Below, piece after piece: positions 1 to 64,000 of a stretch of 64,000 bases of DNA; positions within the stretch are counted from its first letter, which is position 1, and each line of letters starts with the position of its first letter. Source of the stretch: Hysterangium stoloniferum (taxonomy: Eukaryota; Basidiomycota; Agaricomycetes; Hysterangiales; Hysterangiaceae); contig WHVD01000009.1 of assembly GCA_015178975.1 (NCBI GenBank), positions 992,001 through 1,056,000 of the forward strand. The letters run 5' to 3'. The position numbers were made by a program, and so were the translations under genes. A model generated the notes under the pieces. That model saw only the letters and a program-made list of their open reading frames with translations, was not told the origin of the DNA and did no database searches.

Positions 1-133
1 CAGAAATACTTAAAAGTTGTCGATGCAGGGGGGTTTGGGGGGTGAAGCCCCCCAACAAGCTGGAGCCCGCAGCGAAGTTGTGGGGCCGGTCGCGAAGCGA
101 CCGCCCCGCAGCGTAGCAAGGGTTCCTAAGCTT
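1..133. repeat. GC-rich double-hairpin segment abutting truncated LTR
   Basis: This short GC-rich stretch contrasts with the AT-rich surroundings. It holds a perfect 8-bp stem at 35-42/48-55 with a 5-nt loop, and a second stem at 88-93/97-102 with a GAA loop that extends outward with one bulge. It ends exactly where homology to the Gy-A LTR begins (134), so it marks either an insertion or a recombination junction that removed the first part of that LTR. No coding capacity is evident. Class unknown. Confidence 0.5.
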
Positions 134-720
134 GTCTTCCCTCTAACAGAGCCCCGTTCCCATTTTAGTCAAATGACCTGTCATGATTTGGACTCCACTT
201 CCACTCCATTTCCCATTATGGTTTATGATTTGTCACTATTCAGACTCCGCTCCATTCTGTCCCGTTCCTAACACCAAACTTGGTGTTTACTATTCCCGTT
301 TTATGTTTTGCTCATTTCATTTCATCATCACTGGATTTGGTATGACATTCACTCCACAGTCTATTTAAACTGGCAGATGTTGTACATACAATCCAGTCAG
401 AAAATCAGCTTAGATTCCCCCCAGTAATCTAATACATTTTCCACTCTAAACTCCTACTTGAATTACACTGCTCATGCTAGTCGGAGCCCACGGGCTCTGG
501 CACATTTATCTCTCTCGCCTATCTCGACTCACAACCTCACAACCTCCAACCTACGACCCCTCAACCCACGACTCCCGCCCAGACTCCCCGGGGTTCCCAT
601 CCGCCTGTCTGAAATTGGACAACACGATCTAGTGAGGGTGCAGCCTATAAGCTGAAGCCAAGTCCTACTGGATATCCCACAGGTTTCTCCGGAGACCCAC
701 CCTGTGTATGCATCTTAACA
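134..720 (+). repeat. 5' LTR of Gy-A, 5'-truncated
   Basis: This aligns with 9368-9955 of the right LTR and ends in the canonical TTAACA at 720. It contains the TATTTAAA box and the conserved block GTGCAGCCTATAAGCTGAAG near its 3' end. The first ~230 bp, beginning TGTTACGACC in intact copies, are missing. Confidence 0.9.
362..405 (+). promoter_or_regulatory. Gy-A core promoter and inferred transcript 5' end
   Basis: TATTTAAA starts at 362. The 11-mer AGTCAGAAAAT at 395-405 starts 33 nt downstream, a normal TATA-to-start distance, and is the reverse complement of the 11-mer at 723-733 just inside the element. I infer that 395 is the first base of the genomic RNA and that this segment primes minus-strand synthesis by folding back. 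Confidence 0.65.
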
Positions 721-722
721 GT

Positions 723-733
723 ATTTTCTGACT
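723..733 (+). other. Self-primer binding site (PBS) of Gy-A
   Basis: ATTTTCTGACT lies two bases (GT) after the LTR end, where a PBS is expected. It is exactly complementary over 11 nt to the inferred RNA 5' end at 395-405. The site does not begin with TGG, as a site for an unprocessed tRNA 3' end would. The length and placement match the self-priming PBS known from Tf1/sushi elements. Confidence 0.7.
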
Positions 734-756
734 AAGACTCACAGATTGTTTTCATT

Positions 757-1987
757 ATGCCACCAAGAAGAAAAGCGCACACGCAGGCATCATTACCTGG
801 ACTGTCGACTCTTCATTCCCCGTTAACTTTGTATACCAGCCAGACACTTGCGAACCAGTCGGAACCCATGGAAGAAGCCGGTATTGAAGAAGTCCCGGAA
901 AACCAGGACAAATCTGAGCACGAGGACAAATCCGTGGCCCCCGACAAGGGCAAAGGTGTCGAAAATCCTCTGTCTATCAAACGACCACACTTGGGGGATC
1001 CTACTTCAGAATTTCTAGCAGGTACTATAGATAGATTTATGACGCACCTGCTCGAAGAATGAAAGAAAAAGGAACAAGAACCTCCATAGTCAAAAGTCAA
1101 TGCTCTGGAACCCTTCACAGGTTCCAACCCAAACAAACTCTCTACTTTCCTCATGCAATGTCGCTTCAATTTCCGCGATCAATCCACTGCATTTCCCATG
1201 GACTCCTGAAAAGTCAACTACGCACTTTCATACTTGCCAGGATCCACATTGAAATGGTTCGAACCGGCTTTTAGCAGACTTTCTGAGGAAGAGCCGCTTT
1301 GGCTTGAAGATTGGGATGCTTTTGTTATGGAGCTTGAAACCAACTTTGGCCCATATGACCTGACAGGAGAAGCCGAGAACAGTCTCACAAATCTTTGTAT
1401 GAAGGACACGCAGTGCATCACGGACTATATCGTCCAGTTTAATACTCTTGCAGCTCATTGTCAGTGGGGCGATCCTGCTCTCCACCACCAATTCTATGCC
1501 GGTCTGCCATCCTGCCTTAAAGACGAAGTCTCGACTCAAAGCTCAAAATGCGGACACATGTTATTAGGAACATCATGTGGAAGTTGCCCGCAAAACCTCC
1601 ATGGACAAAGTAAACAAGTCCATGGCCAATAAAAACAACAACAACAACTCATCAACTAGCAACCAAAACTCCACGCAATCTGATAAGAAGAACGATAAAA
1701 AGTCTTCAAACAACAACAACAACAAGGACAATAACAAAGGTCAACAGTCCAGCAAGCAAACCAGAAAACCCGACCTCTCAGGCAAACTTGGACCTGATGG
1801 CAAATTGACCCCACAGGAAAGACAATGTCGCATGGACCATAACCTCTGTCTCTTGTGTGGGAAACCCGGCCATCGAGTCCTGGAATGTCTGCTGGCAAAA
1901 GCAAACTCTTCAAAGGGTCGAACAGCCAAGGCCTCCATGGAAACCACATCGAAGGACAAACCAGCTTCCAACTTGAAAAAAGAGTAA
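757..1987 (+). pseudogene. gag: Gy-A gag, frameshifted
   Basis: This is the structural capsid/nucleocapsid polyprotein. It starts MPPRRKAHTQ at 757, about 36 nt after the LTR. The first frame stops at 1062. The capsid-like core continues in another frame (1234-1632, with WLEDWDAFVMELETNFGPYD, also found in the Gy-B gag), and the C-terminal part in a third (1577-1987). The last part is rich in Asn/Lys/Ser and ends with a CCHC zinc knuckle, CLLCGKPGHRVLEC (C-X2-C-X4-H-X4-C), for RNA packaging. At least two indels separate these parts, so no intact protein is made. Identification rests on position, the zinc knuckle and parallel structure in Gy-B. Confidence 0.8.
1975..1981 (+). promoter_or_regulatory. 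Candidate -1 ribosomal frameshift site (Gy-A)
   Basis: In the gag frame the heptamer reads G_AAA_AAA, followed by GAG and the gag stop TAA (1985-1987). The protease frame lies at -1 and is open across this point (1855-2493). Gy-B has A_AAA_AAA at the same codon. Confidence 0.55.
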
Positions 1988-2296
1988 GCAACCCCACGGA
2001 CTCCGCACGGGTTGGGGGTTGCATTGCCTCTCTGCGCATTCAAGAGTTTACCCGTCTCAATGCATCCACTCTTTTGCATTGTGATTCATTTTTCGTTAAA
2101 CTTATGTCTAATATGATCCCAAAATTCGTTTTTTCAGCTCTTATAGATTCCGGCTCGACTCATTGTTTTTTAGATACAAAATTCATGCAAAAAAATTTAT
2201 TGTCAACTTATCCGATTAATCCCGTCGGACTCCACCTCTTCAATGGCACAAGTAATTCGGTTGTTACCCAAGCTTGTGATTTATCCATCTGTTTCC
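1988..2296 (+). pseudogene. Gy-A aspartic protease (N-terminal part)
   Basis: This is the start of pol in the -1 frame relative to gag. It has the retroviral-type aspartic protease active site ALIDSGSTHCF at about 2136-2168, matching ALIDSGSTHCFVDT in Gy-B. The enzyme would mature Gag-Pol. Homology to Gy-B stops abruptly at about 2296, inside the protease. The rest of the protease and the linker to reverse transcriptase are replaced by unrelated sequence, so the protein is broken here. Confidence 0.8.
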
Positions 2297-2910
2297 TGTT
2301 GTTACAACCGTGTTGCAGCCCTATCGGTCCCCAAGGTTATCACCACCTATCGACGATTCAAGTTACCGTTCAAGTCATCACATCGGAAACCAATGCTGAC
2401 GTACACTTTTGCAGTGATCAAACTCCATTTACGCCCATGTCAAAATATACTCAAACTATCTGGTTAAACTCTGATACGTCCCTTTTATTATGATGATCTG
2501 CTCTATCCTATGTTTCACATATGTCTATATATATTTGTAACCCTCGAACTATTTCCTTTCCTCATAATTCCACTCTCGGTTATTTCACGGCCTCCGAACT
2601 AATAGTAACCTCCCATTCCTAGTCAAGTTTATTTGTCAATACTGTGTTCCGCTCTTCTCCCAGTTAGTATTTTCTAGATGCCTGTTACTTGTATATGAAC
2701 CCGCTGTAGTTGTAGTTACTAGGCAATCAGAATATTGACTCAGAATACCCTCTTACACCTCCAGAAGTCTCATACTAAGAATTCCGTCTTCCACCTTCAC
2801 GTGCACTCACTCACTCTCGGTCCCTGACCCCTTGGCCTGACACTCGACTTAACCTTCAGTCCCGATTGGTATTACACTGAAAGGAACTCGTTAGTTTTCA
2901 GTTCTTAACA
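2297..2910. other. Unidentified 614-bp segment replacing protease C-terminus
   Basis: It begins TGTTGTTACAACC and ends GTTCTTAACA, which looks LTR-like, but no clear 5-bp duplication flanks it. About 495 bp of protein-coding sequence present in Gy-B is missing at this spot. No meaningful reading frame. It shares a CAAAATAYACTCA motif with the segment at 5596-6185. Confidence 0.4.
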
Positions 2911-3786
2911 CACCCCTAGGACATATTTACCCACTCTCGTCCATGGAACTTTCTGCGATCCGTGATTTCCTGGATGAACATTTGTCCATAGGTTTTATCA
3001 GACCCTCAAAGTCTCCTTTTGGAGCACCTGTTCTATTTGTCCGAAAAAAGGATGGATCCCTTAGACTATGTGTTGATTTTAGAGGCCTCAATGCTGTCAC
3101 CAAAAAGGATAAGTATCCACTCCCACTCATATCTGATCTGCTCGATGCTCCACAGAATGCCCAGATTTACACCAAAATAGATCTCAAACACACCTATCAT
3201 TTGGTCTGGATTGCCATGGGTGATGATTGGAAAACCACTTTTAGAACCCGTTATGGGGCCTTCAAGTGGTTAGTGATGCCCTTTGGACTCACCAATGCTC
3301 CGTCTGTTTTTCAGCATTTTATCAACGACATTTTCTCCAACATGCTCAATGTATGTGTTATTGTTTACTTGGATGACATTCTTATCTACTCCGAGAAACC
3401 CGTGGAACATGACAAACAAATCTGTGAAGTTCTCTGGAGACTCAGACAACATGGTTTATTCGCGAATGGTAAAAAATGTACTTTTGACATGGACTCCATG
3501 GAATACCTGGGTTTCATCATGGGACCTGACAGACTCTGCATGGACGAAACTAAAGTGCAAGTCATCAAATATTGGCCCAAACCCCAAAAAGTCAAAGATA
3601 TACAATCCTTTCTTGGCTTTGCCAATTTTTACTGACAGTTTATCCGCAGATATTCCAACATCACGGTACCCCTTACCCATCTTATGTGTAAGGATACTCT
3701 GTGGAATTTTAATGATAAGTGTCAAAAAGCTTTCAATCTTTTAAAAAATTCTTTTTCCTCAGCTCCTATTTTGTCGCATTGGAAAC
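2911..3786 (+). pseudogene. pol: Gy-A reverse transcriptase
   Basis: This is the RNA-dependent DNA polymerase domain. Homology to Gy-B resumes at PLG.IYPLS (about 2916) and runs through [32 protein letters not shown], the catalytic [10 protein letters not shown] (YLDD at about 3366-3377) and [13 protein letters not shown] at 3633-3635 replaces a codon that is His or Arg in relatives, consistent with CGA to TGA. The frame continues to about 3786, where the 1.3-kb solo LTR has inserted at ILSHWK. RNase H follows on the far side at 5110. Confidence 0.9.
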
Positions 3787-5109
3787 TGTGAGGTATCAGC
3801 TTTATCTCATAATTTTCTCTTAATTTTCTTTGAATTTATTAATATTTTCTCGAATTTATGGTATTTTTATTATATTTTTATTGTGAAATATAGGCTCTAT
3901 TCCTTTTAACTTCACATAATAATAGCATATATGAACTCATATTATGCTATTATATCTTAGTTAATTTATTATAATTTTTAACTAATTATTTATATTTTAT
4001 TTACTTAGTTATTACCTTTCGGCACCTTGCTGCAGCCTAGTTTGCGCATTTTTGAAGTCATGTGACCTATTAGATAAGCCTCCGGTGTCGGGATGTCACA
4101 CAAGTCACGAATGTGACTACCCGAGTCACACCAGTCACGATTGTGACTACCCGAGTCACACAAGTCACGAACGTGACTACCCGAGTCATTATTAGATTCC
4201 GCCGACTCATCGTTTGCTTCCGTCCCGGGACCGCGGCCTTGAACCTTCATGTTCAAGCAAGAGGTTAGAACCCTTGTCTCAGAGAAGGGAATCACATGAG
4301 AAACAAAGGGTAAATAATGAGTAGAATATGAGGTCATTATGATCTCACTAATGACCTCATAAACTAAATAGTTAGCTAATCATTGAGTTATCAAAATGTA
4401 TATAAGGAGGGCCAAGTTTCCAATAAAACCAATCTATCTCTCACATATTTGCAGCACAGCACCAGCTTATCTAATCATCCTAAGGACAATAATAGCCTTA
4501 GTCTGATACACTCACTGCAAGCACCTACACTTGCAGCATCTTGAATCTTTGTCAGCAACTCTTGGACTTAGCTAATCATCTAAGTTCCCCAGCCTCACAG
4601 CTACCCTTTAGGCTTATTAATTAGATAATAAACCTAATAAGTATCTAAGTATCCTTACTGAAATCCCTGCCAATACTAGATTACTCAAGGCCCAGCCCTA
4701 AGTTTATTGAATTAATCAAGTAGAAGCACTCAGATAATCCAATACAAATTATTTTCTCTATTAATAAATTATTTAACACCTTGTTAAATAACTATTAATA
4801 GTTACAAATAAGCATACAAGAATCCGAAGCTCTTATATCAAGTCTCTGCCAAGTTACTGCGCATATATTCAGCTTCCAGCCCCTATTCTCAAGGAATAGT
4901 TCTTGTATCTGCTAAAAGAGTCATACACAGTTCTATTGAACCTTTCAATAATCAAAATAAGCATTTATTTGAGTTGTTTAAGCTTAATAGCGCAGCTCAT
5001 TAATCTATCAGTATTTAAATTACTGGACCTTTGCTTGTTTTATTGTTGAAGCTCTGTGACACTATAGCATATATTGAGCTATCTAAGAGAATCCCCTGAA
5101 TACATTACA
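3787..5109 (+). mobile_element. Solo LTR, 1.3-kb family, inside Gy-A pol
   Basis: TGTGAGGTAT...ACATTACA is flanked by a 5-bp duplication GAAAC (3782-3786 and 5110-5114), and removing it rejoins the RT and RNase H reading frame. It has a TATATAAGG box near 4398. No coding region is seen. A second, partial copy lies at 9956-12215. It is younger than the Gy-A copy it interrupts. Confidence 0.9.
4094..4183 (+). repeat. 30-bp tandem repeat, 3 units
   Basis: Three near-identical 30-bp units (TCACACAAGTCACGAATGTG... ACTACCCGAG) lie in the upstream half of the 1.3-kb solo LTR. Each unit contains an inner inverted pair GTCAC/GTGAC. They could be regulator-binding repeats of that LTR. Confidence 0.75.
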
Positions 5110-5595
5110 GAAACCAGACTTCCCACTCATCGTTGAAATGGACGCCTCTGATTGTGCACTTGGAGCCATTCTGTCTATCCAGGACTCTGACGGAGAAGTT
5201 CACCCCATGGCTTTTCTGTCCCGGACTTTCACCAGAGCAGAGCTCAACTACGACGTTCATGATAAGGAACTCCTGGCAATCTTTTCAGCTTTCAAAGTGT
5301 GGCGACACTATTTAAAAGGCTCGGGAACTCCGATTGATGTTGTAACAGGTCACAAAAACCTGGAATACTTTTCTACCACAAACCTTTTGACCCATTGGCA
5401 GGCCGGCAGGTCTGAATATCTATCTGCCTTCAACATGATTATCTGCTTTTGACCCGGCCATCTCGGTGGCAAACCCAACACTTTAACTAGATGATGGAAT
5501 GTCTATCCTAAAGAGGGGAGCACTGACTATGCCACGGTAAACCCACACAACCTGAAACCTATTTTCACAAATCAACAACTTACCGCATCTGTGAG
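5110..5595 (+). pseudogene. pol: Gy-A RNase H domain
   Basis: This RNase H degrades the RNA strand during reverse transcription. Visible motifs are IVEMDASDCALGAILSIQ (catalytic Asp in the DAS motif), HPMAFLSRTF, LNYDVHDKELLAIFSAFK and VVTGHKNLEYF. TGA at 5450-5452 and another within TR.WNVYP replace Arg codons kept in Gy-B (FRPGHLGG, TRRWDVYP), again CGA to TGA. Homology ends at QQLTASVRG, where a second unidentified segment starts. Confidence 0.85.
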
Positions 5596-6185
5596 AGGTA
5601 TGGCAAAATACACTCAGGAAATATAGTCAGATGAGCTCTTACTATATTCCCTTTATTATTTCTGTTTTCTCTCTTTTATTATATATCTATAATTAGTTCG
5701 ACAACCTATGTATGCAGTACATCGACTCTTGTGGGTACATACATGCCAGACTTATGTATTCTAGCACCCGTAGTTTAGAACTCAGACACTTTTACACCGC
5801 AACCATGACTTACCCAGACACCCGTTAGTGTCCTGTAAGTTGTGATTGGTGTATTGTCTCGACCGTCACAGACGGGCTTTCGCTATCTACTCAATCAGAG
5901 TTTCGAACTGTACCAGTCGAAACTCAATCCTTATCTCAACCCGTGTGGACTACATCCATGCTACTCTATTATTCGACTCTCTAGTTACTCTACTTTGCAC
6001 TCGAGCAGTCGTTCAGAATCGCACTTAACAGTCAATTCTACTTATTCATTCTAGCTCTCTACCTTACTTTAGATAGCTACTTCTCTCTACCATATTGAAC
6101 TAAGCAGTCAATACATCCTGGTGTTGTACCTAAATGGTCGATATTCTTCGTATATAGAATGGTTAGAATTTCCACCACTCTTCAC
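5596..6185. other. Unidentified ~590-bp insertion in Gy-A pol
   Basis: This has no counterpart in Gy-B, where QQLSASIRATSLYYP runs on without a gap. Both edges of the insert encode TASVR in the pol frame but with different codons, so it is not a plain target duplication. It contains no reading frame that looks real. Its TGYA-rich, pyrimidine-rich composition resembles 2297-2910. Confidence 0.4.
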
Positions 6186-7722
6186 AGCATCAGTCCGCGC
6201 AGCCTTCCTCATCAATCCCATTGTCCGTGGAATTATCATTATGGATATCGAGAAGTTACATCAAGATATTCTATCAGCAATTCTGCTAGACCGGATAACT
6301 AAAGCTCACCTTGACAATCCTGTGGACCCCGATCAACCCCGGTGGTCTCTTGATCAGCATGGTTTCATTAGACTTGATGATTGCATCTATGTACCAGACT
6401 CCGATGGCCTCCACCTCAGGATCCTTCAATACAAACATGATCATCCACTCTCGGGACATTTCGGGTACAACAAAACTCTATCACTAATAAGAAGAGAATA
6501 TACTTGGCCTGGACTCCATGGATTTGTTAAGCACTATTGTCCATCTTGTACTACTTGTCCCTGCTCGAAATCTCAGTGACACAAGCCATACGGCCTTTTG
6601 AAACAACTCCCAGTACCAGAACATCCGTGGAATTCTATCTCTATGGATTTCATTGAACACTTACCGATTCCGAAGGCTTTTCCACCATTCTAGCCATTGT
6701 TGACAGATTCTCACAGCAAGGTATATTCATCCCTACATATGACACAATTACATCTGTGCAGTTAGCAGAACTTTTTATTATCCACGTATTTTCCAAGCAT
6801 GGAGTTCCGTCCCACGTAACTTCTGACCGAGGATCAGAGTTCATGTCTCACTTCTTTAGATCCCTTGGGAAATCCTTGGACATGAAATTACATTTCACGT
6901 CCAGACATCACCCGGAAGGCGATGGACAAACTGAACACGTCAACCAGACATTGGAATAATATCTCCACGTATATTGCAATTATCAACAGGACAATTGGAA
7001 ATCCTTGTTACCACTTACAGAATTTGCTTACAACAATGCACCCTCAGCCACTACTGGCATTTCCCCATTCTTTGCAAATAAAGGATATAATCCAAATATT
7101 ACAGTACATCCAGAATGAAATATTGCCTCTGCTCGCGCTCAAGAGTTCACCATGGACCTCCATGAGCTCCATGAGGAACTCCAGGCTGCAATAAAGTCCA
7201 CCCAAGAGCAATACCAACTTTCAGTGGACAGACCCAGATCCTGCCACCCAACTTCAAGATTGGTGACCATGTTTTTGTCAAAGCTCAATTCTTCTGGACT
7301 ACCTGTCCATCAAAAAAGCTTGCTGAAAAATATTTAGGTCCGTTTGAAATTATCACACAAGTAGGTTCAGTTTCTTGGACCCTACGGCTTCTGGATAGCA
7401 TGTGCACAGTACACCCGGTATTTCATGTTTCTATGCTAGAACCTTGTACTGCTAACACTATCCCGGATCGCGTGCAATCTCCACCTCCTCTGGTCATTAT
7501 TGACGGAGAACCCGAGTTTGAAATCTTGCAAATTTTAGATTCGAAAATTGACAAGCGTTGACGCACTTGTAAACTGCTTTACTTGGTCAAGTGGGCGGGT
7601 TACGAGGGCACGGATGAAGAAACTTCATGGATTTTGGCCATGGAACTCAGTAATGCCATGGAAATTGTTACTGACTTTCATACAGCTTACCCACTCAAAC
7701 CCAGACCACTATCATCTCTCTG
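6186..7722 (+). pseudogene. Gy-A integrase with C-terminal chromodomain
   Basis: Integrase inserts the cDNA. The N-terminal HHCC zinc domain is visible (YKHDHPLSGHFGYN, then CPSCTTC), followed by the DDE core (SMDFIE, TSDRGSEF, GDGQTEHVNQTLE) and the linker LHELHEELQAAIKS. The C-terminal chromodomain reads CKLLYLVKWAGYEGTDEETS at about 7565-7630. Breaks: TGA at 6577-6579, a frameshift near 6660, TAA at 6957-6959, TGA at 7116-7118, a shift near 7260-7400, and TGA at 7559-7561. The chromodomain class targets heterochromatin in related elements, which fits the nested landscape. The frame ends at PLSSL near 7722, the same C-terminus as Gy-B. Confidence 0.9.
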
Positions 7723-7935
7723 ACCACACTCGGCGGACCCTGTGTTATGTTTGGACTCATTTTCATTATTCCCTGTCACCCTATGTCTCTCTTTGCTTTT
7801 ACAGGTTCTGACATGTCTTTCAAGTCCTCAAGTGGATTTTCCATGGACTTTGACTTTGACTTTGATTTCTTATGTCTTTTCACACTTTACTTTTAAAAGA
7901 TTCAAAACATTATTATCAAGTTTTATTTTATTTTT

Positions 7936-8925
7936 TCAGTCTACATTTATGGGGCTGTCCTTTTTCCCCGCCTCAGCTTTCCCTGCCTCATTCACCTCCT
8001 CAGGGAGCTCCGCTATCTCCATGGGAACCCCATCCTCATCTGTCCTGGCCTCCTTGGAACTCCCGGCCTCCGGCTCCTCATACACAAAGCCGGCATACTC
8101 CACTAGGAACCTGTAATGTTCCAAGTGTGGAGATCATTTGCCATTACCACGCTTACCTTGTTGCTCTTCCAGAGCAACTCATTTTGGGCTTCAATGCCCT
8201 CAGCGATCCATCCCAAAGCCTCTTCCAAACCGGAATACCCATCTGTCCTGCTAATGTCCCATGCCCCAGACCCTGTGGGTTACTTGTAAACGAGCGAGCA
8301 CCTCGCCTTGAGGTGCGCACACTGGTAGCATCCCAGTCCCTGCCTGGACTTCTGATTGCACTCTGTGTTCCGGTCATTGCAACTGGAACACTGCAGATCA
8401 TTCCGTGTCGGTAGACGGACTGGCGCTGCCTTTTTTGCCTTCTGTTGTTATGGTTAGTTTCCCCAGTTATCCCACGGACCTGAGACATACCTTCTGGGGG
8501 CTCTCCAGCTCCTCCTCGGACTCGGACTCTACCTCTGTCGCTTTGCACTGAAAAACCCAAGTCAGCAAAATTTGACAAGTTGATGTTTTGGGACTTACCT
8601 TTCCTGCGACAATGGCAGCCCTGTCCATGGCCACCTGGGCTTTCTCCACAGCTACCCGGGCCCTCTCCGCAGCCACCCATGCAGCCATCTTTTTATTTTT
8701 TCGCCTCTGCCTCGCAGCCTCTTCCTCCGTGGCCAAAGCCGCCTGGTACTCTCTATCCAACGCCTCCTCGACCTCCCTCACCTCCTTCTCTGCTTCTTCC
8801 CATTGATGTTGCTGTTCCTCTCGCTGTGCTAAAATTTGTGCCGCACTGAGAGGCGTGCGATATGGAGAGCCCATGGAGGGCCTGGCGGTCGTCATTGGCC
8901 AGTGTGGCATTGGTTTTGGACCCAT
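7936..8925 (-). CDS. Antisense spliced gene of Gy-A: coiled coil plus Zn2Cys6-like cluster
   Basis: This gene is encoded opposite to gag-pol between the chromodomain and the 3' LTR. Start codon at 8925. Exon 1 (8925-8599, 109 codons) is a Glu/Ala/Arg-rich heptad region, probably coiled coil. Intron 1 has GTAAGT, a CTGAC branch-like site and TTTTTCAG. Exon 2 is 8547-8491 (acidic). Intron 2 has GTATGT, ACTAAC and AACAG. Exon 3 starts at 8441. Both introns are phase 0, and splicing reads straight into C146-X2-C149-X6-C156-X9-C166-X2-C169-X6-C176, the spacing of fungal Zn(II)2Cys6 clusters, then a TAA at 8280-8282. Homology to the Gy-B counterpart suggests the original gene ran on: GLEEALGWIAEGIEAQ is readable, then a possible third intron, then an acidic tail (7936-8086). 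The TAA may therefore be a CAA-to-TAA decay stop. Function unknown; DNA binding or regulation of the element is an inference. Confidence 0.7.
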
Positions 8926-9125
8926 ATGTCGATTGATGATGGGGGTAATAAAGAAGAAGAAAATTCATTTTTTTCGAATTTTTATATAGGCTCATCGCAT
9001 CTGAACCTTACCTTCCAGATCACATGACTCCTTGACACATAGGTGTAACTGACATGACTTTTGACACATGCACGTAGCCACCAAGAACCTTATCTAGGTC
9101 TAGAGCCTCTTTGGGACTTCGGCAT

Positions 9126-9138
9126 AAAGGGAGGGTAC
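9126..9138 (+). other. Polypurine tract of Gy-A
   Basis: AAAGGGAGGGTAC lies immediately 5' of the right LTR, the usual primer for plus-strand synthesis. Confidence 0.8.
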
Positions 9139-9955
9139 TGTTACGACCGGAAAATCCCGCCAGACTCCGGGCACTAACTCGTACACACCTGCGCCCTATA
9201 CACACCAATTGTCAGTTTACAGGAATTCCCGCCCAGACTCCATACATCAGACTTGTCCATGTTCGACCTCATTACGTCATGTATTAGTCACTGGAATACC
9301 CCTGGACTCTGTTCCCTGTCTATGTCCGACCTCGTCCCACACCAGTCACTGGACCCCACTTGGAATACCCGTCTTCCCTCTAACAGAGCCCTGTTCCCGT
9401 TTTAGTCAAATGACCTGTCACTATTTGGACTCCACTTCCACTCCGTTTCCCATTATGGTTTATGATTTGTCACTATTCGGACTCTGCTCCATTCCGTCCC
9501 ATTCCTAACACCAAACTTGGTGTTTACTATTCCCGTTTTATGTTTTGCTCATTTCGTTTCATCATTACTGGATTTGGTATGACATTCACTCCACGGTCTA
9601 TTTAAACTGGCAGATGTTGTACATACAATCCAGTCAGAAAATTGGCTTAGATTCCCCCCAGTAATCTAATACATTTTCTGCTCTAAACTCCTACTTGAAT
9701 TACACCGCTCACACTAGTCAGAGCCCACGGGCTCTGGTGCATTTATCTCTCTCGCCTATCTCGACTTACAACCTCACAACCTCCAACCTACAACCCCTCG
9801 ACCCACGACCCCCACCCAGACTCCCCAGGATTCCCATCCACCTGTCTGAAATTGGACAACACAATCTAGTGAGGGCACAGCCTATAAGCTGAAGCCAAGT
9901 CCTACTGGATATTCCGTGGGTTTCTCTGGAGACCCACCGTGTACACATCCTAACA
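9139..9955 (+). repeat. 3' LTR of Gy-A, complete (817 bp)
   Basis: It runs TGTTACGACC...CATCCTAACA. It contains the TATTTAAA box, the AGTCAGAAAAT 11-mer and the CAGC/GCTG hairpin block. It aligns with the truncated left LTR. Confidence 0.92.
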
Positions 9956-10234
9956 TGAGGTCATTATTGTCCAAATAATGATCTCATAAAATAGTTAAAT
10001 AGTTAAATATTTAGTTACCAAAATGTATATAAGGAGGGCCAAAATTCCATTATAAAACAACTTATCACACACAATGGTACTGCATCAGCCTTTGAGCTTA
10101 TCTCATCATCCTAAGGACAATAATAGCCTTAGTCTGATAGACTAACTGCAAGAACCTATACTTGCAAAATCTTGAACTCTTTGTCAGCACTCTTGAACTT
10201 AGCTAATCATCTAAGTTCCATCAGCCTCATAGCT

Positions 10235-11029
10235 TGTTACAACCAGAATTCCCACTGGACTCTGGGCACTAACTTATACACACCCACACCCTATATGCAC
10301 CAATTGTCAGTTTACTGGAATTCCCACTGGATTCCTTACATCAGACTTGTCCATGTTTGACTTCATTATGTCATGTATCAGTCACTGGAATACCTCCCGG
10401 ACTCCATCCCTGTCTATGTCCGACCTCGTCCCACACATCAGTCACTGGACCCCACTCGGAAAACCTTTCATCCCTCTAACTGAGCCCCATTCCCATTATA
10501 GTCAATGACCTGTCACGATTCAGACTCTGCTCCTGCTCCGTTCCCATTATGGTTTTATGACCTGTCACGATTCAGACTCCACTCCGTTCCGTTCCGTTCC
10601 TAACACCAAGTTTGGTGTTTACTTATCTCATTTTATGTTTGTTAGTTTCATTTTCATTATTACTGGATTTGGTATGTTATTCATTCCACAGTCTATATAG
10701 TCTGGCAGATGTTGTACATACAATCCCGTTAGAAAATCAGCTTAGATTCTCCCCAGTAATCTAGTACATTTTCCGCTCTAAACTCCTCTTTGAATTACAC
10801 CACTCTCACTAGTCAGATCCCATGGGCTCCGATGCATCTATCACTCAACCTCTGACTTATTTATCTCGACTCCCCGACCTCTCAACCCACAACCTCTCAA
10901 CCCACAACCTCTCAACCCACAACCTCTCAACCCACAACCTCCCAAGGGTGCAGCCTATAAGCTGAAGCCAAGTCCTACCAGATTTCCCATGGGTTTCTCC
11001 GGAAACCCTCTGTGTACACACCCTTAACA
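10235..11029 (+). mobile_element. Solo LTR, Gy-A type (TSD TAGCT)
   Basis: TGTTACAACC...CCCTTAACA is flanked by TAGCT at 10,230-10,234 and 11,030-11,034. A 15-bp minisatellite (AACCTCTCAACCCAC, about four units, 10,877-10,940) replaces the variable region seen in sister LTRs. Confidence 0.93.
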
Positions 11030-11058
11030 TAGCTACCCTTAGGCTTATTAAATACATA

Positions 11059-11733
11059 GGAGGATATCTGAAAATTATTAAGTATACCAAATTCTAATAT
11101 ACTCTAAAAGTCATTTAAACATCTGGGATGTGATTCAAACATAATTTGGTTTTTAAAACTTTCAAAAAGTTTTAAACTCTCTTGTACATTACAAACTAAA
11201 GAATCTTTCTGGACATGAGTAGACATTAAAAAAAATTAGTAGTTTGAAACACTAATACTTTTAAAAAATAGATACCTTTAGATAGTCCATTCCATGCAAA
11301 TGTATATCATTGGCACCTCTAAATACATATGTATTACTTTGGAATGGATCTGTCAATCTGAACAGATTTCTACTTGATTCAACATATCTAGAATATATAG
11401 GTGGTTTCACTTAATAAAGAAGGCCATAGGATGAAAAATTTCCAATGACATCTCACATATTTTACTAGGAAATAACTACAGTTTAGTTTTTAAAAAACAA
11501 ATTAACAACAAAAGTATTAGCAAGTATTTACATAAATTGGAAAACTATATACAACAGGTTCTATTAATTGATTCTGAATTGTTTAGGATGTAATATGGAG
11601 AATTGTTTCTTATGGTTGGTGGCTAACAATATAATAGTCTCAAAATAGATACTGCTATTTATAGATGGAGTTTTGTAGCAATTTTGCTTTTATTAGTAAA
11701 CATTTGATATTATAATGATTACGGACAACCTCC
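11059..11733. mobile_element. 675-bp non-autonomous DNA element, 3-bp TSD
   Basis: The ends are GGAGGATATC and GACAACCTCC, so the terminal inverted repeat is only GGAGG/CCTCC. It is flanked by ATA at 11,056-11,058 and 11,734-11,736. The sister LTR (about 4612-4640) has the same sequence with a single ATA, a perfect empty site. A second copy, full of later insertions, is at 31,487-35,586 in a Helitron gene. No transposase frame is present. The superfamily is not clear; a 3-bp duplication is compatible with several DNA transposon superfamilies. Confidence 0.85.
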
Positions 11734-12215
11734 ATAATAAACCTAACAAGTCTCCTTATGGAAATCCCTGACAACACTTAGATTATTCAAGGCCCATACC
11801 TTAAGTTAGTGATTTAATCAAGTACAAGCACATAAAAAATCTGACACAAATTATCTTCTCTATTAATAAAATATTCAACTCCATGTTAAATATCTATTAA
11901 TAGTAAAGAATAAGTATACAAGAAAGTGAAGCCTTATATCAAGTCTCTGCCAAGGTACTGTGAATATATACTCAGCTTCCAGCCCTTATTCTCAAGGAAT
12001 AGTTGGTTATTTGCTAAAAGAGTTACACATTGTTCTTTTGAACCATTCAATAATCAAAATAAGCATTGATTTTAGTTGTTTAAGCTTAATAGTGCGACTA
12101 ATTAATCTATCAGTATTTAAATTACTGGACCTTTGCTTATTTTATTGTTGAAGCTCTGTGACACTATAGCATATGTATATTGAGCTATCTGAGAGAAACC
12201 CCTAAATACATTACA

Positions 12216-12495
12216 GACTCCTCACCTTACCCTTAGTAATTTGGCCCTCCAGCCAATTGAGGTAAGTGTTGATCTTCATTCCTATCATACTATCCACTCT
12301 GTTTGAAATACCAGAGCCCCCTAACAGTTTGTACAAGGGTGCAACACATAAGTTGAAGCCAAGCTCCACTGCATTTATAGAGTTGGACCTCCCAACTAGT
12401 ACAATCTCTATTGTCAGCCCCCTGATTTACTCAATTACCATTATTGGCCCCTCCAGCTTAGAGCCCCTTCTCCCCATTTGGTTTAGACCTTAACA
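12216..12495 (+). repeat. Degenerate LTR fragment, Gy-B-like
   Basis: This retains the conserved LTR block as GTGCAACACATAAGTTGAAG (about 12,336) and ends in CTTAACA at 12,495. The 5' end cannot be placed. The rest is too diverged to align by eye. Confidence 0.5.
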
Positions 12496-12593
12496 TCCAG
12501 TCAGTGTTCAATAAAATTTATGCAGATTGAATTCCACCAGTGCTCTGGTACTAGGAGTATTAGAAGTTGACAGTTTATAGAAAAGCAGACAGG

Positions 12594-13620
12594 GTTTGTT
12601 TTATATTACTAAGCTACTGTAATGTATTACATACATATGTAGCTGAGCATATTTGAAAAAAGAATGCAAAGCTGTGTACATACTCAACAGCTTGCAACTG
12701 ATAAGAATAAATTCCAACATGCCCACTTTGCATGTTGTTGAGGCAATATAACAGATCCATGTTGATGCAAAACCCATCTGAAAAATGAACAAAACATACA
12801 TACATTGCACCCACTAGATGCAGAATCTGTCTGGTACTTTTGGCATCAAATCAAACCTCAGAGTATCCCATGCTCCTAGAGCATATCCCCCCAACCTCCC
12901 AGACCACAAATGCAAGACCTCAGAGCCTTGCTCCCAACTCCTAGTCCATGTGATGAAATCAGACATTCAATATAAAAACACTCTCCACTGTACTAGCAGT
13001 GAAATCTTCCAGATTTTTGGTGGGTGTTCCACATGAGGAAGAATCAACTGGCTTCAGCATGGAACAAAAATGCACAATGTGACCTTCATTATTGCATCTA
13101 TAGCAATTTATTGGCTGTTTTGCATTTTGTGAGTCTGTTTTTATTTTCAGTGTGATTTGACTCTCAGAGCATCTTTCTGGCCTTTCAGATGACTTTTAAA
13201 TTCCAGAGCTAAACAATAAATGAGGACATCCAGCACATCCTCCTCATGTAACTCAACTCCAATTGCTCAAAGCTGCAAAGTGAGAGTCAAAATGCCATGG
13301 ACATATTCCATCACCAGCTTTGTGACATCATACTGGTACATATGTACATATAAAGCTGTCATTTCAATGAAATCTGATTAGCCCAATTATTCACATGATA
13401 AATTTTCACAAGTGCTTGCCATGCCTCAGGCCCAGTTGTGCAATCCTGAATATACAATTGTTCCAAGATCCAGAATGCTGTAGAACCATTGACAGTGAAA
13501 ACATCCATTCATGGTAATTATCACCTGGGTTTGTTTTGTATTACTAAGCTACTGTAATGTACTACATAGCCAAGCATATTCAAAAAAAAAGTGAAAAACT
13601 GTGTACATACTGTATGTACA
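12594..13620 (-). pseudogene. Ty1/copia-type gag relic between ~90-bp direct repeats
   Basis: On the minus strand a broken frame reads TGPEAWQALVKIYHVNNWAN, then VMEYVHGILTLTLQL, ELHEEDVLDVLIYCLALEF and a CCHC knuckle CYRCNNEGHIVHFC (about 13,116-13,061). That order of pieces is typical of copia-type Gag (UBN2-like) proteins. Several stops and shifts are present. The region is flanked by direct repeats at 12,594-12,690 and 13,527-13,617 (GTTTGTTTTRTATTACTAAG...), which could be remnants of short LTRs or of the host repeat. Only gag is recognisable. Confidence 0.5.
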
Positions 13621-14131
13621 ATAGATGTGATCTTCTCTTGTTTCTACATTTATTTTCTCCTTCTGCCCAGTTAATATTTTATTCTAATTTTTCCTATATT
13701 TCTCGGATATATTTCAATTAAGATATTATTTGAGTATCTGATTTTACATTAATTCAAAGCACTATGTATACCTGTGTGCACTAGGTGCTAAAAGGACAGA
13801 TATTTTACCCTTGCTCTTACAATGTTCTTTCATGCCTTTGAATGTTAATCAATGACTACTGTATGACATAGGAATGAAATTATGAATGATGTCAGTCTGA
13901 GACAAGTCAGAAGTTGAATCAATAGGGACATGGGAAAGTACCGTGCAGGGTGTTATGACTGCCACAAACACCTCAAAATGCCCTCAAATATACATTTAAC
14001 TGGCATAAAATAGATTTTCTTTTGTATATATTCTTCATAATATATCAGTCTGTCTACTGGGACTCTGCTAATTTACTTTAAGTTTGGGTTTTAATGTTTA
14101 AAATTGTGAATTAGCCCCTTTTTTTCAGAGC
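13621..14131. other. AT-rich spacer, nothing recognised
   Basis: No coding frame. A GTGCAGGGTGTTATGAC stretch near 13,943 resembles, in inverted orientation, sequence near 27,205-27,230, so it may be part of an old dispersed repeat. Confidence 0.4.
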
Positions 14132-14942
14132 TGTTAGGACTGGAAAACCTGCCAGGCTCCAGACCCCATCCTATATGCACCTGACTCTCTATACCAGGTC
14201 ACAGTTACCTGGAAAACTCGCTGGGCTCCGGACCCCACCTTATAGGCACCTGACCTCTGTCTCATGCATCAGTCATTGGACAACCCACCAGGACCTGTCA
14301 AACCTACCTATGCCCAACTCTGCCAGGACCCATGCATGTCAAACCTGTCTATGTCTGACTCCATTTCATGCACCAGTCACCAGACTCCACCCAGACAACC
14401 CACCAGCTCTCTAACTGAGCCCCACTCCCATTATGGTCAAATGACCTGTCATGTTTCGGACTCTGCCCCCATTCTGTTCCATCCCTAACACCTAGTTTGG
14501 TGTTTATTCATCCTGATTTAGGTTTACTTGTTTAGGCTTTTATTATTACTGGATTTAGTATTGCATACATTCCACAGTCTATATAGTCTAGCTGATGTTT
14601 GTACATACAATCCGGTCAGAAAATCAACTAAGTTTTTGACTGAGTTCTCCCCCAGTTTCTTAACTTATATCCCACTCCATCCCCATCTCACAATGCTATC
14701 GACCCCATTGGAGGCTGCAGGCTTTCCGACTGGTCTTTCGACATTGACTTTCAACATCAACCTATCACCTACATATCACCCATAGCTGCACCCAGACTCC
14801 CCAGGTTTCCTCTCTGCTTGTTTGAAATTGGATGCTACAATCTCATGAGGGTGCAGCCTACATATAAGCTGAAGTTAAGTACTACTGGAATATCCATGGG
14901 TTTCTCCAGAAACCTTCCATCAAGCTCACACATCTCTTAACA
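14132..14942 (+). mobile_element. Solo LTR, Gy-A type (TSD AGAGC)
   Basis: TGTTAGGACT...TCTCTTAACA is flanked by AGAGC at 14,127-14,131 and 14,943-14,947. It carries the conserved hairpin block and a CTATATAGTC box. Confidence 0.92.
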
Positions 14943-15311
14943 AGAGCATATATCATTTAAATGGTATTTGAGTATTACCATTCAAAATACGGCTATGTCT
15001 TAGTTTGAAGCAAAAATGTATATTCATGGCAATTATGTATCCACTGTCACGAATTGAATTTTACTCAATAAAGTCGAATAAACAATTGAAGAATATTCAA
15101 CAATTGAAGAATAAAGATGCCTCATTTGACGAAGTATTAATTCATCCTGTTGATAAAGCGTGAGGCAAAGATAGGACACAGAGGCTCATGAATAAATAAG
15201 TTGAAGAAAGGCTCGGAAAAAGTTCGACAATTATATAATACAGTAAATATATAATATAGTACAGGTTTTCTGACTTACATCCTTTGTTCCTATCATTGCC
15301 CTTATATACTA

Positions 15312-16914
15312 CAGTGACTTACAAAATGTATCCAATGTTTTGTAGTTTCAGCTTATATATGCTATATCCCAGTAGATAAAATAGTAGAAATCACCAAAAT
15401 ATTTGTGAACATGACCTATCATGTATATATGTATATAGTAAACTATATTATGTAATCTCCATATATGGAAACACTATGAATATTTTAATGGAGAGGGTTC
15501 ATTGGATACATTTTGTAACTGACAGGTTCTAGCATGAAAACCATGTGCCTATGTTGATTGTTTGCAGTTGTTTATGTTTTTCAACATGTCATGTGATCAT
15601 TCTATACTACAGTATAAGTAGAAGGGCTTTCTCAGCTAAGATTCCCTCAATTCTAACTATGCATCCCCTTTCCACTGCTGCCCAGTATGAGATCCTTTCT
15701 CTACTTAATGCTGGCCATTCTGCAAGACATATTTCAGTTTCTACTGGCTATAGCTATGCTACTATCTCTAGACTTTGTTCTAAACACTATTCCCACCTTT
15801 CTAAGTCCTCTGGTGGTCACCCTTCCAAACTCTCCACAGCCAACATCCATTTTGCACAACACCTTATCAGCTCTGGAAAGGCTGATACAGCTGTAGATGC
15901 AACAAAGGCACTTTGCACTATCACCAACCAGTCACTCAAACCTCAAACAGTGTGTCATGGACTCAAGGCAGCTGGGATGAAGCCTGTGGTAAAGAAGAAA
16001 AGGCCTCTTCTTTCTAAGAGGCATAGGAAGGAGAGGATGGATTTTGCTTTGGCACATCAGGATTGGACTGTGGAGGATTGGAAGAAGGTGGTGTGGTCTG
16101 ATGAGACCAAAATTAATAGGCTGGGGTCAGATGGCAGGAAGTGGGTGTGGAAAAAGGCAGGGGAGGGCTTGAGTGACAGGCTGGTTGAGGGAACCCTGAA
16201 GTTTGGTGGTGGATCTTTAATGGTTTGGGGGTGCATGCTGTGGGAGGGGGTTGGGTATGCATGCAAGATTGATGGATGGATGGATGGGGATCTCTACATC
16301 CAGATTCTGGAGGATGACCTGCAAGCCAGTCTTAAGGACTATGGTAAATCTGCCAATGGTATCATCTTCCAGCAAGACAATGACCCCAAGCATACCTGCA
16401 AGAAGGCCCAGAATTGGTTCCAAGAAAATGGTTTCAGGGTTCTCTCATGGCCAGTACAGTCTCCTGACTTGAATCCCATTGAACACCTATGGAATCACCT
16501 GAAGAGGAGGTTGGCAGGGTATGAGAATGCACCCCAGGGGATGGAAGAGTTGTGGGAGAGGGTGGTGGATTAATGGTACAATATTGATGCAAAGGTGTGT
16601 CAGGATTTGATTGAAAGTATGCCTAGGAGGGCTTCAGATGTATTAAAGGCAAAGGGTGGCTACACTAAGTACTAAATACTAGTAATTTCCTGCCTAAATG
16701 TGTCAGTTACAAAATGTATCCAATGAATGCTCTCCTTTGAAATATTCATAGTGTTTCCATATATGGATATTACATAATATAGTTCTACCATATAAATATA
16801 TACATGATAGGTCATGTTCACAAATATTCTGGTGATTTCTACTACTTTATCTACTGGGATATACCATATATAAGCTGAAACTACAAAACATTGGATACAT
16901 TTTGTAAGTCACTG
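15312..16914 (+). mobile_element. Tc1/mariner-superfamily element 1
   Basis: It is flanked by TA (15,310-15,311 and 16,915-16,916). The termini read CAGTGACTTACAAAATG and its complement. Near-identical inverted repeats extend about 215 bp on each side, and each ends with an inverted copy of the outer motif (TGGATACATTTTGTAACTG). It carries a single transposase frame. Confidence 0.93.
15659..16675 (+). pseudogene. Tc1-type DD34E transposase, one premature stop
   Basis: This is the transposase of mariner element 1. Starting at the ATG of 15,659 it has an N-terminal helix-turn-helix DNA-binding part (AQYEILSLLNAGHSARHISV, then TISRLCSKH) and a second paired-like half with KKKRPLLSKRHRKER. The catalytic domain has D148 (WSDETK), D240 (FQQDNDPKH) and E275 (NPIEHLW). 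The second D and the E are separated by 34 residues, so the triad is intact. A TAA at 16,571-16,573 stops it after 304 codons. The frame then continues WYNIDAKVCQDLIESMPRRA to GGYTKY and the natural stop at 16,673-16,675, as in element 2. Only the C-terminal 33 residues are lost, so residual activity cannot be excluded. Confidence 0.85.
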
Positions 16915-17356
16915 TATATATCATTTACCTATGATGATAATATGATATCAAAGTGAAATCATCAATGACATCAACCTGAGACAAGTTGCAGATATTCGAG
17001 ATTGTTGAAGATATTGTTGAAGAATAGTCGAGTCAGAAGTTGAGTCGGAAATTGAGTCAGAAAGTCAAAGGAATGTTGAAGAAATGTCGAAGAAATATTA
17101 AATTGAATATTATCGAAATTTGAGTTTGTACATTCATGACATCCACCTAGGATGCAGAATAATTAATTCATTATTGATAGGAAATCCTTTTGTTTATCAT
17201 CATATATGTAAGTTAATTCACATTGGTGGGTCTGTGGGCATCATTTCTGAGTCACAAAACAGAAGCACCTGTGAGTACAGCAAGCATTGATTTTCCCATG
17301 AGGAATTCAAACTTTGCTCAAGGTCTGCCATTTTAATAGTTTTAAATGGTTCTTAC

Positions 17357-18195
17357 TGTTAAAAGAAATGCAGAGCTTAGTGGAAGGTTTCTGGAGAAAC
17401 CTGCAGATAATCCAGTAGGACTTGGCTTCAGCTTATAGGCTGCACCCTCACCTCACAAGATTGTGGTGTCCAATTTCAGACAAGCAGATGGGAAACCTTG
17501 GGAGTCCAGGTGTAGTCAATAGGTTGATAGGTGATAGGTGATACATCAGGAGGTCAGTCAGAAAGCCCTGTGGGCTCTGACAAGGTCAATAGCCTTGTGC
17601 TTCAGAGATGAGAGATGGAGTGGGATATATGTTAAGTAACTGGGGAAGAACTTTAGTTGATTTTCTGACTGGATTGTATGTACAAACATTGCTTAGACTA
17701 TATAGACTATGGAATGTATGCAATACCAAATCCAGTAATAATAAAACCAAAACAAGTAACCATGAAATGGGACAGGTAAACACCAAACTAGGTGTTAGGG
17801 ATGGAATGGAACAGAGGTGGAGTCTAAAACATGACAGGTCATTTGACCATAATGGGAGTGGGGCTCAGTTAGAGAGCTGATGGGTTATCTGGGTAGAGTC
17901 CAGTGACTGGTGCATGAAATGGAGTCAGACATAGACAGGTTTGATGTGTGTGGGTCCCAGCAGATTCTGATGACTGATGTGCAAGAAACAGAGGGTCAGG
18001 CATAGACAGGCTTGACATGCATCAGTCCCAACAGAGTCCGATAACTGATGCAGAAGCCACAGAGGGTCGGGCATAGACAGGCTTGACATGCATGCATCCT
18101 GGTGGAGTCCAGTTGTGACTGTGCTTTGGGTATCATATAGAGTCGGGTGCATATAAGGCGAGGTCTGGAGCCCAGCAGGTCTTCCAGTCCTAACA
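17357..18195 (-). mobile_element. Solo LTR, Gy-A type, reverse orientation
   Basis: On + it reads TGTTAAAAGAA...CAGTCCTAACA, the reverse of the 14,132 copy. The hairpin block is at about 17,431-17,455. Flanks share GTTCTTA but the duplication is not clean. Confidence 0.85.
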
Positions 18196-19026
18196 GTTCT
18201 TAATGTTTTTAAATGTTTTTAAATGTGCCCTAAAAGGACTGTCCAATTGCTCCAGCATTTTAAGCTGAATAGGAAACAAGCAGAGACAAGAACACAGAAT
18301 CCATGTAATTATTACCAGAGGCTCAAGATACTCAGAGTTCACAAGACCTAGATCATGGCAGGGGCAAAGATGAAGATAATGGATATAACTGTACTGTTAA
18401 GGACTAAGAATCAAGGGGGTTAGTATGTAAACAGGAATTCCAGTTGGTTTAAGACAAGTGGAGCATGGCTTCAATTTATCTATTTCACCCTCACATAACT
18501 ATTTAGATGCTCCTATAGTTCAAAGACTGGGATTAAATATCTAGAGACCAAAATATAAGGCTTTTCTTTGTTATTGGCAACTACATATACTTAGAGTTAT
18601 GTACAAAGTACTAAGTCATCATGAGGCCAATGACTTAGAGAGGATTTATAGCAGTACAAAATAATACTCCAGGAGCCCAAAGATAATTGAATGCAAGCTT
18701 GTAGGGAAATAAAGAAAATTCTAAGTTAATATTCACACTGAAGACAAGTAGTTCACAAAACAATAATCTATACTAAAGAAATCAATATCAAAGAGGTGAG
18801 TGGAATGGGGAAGAGGGACATGGAATATCTATACAAACTAAATGGTGGTCCAGAATATACAGGAGCTCTCAATGTGATATGACCATATAAACAGACTCGT
18901 GTGGAAGGAATAGATGAGAATGGAACAACTAAATGACAAAAGATTATCCCAAAGTGGAAGTGTTAAGAGTGGGACAAAATGGGAAAAACTCCAGTTACTA
19001 AAGACAACTGGAGCTTTGCAACATAC
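18196..19026. other. Diverged repeat into which Gy-B inserted
   Basis: This is AT-rich with no coding frame. It has LTR-like features (TGTTAAGGAC at 18,404; a TGGCTTCAATTTAT..CACCCTC stretch resembling the LTR hairpin block). Short similarities (TTCA.ACTGAAGA..AGT) continue beyond the right end of Gy-B at 26,640, so it is probably one old element split by Gy-B. Confidence 0.4.
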
Positions 19027-19570
19027 TGTTAAGTGCCGTGTCAGGAACTTATTCCGGAACTATTGGAAAGTCACCGGGAAGTCGGGAACTATCAGATAGG
19101 GTCAGGACGTCGGCTTCAGCTTATGTGCTGCACCTCTACGCAAACGCTCAATGTCCTTAATTTCAGAAGTGAGACTTACGATGGAAGATATGGATATTCA
19201 GAGTTCCGAAGAGTTCCAAATATCGAGCGTACAGAAAGACAGAAGAAGGAATAAGAAACTAAGTCGATATCAGATCTAAGGTAAAGTACAAATTCGCGGA
19301 AACTAATATAAGTCTACTTGTTATTGTACTACAAACTAAGACCATAATAAGACAGAAATGGAAGTGTTCTTAAAACGGAAATACAATAAGACATATTAGG
19401 GAGACAATATTCCGAAACGGGAATATAACAAACAAACGAGTGAATACTTGTCAACGGACAATTTACCAAATGTGGAACAAGGGAAGAATGCAGATGATAC
19501 GGTAACTATGATGTTCCGTAGTCGGAGATCAGAAGTCAGATATTGAAACATCCGGGAACGGGTCGTAACA
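19027..19570 (-). repeat. 3' LTR of Gy-B (544 bp)
   Basis: In element sense it runs TGTTACGACC...CTTAACA. It carries the TATA-like box, the AGATCTGATAT 11-mer (complement on + near 19,268) and the hairpin block (about 19,111-19,133). Confidence 0.95.
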
Positions 19571-19582
19571 GTACCCCCCTGT
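19571..19582 (-). other. Polypurine tract of Gy-B
   Basis: On the element strand CAGGGGGGTAC directly precedes the 3' LTR. Confidence 0.8.
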
Positions 19583-19754
19583 TAGGCTGAAATCCCATAG
19601 AGGCGATTAGGTACTGAGTGATTGAAGCGACGGCTGATTATTATGTGTCATGAATTTTACGCAATTATGGAGGTGAGAGTTTCGGCTGATGTTCTGAGTA
19701 TAAAAACCTCCAAATATTCGAATTAATGTTTTTGTTTCTTTATCCACAACTTGT

Positions 19755-20880
19755 ATGTCGATTCGTCGGCCACTATTCATCACTACCCTGGAAGATTCAG
19801 ATCCCGAAATTGCCGTGCTTCAAAAAATGTTGAAGGTCGCAGAACTTCAACAAAAATGACAAAGGATGGAGGAGTTGAAGTGACAACAGGAGGAGGAGGA
19901 AAAGGCATTGATCCAGGAGTTGAAAGATGCGGAAGAGGCAGAAAAATGGGAGTTGGAGCGAGCGAAGGCAGAAAAAGAAGCATGGATCTGGAAAACGGCA
20001 GAGGCTCAGAAAAAGAAGGAAGAGACGGAAAAGTTACAGTGGGAGTTAGAGGTGGCAAAGAAACATGAGGAGATAAGGGAAGGAAAGGTAAGTGCCGTCC
20101 ATAGATTCTGTGGTTTCAACTGATAACCATCAGGTACAGTGAAAAGCCGTGGAGGTGGAGGTAGAGGGAGAGGCTGGACCTTCGAGTCCTAAAGTAAGTG
20201 CATCGACAAAAGGCCGATATTTGATTAACTTCCGGAACAGAAGCCAAAAGTCAAGGCTCCAGAACGGATGGAAGTGGTCCATGGTTATCGATGTTCCATA
20301 TGGAATATGACGTGTTGGAAACAGAAGGTAAAAATGGGGTGGAACTTGCTATCCCTGTGCGGTTCTTAAACTTCCATGCACTCTCGCCTTGAAACGGGTT
20401 CCAAAAGGTGAGAAGGCTCAGAAAACTAACGATGCGGAAGGTTCGGGAGTGGCCAAAGCTGCGGAAACTGAGGTGCCGAAAACAGATAGTATGGGCATGG
20501 AGCTTCTCAAGGACACTGTTGATGCATTAGTTTTTATTGGGACAGAGGTCATGAAAATGCGGGATACACTAGATCGCCATAATGAAATCCAGGAAAAAGG
20601 TTTCCATTCGTTGATCCGAAACTTCCGGAGGCAAAACGAGTTCCTGGAGAAGGTAATGGTTAGCATCAGTGTGATCGCAGTTTCCGAGAGATTTTCCAAT
20701 AAGGCACGGGAACAGCCTAATGATCCATTGGCGGAATGTGTCGAGAAAAGGTGGGAGTCAGGAAATGGGCTGGAAAGTGAAGATGAAGAGGTACAGGATA
20801 TGGTGGAAAGTGCGGAGATTGCGGATGATATGGGAGTAGAAATGGAAGGAGGATTCGGAGTGTCAGAGACTTTAAACTAG
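19755..20880 (+). pseudogene. Antisense spliced gene of Gy-B, homologous to the Gy-A one
   Basis: This is antisense to gag-pol at the same place as in Gy-A. From ATG 19,755 (MSIRRPLFITTLEDSD) a coiled-coil exon (EEEEKALIQELKDAEEAEKW...KKHEEIREGK) ends at 20,087, followed by GTAAGT. Intron 1 ends near 20,139, a short acidic exon follows, and intron 2 (GTAAGTGC...AACAG) sits where Gy-A has its second intron. The third exon holds RCSI.NMTC, a 1-nt shift, then CYPCAVLKLPCTL (C-X2-C-X6-C), the equivalent of the second half of the Gy-A cysteine cluster. It continues as KRVPKGEKAQKTND and a helical/acidic C-terminal region (MELLKDTVDALVFIGTEVMK...EVQDMVESAE) to the stop at 20,878-20,880. Two TGA codons in exon 1 sit where CGA would fit. 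Decayed but clearly the same gene; function unknown. Confidence 0.65.
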
Positions 20881-20973
20881 ATGCAAATAAATTTGACTTG
20901 TATGATTTCAAAATGAGTGTGATATCGGAAGTAACAGAAGTGTTGGAAGCTGAACAGAAAGAAAACGGAAGGG

Positions 20974-23900
20974 TCAGAGTGATGATAAAGGTCCAGGTTT
21001 GCTTGGATAAGCTGTGTGGAAATCAGTAACAATTTTCATAGCATGTCCGAGTTCTGTGGCCAATATCCATGAAGTTTCCTTGTCAGTACCCTCATAACCT
21101 GCCCATTTGACTAAATAGAGCAATTTACAAGTATGTCGGCGATTGTTGATTTTAGAATCCAAAATTTCGGAAACTTCAAATTTGGGTTCTCCGTCAATGA
21201 TGACCGGAGGGGACAGAGGTTGAATACATTCTGGGATTTTGTTATGAACACAGGGTTCTAACATGGAAACGTGGAAAATGGGATGAACTGCTCGCATACT
21301 ATCGGGAAGTCGGAGAGTCCATGAGAGTGAACCAGCTTGTGCTATAATTTCAAAAGGGCCTAAGAATTTCTCAGCGAGTTTTTTAGAAGGTCGGGTAGTA
21401 CGGAAGAATTGAGCTTTTACAAAAACCTTATCACCAATTTTAAAATTAGGAGGCAGGATCCTGTTTTTGTCTGCGGAATGTTGATAATATTCCTGTGCGG
21501 AAGAAATAGCTTTCCGAAGTTCTTGATGTAATTCGTCAAGGTCAGTAATAAATTCTTGAGCATGGACAGAAGCCAAATCTCATTCGGAGTGTACAGTAAG
21601 ATTCAGATTATAGCCTTTGTTGGCAAAAAAAGGAGATATGCCGGTAGTTGCATTTGGAGAGTTATTGTAGGCGAATTTCACGATCGGAAGAAGGGATTTC
21701 CAGTTGTCCTGTTGATAATTGCAATAGATGCGGAGATATTGTTCCAATGTTTGATTTACGCATTCCATTTGTCCATCACCTTCCGGGTGATATCCCAAGG
21801 TGAAGTGTAGTATCATGTCGAGGGCTTTTCCGAGGGCCTGGAAGAAATGGGAGACGAACTTGGAGCCTCGATTGGAAGTTATGTGAGACGGAACTCTGTG
21901 TTTGGAAAATATGTGAATAATGAAAGATTCCGCTAATTGTAACGATGTGATTGTATCATGAGTGGGTATGAAAATGCCTTGTTTCGAGAATCGATCCACA
22001 AGAACTAGAATGGATGTAAAGCCTTTGGAAGTCGGGAGTTGTTCGATAAAATCCATGGAAATTGAGTTCCAGGGTTTTTCTGGTATCAGGAGTTGCTTGA
22101 GAAGGCCGTACGGCTTATGCCTCTGGGACTTGGAGCATAAGCAGGTGGTGCATGACTTACAGAACTGGGTTACAAAATCTCGGAGGTTGGGCCAAGTGTA
22201 TTCTCTACGGATTAAACCAAGAGTATTGTTAATGCCGTAATGTCCAGAGATCGGATGATCGTGTTTATACTGAAGTATGCAGAGTCGGAGATTGTTGAAA
22301 TCTGGAACGTAGATATGTCCATCGAGACGGATGAAACCTTGAGAGTCTTGTGACCATCGGGGTTGGTTGGGATTATCGGGAACTTCTAAGTGTGGCTTGA
22401 AAACCGGATTGGAAGTGAGTGCGGAAAGGATATCTTGATGTAATTGCTCAATGTCCATAATCATGACGCTACGTATAATTGGATAGTAGAGGGAAGTTGC
22501 TCGAATAGATGCGGAAAGTTGTTGCATTGTAAAAACCGGTTTCAAGTTATGTGGATTAACAACGGCATAGTTACTTTCCCCCTCTTTAGGATAGACGTCC
22601 CATCGTCGAGTCATGGCATCTGGTTTTCCACCAAGATGTCCGGGTCGGAAACGGATAATCATGTTGAAAGCAGAAAGGAATTCGGACCAGCGGGCTTGCC
22701 GGCGGGTTAAAAGTTTAGTGGTAGAAAAATATTCGAGATTTTTGTGATCGGTAACAACATCAATGGGAGTTGCGGAACCTTCGAGATAATGGTGCCAATG
22801 TTTGAAAGCTTTGAAAATTGCCAAAATTTCCTTATCATGAATGTCGTAGTTGAGTTCGGACACTTTCAGTGTCCAAGAAAGAAATGCGACCGGATGAATT
22901 TCACTGTCGGAATCTTGAATGGAAAGAATCATGGCAATTGCATAATCAGAAGCATCGGTTTCCACAATAATCGGAACATCAGGTTTCTAATGGGAAAGAA
23001 TCGGGGCAGAAGTGTTAAAGTCTGGAAGGCGGAGTGGCATTTGTTGTCAAAGACCCATGGTTGAGTTTTATGGGTAAGACGAGTGAGCAGTACTGTAATG
23101 TCTGAGTAGTTCCGAATAAAATGATGGTAAAAGTTGGCAAAACCTAAAAATGACTGAATATCCTTGACTTTCCGTGGTTTGGGCCAGTCGCAGACAACTT
23201 GAACCTTGGTTTCATCCATATGGAGACCATCAGGTCCGATAATGAAACCTAAGTATTCAATAGAATCCATGTCAAAGTAGCATTTTTTACCGTTGGCGAA
23301 AAGACTGTTTTTACGGAGTCTTCGGAAAACTTCATGGACCTGTTCATCGTGAAGAGCAGGATCCTCAGAAAATACCAAAATGTCGTCCAAATAGACTATA
23401 ACACATACGTCAAGCATGTCAGAAAATATATCATTAACAAAACGTTGAAAAGCGGAAGGGGCGTTGGTAAGGCCGAACGGCATAACCAACCATTCAAAGG
23501 ATCCATAGCACGTCCGAAAAGCAGTTTTCCATTCATCACCCTCGGCAATTCGGACCAAATGATAGGCATGTTTGAGGTCTATTTTGGTGTAGATCCGAGC
23601 TTTCCTTGGGGCATCGAGTAAATCGGTAACGAGTGGAAGTGGATACTTATCTTTCCATGTGATGGAATTTAATCCTCTGAAATTGACAGAGTCGAAGGGA
23701 GCCATCCTTCTTCCTGACGAAAAGGACAGGTGCTCCATACAGAGACTTTGAGGGACGGATAAAACCTATCGACAGATGTTCATCCAGGAACTCCCAAATA
23801 GACGAAAGTTCTGATTGGGATAATGGGTAAATAGGTCCTAACGGAGGGTTTGAACCGGGCTCAATATCGATTTTTAAGTCGTAGGGCCTATGTGGTGCAA

Positions 23901-24650
23901 GCCGGTCAGCTTTTTGCTTACTGAAAATGTCCGCGAAATCATAGTATTTTTCGGGAACTCCTTCCAGGTTGGCTTTTAGCTTGGATAATTCTGGAGTTGC
24001 AAAACGTCCAGATGCTTCATCAATTTTTAAGCTGATCGAAAAACACTGTGAGCCATCCAGTTTACTCGCCCTAACAAATGCCGAAGCGTTGATGAGAGAG
24101 ATTTTTGGAGGCATGGAGGTTTCGGTAGAAGCCGGAAGTGCCGCTGATGCTGAAAAGGCGTTGGCCAGAAAAGATGCTGCAGGAGGAACTGAAGTGTCGG
24201 GAATTCGGAAATTAATACTGCCCAATACCCAGTCAACCAATGGATTATATCGGGTGAGCCAGTTGTATCCAAGAACTACCGAACAGCTAGAGTCCAACTG
24301 TGTTACGAAAAAAGTAACCGTCTGGGATGTTCCACAAGGGAACCGGATAGACATGTCGCAGGCTTGGGTAATTGCCATATTGCTAGTGCCGTCAAACAAA
24401 CGCAAGGAAATTGTGGGAACAGAATGGAGTTTCAGATTATGTTTCGTGGCAAAGGTGGTATCTACAAAACAGTGTGTGGAGCCGGAATCTATCAGAGCTC
24501 GGAACACTAAATTTCCAAGAAAGTCAGAAACGAGTTTCACAAATAATGAATCGGGATTAGAGAGAGCGGACGCATTGAGACAGATAACCTCGGAAACATG
24601 GAGAGAGTCAACACAACTCTCTGTCCGTGCAGATTCTGGAGGGTTGCTTA
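20974..24650 (-). pseudogene. pol: Gy-B pol: protease, RT, RNase H, integrase, chromodomain
   Basis: It is read in the -1 frame after gag. Protease: ALIDSGSTHCFVDTTF (about 24,500). Linker, then RT with [34 protein letters not shown] and [10 protein letters not shown]. RNase [30 protein letters not shown]. Integrase: zinc domain (YKHDHPISGHYGIN, CKSCTTC) and DDE core (SMDFIE, TSNRGSKF, GDGQMECVNQTLE). Here the expected D of TSDRGSEF is N and the expected E of GDGQTEHVNQ is again E, so the second catalytic Asp is lost. Chromodomain: LLYLVKWAGYEGTDKETSWI near 21,120-21,060. Lesions: a 2-nt deletion at about 23,690, a shift near 23,005, TAG near 22,988 and TGA at 21,577-21,579. Confidence 0.92.
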
Positions 24651-25877
24651 TTCTTTTTTTAACTCCGTGGCGGGTTTTTCCTTGGATGTTGTAGTCGTAG
24701 TGGAAGTTGCCACATGGGCCTTGGAAGAGTTAGATTTAATGGTACAGTCAGAAACCTTGTGTCCGCCTTTCCCGCAGAAAAGGCAGAGGTCATTGTCCAT
24801 ACGTCGTTGTTTCTCCTTCGGGGTGAGTTTACCATCAGTACCCAACAAATGGGAAATGTCGGGTTTGTTGGAAGTTGACTGTTTTTCCTTGTTGGATTCC
24901 TTGTCTTTCTTCCGGTCGGAGTTTGATTTGCCAGTATTAGTGCCAGAGTTGCCAGTGTTATTGCCTGAATTGTTGCCAGAAGACTTGCTAGTCAACATCT
25001 TGTTATTCTGAGAATGTTCCATCGGGTTCTCACAAGAGACCTCAGCTTTTCGTTCCCAATAACGGGCATCGGATGTTTGAGCTTTAATCTGCATGAGTTG
25101 GAGAGTTTTAGGCTTCCCATCTTTGCAGATCTCGTCTTTAAGGTGTGACGGAAGTCCCATATAGAAATGGTGTCTGAGGGCGGAATCGTCCCATCCACAT
25201 CATGCGGCGAGGGTATTGAACTTGACGAGATAATCGGAAACTCGTTGATTGTCCTTCATCTTGAGCATCATTAATTCATTTTCCACTTTGCCGGATTGAT
25301 CGTAAGGTCCGAAATTAGTTTCCAGTTCTTCCACAAAAGCGTCCCAGTCATCGAGCCATATGGGTGTCTCATCGGATATTCCAGATAGTCCGGGTTTGAA
25401 CCAATCTTGAGTGGTATCCTTGAGATAAGAGAGCGCAAATTTGACTTTTTGACTGTCGGATTTAAATGCAGAGGGTCGATCACGGAAACTGAAATGGCAT
25501 TGGAGAAGGAAATTCTTCAATTTTTTCGGATCCTTGCCAGTAAATGGTTTGGGTTCTTTGACTCTGGTGCGGGATGATTCTTTACTATCCTCAGCGGATT
25601 TCAAGTAGTCAGCGAATTTCACAATGGAGTTGATAAACAACATTTCAGTCGGTTCGTCAGAAGATTTCTTTTTCAATGTCTCCGGCTGATCTTCTGCTTC
25701 GTTGTCGGAAGTGTGGGGAATATTGGGATCCTTCGTTACCTCGGTAATCTCCTCAGTAACTTCTTCGACTGAAGCTGATGTTGTTGGCTGAATTGGGGTT
25801 TCGGATTGAGTGGTGTAAAGTTGCAACGGGGATTGAAGTTGGGATGGTCCTTCGGCAGCTTTGCATTTGGGACCCAT
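24648..25877 (-). pseudogene. gag: Gy-B gag with one internal TGA
   Basis: It starts MGPKCKAAEGPSQLQSPLQL at 25,877, 34 nt from the 5' LTR. The capsid-like region includes VKFALSYLKDTTQDWFKPGL and WLDDWDAFVEELETNFGPYD, shared with Gy-A. A TGA at about 25,200-25,202 (LAA.CGWDDSALRHHFYMGL) falls where CGA would code Arg. Beyond it a Ser/Asn/Lys-rich stretch leads to the CCHC knuckle CLFCGKGGHKVSDC and the stop at 24,648-24,650. Apart from that stop the frame is continuous, so the gene is one transition from intact. Confidence 0.88.
24654..24660 (-). promoter_or_regulatory. Candidate -1 ribosomal frameshift site (Gy-B)
   Basis: In gag frame A_AAA_AAA (seven T on +), then GAA TAA. Pol is open in the -1 frame through this point. 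It is a canonical X_XXY_YYZ-type heptamer. Confidence 0.6.
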
Positions 25878-25898
25878 GATGAGCGAGTCGCAGAGTTG

Positions 25899-25909
25899 AG
25901 ATCTGATAT
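25899..25909 (-). other. Self-primer binding site of Gy-B
   Basis: On the element strand, GT then ATATCAGATCT follows the 5' LTR. This 11-mer is the exact reverse complement of AGATCTGATAT at 26,074-26,064 in the LTR. Confidence 0.7.
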
Positions 25910-25911
25910 AC

Positions 25912-26367
25912 TGTTAAGTGCCGTGTCGGGAACTTATTCTGGAACTATCAGAAAGTCACCGGGAAGTCGGGAACTATTGGATAGGGTCAGGACATTGGCT
26001 TCAGCTTATGTGCTGCGCCTCAAGTGTACAGAAAGATGGGAGAAGGAATAAGAAACTAAGTCGATATCAGATCTAAGGTAAAGTACACATTCGTGGAAAC
26101 TAATATAAGTCTACTTGTTATTGTACTACAAACTAAGACCATAATAAGATGGAAATGGAAGTGTTCTTAAAACGGAAATACAATAAGACATATTAGGGAG
26201 ACAATATTCCAAAACGGGAATATAACAAACAAACGAGTGAATACTTGTCAATGGACAATTTACCAAATGTGGAACAAGGGAAGAATGCGGATGATACGGT
26301 AACTATGATGTTCCATAGTCAGAGATCGGAAGTCAGATATTGAAATGTCCGGGAATGGGTCGTAACA
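25912..26367 (-). repeat. 5' LTR of Gy-B (456 bp, internal deletion)
   Basis: This aligns with 19,027-19,570 except for an internal ~88-bp gap just beyond the hairpin block. It keeps the promoter and the self-priming 11-mer. Confidence 0.93.
26064..26107 (-). promoter_or_regulatory. Gy-B core promoter and inferred transcript 5' end
   Basis: TATATT begins at 26,107 on the minus strand and AGATCTGATAT at 26,074, again 33 nt apart. The 11-mer pairs with the PBS at 25,899-25,909. Confidence 0.65.
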
Positions 26368-26372
26368 CATAC

Positions 26373-29350
26373 AATACATTGCACCCTGCACAAAAATGTC
26401 AGATACTCCAGTACTTCAAAACAAGCAACAAAGTATGTATGTATCAGGATGTATAATGACACTTAGATATAAACTGTGGTCCAGAGGCTAAGGTTACAAA
26501 GGTAGTAAGTCTCAGTCTGGCCAGACACTACCAAAAGGATTAAGCAGTATGAACAATACTTTAAAACAAATGAAGGTATGATTCCATAAGCTTCTAAAAA
26601 TGAGAGGGGGATTCTAAATGGGTATTCTGAGTCAATATTCAAACTGAAGAGTAGTGGGTTTTATACTAAAATAAATGGAAGCATGAAGGACTGAAAATGG
26701 AGATTTGATATTAACAGAACAAAGTAAATTGGGACAATGGAATAGGAGATCAAGATAAGGAATGCAAGGCAACAGAAAAAAGAATACTCTCAGTGGCAAA
26801 TGATGTAGTGAAGTGATACAAGGAATGATGGAATGTCATCAGAAGGGAAATGGGATGCAGTGGCTAGAAAACAAAGTCATCTAGAAAACAAGTCATGAAG
26901 TGGGTGTGTTGTCAGTACTGTCATCAGAGATGTTGCTATCAGGAACACCAATGTCAGGATGCCAGAGATGGTATAGGTTGAAAACACACATGGGACCTGA
27001 ATGACATGGTTCCCAACAGGAAGGTTCTAGTAGTGCACAAGATATATTTCACCAGGAAATTGTATACTAGATGTAATATTTATCATGTTTTGATGCTCTA
27101 ATATCAAATATAATTGTATTTTGTAAATTTCCAACACAAATTTGATGAAGTATCTACTTGTTTTGAAAAAAGAAACATTCATGGCACTAGTGTGTCAGTG
27201 TGACACCCTGCACGGCACTTTCCTACAGCCCAAGCTATTCCAGGTCCCAACATTTCCAAGTTGGGAGAGATGCCAGATCATCAAATTATGCCATGATCAT
27301 TGGCTTATGCCATGTAGTGGCATCAGTATGAGAATTAAATGCAAGGCAAAGTAGTAGATACTTATTTCAAAGGGGACCAGAAGTGACTATTTTTAAACCT
27401 ACTAACAATTTTACATTGGCTTTGAGGTGTGTGACATCAAATTGTCTCTTTTTTGAATTTTAGCTGATTTATTTCTTATAAACCTTTGTTCTTTTTGGGT
27501 AGTTTTGTTAAAGTAGATCAAGGAGGTGAAGTTCTGAATATTTCATTGACTTTCCTGGGCATTCCAGTGAGTTATTTGTTAATTTTCACTTTTTTAATGT
27601 CTTCTTAATACATTTGTCTCCTTTTGTACCCTTTCTGGCCCAGTTCAGGGCTTGAATATCCTCACAACATCCAGGACTTTTTCAGGTGAGTTTTTTGTTA
27701 TTTTGATCATGTTTTTCTTTTTTTATATACTTTTCTTTGTATTTAAATTTCACTTTTTAATGCTTTTTTAATGTTTTTTTAGGAGACCTTCTGATACTTT
27801 GGTTGATAGTTCATATTCACAACATCAAGAACTTTTTCAGATGGGTTTTGTGTTATTTTGACTATGTTTTTTGTTTTTTTTTATATTTTCTGTATTTAAA
27901 TTTCACATTTGTAATGTTTTTTTAATTTGTTTTTAGGAGAACCTCTGATCCTTTGGTTCTTTTTTCATCTCAAAGCATCTTCAAAATATTCAATTTGTTA
28001 TTCTAAGGAAATTTTCTTTTTTAAATGCATTTTCCTATTATTCTTTCACTTTTGTAGGTTTTTTTACTCATTGCAGGTAAGTAAGACATAATACAATACA
28101 ATTTTATCTTTCTGATGCTTTTGGACTAGACTAGGAATATCAGAAATTGTGAAGAGTGGTGGAAGTTCTGACTGTTCTATATACAAAGAAATGAGTAGAA
28201 TGGGAAGAAGGATGATTCGAGTGGAGGCCACGACTGTTATAGTTCGAGGCCAGAAGTGTTCACTAGCTCAGATAATGCTACCTATGTGGTAGCTGACATG
28301 TTACCCTGATCACTGCTCACTGTAGACCTAGTTTGTGTCTTACGAGTGGACCCACAAGTACAGTATACACAGAGCTTCGAACTAATGAAATGGTGCAATG
28401 TTCGAAGAATATAAAGGATAGAAAAATATGAATAAAATGTGTAAAATATAAATAAAATAAAAGGAGTGTTTTACCAAAATGAAACTGTGGTAAAAGCATA
28501 CTCCTCACAGAAATATTGCAAGTGAGTGTTTAAATGATATTTTGGCCTGTTTATTATTATTTTTGACTACTTTAGGTTCTATTGGCTTTGTTCACATTGA
28601 TTCACTTCAGTATAGCTGGAGTTTCTCAAATGCAATTCACAAGATATTTTATAAAGGTATACTTACAATCTTTTCTATGGTAACTTTGTATTAACTGAAT
28701 ATTGTCAGGTTTCACTTTTTGCCTATTTGTGGCTTGCATTTTTCATTCAATGCCTAATCTATCCACCATTTTAGGGATCTACCTTCTGAACCTTCTATAC
28801 CTGAATGCAATCAGCAGAATGTACATGTTCAGAACCATCAGCAGTGTTACCCCACACACTGAGCATCACCTAAGATGTGATGGTGTTTCTCAGCAGAATG
28901 CTATTCCTGCTCCTACATATACCATTTCCCTTTCCCCCTCCTGCTAATCCTTTGTCCATCAATCAGCAGGATCCATTTTCTATTGCTGGATCATCATGTA
29001 GCATAGATGGTCTGGCTCTTACTCCTGGCACTGCTGTAGCTAATATATGTATGTGCACAATTGGCAGATAGACTACAGCTTGCATCATCATCTACTGCAT
29101 TACAGCATCCTGTTGCATTGGGCAGAAGAGCAGTGAAAGACTTATTTGATCAGGCTGCTAGGATTCCTGCACCTCCCCCTCTTAATAATAGAAGGTTATA
29201 GAGGGGAAATGAAGTGTAGCTCCACCTCTCCTTGCCACTTCATATTGGCAGAAGAGCAGTCACTGCATTATAGGTTCAGGCTGCTGCCCTTCCATTATAA
29301 CAGGCACCCTTCCAGAATCCTCAGATTATTCTTGCTCCTCCTATCTTACC
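26373..29350. other. AT-rich non-coding stretch
   Basis: No gene is recognised. The first ~500 bp resemble the repeat left of Gy-B. From about 27,480 it is very T-rich. From 28,700 it may hold remote, unreadable parts of the Helitron 5' region (Pro-rich fragments), but I cannot support a call. Confidence 0.4.
27656..27948. repeat. Imperfect ~157-bp tandem duplication, T-rich
   Basis: Two units share CACAACATCMAGRACTTTTTCAG at the start, TATTTAAATTTCAC in the middle and TTTTTAGGAGA near the end. Each resembles a splice-donor/T-rich/TTTTTAGG arrangement, but no coding exons are evident. Confidence 0.55.
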
Positions 29351-31600
29351 TTTAGATCATGTTCCTATTCCTCCTATTCTTCCTGTACCAATCGATGAGG
29401 GTGCATTCCATACCATTACCAAATATTCCTGAGCCTGCTCAACCTGTTCCACCACCTCCTGGATCCCCTGGGCCACTCCCCCTGGCCAAGTGCCCAATTG
29501 ATGAGGACAATGCACAGATGCAACCACATTATCTGGGAACAATGACTGTAAAGTGTTCAAAATGTAATGCACTACATTGGATGGCAGAGTGTCTTCACTG
29601 AGGGGTGGAAAACTGCTTCAGCAATACATTGTAGATGCATGGGCAGTGGCAGAGCAAATCAGGCTATCATGGATAAGACTCAATCAAGGCACTTTACAGG
29701 CTGAAATGTACCATCAGGTGGTTGATGCCTTTACAGTACAGGATAATAACCAGCAATCCAAATGAAATTGAGAGTAGATTTATACTGCCAGCAACCTTCC
29801 AAGGTTGCAGTCAGGATATGATGGAAAATTTGCAAAATTCACTGGCTATATATCATGCAAGTATGGCAATGCAAGCATGTTTATTACTATGACAGCCAAC
29901 CCCAAATGGAGGGATATAACTGAAGCACTTCTTCCAGGGCAAACTGTGCTGATTGCCCAGATATAGTGTCACATGTTTTTGCATTGAAAGAGGCACACTT
30001 GCTTCACCTCATTATGAAGAAAATAAATCCTTGGAAAAACAGTTGCCCATATCTATACCATTGAATTTCAGAAGTGTATACTGCCTAATATGCATTTGCT
30101 TATATAGTTTGAAGAGGGGGCAAAACTTCAGACTCCTGGAGAAGTTGATTTATGATATCTGCAGAGTTTCCAGATCAAGACAAGCACCCAAAGCTTTACA
30201 AGTTGGTATCTGAGCTCATGACTCATGTATGTGGTGAAAAATGTATCAAAGATAACAAATGCACAAAGCATTTTCCCATGCCCTTTCATAAATCTACAAG
30301 TATGAATGAAGATTGCTACTCAAAGTACCACTGTAGAAATGATGACAGAAAACATAAAGTCAGAAGTCATGAGCTGGACAATTGAAATGTTGTCCCCTAC
30401 TATGCTGCCCTTCTTCTCATTCTGGAATGTCATATCAATTTTGAGATGACTTTTAATTTCACTCCATTAAATATATTCACAAGTATATATACAAAGGACA
30501 TGATTGCACAACAATGGAGTTTGGAAAGAACAAGGATGAAATTCAGCAATATATTGATGCCTGCTATGTCAGTGCACATGAAGCATTTTTAAGACTTTTG
30601 GAAAATGAGATACATACTCAAATACCTGCTGTCATAGCCCTCCCTGTGCATTTAGATAATCACAGGCAGTTATCTTTGATGGCATGGAGGGTCCAGAAGA
30701 GGCTTTGGATGCTGCCCATCATTCCAAGACCAAGTTGATGGCATACTTTGAGGCTATGTAAAGCTAAAAATGCAATAGGCCTTAATAGTCAGGAATTTTT
30801 CACATGGAATTCAAAAAATAGGAGATGGAATACAAAGAAAAGCTGTGCCATTGGATGTATTCATCTTTCAGAGCCCTCAAGTGGCCCAAGGTTCTTCTTA
30901 CATACTTTGCTCACAGTTGTCAAGGAGGCAACTTCTTTTGAAGATCTCAGGACCAATGAAGGACAGGTCTATCCTTCATTTCAAGCAGCCTTCATGGCAC
31001 ATGGTCTACTTGAAAATAATAAAGAATGGAAGTTGTGTCTTCAAGAAGCAAAGGCTATGCAGATTGGATCTCAATTACAGAGACTGTTTGCTACTATTAT
31101 CAGCCAATGCTTTCCTTCTGATCTAGCTGCACTCTGGCATGAATTCAAAGCAGACATTTGTGATGACTTGAAATACATTCTTCAGACACATCTTCATCAG
31201 CCAGACCCATCTGATGAGACAGTCTATAACTTTCGCCTTTTTAAGCTTGATGAAATTCTTTGTACAAGTGGGAAACCACTCTCAGAGTACTCTCATATGC
31301 CTCAATATACAGAACCATGGGAAGAGAGAGTGGGAAATCAATTCATAAATGAACAGAGGGCTTGTGACCAGGCAACTGAGCAAATGAAAGCAAATATAAA
31401 TATTGAAAAGTTGAATGAGGGCCAGAGAGTTGCATACAATCAAATTATGGATGCTGTCATTGCAAAGCATGAAACTGGAGTAAATGGGAGGATATCAGAA
31501 AACTATTAAGTATACCAAATTCTAATATACTCTAAAGGTCATTTAAACATCTGGGATGTGATTCAAACATAATTTGGTTTTTAAAACTTTAGGAATGTTT

Positions 31601-32451
31601 TGTTACGACCGAACAATCCCGCCAGACTCCGGGCACTAACCCATACGCCCCCACACGCTACAAGCACCAATCATCTGTTTATAGGATTTCCCGCCCGGAC
31701 TCCGTTACGTCAATACTAGCTCATTAAGACACATATCAGTCACCAGACTTCCCCCGGACTCCATCTCTGTCTATGTCTGTCTTCCTCCCACGCATCAGTC
31801 ACCGGTCCCCGCTTAGGATCCCGTTACCACTCTAATCGAGCCCCGTTCCTGTTTTAGTCAAATGACCTGTCACAATTTAGGACTCTGCTCCCACTCCATT
31901 TCCCGTTATGGGTTATGCTTTGTCACGATTCGGACTCCGCTCCATTCCGTTCCGTTCCTAACACCAATTTGGTGTTTACTATTCCCGTTTCATGTTTTGT
32001 TAGTTTCGTTTTGCCATTACTGGATTTGGTATGTCATTCACTCCATGGTCTATATAAACTGGCAGATGTTGTATATACAATCCAGTCAGAAAATTAGCTT
32101 AGATTCCCCCCAGTAATCTAATAACATTTTCCACTCTAAAAACCTTACTTGATTCACATCGCTCGCACTAGTTGGAGCCCACGGGCTCCGGCGCATCTAT
32201 CTCTCTCAACTATCTCGACTCACGACCCACGACCTCCGACTTACGACCCACGACCTCCGACTTACGACCCATGACCCCCGACTTATGACCTACGACCCAC
32301 GAACCCCGCCCGGACTCCCCGGGATCCCCGTCTGTCCATTTGAAATTGGACAACACGATCTAGCGAGGGCGCAGCCTATAAGCTGAAGCCAAGTCCTACC
32401 GGATATCCTGCGGGTTTCTCTGGAAACCCAGCCTGTGTGTGTATCCTAACA
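31601..32451 (+). mobile_element. Solo LTR, Gy-A type (TSD TGTTT)
   Basis: TGTTACGACC...TATCCTAACA (851 bp) is flanked by TGTTT at 31,596-31,600 and 32,452-32,456. It has a TATATAAA box near 32,050, the 11-mer AGTCAGAAAAT near 32,083 and the hairpin block near 32,372. The variable region holds CGACCCACGACCTCCGACTTA-like repeats (32,217-32,300). Confidence 0.94.
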
Positions 32452-32970
32452 TGTTTAAAACTTATTGGTATATTATGAAACAAATCATCTTTCAAAAGCT
32501 GAATAGATTATGAAAGAGTTTAGTAGATTAAAACATTAAGACTTTTAAAAAGCATATCCTTTTAAATGGTGCATTTCATGCATGTGTATGTCATTGACAC
32601 CTCTGAATACATATGTATTACATTGGAATGGGGGTGTCAATCTGAACAAATTTCTACTTGATTCAGCATACCAAGAATATATAGGTGGTTCCACTTAATG
32701 AAGAAAGTCATAAGATGAAAAATCTCTACTGACATCTCATATATTTTACTGGGAAATAACTATAGTTTAGCTTTTAAAAAACAAATTACCAACAAAAGTA
32801 TTAGCAAATATTTACATAACTTGGAAAACCATATACAATAGGTTCTATTAATTGACTTTGAATTGTTTAGGATATACAGTGGGGGACAAAACTGTTCCAA
32901 TAATTTTTTATATGTCAAAGAATAACTGTAAGCCTGGTGCCCCAGTCTTATACGTTCACTCATTGTTCCT

Positions 32971-33136
32971 GTTATGTGTTCACTCCTTTGTTATGTGTTC
33001 ACTCCTTTGTTATGTGTTCACTCCTTTGTTATGTGTTCACTCCTTTGTTATGTGTTCACTCCTTTGTTATGTGTTCACTCCTTTGTTATGTGTTCACTCC
33101 TTTGTTATGTGTTCACTCCTTTGTTATGTGTTCACC
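32971..33136 (+). repeat. 19-bp minisatellite, ~8.7 units
   Basis: The unit is GTTATGTGTTCACTCCTTT, nearly perfect throughout, which implies recent expansion. It gives long but meaningless open frames in all three forward registers. Confidence 0.95.
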
Positions 33137-33309
33137 CTTTGTTTCTTGTTTCCTTTGTTCCACTCCTTTTGTTCTGGCACGTGACCACATCATATATGTA
33201 CATATATAGCCTAGGTAGTTTTCTCTCTCTTACCTTACTGTACACTGTAACCTCCTGTATCCCATCTCAGTTCTAGACAATACACCGTGGTCCTGTCAAC
33301 TCATGTGAC

Positions 33310-33853
33310 TGTTAAGTGCCATGTCAGGAACTTATTCCAGAACTATCAGAAAGTCACCGGAAAGTCGGGAACTATCAGATAGGGTCAGGACGTCAGCTTC
33401 AGCTTATGTGCTGCACCTCTACGCAAACGCTCAAAGTCCTTAATTTCAGAGGTGAGACTTACGATGGAAGATACAGATATTCAGAGCTCTGAAGAGTTCC
33501 GAATATCGAGTGTACAGAAAGACGGAAGAAGGAATAAGAAACTAAGTCAATATCAGATCTAAGGTAAAGTACAAATTTGCAGAAACTAATATAAGTCTTC
33601 TTGTTATTGTACTACAAACTGAGATCATAATAAGACGGAAATGGAAGTATTCTTAAAACGGAAATACAATAAGACATATTGGGGAGACAATATTCCGAAA
33701 TGGGAATACAATAGACAAACAAGTGAATATTTGTCAACAGACAAATTACCAAATGTGGAACAAGGGGAGAATGCAGAAGATATGGTAACTATGATGTTCC
33801 ATAGTCAGAGATCAGGAGTCGGATATTGAAACATCCAGGAACAGGTCGTAACA
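33310..33853 (-). mobile_element. Solo LTR, Gy-B type (TSD GTGAC)
   Basis: TGTTAAGTGCC...GGTCGTAACA (544 bp) is flanked by GTGAC at 33,305-33,309 and 33,854-33,858. It is nearly the same as the left LTR of Gy-B. Confidence 0.95.
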
Positions 33854-34186
33854 GTGACCACCAGTGATCTCATTGACAACAAGATTCCAATAACTCAATG
33901 AGTACTTGACCAATTGACCTGAAATTCTTAATTTAGGTAGTCATATATATTGGCTATATACCCTAATAAATATATGACATAAGCATTATTTGTCATCAAA
34001 CTATAAATCAAATACTAATGCAATCCCATTGGAACAGTTTTGTCCCTGTCATATGATTAGCACATAACCTTATTGATTATCCACAAATAAATGCAAATAA
34101 AATCATGTGACCTGTTAAAATTGTGTATATATACAACTGTTCACTTCTCCAAGTGATAGCATCCCAACAACCCATCAGTTTACATC

Positions 34187-35203
34187 ATGAGAGCTCTCAC
34201 TCCTGCTCAACTTGATCGTGTTCTTACTCTACTTGACAAGGACAAGTCTGCACATGAAGTAGCTGCTACCACTGGTTGTTCTGTCTCTAATATATCAAGA
34301 ATTCACTCTAAACATTCTGCCTCCTTCTCCAAAGTAGCTGAAGGTCGTCCATGCAAACATTCCCCCTCTGATACCCATTACATCATCCAACAAATCACTT
34401 CCCAGAAGATTGACCATGCCACTCAGGCCTCTAAAGTCCTACAAGACATGAATGGAGAGTCTATCTCTGCAAGAACAATTAGTAGGGAAATCAAGAAAGC
34501 TGGAATGAAGGCTGTGGTGAAGAGGAAAAGGCCTAAACTCACAAAAAGGCATAGAAGGGAGAGGCTGGACTTTGCATTGGCACACAAGAACTTGTCTCTG
34601 GAGGACTGGAAGAGGGTTGTTTGGTCATATGAGACTAAAATCAATTATTTGGGGTCAGATGGGAGGAAGTGGGTGTGGAAAAAAGCAGGAGAGGGGCTCA
34701 GTGATAGGCTGGTTGAGGGCACAGTCAAGTTTGGAGGGGAGAATCTGATGTTGTGGGGTTGTATGTTCTAAGAAGGACCAGGATATGCCACCAAGATTCA
34801 TGGGAGGATGGATGCTGAACTTTATGTTAGCATTTTGGAGGATGAACTTCAAGAATCTCTCAAGCATTACAAGAAGAAGACTGGAGATATTGTCCTTCAG
34901 CAAGACAATGATCCCAAACACAAGAGAAAGAAGGCCACCAATTGGCTTAATGGCAGTGATTTTGATGTCATGATATGGTCCCCTCAATCTGCTGATCTTA
35001 ATCCAATTGAACACCTTTGGCATTACCTCAAGAAGAGGCTACTAGAGTATGAAGTGGAGCCTAGGAGTATTCAAGAGTTATGGGAAAGGGTCCAGACAGA
35101 ATGGGACAGGATTCCTGCTTCTATTTGTCAGAATTTGATAGAGAGTATGTCTAGAAGGATTGCAGCTGTTTTAGATGCCATGGGGGGTTACACCAAGTAC
35201 TAG
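34187..35203 (+). pseudogene. Tc1-type transposase of mariner 2, dead active site
   Basis: It starts at ATG 34,187 (MRALTPAQLDRVLTLLDK). The DNA-binding half and the KRKRPKLTKRHRRER linker parallel element 1. The first catalytic Asp is Tyr (WSYETK instead of WSDETK). A TAA at 34,769-34,771 (GCMF.EGPGYA) interrupts the domain. The rest is open: LQQDNDPKHKRKKATNWL, NPIEHLWHYLKKRLLEYE, ending GGYTKY at 35,203. With the Tyr change and the stop it cannot be active. Confidence 0.88.
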
Positions 35204-36734
35204 ATTATATGATTTGTATTGGATTATTTACCAGGGACAAAACTGTTCCAATGAGATTGCATTAGTATTTGATTTATAGTTTGATGAAAAATAACGCTAG
35301 TGTCATAGAATTCTTAGAGTATATAGCCAACATATATGACTATCTAAATTAAAAATTTCAGGTCAATTGGTCAAGTACTCATTGAGTTATTCAACATTCT
35401 TTGACATATAAAAAATCATTGGAGCGGTTTTGTCCCCCACTGTAATATGGAGAATTGTTTTCTCATGGTTGGTGGTTAACAATATAATAGTCTCAGAAGA
35501 TATATCACTATTTAAAGATGGTGTTTTGTAGAAATATAAATTTTACCAGTAAAAGTCTGATATTGTAGTAATGATGGACAACCTCCATGGAAAGCATTTC
35601 TTTTTGAATGGACCTAGGGGTACTGGAAAATCATTTGTTTGGAATACTTTGGCACATGCCTTCAGACACAAAGGACTCATTGTACTCTGTGTTGCCTCCT
35701 CTGCCATTGCTTCACTTATTCTGAGTGGTGGGTAGACATCTCATGTTTCAAATTCTCCTTGAGGTTGATGAGAAATCCATCTGTACAATGAAGAAAGACT
35801 CAGATAAGGTCAATCTGATGAAAGAGATCAGCCTTATTATTTGGGATGAAGTTCCAATGCAGAATCACTTTGCCTGTGAGGCAGTAGATTGAAGCCTTAG
35901 AGACATCCTTAACAAGGATATTCCTTTTGGAGGCATTACAGTAGCATGGGATGGTGACTTTCAACAGACATTGCCTGTCATCCCTAAAGGTTCAAAAGAA
36001 GATATAATCAGTGCATGTATCTCATGATTTCACCTTTGGAACAATGTCAAGATTCTGTTTTTGACTGAGAATATGCAGGTAGATCCTATTGATCAAGAGA
36101 GTGCTGTTTTTGCTCAGTAGTTACATATATCATCTTGAATACTTAAACTCAATCAAGTTTGGAGGATTGTCACCAAATAAATTGCATTTGAAACCTGACC
36201 CCAAAACAAGTGCCATTTGAACTGCATTGTTGGCAGTTTCCAGTCAGGCTAGCATTTTCTATGACTATTGATAAGTCATAGGTCAATCTTCAAAATCAGT
36301 TGGATTGGATCTGTGTACTCCTGTGTTCTCACATGGACAGTTTTATGTTGGTATTTCAAGGGGGACAAATTGGGGAAGAGTGAAAATTCTACTCCATGGC
36401 ACTGATATGACTGCAAATGTAGTGTTTAAGGATGCTATTATTGATCCACGAGTAAGTATTCAGCAAGGTTCCCAAAGGAGACTGACTTATGTTTTTTAGG
36501 TTCAGTGAATTTACAATGTATATAATGTATGTATATAATTCTGAATAATGTACACTTTAATCACTTTAAAATAAGTTTCTGAATGAGAATAAATGGGAAG
36601 CTGGAATGTACAGAAGCCCTCAATATGACATGGTCACAGAAGGTAATACAAACTACTGATGTAGTGTTTAAAGACATTATTATTGATCCACCAGGTCACA
36701 AAGCAACAGAGCAAAGTTGTGGGGTGGTAGCCTC

Positions 36735-37070
36735 CCTCAGATATTCATTATTCCATTCAACAAATTACTTCTCAGAAGGCTGAACATGCTACTGAGATTA
36801 CCAAAACCCTTCAAGATATGAGTGGGGAGTCCATTTCAGTGAGGACTGTTCATATGGCACTCAAGAAGGCTGGAATAAGAGCTGTGTGATAGGCTGGTTG
36901 AGGGCATAGTCATGTTTTGGGGGAGGAAATCTGGTGTTGTGGGGCTCTATGTTGTGGGTAGGCCCAGGATATTCCATCAAGATTGATGGGAGAATGGATA
37001 CTGACCTTTATGTCAGCTTGTGGAAGACAAACTTCAAGCAACTATGGACTCCACCCCCAATGCACTCTTA
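36735..37070 (+). pseudogene. Third Tc1-type transposase relic
   Basis: Fragments IQQITSQKAEHATEITKTLQ and GESISVRTVHMALKKAG match element 2 (QQITSQKIDHATQASKVLQ; GESISARTISREIKKAG). An internal deletion then joins to DRLVEGIV and a distorted VGPGYSIKIDGRMDTDLYVS. No terminal repeats were located. It directly follows a partial duplication of the Helitron C-terminal coding region (VVFKDIIIDPP, near 36,660). Confidence 0.7.
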
Positions 37071-37672
37071 GCAGCTAGTGAACCAACCTCTCCTCATCCT
37101 TTTGCTATCTCAACAGCTATACATATTTGCATGAATGATAGTTTCCTCCTATGCAAATGGATTAAAGTTGCACATAGCTGGGCCACAAGTGGGAATGACC
37201 CCAGTATGCCTATTGCTTAAAATATAGTGCTGTAAGTTTGTTACTAGGAATATACCTAATAACCTGCGTGCAATGGTCCCATCTTTATGATGGTCACTAA
37301 CACAGTCATTCTTGGATGGTGTAATTGAAGATGAATACAAAAGGCTGACATAAGGCCAATGTCATAGAACATAGAACTTCAACAATAAGAGACACTATAG
37401 TATCCCTTACTGGCCATAGGAGTGAGATTAAGAGTAAGACTTAACAGACTGCTCTTAAGAATGAGCTTCAAAATGAGATACAATGAAATTGCTTGTTCAA
37501 TAGTGGGCAAAAGAGAGGCCCTTATGTATATACATGAGGAAGCACAGGTCAAAACAAACATCTACAAACAACGACACAATAATGATGTGATATGGTGTGA
37601 GTCATCTCTGTCATCACAATAAGAGTGTTAGTAAGCTGTGAATAATAAAACGGGAAGGCTGCAGCTGGACAA
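37071..37672. other. No gene recognised
   Basis: This is AT-rich sequence between the transposase relic and the next LTR. No frame with protein-like features. Confidence 0.5.
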
Positions 37673-38216
37673 TGTTACAACCGGAATTCCCACCAGACTC
37701 TGGGCACTAACTTATATGCACCCGCACCCTATACACACCAATTATCAGTTTACTGGAATTCCCACTGGACTCCATATGTCAGACTTGTCCATGTTCGACT
37801 TTGTTACATCGTGTATCAGTCACCAGAATACCCACCAGACTCCATCCCTGTCTATGTCCGACCTCGTCCCACACATCAGTCACCAGACCCCACTCAGAAA
37901 ACCCATCATCCCTCTAACTGAGCCCCATTCCCATTTTAGTCAAATGACCTGTCACGATTCAAACTCCACTCCAGCTCCGTTCCCTGTTATGGTTTATGAT
38001 TTGTCATGATTTGGACTCCGCTCCGTTCCATCCCATTCCTAACACCAAATTTGGTGTTTACTTATCCTATTTTATGTTTTGCTAGTTTCATTTCATTATT
38101 ACTGGATTTGGTATGTAGTCTGGCAGATGTTGTACATACAATCCAGTCAGAAAATCAGCTTAGATTCTCCCCAGTAATCTAGTACATTTTCCACCCTAAA
38201 CTCCTCTCTGAATTAC

Positions 38217-38645
38217 TGTCACAAATCGATTATTCTTCGATAAAGTCGAATAATATTCTATTAACCGAACTCGAAAGCCTCGTTCGACGAAGTATATATT
38301 TGCCCTGTCGATGAAGTAAGAGGCTATTACCAGTCACGAGAACTCACGGAAGTAATTGTCGAAGAAGTTACGACAAAATAGATTACTAATATCACTAATA
38401 TACAGATATTTCGATTGACTTTCCTCGCTTCTTTCGTAGCCCTTTTATGCTTTTCGTCGTATCATTATGACTATGTTATGAACTAATTATGAAATCATAT
38501 ATGACGTCAAAATGAGACATGTCGAAAGAGATTTGATGGTGTCGATTAATGTTCGGTTTGTCGAGTTGAATTCGATAGGTCGAAGAGTTGTTGAAAGTTA
38601 CCTTTGAATGTTTGTGACAATATGTGACATGTGATGGTTGTGACA
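38217..38645. mobile_element. Solo LTR, TGTCAC..TGACA family (TSD ATTAC)
   Basis: TGTCACAAATCG...GGTTGTGACA (429 bp) is flanked by ATTAC at 38,212-38,216 and 38,646-38,650. It is related to the LTR at 15,045-17,141, and the ends form TGTCACA/TGTGACA inverted termini. Confidence 0.92.
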
Positions 38646-38908
38646 ATTACACCGCTCTCGCTAGTCAGAGCCCACAGGCTCTGATGCATCTATCTCTTAA
38701 CCTCTGACTCATTTATCTCGACTCCCCAACCTCTTGACCCATGACCTCCGACCTCGACCCATGAACTCCACCTGGACTCCCTGGGTTTCCTGTCCACCTG
38801 TTTGAAATTGGACAATACAATCTCGCAAGGGTGCAGCCCATGTATAAGCTGAAGCCAAGTCCTACTGGATTCCCTGCGGGTTTCTCCGGAAACCTGCCAT
38901 GTACATAC

Positions 38909-39872
38909 TGTTAGGATACACACACAGGCCGGGTCTCCAGAGAAACCCGCGGGATATCCGGTAGGACTTGGCTTCAGCTTATAGGCTGCGCCCTCGCTAG
39001 ATCGTGTTGTCCAATTTCAAACGAATGGATGGGAATCCCGGGGAGTCCGGGTGGGGTTCGTGGGTTGTAGGTTGTAGGTTGGAGGTCGTGAGTCGTGAGT
39101 CGGAGGTCGGGGTCGTGAGTCGAGTTGGTTGAGAGAGATAGATGCGCCGGAGCCCGTGGGCTCCGACTAGTGCGAGCGATGTGAATCAAGTAAGGTTTTA
39201 GAGTGGAAAATGTAATTAGATTACTGGGGGGAATCTAAGCTAATTTTCTGACTGGATTGTATGTACAACATCTGCCACTTTATATAGACCATGGAGTGAA
39301 TGACATACCAAATCCAGTCATGGTGAAACGAAACTAACAAAACATGAAACGAGAATAGTAAACACCAAATTGGTGTTAGGAACGGAACGGAACGGAACGG
39401 AACGGAACGGAACGGAACGGAACGGAACGGAACGGAACGGAACGGAACGGAACGGAACGGAACGGAACGGAACGGAACGGAACGGAACGGAACGGAACGG
39501 AACGGAACGGAACGGAATGGAGCAGAGTCCAAATCGTGACAAAGCATAACCCATAATGGGAAACGGAGCGGGAGCGGAGTCCTAAATCGTGACAGGTCAT
39601 TTGACTAAAACGGGAACGGGGCTCAATTAGAGCGGTGACGGGATTCTGAGCGGGGTCCAGTGACTGATGCGTGGGACGAAGACGGACATAGACAGAGACA
39701 GAGTCCGGGGGAAGTCCGGTGACTGATATGTGTCATAATGAGGTCGAACGTAACGAGTCTTGACGTGACGGAGTCTGGGCGGGAAATCCTATAAACAGAC
39801 GATTGGTGCTTGTAGCGCGTGGGGGCGTACGGGTTAGTGCCCAGAGTTCGGCGGGATTGTCCGGTCATAACA
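38909..39872 (-). mobile_element. Solo LTR, Gy-A type, reverse (TSD CATAC)
   Basis: TGTTAGGATACACA...GGTCATAACA is flanked by CATAC at 38,904-38,908 and 39,873-39,877. It is longer than sister copies (964 bp) because of the pentanucleotide expansion. Confidence 0.94.
39379..39515 (-). repeat. (GGAAC)n microsatellite, about 27 units
   Basis: Pure AACGG/GGAAC array inside the reverse LTR. Sister LTRs have only two or three GTTCC units at this point (for example near 31,948). The SVPFR-repeat frames it creates are not genes. Confidence 0.97.
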
Positions 39873-39890
39873 CATACCCTTAATAGACAA

Positions 39891-41520
39891 TAAGAGATTG
39901 ACAAACAAAAGATAAGATCAGACATGTGATACAGATAAATGGAGAAACACAATAGAACAATAGGGGAGGATAACCCAAAACTTCAAAAAGTTATTTATCC
40001 ACTAAAGTATATATATTTATATTGTTTGTTGTGAAATTAATATTTAATCAAATTCAGTTCTGGAGAATAAGGAAATATTCATATTTATCTTGTATCTGAC
40101 AAAAGTTAGTCAAACAAATATATATAGATTATCCTTTTGGAGATAAATTCCATAACATGGATTGGTTGGCCAGATAGTTCTGGTTAACTTTCTAAACCAA
40201 ATAAATTTAAATTATATGAACTACATTTGAAAGTTTGCATAATATACTAGAGATTGCATCTCATCCCAAAGATTAAGTCATAACCTAAATAATTTTGGTT
40301 AACCATGACATTTGTGCATATTTTAAAAGAGTATGCAAGTTTTAAAGATGAAATTTTGGGGTAATGAAATATAAACATATAGTCATAGCCAAAGGAAATA
40401 GTCTCACTTAAAAATATGAGGACTTTTCCATAAAATTTTTGTATATTCAATAAGTGTGACTATCCTCCAGGGGAGATGGAGTCAGACAATAGGAGAGATG
40501 GAGTGATAGAAGTGATGGTTGATGAAAGATCAATGATAATGAGTCAGAAACACTCAAGAATACCATGATAATGTGTCATCCTCCAATGCTATGCTTGATT
40601 TTGAAATCTTGACAATACTACCAATCAATGAACCAAGATTGGACATGTTCTGTTCCTAATTTTGTAGTATAAGGAGCAACCAATATCTGCATTAGAACCA
40701 GGTGGTGAGTAGGCTCCACAACCATGCAAGGAACATGAATTGACAACAACCTCAATGAGGCTCTACTTGACTCCCTTCTTGAACTGGGAACATCCTCAAT
40801 GAGGGTCCTCTATGATCTCCTACTGGAGTGAATGCTGCCTCGTAAAAGAATCCCTGTGATGGTGGGGAACACTCTCACCAGAGTACTTGATCGAATCAAT
40901 AGTGGAAGAATTCATGGGAGTTATCATATAGATTGATAAAGACAGGATTGTCTGGAGCATACAGGGGTCAAATACCTTTTTGATGGAGGTAACAAAGGTG
41001 TTCTTTTGAGGAGTATGAATAGGCTGGTTTGGGCTCATGTATGATGTCTGAGCATGAAGAGAATCGAGATGTTACTTCTTCAAGTTCTATTAGGGAGTGA
41101 GGAGTTGGTTTTGAGTAGGAACTGAGGGTTACTTTGTAGGATGATGCAGTGTTGAACATGATGGGGTTTTTGCATGTCTGATTGATGAAACTGATTTGGT
41201 TGTGTAGAAGTCATCTTGAGTGCCAAAGTATATATAAGAATTTGTGCTTGTGATGTGACTTGAAACTATAGCCATATAAGTTGCTTTCTGATTGAACTCT
41301 CTACAGCAAAATGACACTTTGGAGACCTGATGGGAGATCAACAATTGCACATCAAACAATGAGCCAGCATTAGGCCAACATATGGGAGACAATGTTTACA
41401 ATACACTTGAAAAACACAAGGCAGAGGGGACAGTCATTCGGCTTGGAAGTGGTAAGTGCTCAATTATCAGCAGTTGGGAAACAGTGGGACAGGAAAGTTG
41501 GGGGAAGGAAAATGGTGAGA
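39891..41520. other. AT-rich region, no gene recognised
   Basis: Short minus-strand frames around 40,820-41,390 have no recognisable domain and are not joined by convincing splice sites. Could be a decayed element. Confidence 0.4.
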
Positions 41521-41524
41521 CTGT

Positions 41525-41940
41525 TAGATTGAGTAATGCTAGCAGTGTTTCCCAGGGTCAGGTGGTGTAATGGTTAACACCCCCCTTGGTTCAATCCCCA
41601 GTCTGGCCATTCATTTTCTACACTTTTAACAGGTTATAGGCCCTGCTGTGTGCTATAGGGCATGGTTCCTGTGTGTAGAGTGAACAGCTATATTTATGTA
41701 TGGTATGGTGGAGAAGTCTGGACAAAAGAGCCAGAGAGGACCTGTATCTGCATATAATATTGTTGAGTGCTAGCATTAAGGGAGTGTGTTAGATTGAGTA
41801 ATGCTAGCAGTGTTTCCCAGGGTCAGGTGGTGTAATGGTTAACACCCCTGCTATATATGCAGAAGCCCTGGGTTCAATCCCCAGTCTGGCCATTCATTTT
41901 CTACACTTTTAACAGAGACTCAGGTGGCACAGTGGGGGAG
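41525..41940 (+). repeat. Tandem tRNA-derived (SINE-like) repeat, two units
   Basis: Two units about 265 bp apart begin TTAGATTGAGTAATGCTAGC, continue with a tRNA-like head (41,556-41,609, internally deleted; 41,821-41,892, complete) and share the tail CATTCATTTTCTACACTTTT, a pol III terminator-like T run. A third tRNA-like A-box (CAGGTGGCACAGTGGGGGA) starts right after. Confidence 0.65.
41821..41892 (+). tRNA. tRNA-like cloverleaf, probably SINE head, not a functional tRNA
   Basis: 72 nt. Acceptor stem GGTCAGG/TCTGGCC (two G-T wobbles), 4-bp D stem GTGT/ACAC, T stem CTGGG/CCCAG with TTCAATC loop, A box TGGTGTAATGG and B box GGTTCAATCC. The anticodon stem has one C-A mismatch. The loop TATATAT would read UAU (Ile) but position 33 is A instead of the invariant T, so decoding is unlikely. 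Confidence 0.5.
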
Positions 41941-43057
41941 CATGGAAAAAAATTGAGAAGCTATTGGCGGATCACATATGAATTATATTACCAAATGAGT
42001 ATACTATTCAATATTTTTTAGTTGCTATTGACTAGCTTATTGGGGAGTAACTCCTTGAATGGAATCCTATGCATACAATCTTCGCAGTGTAGAGCCCCAG
42101 CCAATAACTTGTTTGGGTACTTATTCCTAGATATCAGGAAGGACATTCGTCCTAAGAGGAGATGTAAGAAAGCATTATTATATATGTTGATGTTATTCCA
42201 CTTCTCTATAGTATAGACACTAAGGCCACATATGTTGTACTTTCCTCTTTACCACTCACAAGTGACAGTGAGAGCAGTGTATTTGCAGTAGCCACCCTAT
42301 ACAATCTCCATTTTAACTTTGTGTTCCCAGTTAAAGACTTTTTTTATCTACTATCCCACAAGTTGAGCCTGTGAATGCCACAGGGAGAGCAATGCCATCG
42401 ACGAACACTTCCCTTGTAGATATAACTCACCCAAAGGGGTGATAAAAATGTTACATAAGATATATGGAGTAGAAAGCTCAATGGTTCTATAATAGATTAC
42501 TATGAATTCTCGGCACGCTTCTTTGCGTCCCAGGAAGAAACATTCAACTGATAATAGTGATGAAGACTCAGCTACCAGTAGACCCAGACCCAGGTGATTT
42601 CATTCCCATCACAATAACCAATGTATAAGAACAAACGTGGTAACCCATCGATCTATCCCTCGTCACGCCAGAAAGTCTTCATCGTACATGTATAGTATCC
42701 GGCGGTTCCCTATCTGCGAATGCTGACAGAGTTCTTGTTATCTCCCAATGCCTCCCGTAAAACGCGGGATTCTCCGAGGCCCAGTTGTCACTTGCGCTCC
42801 TCCTCCCTTTCCGGGTTGTCCTTATCCCTATAGTAAGGATCATGGCGCGCCTCAACATACCCCACAAGCTTATGCATCGGGATGTAAGCAAAGAGCTGCT
42901 GCCTAACATGAGGGTTGGTTCTGAGCAATGGAAGGGACAGCCGGCGATGAAGAACTTCCACGCTATCTCCGCTCTTTCAACGGTATTGAGGTAATCCCCT
43001 TCCAAATAATGAGGCGGAGATTCATCTGCTGGCACTCTGCAGTGAGCACACCCCATA
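41941..43057. other. No gene recognised; possible coding relic on minus strand
   Basis: Minus-strand pieces with protein-like composition (PADESPPHYLEGDYLNTVERA, then after a shift QQLFAYIPMHKLVGYVEARH and DPYYRDKDNPEREEERK, about 43,040-42,790) suggest a broken gene. I do not recognise the family. The transition from the transposon nest to the gene island lies here. Confidence 0.4.
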
Positions 43058-43642
43058 GTAACAAACGGTATCAAGGTGGGAACACGGAGTATGAGGAAAC
43101 TTCCGTGTCTCAAACCATGAACATTTGTTTTACGGAGCCAGGCGGAAGCCGTGCTGCAGCGGTGCCAAACAGAGCATACGCGCAAATGTATTATGAATGC
43201 CCCGGATTTTTACGTCACACAACGCTTCCCTCCAGGGTTGGTGCAGAAATTGCAAGACTGTGCTATCTACATTTTATAGCGTGATGCACTGGCGGCCGTC
43301 GCAGGTCCTTAATCGGTCCAAATTCACAGTGAATTTGGACCGATTAATGGAAGGCCCTGCGACGCCCGGACCAGTGAAACTCTTCTTTCAGCGGGTGGAT
43401 CCTCATGTTTAACGGTGCGGGCGTCGCAGGGCCTTCCATTAATCAGTCCAAATTCACAATGGCGGGATGGACAGCAGGGATGCGAGGATCAGAATGGATC
43501 AGAATGAGGGGAATGATGCATTTACGCGTATTCTCTGTTTGGCACGGCTGTAGAACGGCTTCTGCCTGGCTCCATAAAACGAATGTTCATGGTTTGAGAC
43601 ACGGAAGTTTCCTCATACCCCATCTTGATACTGTTTGTTATT
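43058..43642. repeat. Large inverted repeat with palindromic core
   Basis: The arms 43,058-43,197 and 43,513-43,642 are inverted copies (about 135 bp, mostly identical; the shared core includes GTTTGAGACACGGAAGTTTC). The ~315-bp spacer contains the perfect palindrome below and a third copy of its motif (GTCCAAATTCACA, near 43,446). Confidence 0.85.
43309..43347. repeat. Perfect 19-bp-arm palindrome
   Basis: TTAATCGGTCCAAATTCAC, one base A, then its exact complement. Outside it GTCGCAGG.CC and GG.CCTGCGAC extend the symmetry imperfectly. Confidence 0.95.
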
Positions 43643-45239
43643 GTGCCGGCTGGCGGGTGTCTGACTGTTATGAATGAGTTACACGTTAGCCTTGGCTTTA
43701 CTTTATCGAGGGCAAAATATACCACTTACTTGTCATAACCGCCAACCCTAGCGCATCTGGTGAGATCGATCGCTGAAAGGAAATTTCTTCTCTCCTACTC
43801 AGCCCCTGCCCATCGCATGGCCGCTCAACACTTAATTCATGATAGTCTGGTTGGCTATCCTGCATGCTTTTATCTGAAGTATGATATCCCTCAAGCCCAG
43901 CTCACCAACTGTTAACATAGAATAGCACACATCTAGCCCCAAGCCTGCACATGGGCCAGAGGCTGGTGTCCTTGGTGCATCTCGTTCCGCTTTCAGCGAT
44001 AGATGATGGTCGGCCGCGGCCGAGGATCCCAGAGGTGAAGAACCCGGCATGAGAGGATAGGGGCCTTCCCATCCGACATTCATTTTGGATCGGAAAGGAG
44101 TGCGATGAGATAGTGCTGTTGATACAAATAAATACATCGATATACAAGAGAATATACAAGAGAAAAGGCCAGACTCTGCCTTGATGTATACGTATGTACT
44201 GCGAAGACTCTCTTGACCAGACATCCTCGGCGGTCACACCGGGAGGATTACGAAATTGCATATGCGTTACGATCGCATGACATGGATGGATAATCCAATT
44301 ATTGTTGTGTGGCAAGTCCCTACCAACCATGATCAGGAGATCGAGAATCAATGAGGACTACCAATCCTCACCAGTCAACTCTAACAAGGTTTATTTGAAG
44401 ATGAAGGCATATTTGACTACATTAATATGTCTTCATCTTCCAACAAAGATGTCAGAGGGGCTAGTTTGTCGAGGTAGTTGTGTGCCGGAGGTAACCTCTA
44501 ATGATACCACTCAACTCGGCGCTTGGGAAATAGGATATCTTGCCAATCCCAAATAGTCCATGATAGTCAATATTTTAGGTTGTGTCTCCATGTAGAGTAA
44601 AGCATGAGGGATGCCTGCCAGTTTAACACGTGAGTTCAATGACATCTATTGCATCACTGATCGTTTGATGCGGAACGGAAGGCTCAGTCTGCTTTTGTAT
44701 TTGTGCCGAGAATCTATTGTTGTTACTTGTTGCACCAGTACCGCACCAGTAGCACCAAGACCATTCATCGGCACTGTTACATTCTTCCTCGAACAAGCAT
44801 CGTGATGTGAATGGTTAGAAAAACACGTGACGTTGCGGTAATGTCGCTAGCAGAAAAATTAATCCTAGTCGCACTAGGGACCTAGTGGACTGGCGAATGG
44901 TATTGCTATGGCACGGCATCCCTCGATCCAACAACGGAGGTGTATAGCTCACTTTATGGCCCTCGAGCCTTGAGACATTGAATTTTATGTTGTAAGAGCC
45001 TTCATGTGTGCTAAACCCATTTTTGTGTCATCTTGACGTTTGATCTGGCGTACCTCACATCACGAGACCGTGACCGATGAACTGGGGAGAATCAGGTAAA
45101 GATTTATGCCACAAAAACAGTTGTAATGGGCAGTCGAAAGAGTACATTTGGCTTCCCCAACATTTTTATTTATTTTTATTTACCTTCACCAGCCTTATCA
45201 TCACAGAAATATCTCTCTTTAGTGGGCACCAGAATATAC
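43643..45239. other. Intergenic, no gene recognised
   Basis: This lies 3' of the glutathione transferase. Frames present are short, without splice-consistent neighbours or known motifs. Confidence 0.45.
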
Positions 45240-46504
45240 TCAGGGAAGCTCCTTCCCCTCGTTAATCGCCTTGGCAACCTGGCTCGTATTCGGCCTATTA
45301 GCAGCATATCTGAGAACAACTATCATCAGCATTCACATGAAACTTATAATAATAAATAATCCCAAGGAATTTGTTGCGTGACAACCCAATCCAACTCACC
45401 GTTCATAACTATCAAGATACAGCGCCTCCGTGCTACACGTCTTCTTGACATCGGGGTGATTCAACAGCCGCTCCATATATGCCTCAAACTTCTGAGACGA
45501 TGGAAATGCGAAACCACGATAGTGGGGTAGGACGTTTGTGGCGCGAAATAACCCTGTGAGGATAATTCCGTGTTGGCCAAAGTTCCACACGACTGTATAA
45601 AGCCAATTACGAGATTAAGAAAGACTCACAAGGCATAGCCATAACATCCGCCCATCCCAACGACTCTCCATTCCACAAGCCCCCTACGTTCGCAGTCTGC
45701 GAATGCTTCTCGAACAATTCAATGAGTTTCTCTACAGCCTCCAGGAAGCTTTTCCCGTGTATGATCTGGTCGGGGGAGGATTGGGCTTGTAGGTAGCGGT
45801 AGAAAGCGGGGACGAGAGTCCGGTTTATGTGGTCGGATTGGAGGCGACATAGAGCGCGGGAAACTGAGTGCCAAATAAAAATGAGTGGAAGTGCGAAAAA
45901 GAGATGGAGGCGGCTCACAGGGATCGGAGAGTGGCGGAAGGAGATGACACTGCGATTTACGATTGGGGAGAGAGTAACTGCGTAGTATAATATGCATATG
46001 TATATGAGAAGAGACAGAAGCAATGAAAAATACAGAACATTTCTTCACACCTAAGTTCTTGCAAAAACTCGATAATAACGGTGCTTTCGTTAATCGCTCT
46101 CGGCGGATCATATTTGTTCAATTTCAACGCAGGTACAAGTCCACGTGGGGACACATCCAACAACTGTTGCGGCTTCTTATAGGGATCCACTTCATCTAAA
46201 CCACGCACAAAAAAACATATCAGCCTACACACATCGCACTCGAAAAATGCGAAGCCCTCGCACAGTACTGCGGTTCGTGTTTCACTGTCAGTATATGCAC
46301 CCCAGTTGTGCTAACAAGGCTAATACGAAACACACCCACCTGGTAGTCAATGCCCAGATATTCGAAGGCAAGCCATACTCTCTGCACGAAAGGGCAGAAA
46401 CAGCTCCCGAACAGTGTAATTTCGGCGGGGGCACTGTGCGCCTTCACTGTCTCAAGCGCGAGACCGGTGCAGCTTGTGTGGTACGATTTTCCGGTGTCCG
46501 TCAT
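45240..46504 (-). CDS. Glutathione S-transferase, omega-like
   Basis: It conjugates or reduces substrates with glutathione in the cytosol (detoxification, redox). Six exons fit: 46,504-46,336; 46,195-46,051; 45,977-45,919; 45,863-45,630; 45,592-45,400; 45,309-45,240. They sum to 870 nt, giving 289 residues plus stop. The N-terminal thioredoxin-fold domain has ITLFGSCFCPFVQRVWLAFE, where Cys in CPF is the position of the omega-class catalytic Cys, and VDPYKKPQQLLDVSPRGLVP with ESTVIIEFLQEL for glutathione binding. The all-helical C-terminal domain has RLQSDHINRTLVPAFYRYLQ, LGWADVMAMPF and LPHYRGFAFPSSQKFEAYME, ending AKAINEGKELP. Introns have GT..AG ends. The first donor (after IDYQV) is a choice between two nearby GTs; I took the one that keeps the frame. 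The gene appears intact. Confidence 0.88.
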
Positions 46505-47604
46505 TTAATGTGAATGGCGCGGTGAGATGTTGACGAAGGTCTGCGAGGGAGAAGGGGTTTGAGGAGGGAGGAAGACCCTACGAAAAAGGTCGCACGTCAT
46601 TGATTACCATCGATCCGGAGTCCAGTCCCTGGGATTATACAGCGACTCCGGCACAGGATGGCGTCGGAGTATTCCGAGTAGTACAGATAGTAAAAGGGCG
46701 GTATGGCACTTTAGGGAATTGGAAGTGTTGAAATTTGAGACTGATCTCCAATATTTTCATTTTTTTCTCAGTTGCACAGCGTTTGAGTTAGTTGTCGAGT
46801 ACTCGGCGCCTGATTAACCAGACGGAATGTGGATTAGTGTGTTCCGCTCAGCGTTTTGAAGCCCGCTGTCTTTATTTGATCTTTGAGTAAATTGACTAGG
46901 CAACGTCCGACTAGCTGGCCACATCAGCTCTCTACTCCAAATAGTTCAGCTAGTGACAGTGGTGAATACCTTGAGAAAAAAAAAGGAAAAAAGAAAAGAA
47001 AGACTAAGGATAAAGACCTTGGAATCGTAACAATTCCACAACTAAGTATTAAAATTCAGTTATCCTCTCATATTAAATGAACCCCACAACTTTCAACATT
47101 AATCAATACTAAGATCCAATCCCCCGAAATCAAACAAAATATCAATAGCCTTCCGTGGTATGCATTGTATATTGTCCAGTGCGGATATTATAGGGTAAGT
47201 ATAATAACAGAAGGTAATCGACGGGACAATGTTTTGGGGTAGATGTATGGGTAACAGGGAGGTCCACATCATGTTGGTAGGAAGGAAGGATGGAGGTAAG
47301 TAGAAAATGTGTCTATGTGGACGGCGACCGGTGACCGGTGTGGATGGTAAAACGTTGCGAGAGAGAAAAAAAGTGTGTCCAGCGTAATGTCTGTCATCCA
47401 AGGAAAAATATAAAAAAAAAAAACAAAAAAAGAAAGGAGAAAAGAAAAGAGGAACGGAGAAATACCCAGGCCCTTAAGGTCAATCAGTGAGGCCTGGCGG
47501 AACGATCCGAATCCGATAGAGATTCACTCCATCCATCCAATCAGTCCAGCCAGCCAGAGACAAACGGATGCACGCTCGCGCGCATCGTTGTTCATGCATG
47601 CCTC
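46505..47604. other. Intergenic between glutathione transferase and secreted-protein gene
   Basis: Holds the promoter side of the transferase gene and the 3' side of the neighbour. Purine runs at 46,974-47,005 and 47,400-47,460. No gene seen. Confidence 0.5.
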
Positions 47605-48984
47605 TCACACGACCAAAACCGCTCCCAACACACCCGCGGCCGCAACTAGAACACCACCACAGAGCGCAGCCCGTCCCGCACCATTCGAACTTGTCCCGTT
47701 GCCGCTGCTCCCAGTCGCCGTCGAGCCTACGCCGGAGCCACTCCTCGTCCCGGAGGAGCTTCCTCCAGTTGGAGAGGGGGTTGTGGAGCTGGGGAACAAG
47801 CTCGCAGCAGAGGCGTATAATTGTGCGCTGGTGAAGGTCGTGCACTGGCTTGACGCAGGTGTTTTGGGTTGGTAGGGCATTGAACTGATGACGCCGAGGG
47901 ATTCGGGGGGTTGGCTGTATGTAGAGACTGCGTGAGGGGAGGCGGGGAATTAGCCGAGTCGAGTGGGTAAAAAGGAAGAGGATATATGTACCTTGTCCGT
48001 CAGAACCTGTGTAGACACCTGGGAAATCTTGGTTGTCGCCTTTGCAGCTTTCAAATGTGCCGTTTTGGTAGGCGGCGGGAGCATTGTACATGCAACCGAT
48101 ACGGTCTATGATAATTGTGAGAAAGAAAGATACAAATGAGAGAAAGGAATATACATACCGAAAATGTGTTCGCAGAAGTGGGCTGCGTTAGCGCCGGCGG
48201 GGTCACACACCTTCATACAGAATATGTCACCGCCAAGGAAACTGATGAGGAATATGTCAGTAGGCGATGCGAAACGTGAAAGAAAATGAGACGTGCTTGT
48301 GCCATTCAATAACTTGAATCAATTTGGTCTTGTCACCGCCGCTGGCAGGGAAAGCATTGCTGTAAATGAGCGATCCAAGAGGGTTACCACGTCCATCAGC
48401 ACCGTGCGGGTCCTCCTCTACAACATCACCACCACGACCTCAGTATAATCATCCCCGAAAAATGGCCAACAAATGATTGACTTACCACCTCCCGAATCCC
48501 CATCCGCAATATTAATCAACACCTGGTCAATTCTCCCCGTAACCTGCACATAATCGGGGGTCTGCATGAACTGCACGCCCGTCAAGGCATTGGGGGGAAT
48601 GACACGCGTGCCGTGGCCAGGCTGGGTACACCACGCGACCAGCTCGCCCTCAGTATCGGCAATAGACGAGTTAGGCTTTTGCGGGCCCCAGATGCAGAAA
48701 TCATCGATGGAGTTCACAATGGCTGTTTGGCAGAGAGAGGTCTGGCCCTGGGTGGTGGAGTTGCATTGGTTGTAGCCTGTTTGGATGCCACGTGGACCGT
48801 TGTTCGTGTCGACCATGTAGGGCTAAAAAAGAAAGTGGATGTTAATGGGTTGGGTTGGGGTGAGACTGATACTGAGGGTTCTTACAATTTGGTTATATGG
48901 GATACGTTTATCTGCGAGAGGGGTTGTGTCCTGGGCAACTGCGCTGCCTACAACGGCGAGCGCGACGGCAACGATGGGATACAT
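47605..48984 (-). CDS. Macrofage-activating-glycoprotein-like secreted, GPI-type protein
   Basis: Six exons: 48,984-48,886; 48,822-48,486; 48,417-48,297; 48,241-48,159; 48,105-47,992; 47,927-47,605. They total 1077 nt (358 residues). The N-terminus is a signal peptide, MYPIVAVALAVVGSAVAQ. The body contains IPYMVDTNNGPRGIQTGYNQ, CQTAIVNSIDDFCIWGP, WCTQPGHGTRVIPPNALTG, VQFMQTPDYVQVTGRIDQVL, MKVCDPAGANAAHFCEHIF and APAAYQNGTFESCKG, which I recognise as the agaricomycete macrof(ph)age-activating glycoprotein family. A Ser/Thr/Gly-rich tail and a terminal hydrophobic stretch (GGVLVAAAGVLGAVLVV) indicate a GPI anchor or wall attachment. Intron 3 appears to be GC-AG (donor at 48,296), because only that donor restores WHNFLGGDIFCMKVC. 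The biological role in the fungus is not established. Confidence 0.85.
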
Positions 48985-49133
48985 GACTGTGAAGTGTATG
49001 AAGTGAAACTGAAATATAAGAGAGGTGGTAGCGGTAGTAGTAGGATGAAAGGAATGGCTGTCAACGAACAAGTTGACGGAACGGAACGTTGGGGGATGGA
49101 GTAAAGTAAGGTTTGAGAGGTGATGTCTTTCAC

Positions 49134-49142
49134 TTATATATG
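49134..49142 (-). promoter_or_regulatory. TATA-like box of the secreted-protein gene
   Basis: TATATAAG on the minus strand, about 150 bp upstream of the ATG at 48,984. Confidence 0.5.
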
Positions 49143-50689
49143 ATGTCGGTCGCTTCTGATCACGTAACATTATGAATGGCAACTCAAATCACACGGCAAC
49201 CGTACGCACCAACCTAGTTTCTCTCTTAAAATGGGCCTTTTATCTTCTGCTTGAACTTCATTTTTCCCCTACGAACTCCCTCAGAACGAGACAGTCTCTC
49301 ATTAGATTATGTCTCGTGCGCAGTTTAGGTTCTTGATCTGAGGCGATGTAGCCAACACTAAGCTTCGGTTCCTGGCTATTTTTCGTTCTCCGACTGTTGA
49401 TTGTACTCCGCCATATGGCGTCCTTGTTCCGACTGTCTTCCCCAACAAACCTAAAACCTACTCGCCCCATTTTGCAGCCTTTTGTATCAATTTTTTTAAA
49501 CATATATGTAGGACCAGCAACTAACCAAACCAAACTTCTTCTCTCCAGATCTAAAAATAATCTTCTCTGAGCGCCAATGGGCTGCGCGATTGTTTGGCGG
49601 GTACTGGCTGTCATTTGATTCGCCAGAATTTGGATCCTTCTAGACCCGGACGTAACACGGATCACGCCCTGATTTACACTTCGGTGTTAAGATGTAGAGG
49701 CGTCCGGTTTCAACAGCCTCACTCTTCAGGTTTCGAATTCATCTTCCTTACTCGGAATATCCGTACCACTTTTCGCGTAGAAAGAATTGATGATACGTAC
49801 AATAGGCGTAACCTTTGAATTCAAGCGCTACAGCTCCACTAAATCACACATATGTGGTTCCACTTTGGGTTTCCCAGGAATCGGGGATCATCAATGACGT
49901 TGGGATGTCAATGACGTTGGGGTGTCATTGACGTCGCTTGTTCACAGTCACACAGTTCTGTCCTGGTAATGTATTCTCTGGATTGTGAATGTGTGCCTGA
50001 TCTTTTTGGGTAGAAGGAGCACATCTGTAGATAACAAGGGAAAGGGTTGACCCGAATGTGGAGCTGCGAATGCATTTTTTGGATGCAAGTGTCATTTAGT
50101 CGGCGAGAATTTTCTCACTTATTAATAGAAAAATATTATCCCTAGAAAGCGGATACCATCAGCTCTTCATAAGGCTCATTACTGGATACTGAGCATTTGG
50201 AGGGTTGATGAATATTCCTTATTTGAAAACAACTATGTTTAATTTGTCTGTTCATTGTTTGGATTCCTTTTTATATTCAGGCATTATCTTACACATCTAG
50301 CAGACTCTCTGGCCTCTGTAAACACCTCATCTTGGTGGCCTGGCATTGAAGAGCTCCTTCGGGATTGTGAGGGGTGACAAGTTCGCATACAAGTGGAGAA
50401 TTTATGACGATGGTTGTGCCTCGTGAATTTTTGATCGCTATGAGAACGGCTTACCTTCATGATTCTATAATATTTAACTATAGCAATGATTAATGTGCAA
50501 TAAGGGTGCGGTGTATATCAATATTTCTGAGTTGTGAGTTTCATTGTTTGAATATTAATTCTCTAAAGTTTCAACTGATTTGGTAGAGGTTACTTAATGT
50601 AATAGGTTTATTATGTCGCTGACAAATTATATAAATCAACGCCATTGTAAAACGGTGTGATTATGATACATGTGTCTTGAAATGTCGAA
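49143..50689. other. Intergenic, no gene recognised
   Basis: Contains a short repeat at about 49,889-49,935 (TCAATGACGTTGGG-like, three units, the last inverted so that CAATGAC and GTCATTG can pair) with CRE-like TGACGT cores. Otherwise nothing supported. Confidence 0.45.
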
Positions 50690-51267
50690 TCAACAAATAA
50701 ATATGCCTACACACTCACCCACCCGTCCTACACATGCAATTTCTCGATTACCTTTTAAGTATGTATGGTAGCAAATATATACTGTGTAATATTGCAACGC
50801 AATAAATAAAACGTCTTCAAGAGTGCGTATACCTTCAACTCCACGATGTCCAATGGCCATGACGGCTTCTGAGAGAATGGCAAGAGTACGTGGTGTAATC
50901 GTGATAATTGTATATTCCCCTTCTCCCGAGAACCCTGGTAGATTATTTGCTATGTATAGCCCAGCTTTCCTTACGCCGAAGAATGAGTTCAGTGAGGGCA
51001 ACTAAAACCGTGAGTCATTGATATAACACCGAAATCTAAATTTATATCTAGTATACTGCCGAGGAGAGACGGTAAGGCTGGGTACCTGTCCTCCTATGGG
51101 AATGGTGCGAATAAGTCGGAAGGTCATCGGCTATGAACTACCAAAATTGGATGGAGTGATAGTGCTCTGCATGCCTATCATCACTTCATTCGGCATACGA
51201 CCGGCCAAGTTTAGATAGTTCTTAACATCTTTGCTTTCTTTGAAGAAAGATCTTGTATTGTTGGGGA
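50690..51267 (-). CDS. Unrecognised small spliced gene
   Basis: Three exons give a continuous frame: 51,267-51,142 (preceded by ATTGCAG, so a further upstream exon is likely), an 8-nt microexon 51,093-51,086, and 51,001-50,690. The product reads SFFKESKDVKNYLNLAGRMP, NEVMIGMQSTITPSNFGG, QLPSLNSFFGVRKAGLYIAN, NLPGFSGEGEYTIITITPRT and LAILSEAVMAIGHRGVEGIR, ending FIC. The smooth, protein-like composition across three junctions supports a real gene or recent relic. The family is not recognised and the start is not defined. It lies tail-side of the methyltransferase and on the same strand, so it could also be a distant 3' part of a longer transcript. Confidence 0.45.
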
Positions 51268-51421
51268 CTGCAATGGAAATAAATTAACAGTTATAAAAAG
51301 GATTTGGAAAGTAGCGAGACAAGCGTCCATATACATGACATAAACAAAGCAATGTATTTGCCAACAAAGAAGCACAATGATGAAAACAATTACAAAGCGC
51401 TTCGGCGTAAGGATTAACCTG

Positions 51422-53248
51422 TTAACGCGGCGCGCGGTTTTTAATTGCTCGGAATACTCGCACATTCTGAAAAGGTTCCGGAAGCGGTTGCGCGTCCCAT
51501 ATATTATCCATTCCTTGGAACCTGAGGACTTCCTCACGCCAATGTTTATATTCGGGATCAAAATCGCAGAAAGGAATGGACCAGTTGAGACCTTCATTAA
51601 TCACAGTCTTGATGTCTATCCTGTCGCGCATGTCGCTTTCATTCCAGTTCCGTGAAGAAATCCATGAATCTTAAACAAGATAAAAAACTCACAATTCCCA
51701 GTTTTTGAAGAGGTAATTGAAGTCGCTCCGTTTCAGAGTAGGATTCAGAACCTGCCGTTGCAAAAAGGATCCGCACAGGAAAGAGGATCACTTAAGAGGA
51801 AACGTACCTCAAACTGCTCCCAAATGGCGTCCTTGGCAGACAATATTGTAGCCATCACCTGATTAAGATCCATTTGTCCGCCAGTGAGCGGGGTTGAATC
51901 CTGATTCATTTCTTTGCGGTTCATGCGAAGCGCGCTCGGGAGGTCAAACCCCACTTCTTCCATACCCGACGGTTCAATCAGGATTTTCTTAATTGTCTCT
52001 TCTTTGGTGCGAACGAACGAGGAAGGAGGCAGCACCATATGATAGAGTGGCGTCATAAAGATGTTATCAAAGCTTGTTTCCAGATAGAAAGCGAGAGTCG
52101 ACGTTGGCTGGGGATTGATAAAGCGGACTTCCAGCATGGCATCGAAGGCTTCTCGAAGAAGAGAATGGTCCCTAGGGTCGAGATCCGCGAGTTCTTTACT
52201 AATACCGACTTTCCCATCGTCACCATCGGCGTCCATCGCGGCGGCATCTCGAGGCTCCACTGCATGCGGAGGGAATTTGGGACACGGAAAAATTGCATCT
52301 TGTTGCCCAGACTGCTTATAATGTAATATTTTGTTAGGAACGAGAAACACATATCCCATCCTCCTCACCTCAAAAATACCGCCTGGCTTCAACACTCGTT
52401 CCACTTCCTGTAAATGAATTTTAGCACGTTGAAAAAAAAGACTTTATCATGCAGAGACGTGCCGCGATCAATGTTACCCACTTCATAATCGTTACTAGGG
52501 GCATTTGGGACAAATTACACGGTCTCGCACCTTGGTCTCTGGAACGCAAAATTCTATATTTCGGCTGTGTATGAAATCAAAGGTGTTATCAGGAAAGGGC
52601 AACCCTTCAAGCCTGTGTTTATCGCCTGTATTAAGGGCTCCGCTGGTGATGCAAAAAAGTAGGTACCCACATATCGCCATGGACCCATGTAATTCGGTCA
52701 GCGAGATCTTGATGGCCCACCCGGCTGAGATCAGGTTGGATATCTGCAAGATCAAATCCAGTTATACGTGATTCCTGGGGTATTCAGGGATAAATAATAC
52801 AAGAAATCAAATCAAATACTACAGTAGCTACCTTGAAGAATCGAGCGGCAAGGATGCACCATGTACCATAGCCACAGGCTACATCGAGCATGACAGGATT
52901 CGGAGGGACAAGGTCTAGCGGAGTGAGAAGTGGACATCCAGTTGCCGCCTCATAATACAAGTATTTCCATACTTCACTTAAAGGAAGTAGTCAGTACATG
53001 CATGACAGCTATTAAGTATCCCACACATACATATCTCGTGACGCTCGGCTATATTTCAATGGGTAGAAGGTTTTGGGTTTCTTTAAATGCCTTTTAGGCC
53101 TTGGGACAGGGATGGTCGCAGCCTCTTCTGACGAGAGGGACCTTGTAACCTGAGGCGCAATGGGTTGAGTTGGAGTGATCGACCCGTTGGTACTAATGGA
53201 GGAGCTTCTGAGGGAAGAAGTGGAGGAGTTCGAGAGGTAGTGCGACAT
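51422..53248 (-). CDS. SAM-dependent methyltransferase (class I, UMTA-like)
   Basis: This is a predicted small-molecule or protein methyltransferase using S-adenosylmethionine. Exons: 53,248-53,031; 52,976-52,832; 52,774-52,671; 52,612-52,531; 52,407-52,369; 52,311-51,808; 51,751-51,693; last about 51,669-51,422. The N-terminus is Ser/Thr-rich and disordered. Motif I is VMLDVACGYGTWCILAARFF, then ESRITGFDLADIQPDL (acidic end of beta 2), GLPFPDNTFDFIHSRN (motif II) and EVERVLKPGGIFE (motif III). The C-terminal half (DHSLLREAFDAMLEVRFINP, WREEVLRFQGMDNIWDAQPL) resembles the basidiomycete UMTA-type proteins. Two spots do not resolve cleanly: exons 4 to 5 lack a few residues usual in the family, and the exon 7-8 junction is off frame by one, so a small lesion or an unrecognised microexon is possible. 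Confidence 0.78.
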
Positions 53249-53967
53249 TTGAAATAAAGTAGAGAAAAGAGATATTGCAGGATCCTACAAAACAAGTGTT
53301 GGAGCACGTTGTCGATACAGAATTTATTACCAAGCCTAAGGGTCGCGGACACGGGGCATATGGGATGTTACGTAATCCTCCCTGAGACACTACGAAATCT
53401 AGCCTCTTGAATTCCGCTCCTGTCGCCGAATCAACCGAAGCTAAACAAGCTCAAATATTTTCATGTGAAATTTTTAAACTTAGCAATAAGCCAGAGTGAT
53501 GATCAGGGTGCCTGGCCTAGGAGCTTCGTGCGAAGCCTCCTACTAGTCGGGTCCTCAAACCTAACTGGGACAGACGCCCAATCACTCCTATGGTGCAGGT
53601 GTCATTATTCAGAGTATGGGCTGCAAGAAATTCAGCAAGAGGCTGCCTGTGTTCTGAATTTTATATGCTCTCGCAATTACGATCAATTTTGCCCTCGGTT
53701 TTTGTGAAGAACTCGGTGAGTGTGCTACAATGATAACTTGGATCACCCACTCCATCAGGAAAATATTTTTTGTCCTTATATACCTTGAATGCACTTGAAA
53801 AATGTTTAAGTAGAATTAAGGGAAATTTTCGTAAGGTTGACCTGGCTTGCGGCAAGGACTTTGGATCTTAAAACTACCTTGAAAAGCCCTGGAATGCCAC
53901 TTACCCCAAGGAAATAGACGTCGATGTAAGGAGTGTTCCTACTACTAAGTGGATCTGTGCCACCATA
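53249..53967. other. Intergenic, promoter side of the methyltransferase
   Basis: No gene recognised. A GAGGCTTCGCACGAAGCTCC-type inverted pair (GGAGCTTCGTGCGAAGCCTC on +) sits at about 53,520-53,539. Confidence 0.45.
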
Positions 53968-54090
53968 AGGAAATACCTTCCGGTCAAGGGGAGTGTAAGG
54001 AAAATACCTTACAGCCAAGGGGAGTATAAGAAAGATACCTTACTGCCAAGATAGAATAAGAGAGGTACCTTACCCCCAAGGGGAGCAGAA
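53968..54090. repeat. ~30-bp degenerate tandem repeat, 4 units
   Basis: Units of the form GGAAATACCTT.C.G.CAAGGGGAGTGTAA repeat four times with 10-20 percent divergence. Confidence 0.8.
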
Positions 54091-54282
54091 GGAAGCTGGT
54101 GCCGTGTACTAAAACCTATCCATTGCTATGTTTATCTAATAGTGTGCTTCTTATTTATTATAGATTGGCATGTGGTTTCCTCGACCTATGGTTCACCTTC
54201 AATGCGAACTTTACTGCTGGAGGTGAAGAGGAGTCGTGTTAATATATTCCCTACTCACGTAGTTCTTCGCAGCTCACCAATT

Positions 54283-54779
54283 CCACAAGGAATACGGAGG
54301 GCCCCGCCACACCCACACCCGCGTCATCCAGGCAATCACGGGCCATGGATTCGTTGGCACGTACTACCACCTATTTCTCCCTGACCTCCCCTCATCCTGC
54401 CCCTGTGGCACATCAGACATTCAGTTTCGCCTTCACATACTATCTGAGTGCCCCCTCTACGAGGAACACCGCCGCCTCCTACTCGCCGCCTCTCAGGACC
54501 TGTCCCCCTCCGCCATCCTCAGAACCCACAAAGGGCTCACTGCCCTAGCAAAGTTCATCGACGCCTCCAACGCCTTTGGCAAGTCGTAGCCCCCTTGGTT
54601 TTTATCTCTCCCTCTCCTTCTTTCCCCCTCCCTACAATTGACCTTCATACCCACACCTACTCGCCCCGGCATCTACTTATATTTCTCTACCTACCATTAT
54701 GGCCCCTGTTCCCAACCGCTATGTACCTTAGTTGTGCGACGCGGTATATAAATGTATTTAAAAAAATAAAAATAAAAAC
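54283..54779 (+). mobile_element. 5'-truncated LINE (non-LTR retrotransposon) 3' end
   Basis: An open frame from about 54,283 to the stop at 54,587-54,589 reads TRVIQAITGHGFVGTYYHLF, then LPSSCPCGTSDIQFRLHILS, ECPLYEEHRRLLLAA and GLTALAKFIDASNAFGKS. The C-terminal zinc-type CPCG...H...C pattern after an RNase H-like GHG motif is typical of fungal LINE ORF2 or related retroelement ends. About 190 bp of 3' untranslated sequence follows and ends in an A-rich tail (54,749-54,779). No upstream RT was found, as expected from 5' truncation. Confidence 0.7.
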
Positions 54780-56212
54780 GATTGAGGCACGTAATCTATG
54801 TCTTTGACAATGCTCAGTCTTTGACTGTGTGCATCTGTAGACGTTTTGATTGATCTGGTTTTCACTGTCTAGACCTGCGTGAACATCCTTCGTACCCTTT
54901 TGTATGTATATACTTACATACCTTATTAGACCTGTACTTGAGCGCTCTTACATATCAAATATACATTATTTGCCATTTTCTTCTTACTCCGGCTTGGAGC
55001 CCTTGAAATCAATATGTTGCCTTAAATTACATGAATTGCACTTGCAGTAAAAAATTTCAAGTGCATTTCAAGTGCGAAATGCTGGCTTATTCACCTTACT
55101 TACCTTAAATATGATTAAGTGCAATAAGGGAGATCAAGTACCGAAAACATTTTCCTGATGTCAAGGGAGTGGGCCGTTGATCCTTATGAATATCAACAAC
55201 TAATCCAGTTTGCTAATATTTCATGAGTTGCAAATACACTCTAATATGGTGCATCTGTAGACTTCAAAATGAACAGCAAAATACAGGTGACTGTCTAAGT
55301 GAAGCCCTCCATGTTGACGCAGGGGGGTTATACGTCGGTACACGGTGGACGTGAACAAAAGCGTTAACATTACTAAGCCACGGTACAGAACTATTTTAGC
55401 GCGAAATATGCTAGGACCCACAAGTGTCATCATGTTGAGATTATTACCGAACGGCCAAAACTTCAACACTCCATTAGCTGACATGTGTCGGGATACGTCT
55501 TGCTGCGCTGATAAGGATGATATATAACAGGTGAGATATGATAGCCTTTTCCCCTTCTTGCCGGAGTGCAATGTCTGAGTCGAAAGGGAACCTTATGAGA
55601 CGGGAGAAAAACCCGCCTCCTTGTATATCATTACTAAAATACCTTCGAAGTATGCACATGTAAAGATTATCGTATAATGTCATTAATATTCAACTGATTG
55701 ATCAGATTATAACGAATAAGTCTATTAAAGAAACCAAGGGAGTATGTACGAGTGGCTTCCCACTTCTAGAACATAATGATCTGCTAGAGGTTTCAACCGA
55801 GAATAACATGCAAGTTAGTGAATTATGGAGGGGAGGGGATTGATGGTATCTGTTAAAAGTAAGGTCGTTTCCGGGTTGCTCCAGGCAGTGTGTTAGACAG
55901 AGTTGCAAGCCTCGCGCATATGGGGGTAACCGAATTGACTTCGAAATATGTACAATGCCAACAGTGTTCAGTAAGCCGATTAGCCTGGGAGGAATTGGCC
56001 TACCGAGTGAACGGAGGGAGTATGAGATCCCAAGAGCGGTATATGAGTCTTATAAAGCGCCGAACCGCCTGGTTCGCATAGAAACCCCATGAAAATGATA
56101 CTGTCATCCGGAGTATCCGAGTCCACAGAGAAGGAGAGGGAGCACGGTATGAAGACCACTCCCTCACAAAATCAGCAGGAAGTTCCGACCATCTGGCAGA
56201 CAGATCCGGATC
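54780..56212. other. Intergenic, no gene recognised
   Basis: Minus-strand frame 55,571-55,221 and others lack recognisable motifs. Nothing else supported. Confidence 0.45.
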
Positions 56213-57803
56213 TCATGGGCCCACACAACAGTCATGATCGACTTTAGGCACCTCCGAATTTAGTTGCTCAGGAGTGAGTCGGGATTGGATATTTTCAAGA
56301 AATACGAGAGCTTCCGTGGCTGTGAATCTTTCTTCAAGCTTGCTGGTTATCATGCGATCGAAGAGAGGCACAAGAAGGGGTACAATCGGGATCGAATCCT
56401 GATTGAAAAAGAGGGCCTGTTTATGTTTGAGCATCAGACATAATGAATAAATGCACCTGAAATTCAATACAAAACAGGTTCCCAACACATGCTACTTTAA
56501 ATGTAAATGGATCATAGTCAAGTTCACCCTGAGAAGTGTCAAAGGGCAGTGCCATGATTTGGAACGACATATCAGATGCTAGTCGACATTCCTCGGGTTT
56601 TGAGGTAGAGGAAAACATGATAGAACAATCGAAATCGCATAGAGCATAAAGAGACTTATTCTGTTCTCGTAAGATGCGTCGCGTACCAGGTGCTTCATTG
56701 CCAAATATCCCGGCGAAATGGTTGATGAGAATGTTTTTACAAGCAACATCCTACTCAATACATGTTTATCGGACAATAGGATAGCAGTGGGAACTGTAGT
56801 CAAAAGATGATAATATATTATTATCGTGTCTTTTATACTAAATAAATATTAACTAATTACTAATATTTCCGGATACGGGATATCGAGTTGCCGGCCCCAC
56901 AACATAGCATTAGTGAGCCGCTGACTCGTTACACTGGAATGTGATGGAGCCGTCGGGAACGTTTACTAATATATTATATTATATTACCAATAGGAACAAA
57001 ACTCACGCGGTGAACAATGAGGTTTCTGTGTAGAAATTCAACAGCCTGCAGAATTTGGAATATAGGCAGCCCCCCATGGCACTAGTAAAAAATGCACATA
57101 CTCTCAAAACGCTATGCATAAAAGTTAGCATCTCTCGTATAGTCGAGAACCATGGCATTAGAGGGTTTCGACCCCATCTAATAATATTAATGATGTCCTG
57201 AGGGAAAAATCGTAGCAGAATTACCTTGGCATAACGACAAACCAGTCTTCGTCATACTTTAAGAAGAAGAATGGGTACAATGCAGTGAAATTCCGCCTCG
57301 TCCTTGCAATCGTATAGGAATCGGAAAACACGATGATGGTCCGAACCACCTTTAACGAATTTGATTACGACGTGACGGGACTGAGCATCCTGAGCATAAG
57401 CAACCTGATCCTACTATTCCTCAGTAATAGTATTACGTTGATATTGCCCTGTAGAAAATTACCCAAAGCGTCGCTGCTAGATCGGGGCTGTCCAATCCCC
57501 TACTCGCTCTATCAGAACCTCCGATGTGTGCATAGGGGAAATCGGTATAACCATTGTAAACTTCAGCTGGACAGGTATACCATACGTGATTCTGCGGTAC
57601 TCCCAGCTCTTCCCAAGTCGAATACAATTTGTATCCCCTGTCCATGAACCAAGGACGTAGTCTTCCACCGCGCCGTGTGCTCCTCGCCACTAAGCTCGCG
57701 ATCGTTCCAGAGATTGTGCGACTTGGAATTGGATCACATATGATCAGACCACATGGAAAAAAGAAAGAAACAAGTAGCAAGACTGTACCTTAGTTGCCGA
57801 CAT
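56213..57803 (-). pseudogene. Protein kinase-like gene (agaricomycete family), intron-rich or decayed
   Basis: A likely start MSATK is at 57,803, followed by a GT donor. Pieces in order: WNDRELSGEEHTARWK, RPWFMDRGYKLYSTWEELGV, PYAHIGGSD, HVVIKFVKGGSDHHRVFRFL (beta-3 Lys), LLLKYDEDWFVVMPR, MPWFSTIREMLTFMHSV, AVEFLHRNLIVHR (catalytic-loop start), KNILINHFAGIFGNEAPGTR (Asn of the loop), YALCDFDCSIMF (DFD in place of DFG), ALPFDTSQGELDYDPFTFKV and FDRMITSKLEERFTATEALV. This is a kinase fold of the divergent type abundant in agaricomycetes. Several junctions use GT..AG introns, but at least the N-terminal joins need shifts I could not resolve, so it may be a pseudogene. Ends at 56,213. Confidence 0.65.
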
Positions 57804-58014
57804 GGTTGACGGCTTTCAAACTCCGCGGCACAACCCAGCTGGAGATTCATGGCACTGTTCCGAATACCTGATGCGGGGTTTCAAATTTGCCTCCGAAGTG
57901 CCATTTTGCTCGCATTCACAAAATGCGCGACTTCTTTCAAAGTAGTGCGCTTTAGACCCCAATAAATTGTGACTATAAATTATAATACACAGGCTATATT
58001 ATTGTGGGACCAAA

Positions 58015-58829
58015 ATTACTCACTATGACACAGTCCCTTTGACATTCATATGAGATGGTTCTTTGCTTTTAGTGATGGTTTCGTTGGCAGATTTCAGATA
58101 TTCCAAAAAAGTTCCAAGGGTCTTGAAAGTAACATGGTCAGATATTTAGTGGGTTTGGATTGTCCTGGAGGTTTGACAGGAGGATTGGAATCTTACTGAT
58201 GTTGAGCTGGAGTGTCAGGCTGAGTGGTGAGGAGTTGTAAAGGGGATTGAAGTTGAGATGGTTCTTCAGTAGTTTTACATTTGGGACCCATGATGAACAA
58301 GTTGCAGGTGTGAGATCTGATATACTGTTAAGCTCTCATGTCAGAAGCTTATTTCAGAACTATTGGAAAATACCTGGGAACTCAGATACTTTCATGTAGG
58401 GATAAGGACTTCTTATGTGCTGCACCCTTACACAAATGCTTGGGTCTCCTTATTTCAGAAGCTCATTGTATACCAGAAAGATGGATAATATCTGGAGTTC
58501 CAAAGAGTTCAAAATATCAAGCATACAGAAAGAGATGAGGAATAAGCCAACTAAGTTGATATCAGATCTATGGTATAAATACATATTTGTAGAATTAATA
58601 TAGGCTATTCTGTAACTGTCCTACTAACTGAGATCACAATAAGACAGGTTTGGACAGGGATTTTGAATTGTGCATATAATAAGTAAACAAATGAATACTT
58701 GTCAACAAACAAGTTACTGAATATGGAATAAGGGTAGAGGTGTGGAATGCTTGGGAACTATGTATGGTTCCAGAGGCCAGAATTATATCAGAAGATGGAA
58801 ATGTCTGGAGAACAGATCATACTGTAACA
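58015..58829 (-). mobile_element. 5' end of a second Gy-B-type element (LTR plus gag start)
   Basis: The LTR at 58,326-58,829 (TGTTAAGCTC...CATACTGTAACA) is followed on the minus strand by the same PBS as Gy-B (AGATCTGATAT on + at about 58,313) and a gag start MGPKCKTTEEPSQLQSPLQL at about 58,290. Gag homology fades by 58,015 and the rest of the element is absent. Confidence 0.8.
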
Positions 58830-58889
58830 GGTTCCCAGAATACACTGGTGTAAAGTTTACTAGATGAATACTAGGTGGGTGCTAAGTTG

Positions 58890-59234
58890 ATTTTCTGATT
58901 GGATTGTAAGTACAAACATTTATTAGAATATATAGTACTAAATATTATTGTACTACTAATCTGGTGAGATAAAAAGATAAAACAGGTGAACAAGAAACAA
59001 GGCAGGGTTGACCATACATATGTAGAACAAGGGTTAAGGCAGAATAGGAACAAATGCAGGAGCATAAAAAACCAGATGTCACACATGCTCAGGAATGAAT
59101 CAAGGCAGAGATCTTCATGTGTCCAAGAGGTCTGGGATATTCAGTTGAGTCTGGTTGGTAAATCATCATGTACAAAAAGGATAGGTGCAGGTAGGATAGG
59201 ATCCAGGTCCTGGCAGGTTCCCCAGTCCAACAGT
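58890..59234 (-). repeat. Degenerate Gy-A-type LTR fragment, reverse
   Basis: Contains TAAGTTGATTTTCTGATTGG, TAGAATATATAG and the end CCCCAGTCCAACA, aligned to the 17,357 copy. The start is lost against the Gy-B-type LTR. Confidence 0.6.
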
Positions 59235-59666
59235 TCAGGGGTTTACCAATGACCACATTCACTGTGATGAATGTCATTGTTGGTCTCATATTGCTTGTCA
59301 GTGTGAAAGAAGAGCTAGTAACCTTAGAAATAAGCCATTCATTTGTGATGAATATGATATGGTTCAAATTAAACTGGTATTGCAACCTTGATCAGAATGG
59401 TATGTGAATTTGTTTTAATATTTGGATAACCTCTTACAGATGTGTTTCAAATAGCTCAACAGCTCAACAGCTAAATAACCATCTACTCAACCTTTGCACA
59501 AGTGCCATTTCCAAATCAAAATTCACCTTCAATTATCTTAATGCATGTTAATCACATTAGACCTAGATTGGGTGCCCTTGTCCAACATGGGAAGTATTAC
59601 TATCCTGTGTGCTTAATTTAACTTGATCATGATTCTGATCCCAAAAGACAGCATGTGAAATGGTGG
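59235..59666. other. No gene recognised
   Basis: Protein-like but broken fragments, interrupted by the next solo LTR. They may belong to the same relic as 60,164-61,080. Confidence 0.35.
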
Positions 59667-60158
59667 TGTTATGATCCATTCCCCAGATACTTCACTCTTC
59701 CAATATAATTCCTACCTCCAGAACTTTATTTAGTCCTCAAACATTCTGCACCTCAATCCTTGTTCCATATTTGGTAATTTGTCTGTTGACAAGAATTCAT
59801 TCATTTACTTATTATGTTCCCAATTGAAATCCCATCTGAATCTGTCTTATTGTGATCCAAGTTAATAGTACAATTACAGAACAACTTACAAACATGTTTA
59901 CAACTCAGATCTAATATTGACTTAGGTAGCTTATTCCTCACCTCTTTCTGTACACTTGATATTCAGAACTTTTTGGAGCCCAGATATTCTCCATCTCTCT
60001 GACATACATTGACCCTTTGAAAAGGACATCCAAGCATTTATGTAAGGGCACAGCACATAAGCTGAAGCCAAATCCTTACCCCTATCTGAAAGTATCTGAG
60101 ATCCCTGGTTATTTTCTGATAGTTTCCACAATAAGCCTTCCAACACAAGAACTTAACA
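59667..60158 (+). mobile_element. Solo LTR, Gy-B type (TSD GGTGG)
   Basis: TGTTATGATCC...GAACTTAACA (492 bp) is flanked by GGTGG at 59,662-59,666 and 60,159-60,163. The hairpin block GCACAGCACATAAGCTGAAG is at about 60,046. Confidence 0.93.
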
Positions 60159-60163
60159 GGTGG

Positions 60164-61080
60164 TGACATAATCACTATCATAACCTATCTCCAACAAAGT
60201 CATGGATTCCAGAACATGATGTTATCGACTCCTTGTGGAGAGACTAGAAGTACAGATGGCAAATTAGAGTAAGCTATTTAAAGTTATTTGTACTTACTGA
60301 AATAACTGAAGTTTGACTTTTATAGTTGGGAAAAGGGGATTGGGTGTGCTCATTATTACATGAAGATGACAAGATCTTGGATTGCCTTCATTACCCCTCA
60401 TATCCAATGTTTGATGCTCTTCTGAAACCTCATCTTCCAGTTCTTAACAAGCTGGTGAAGATACCAAAACAAGTTAGAAGAGAAGAATGTCCTGCTTTTG
60501 ATTACCTGTACACTGAGAAGGCTATTTCAGAGTTGAAGGCTGGATCCACTTACCTCAAAAGCCATCTCATATTGTTTTCTGGAAACCTCTCTTCAATAAA
60601 AATTGCAATGATACATTACATTATTGGCTGCATATGAACCACAAGGAACAAGGATAAATGGAGCCAATGAGTACCTGCAGCCCATGCAATGACTCTTCTT
60701 ATCCTGAAACAGTCTTATACCCAATTATCCCCTGATGGCCCACCTTTCAAGGATCTCCCTCAACATACACAACTATTTCAAGACCTACTGAAGCAGTCAT
60801 AGCATATACAGCATAGCCAAGTACCACCATTCCCTGCCATAGATGTTGACAAAGAAGCCATTGGATTACTTGAACATGAAATGCTTGAGAGTTCAAAAGC
60901 AGCAGGGCTTGCCAGCTTTCAACAATGGGGATTGGATGCAGGTAATCATTGGAATCCATGGAGTCCATATCCTTTTATTCCCTACCCTTGGAATGAATGT
61001 GATATTCCTGAACCAGAGGAGACTGAATATATTTTGCTATCAATTTCAAATCTGATATAGATTAATGCTCATACTTTCAT
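60164..61080 (+). pseudogene. Unrecognised coding relic
   Basis: Plus-strand pieces with protein-like composition: WEKGIGCAH, FDALLKPHLPVLNKLVKIPK, QVRREECPAFDYLYTEKAIS, then DGPPFKDLPQHTQLFQDLLK, EHEMLESSKAAGLASFQQW and NECDIPEPEETEYILLSISN. Stops and shifts separate them. I do not recognise the family; its setting among repeats suggests a transposon-borne gene. Confidence 0.4.
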
Positions 61081-61439
61081 GTAGCATGGGCCAGAATTTA
61101 ATGAAGGCAGTGAACCAGACACTCAGTTTGAGAAGCAGTCTGAAAGAATACTCAGAAAATGACCCAGACTGAATTATAAAGAGACTTAAAGGTATAAATA
61201 TTTTAATGCAAATAAAAGAGTTTTCTGTATATAATTTTCATTTTAAGAGCATATAACACAATATATGTACATAGAGCATTTCACACATAGTATTTCATAT
61301 TTTTTAGAGCCTCTGTCATCCACAAGTAAGGATGTTTCAGTGTCACTGCAGTTATGTACCTTCCTAATTAGGATTGTGCAATAGAAACATAGAGGAGTCC
61401 TGCTGTTCAACTGTCTACTAAGTGTGGGATTCTCTGGTG

Positions 61440-63000
61440 GGACTTATATTTTTGACTGCCAACTCAGCTTGTTTACCAGATAGCCCTTCCCTAGGTCACT
61501 TAAATGAGGTCTATGGTACAAAAATAAAACAGTTGAATACCTGTAGGCACTCATGTAATGCCAGAACTTCTGAAAAAGTGGCAGATTGTTGTAACAGAAC
61601 AAGATTGAGACACTCAGGAAGGAGTTTTGTTGCATGTGGAAATGAGTTATTGCAATTGGAGTGAAATACTGTAGCAAAAAAATATAGTGATAAAGCTTCC
61701 TAGAATGAAATACTCACATCTATATTTGCATAACCCCAATATCTGTCAGTTGGGTTGAGTTAACAATGTAAGAATAAACATATATGACCAGCCTCTTCAA
61801 GTTGTATTTGAGGCAGTGGCTTTTCATTGATGAAGTCATGCTGGGATGCAAGGCATTTTGTCATACAGCACAAGATATGCATTTAAATTTTCATCACTGT
61901 CCCCATCAGGGATACATTCAGCTTTTGTTAAAAAGCATTGGGGCCAATTGTGATTTAGGCTCTCATTCAGCTTTATCTCATTTTGCTTCTGATAAACTGC
62001 ATATCTGGCATTTACCTACTGGTTTCTTACCATTATGAGCTGAAACCAGTATATCCCATAAGCTCCTCTCCTTTAAAATAATTTCCATGCCTTTGGGCTG
62101 GTTTGGATATTCAGGATGATCCACTGGGAAGCACATTGATTGGACTTGGCCTCAGAGGTGTGGGTGGGGGCTATTGAAGGGAATAATGGTATCATGCATT
62201 TGCTTCTGCTTGCCTCCTGGACTAATGTTCATGTTCTTTGCAATTAGTGCATCACTGCTGATTGTTGGTGTGCTGATGATTGGTCAAATCAGAATATACC
62301 AGTGGCACCATAACATTGTGGATATTTACAGTATTGCATCACTGACTTGTAAAATGAGAATTAGCTGAATGAATAACACCTAAACCAAGGATATCTCAGT
62401 TAAGCAATTGCTCCATGTTCCAATATTGGTCATGATTTTTGCTGGGATAGATTACTTTCATGTATTTGTTACAGTAAGCCTTTCATACTCTGGGAGTTGC
62501 TGCTGAGCTGCAATCTGGTCTAGATTGAGTGCAAAATGACCAGTTGCTTCAATAATGAAGTGAGAGACATGGAGGAGCCTGACATGGCCCTTTTTCCATA
62601 ACACTTGCTGATCCTCAGTGAGTCATCTGGTGATTTGCTGGTGATTTGCATGGAAGCCACTCTCATCGTGATCAATTACATGATGAACCTTCTCTCCAGG
62701 CTTGAGTTTTGGAAGTATGGGCTCCCCAGTCTTGTCATCATACATATGAAATCAATAAGCTGCAAAGGCTCCTTTAGTAAAAACACCCAACTATGGAAGT
62801 ATTGTGGTCTTACTGTTCCAGGTCATACAATGTACTCAAAAATATGTTCTGATATGCAATAATAACCCATGACCATCCATATAGATACCCATGCAATGTT
62901 TTTGAGAATGAAATTTACATCTTTTCAACCATTATTCTGAGGTTGTTAATGATATTTGCTGGTATATGCCAAACATGGGTAACAGTGTTTCATTCACATG
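61440..63000 (-). pseudogene. DDE-superfamily transposase relic
   Basis: On the minus strand pieces occur in order: GEPILPKLKPGEKVHHVI, DHDESGFHAN (first acidic motif, about 62,675-62,640), VLWKKGHVRLLHVSHFIIEA, LDQIAAQQQLPEYERLTV, then after gaps INEKPLPQIQLEEAGHICLF, LNPTDRYWGYAN (in place of the LNPIE-type motif) and the C-terminal FWHYMSAYR...GLSGKQAELAVK. This matches the order of a DDE endonuclease-like family common in agaricomycete genomes. Full of stops. No terminal repeats located. Confidence 0.6.
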
Positions 63001-63753
63001 TTGTCGGAATTGAAATGAAGTTATGTTCTTGTCCAAATTAGGCTGTTAATATGAAATAAACAAATAAGATAATTTAGCTGACTGTTCCCACATCTAGGGT
63101 TGCAACATGGGTCCTGATAGCTTGAAATATTTCCTCATCATTTAGCAATGAATGATGCAAAGCTCACTTTTTCTTTAGTAAACATCCAAAATGAAGTTCT
63201 CACCTTGGCAGTTGATTGCAGGTTTACACTCTGCTATGTTGAAAACCTGTTGTCAAATAGGCTCACTGGGTCTGGGTCACACAGGTTGATAGGACCATGG
63301 TGTTGTTAGATTTTCAGGTAAAGCGAGCAGCCAGAGTCATATAGTGACTGGGGGCACTAATTCTCACATTAATTAGTGCTTTTGTTATTAGTATATAAAT
63401 CCCGTAGTTACGCATGTGACCCCCCATGCATTTATAACCAACAATATCACTCAGACAGTATTGCGCTCATCCTCTATAGGTCTGGTCATACTTTCGCTGA
63501 AAGGTTAACAGGTGTACTGCTCAACAAACTAACAAACAGGATACATGGCTGGGCAGCAGGAAAGACAGGATGATTACATAAGTAACTAAAGGTCCACTGG
63601 GGTGCCAAGCTTACATATGTGAAGGCTTGCAACTATGTATATCAGGCTATCTCTCTCCCTTTTGGTGGAGATTTTCATGCAAAATGTTGTAATCTGAAAG
63701 CACAGCAATATCCAACATTGTCTGCAGTGTGGTACTGTTTGATCCATTCCTGG
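63001..63753. other. No gene recognised; possible short LTR
   Basis: TGTTGTTAGATTTTC at 63,301, a TATAAATCCCG box near 63,396 and CTAACAAACA near 63,535 look LTR-like, but no clean target duplication is present. Confidence 0.35.
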
Positions 63754-64000
63754 TGTTACAACTGGAAGATCTGCTGGATTCCAGCTACTACCATATATGC
63801 ACCCGCACCCTATATGCACCAGTTATCAGTTAACCAGAATACCCACTGGAACCTGGACATTGAACCTGTCAATGCCTGACTCTTTGTGTCTCATGCATCA
63901 GGCGCTGGACCCCACCAGGACCCGTGCATGTCAAAGCCTGTCTATGTCCAACCCCATTCCATGCACCAGTCACCAGGTCTGCCTGGATAACCCAACACTC
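63754..64000 (+). repeat. Gy-A-type LTR, cut by window end
   Basis: TGTTACAACTGGAAGATCTG onward aligns with the first ~250 bp of the 14,132 and 10,235 copies. Confidence 0.88.

Follow-up and report, generated by a model that had tools for sequence, protein, structure and literature searches.

Positions 7936-8925 of the window, by which we mean the whole 64,000-nt stretch of Hysterangium stoloniferum DNA analysed, are a decayed copy of a genuine two-intron gene. The element that hosts it is a high-copy Ty3/Gypsy chromovirus, in which the gene occupies the antisense strand of the interval from the chromodomain end of pol to the 3' LTR. We consider it almost certain that this antisense gene is real and under selection.

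Positions 134-9955 form a single decayed Ty3/Gypsy element, made up of an incomplete 5' LTR, gag, a pol interrupted by nested insertions, and a 3' LTR. The LTR ends (TG..CA) and the polypurine tract (PPT; AAAGGGAGGGTAC) are present on direct reading, the 5' LTR being partial. In Pfam searches, the window pol matched RVT_1, Integrase_H2C2, rve and SH3_Tf2-1, and a better-preserved relative, L026, matched Retrotrans_gag, RVP_2, RVT_1, RNaseH, Integrase_H2C2, rve, SH3_Tf2-1 and Chromo, with the domains in PR-RT-RH-INT order and the chromodomain following integrase. As the Chromo match of L026 scores above the Pfam cut-off (29.3 vs 25.1 bits), the element is a chromovirus; the gag zinc knuckle of L026 falls below threshold (19.8 of 27 bits) yet reads CX2CX4HX4C. 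The positions of all parts in the window are as follows.

134..720, + strand: partial 5' LTR, first ~230 bp missing; across 587 alignment columns it is 92.7% identical to its 3' counterpart
736..7724, + strand: gag-pol in decayed form, interrupted by nested insertions; comprises gag, protease, RT, RNase H, integrase and the SH3/chromodomain end
7936..8441, - strand: exon 3, with a premature TAA (8282-8280) and a frameshift in the window copy
8298..8390, - strand: six-cysteine cluster CX2CX6CX9CX2CX6C, read directly
8442..8490, - strand: intron 2, 49 nt, GTATGT..ACTAAC..CAG
8491..8547, - strand: exon 2, 57 nt (57 nt in 33/34 copies), acidic/basic stretch
8548..8598, - strand: intron 1, 51 nt, GTAAGT..CTGAC..CAG
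8599..8925, - strand: exon 1, 327 nt, start codon ATG (8925-8923); encodes the N-terminus and a long helix-like Ala/Glu/Arg stretch
8926..9138, no strand assigned: conserved block with the candidate antisense promoter region and the sense polypurine tract (AAAGGGAGGGTAC)
8982..8988, - strand: TATATAA, a TATA-like box; in the window copy it precedes the ATG by 63 nt
9023..9079, - strand: ~29-bp direct repeat, imperfect and in tandem, lying upstream of the TATA box; its core, ATGTGTCAAA-(g)aGTCATG, occurs twice
9139..9955, + strand: 3' LTR, TGTTA...TAACA, read directly

Further copies come from the H. stoloniferum genome (111 Mb, 554 contigs). The neighbouring pol segment is preserved to 60% or more in 29 of 36 aligned sequences (the window and 35 loci), the loci having been chosen by similarity to the antisense gene, so that element copies without the gene lie outside the sample. 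Elsewhere in the window, the insert in the RNase H region (3791-5120) has repeats in common with 9952-10176 and 11779-12217, indicating that another repeat family is nested there. Two more LTR-like stretches downstream (10247-11030 and 14344-14860) are 70-91% similar to pieces of the element's LTR and are probably relics of other subfamilies.

Splice borders and both introns are conserved across copies

Both introns are in phase 0, and the three exons join into one frame. On direct reading and by script, the exon/intron borders, splice motifs and phase-0 joins of the antisense gene are all as the first-pass annotation had described them. Across the 49 aligned copies, window included, donor 1 is GT without exception (GTAAGT in 47) and acceptor 1 is always AG; donor 2 is GT and acceptor 2 is AG in 48 copies each. 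Within the final 30 nt of the intron, a CTRAY branch-like motif is found in 38 of the 49 copies for intron 1 and in 47 for intron 2. Intron 1 varies in length from 35 to 59 nt in this set, and length is divisible by three for exon 2 in 47/49 copies and for exon 1 in 34/49. With borders kept in 48-49 of 49 copies and the coding selection described below, the earlier claim of a spliced antisense protein-coding gene within a Gypsy chromovirus is borne out.

In the window copy the frame comprises 181 residues and is ended by TAA at 8282-8280; a length difference in exon 3 (46 vs 53 nt) additionally shifts the frame. The 181-residue product of this copy therefore represents a truncation; open copies encode ~285-298 aa. 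Open copies of the youngest subfamily run through exon 3 without a third intron to 294 aa, their stop aligning with window positions 7938-7936. A third intron considered at 8156-8111 was dropped, since open copies read straight through it.

Among the 22 copies aligned first, six (L014, L019, L022, L024, L026 and L027) have the same two introns and a frame open to 294 residues. In a set of 34 copies, composed of these 22 and 12 chosen for an open exon 3, the frame is open to about the C-terminus in 11 (285-298 residues), one of which, L035, has lost a cysteine. L028 and L015 reach 297 and 279 residues but finish in a shifted frame. Open copies are over-represented in the sample, L029-L040 and L041-L055 having been picked mostly for open exon-3 frames; none of L041-L055 is open across the whole spliced frame (L044 is short and L047 has 272 residues). 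A genome search with the exon-3 protein returned 1344 candidates, and a hand count of the 150 scored among them found a stop-free exon 3 in 111. Nineteen rows among the 150 scored of 1344 tied at 361.6 bits with 99% identity, which speaks for recent amplification. Where scored exon-3 rows contain stops (39 of the 150 scored of 1344), TGA is found in 36, as expected from CGA→TGA at methylated CpG. Near the 5' end of copy L028, a 14-bp tandem array (52 overlapping reference hits) was seen from L028:1131 onward (C334:1228100-1237900).

Both introns are present in all 49 aligned copies, and all 27 copies found via the intron-free exon-3 protein (L029-L055) still hold both. A 64-residue query across both junctions found no stop-free joined exon 2-exon 3 border among 150 scored of 995 candidates. 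Intron retention in every aligned copy is to be expected if the elements are copied via their sense RNA, and fits the earlier statement that antisense introns survive sense retrotransposition.

Two annotated H. stoloniferum relatives, P0001 and P0002 (BU17DRAFT_80596 and BU17DRAFT_86143), are partial gene models over copies of the antisense gene and map to contigs C334 and C135 of the genome surveyed. In the P0002 copy, intron 1 is 30 nt long and stop-free (GTAAGT...CAG), and the NCBI model skips precisely this intron, exits exon 2 at the predicted donor (GTAAGC) and then joins a distant C-terminal piece. This model is an independent annotation agreeing with the intron 1 borders and the exon 2 donor predicted here. 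Locus L056:1-441 belongs with these models.

The spliced frame is under purifying selection

Among 8 copies, dN/dS in the gene frame was 0.26 for exon 1, 0.16 for exon 2 and 0.25 for exon 3. The two remaining frames on this strand gave 0.72-2.91; on the opposite strand, the frame with shared third positions mirrors the gene at 0.18-0.41 and the other two gave 1.03-1.57 (8 copies in each case). Between subfamilies, dN/dS of the gene was 0.16-0.43 (10 representative copies) and that of pol 0.22-0.42 (7 representative copies of the same kind). By this measure, the protein-level conservation of the antisense gene is similar to that of pol, while its absolute divergence is far above pol. Across copies dN/dS thus came out at ~0.25, and not near 1, the value that the first-pass annotation had set against the gene, and indicates purifying selection. 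No 20-codon window exceeded 0.66 (24 of 36 copies, near-identical ones removed); with a dN/dS of ~0.25 and no window above this value, positive selection is not seen.

As the elements show strong C-to-T decay, counts were repeated at sites not prone to CpG loss. Non-CpG transversions per site were 0.028 at 0-fold sites, 0.121 at 4-fold sites and 0.093 in introns (9 copies), and the purifying signal holds both after CpG masking and in transversion-only counts. Introns and the 5' flank are less diverged than 4-fold sites, at non-CpG positions (0.178 and 0.052 vs 0.247) as well as at all sites (0.219 and 0.095 vs 0.373; 9 copies), which means that the neutral rate varies and that the magnitude of dN/dS is uncertain. 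Despite this unevenness, 0-fold transversions remain well under intron transversions. The selection signal indicates that the protein product of the gene was important as long as the elements were active.

The six-cysteine cluster looks like a half-swapped Zn2Cys6

The consensus of Zn(II)2Cys6 domains is C-X2-C-X6-C-X5-12-C-X2-C-X6-8-C. On direct reading, the cysteines of exon 3 have exactly the C-X2-C-X6-C-X9-C-X2-C-X6-C spacing noted before, which fits this six-cysteine consensus (PF00172). All 38 rows keep Cys 3-6, and 37 each keep Cys 1 and Cys 2. When the protein is divided into ten segments, the cluster shows the strongest constraint (pN/pS 0.20; 24 of 36 copies).

The whole protein gave no Pfam match at E up to 1 and no NCBIfam match. 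A weak Zn_clus match was obtained for 20 of 22 exon-3 sequences (best E 0.17), covering one half only in the first member. In native order, four cluster peptides scored 15.4, 10.7, 14.4 and 14.9 bits against a Pfam gathering cut-off of 21, and the N-terminal half (CSGCNDRNTEC type) scored best on profile positions 17-34, which correspond to the canonical second half. CYQCAHLKARC, the C-terminal half, follows what we take to be the C-X2-C-X3-K-X-R-C form of the canonical first half. Upon swapping the halves, Zn_clus scores went up in 4/4 copies, to 19.8, 17.3, 20.9 and 20.6 bits, in one stretch over profile positions 2-31; an earlier swap of the first copy with a longer linker had scored 16.3 bits. 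GAL4, the sole control, dropped from 47.2 to 34.7 bits when its halves were swapped, still above the cut-off and in two stretches. Swapped scores of the Hysterangium peptides remain, just, under 21 bits and, as this holds for all their Zn_clus scores, we do not file the gene as a PF00172 member. Overall, the cluster looks like a half-swapped Zn2Cys6. Its earlier description as Zn2Cys6-like stands as far as the exact spacing goes, but Zn_clus scores lie below the cut-off and the halves appear swapped in order. The likeness to fungal Zn(II)2Cys6 proteins (PF00172, GAL4 type) is thus the exact spacing; unlike them, the Hysterangium protein has its cluster halves swapped by profile and a native score below the cut-off, and it is retrotransposon-borne and antisense.

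The ~294-aa protein is ordered as a charged helix-like N-terminus, a basic KRK...KKARK stretch, the cluster, a second helix-like region and an acidic tail. In an open copy, residues 28-107 form a Gly/Pro-free Ala/Glu/Arg stretch. Residues 28-108 show no significant 3.5-residue periodicity (p 0.53; p 0.007-0.015 at 3.6-3.67 residues), and the coiled coil proposed earlier is not secured; 3.5-residue periodicity is significant at residues 200-245 (p 0.003). AlphaFold2 models were poor (pLDDT 49.7 and 52.8 for exon 3 and the Cys region, respectively).

A conserved block lies upstream of the gene

The 213 bp from the ATG to the 3' LTR have a non-CpG p-distance of 0.024-0.048, compared with 0.105-0.187 in the gene body (24 of 36 copies). 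A TATA-like box is found in 21 of 22 copies, the region being absent from the 22nd, and the block alignment (23 rows) also contains a pyrimidine-rich leader. Because the block serves both strands, its conservation alone is no proof of an antisense promoter. A pattern search found the first unit of the direct repeat once in each of 4 elements, and deletions affect the repeat in 3 of 23 rows (L014, L046 and L055). The direct repeat in this promoter/PPT block is the best candidate for a binding site.

The gene is a divergence peak and appears to move between element lineages

The antisense gene forms a sharply bounded peak of divergence, ~24% on a backbone diverged by 4-5%. Compared in 75-bp windows, L022 and L041 are 1-8% apart in pol and 17-33% apart in the gene; the promoter block gives 6-9% and the LTR 4-14%. 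Over whole elements, LTRs aside, only a gag stretch (non-CpG 0.14, one window) nears the gene (0.10-0.17; 7 copies). Parts of the 3' LTR are also divergent between subfamilies (non-CpG p ~0.1-0.155; L022 8686-8885 and 9085-9385). For the pair L022-L048, 4-fold transversions number 1/222 in pol and 24/128 in the gene, a contrast that indicates depth of descent and not amino-acid selection alone. Within classes, the gene is ~2-fold faster than pol at silent sites (L022-L020: dS 0.195 vs 0.093). The other main gene class on similar backbones was sampled as broken copies only, so simultaneous activity of two classes cannot be claimed.

Trees and AU tests were based on the 29 of 36 copies with pol present, and the clades tested were named after the trees had been seen. 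The pol data reject the antisense clades of 16 copies (AU p 2.6e-5) and of 7 copies (p 0.017); the antisense data reject a 15-row pol clade (AU p 1.1e-6) and a 21-row subset of a 22-row pol clade (AU p 1.9e-100). Support for the pol clades was moderate (SH-aLRT 93 and 86), and the pair of the window and L009 survives the AU test (p 0.21). The conflict between gene and pol trees indicates that the gene moved between element lineages, presumably via template switching.

We also compared distance matrices for the 11 of 24 copies with all segments; L047 has an outlying LTR in this set, and gag was outside the comparison. Exon 3 distances showed no significant co-variation with LTR U3 (r 0.13, p 0.18), the rest of the LTR (0.00) or the flank (0.10), and an immunity-like co-divergence of the gene with U3 thus finds no support for exon 3. 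For exon 1 the distances do correlate, with r 0.47 for U3 (p 0.004), 0.48 for the flank (p 0.002) and 0.28 for the remainder of the LTR (p 0.01). Exon 1 also tracks pol (r 0.39-0.55), which U3 tracks more closely (0.69-0.70).

Antisense genes of other LTR elements

Protein database searches, based on common 5-residue words and in two of three cases limited to about 8,000 candidates, had only P0001 and P0002, both from H. stoloniferum, among the matches listed. A scan of viral contigs found no relative of the protein, and a sequence search of solved structures gave nothing but Talin helix matches (E 0.055 and 0.085). HTLV, a retrovirus, has antisense products of the bZIP class. Their genes, HBZ and APH-2, are described as regulatory, with a promoter on the 3' LTR side (PMC11963269, PMC7264820); the Hysterangium gene shares with these descriptions an antisense orientation and a candidate promoter on the 3' LTR side, a likeness of layout for which no sequence relation is claimed.

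Antisense accessory genes as such are known already, from plant Grande and Retand and from fungal Boty brtn. According to the available text of two papers, plant Ty3/Gypsy elements carry antisense ORFs in Grande (gene23), RIRE2, PvRetro13 and Retand (TRP28), with an own promoter and a nuclear product reported for Grande and possible DNA binding for Retand (PMC7264820, PMC11963269). Like these plant ORFs as described there, the Hysterangium gene lies antisense between pol and the 3' LTR, occurs in most copies and is conserved at the protein level. Unlike it, they belong to plant families, and the words 'intron' and 'zinc' are absent from the main texts of both papers. Boty (BcGypsy1) of Botrytis cinerea has the antisense gene brtn (Zhao et al. 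2011, as cited in the accessible text of PMC7264820, PMC8365987, PMC4227169 and PMC5987419). Going by these citing descriptions alone, it resembles our case in being a Gypsy element of a fungus that has a chromodomain and carries an extra gene in antisense; unlike Hysterangium, its host is an ascomycete. The first-pass annotation knew of no fungal Gypsy family with such a gene, and for the antisense gene itself that has to be amended by Boty brtn, as cited. No such gene in a basidiomycete element was found in the literature covered, which includes few subscription journals, and 'antisense' occurs nowhere in the accessible text of a 2011 survey of fungal LTR elements (PMC3248453). What appears new is the half-swapped-looking cluster, the bounded divergence peak with exchange, and the conserved upstream block with TATA box and direct repeat.

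Discussion

Gene structure, splice conservation, purifying selection, the divergence peak and lineage exchange can be read from the sequences themselves; expression, zinc binding, self-pairing, DNA binding and regulation are what we infer. With moderate confidence, we favour a model in which the element encodes a nuclear, DNA-binding regulator that has a zinc cluster. The antisense gene would be transcribed from its own candidate TATA promoter beside the 3' LTR, and removal of two introns would yield the ~294-aa protein. This protein would re-enter the nucleus, pair with itself, bind DNA and regulate the element, with the conserved direct repeat in the promoter/PPT block as a candidate target. 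As far as they are described in the sources above, Grande gene23 and Retand TRP28 are precedents for a nuclear or possibly DNA-binding antisense product. Weighing against the model are the Zn_clus scores under 21 bits, the poor AlphaFold2 models, the repeat deletions in 3 of 23 rows, the uneven neutral rate and the lack of significant co-variation of LTR and flank with exon 3.

That the frame is a chance or fragmentary one with fortuitous splice signals might be suggested by the broken window copy, but is refuted by the 1344 genome candidates (150 scored), the open copies, the selection and the conserved introns, and we give it practically no credence. It also seems very improbable that the antisense RNA alone matters, as dsRNA or by interfering with the sense transcript, and that the open frame is incidental: antisense LTR-element transcripts can feed small-RNA silencing, as stated in the available text of PMC7264820, but purifying selection in each exon, kept splice borders and cysteines present in 37-38 of 38 rows already disfavour this.

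Two further possibilities take the protein as the active product. It might target the host, for example chromatin or small-RNA silencing, instead of element DNA, with host pressure keeping several old versions; to this we assign a modest chance. In its favour, the gene is the divergence peak of the element's 3' part, with pol and the promoter block staying similar, and when full elements are compared it is also more diverged than gag and pol are along most of their length (7 copies). Moreover, none of the compared segments outside the gene co-varies significantly with exon 3 (11 copies; gag outside the comparison), and the elements, which look CpG-decayed (TGA in 36/39 stop rows among 150 scored; transition excess), are probably methylated. 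However, with dN/dS at ~0.25 and no 20-codon window above 0.66 positive selection is not seen, and the Zn2Cys6-like cluster points towards DNA. Alternatively, the protein could be a self-limiting regulator, each class repressing its own kind and rare versions escaping, so that diversification and swapping would arise as in phage immunity regions. Deep gene classes on similar backbones (1/222 vs 24/128 4-fold transversions in pol and gene of L022-L048), exchange backed by AU tests and the correlation of exon 1 with U3 (0.47), flank (0.48) and rest of the LTR (0.28) agree with this idea. We nonetheless regard it as improbable, considering that the cluster-bearing exon 3 is uncorrelated (U3 0.13, rest of LTR 0.00, flank 0.10), that U3 follows pol more (0.69-0.70) and exon 1 follows pol too (0.39-0.55), and that again no 20-codon window exceeds a dN/dS of 0.66. 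A nuclear DNA-binding regulator encoded by the element remains the reading we prefer.

Antisense accessory genes of LTR elements are known, and their function is obscure. The Hysterangium gene provides a clean basidiomycete case, with two introns, protein-level selection, an odd-order candidate DNA-binding cluster, a candidate promoter block and a history of exchange in which pol has no part. It also illustrates that gene predictors make partial host models from pieces of such genes, as in BU17DRAFT_80596 and BU17DRAFT_86143. A tentative idea, which we think rather unlikely, is that this is an exchangeable antisense 'identity' gene, a spliced regulator with a half-swapped zinc cluster, whose old diverged versions on similar backbones are kept by diversifying or frequency-dependent selection against self-repression or host silencing. 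If true, such an identity gene would be comparable to the immunity regions of temperate phages. Why a retrotransposon retains an antisense regulator, and in so many versions, is a question now open to expression and binding assays.
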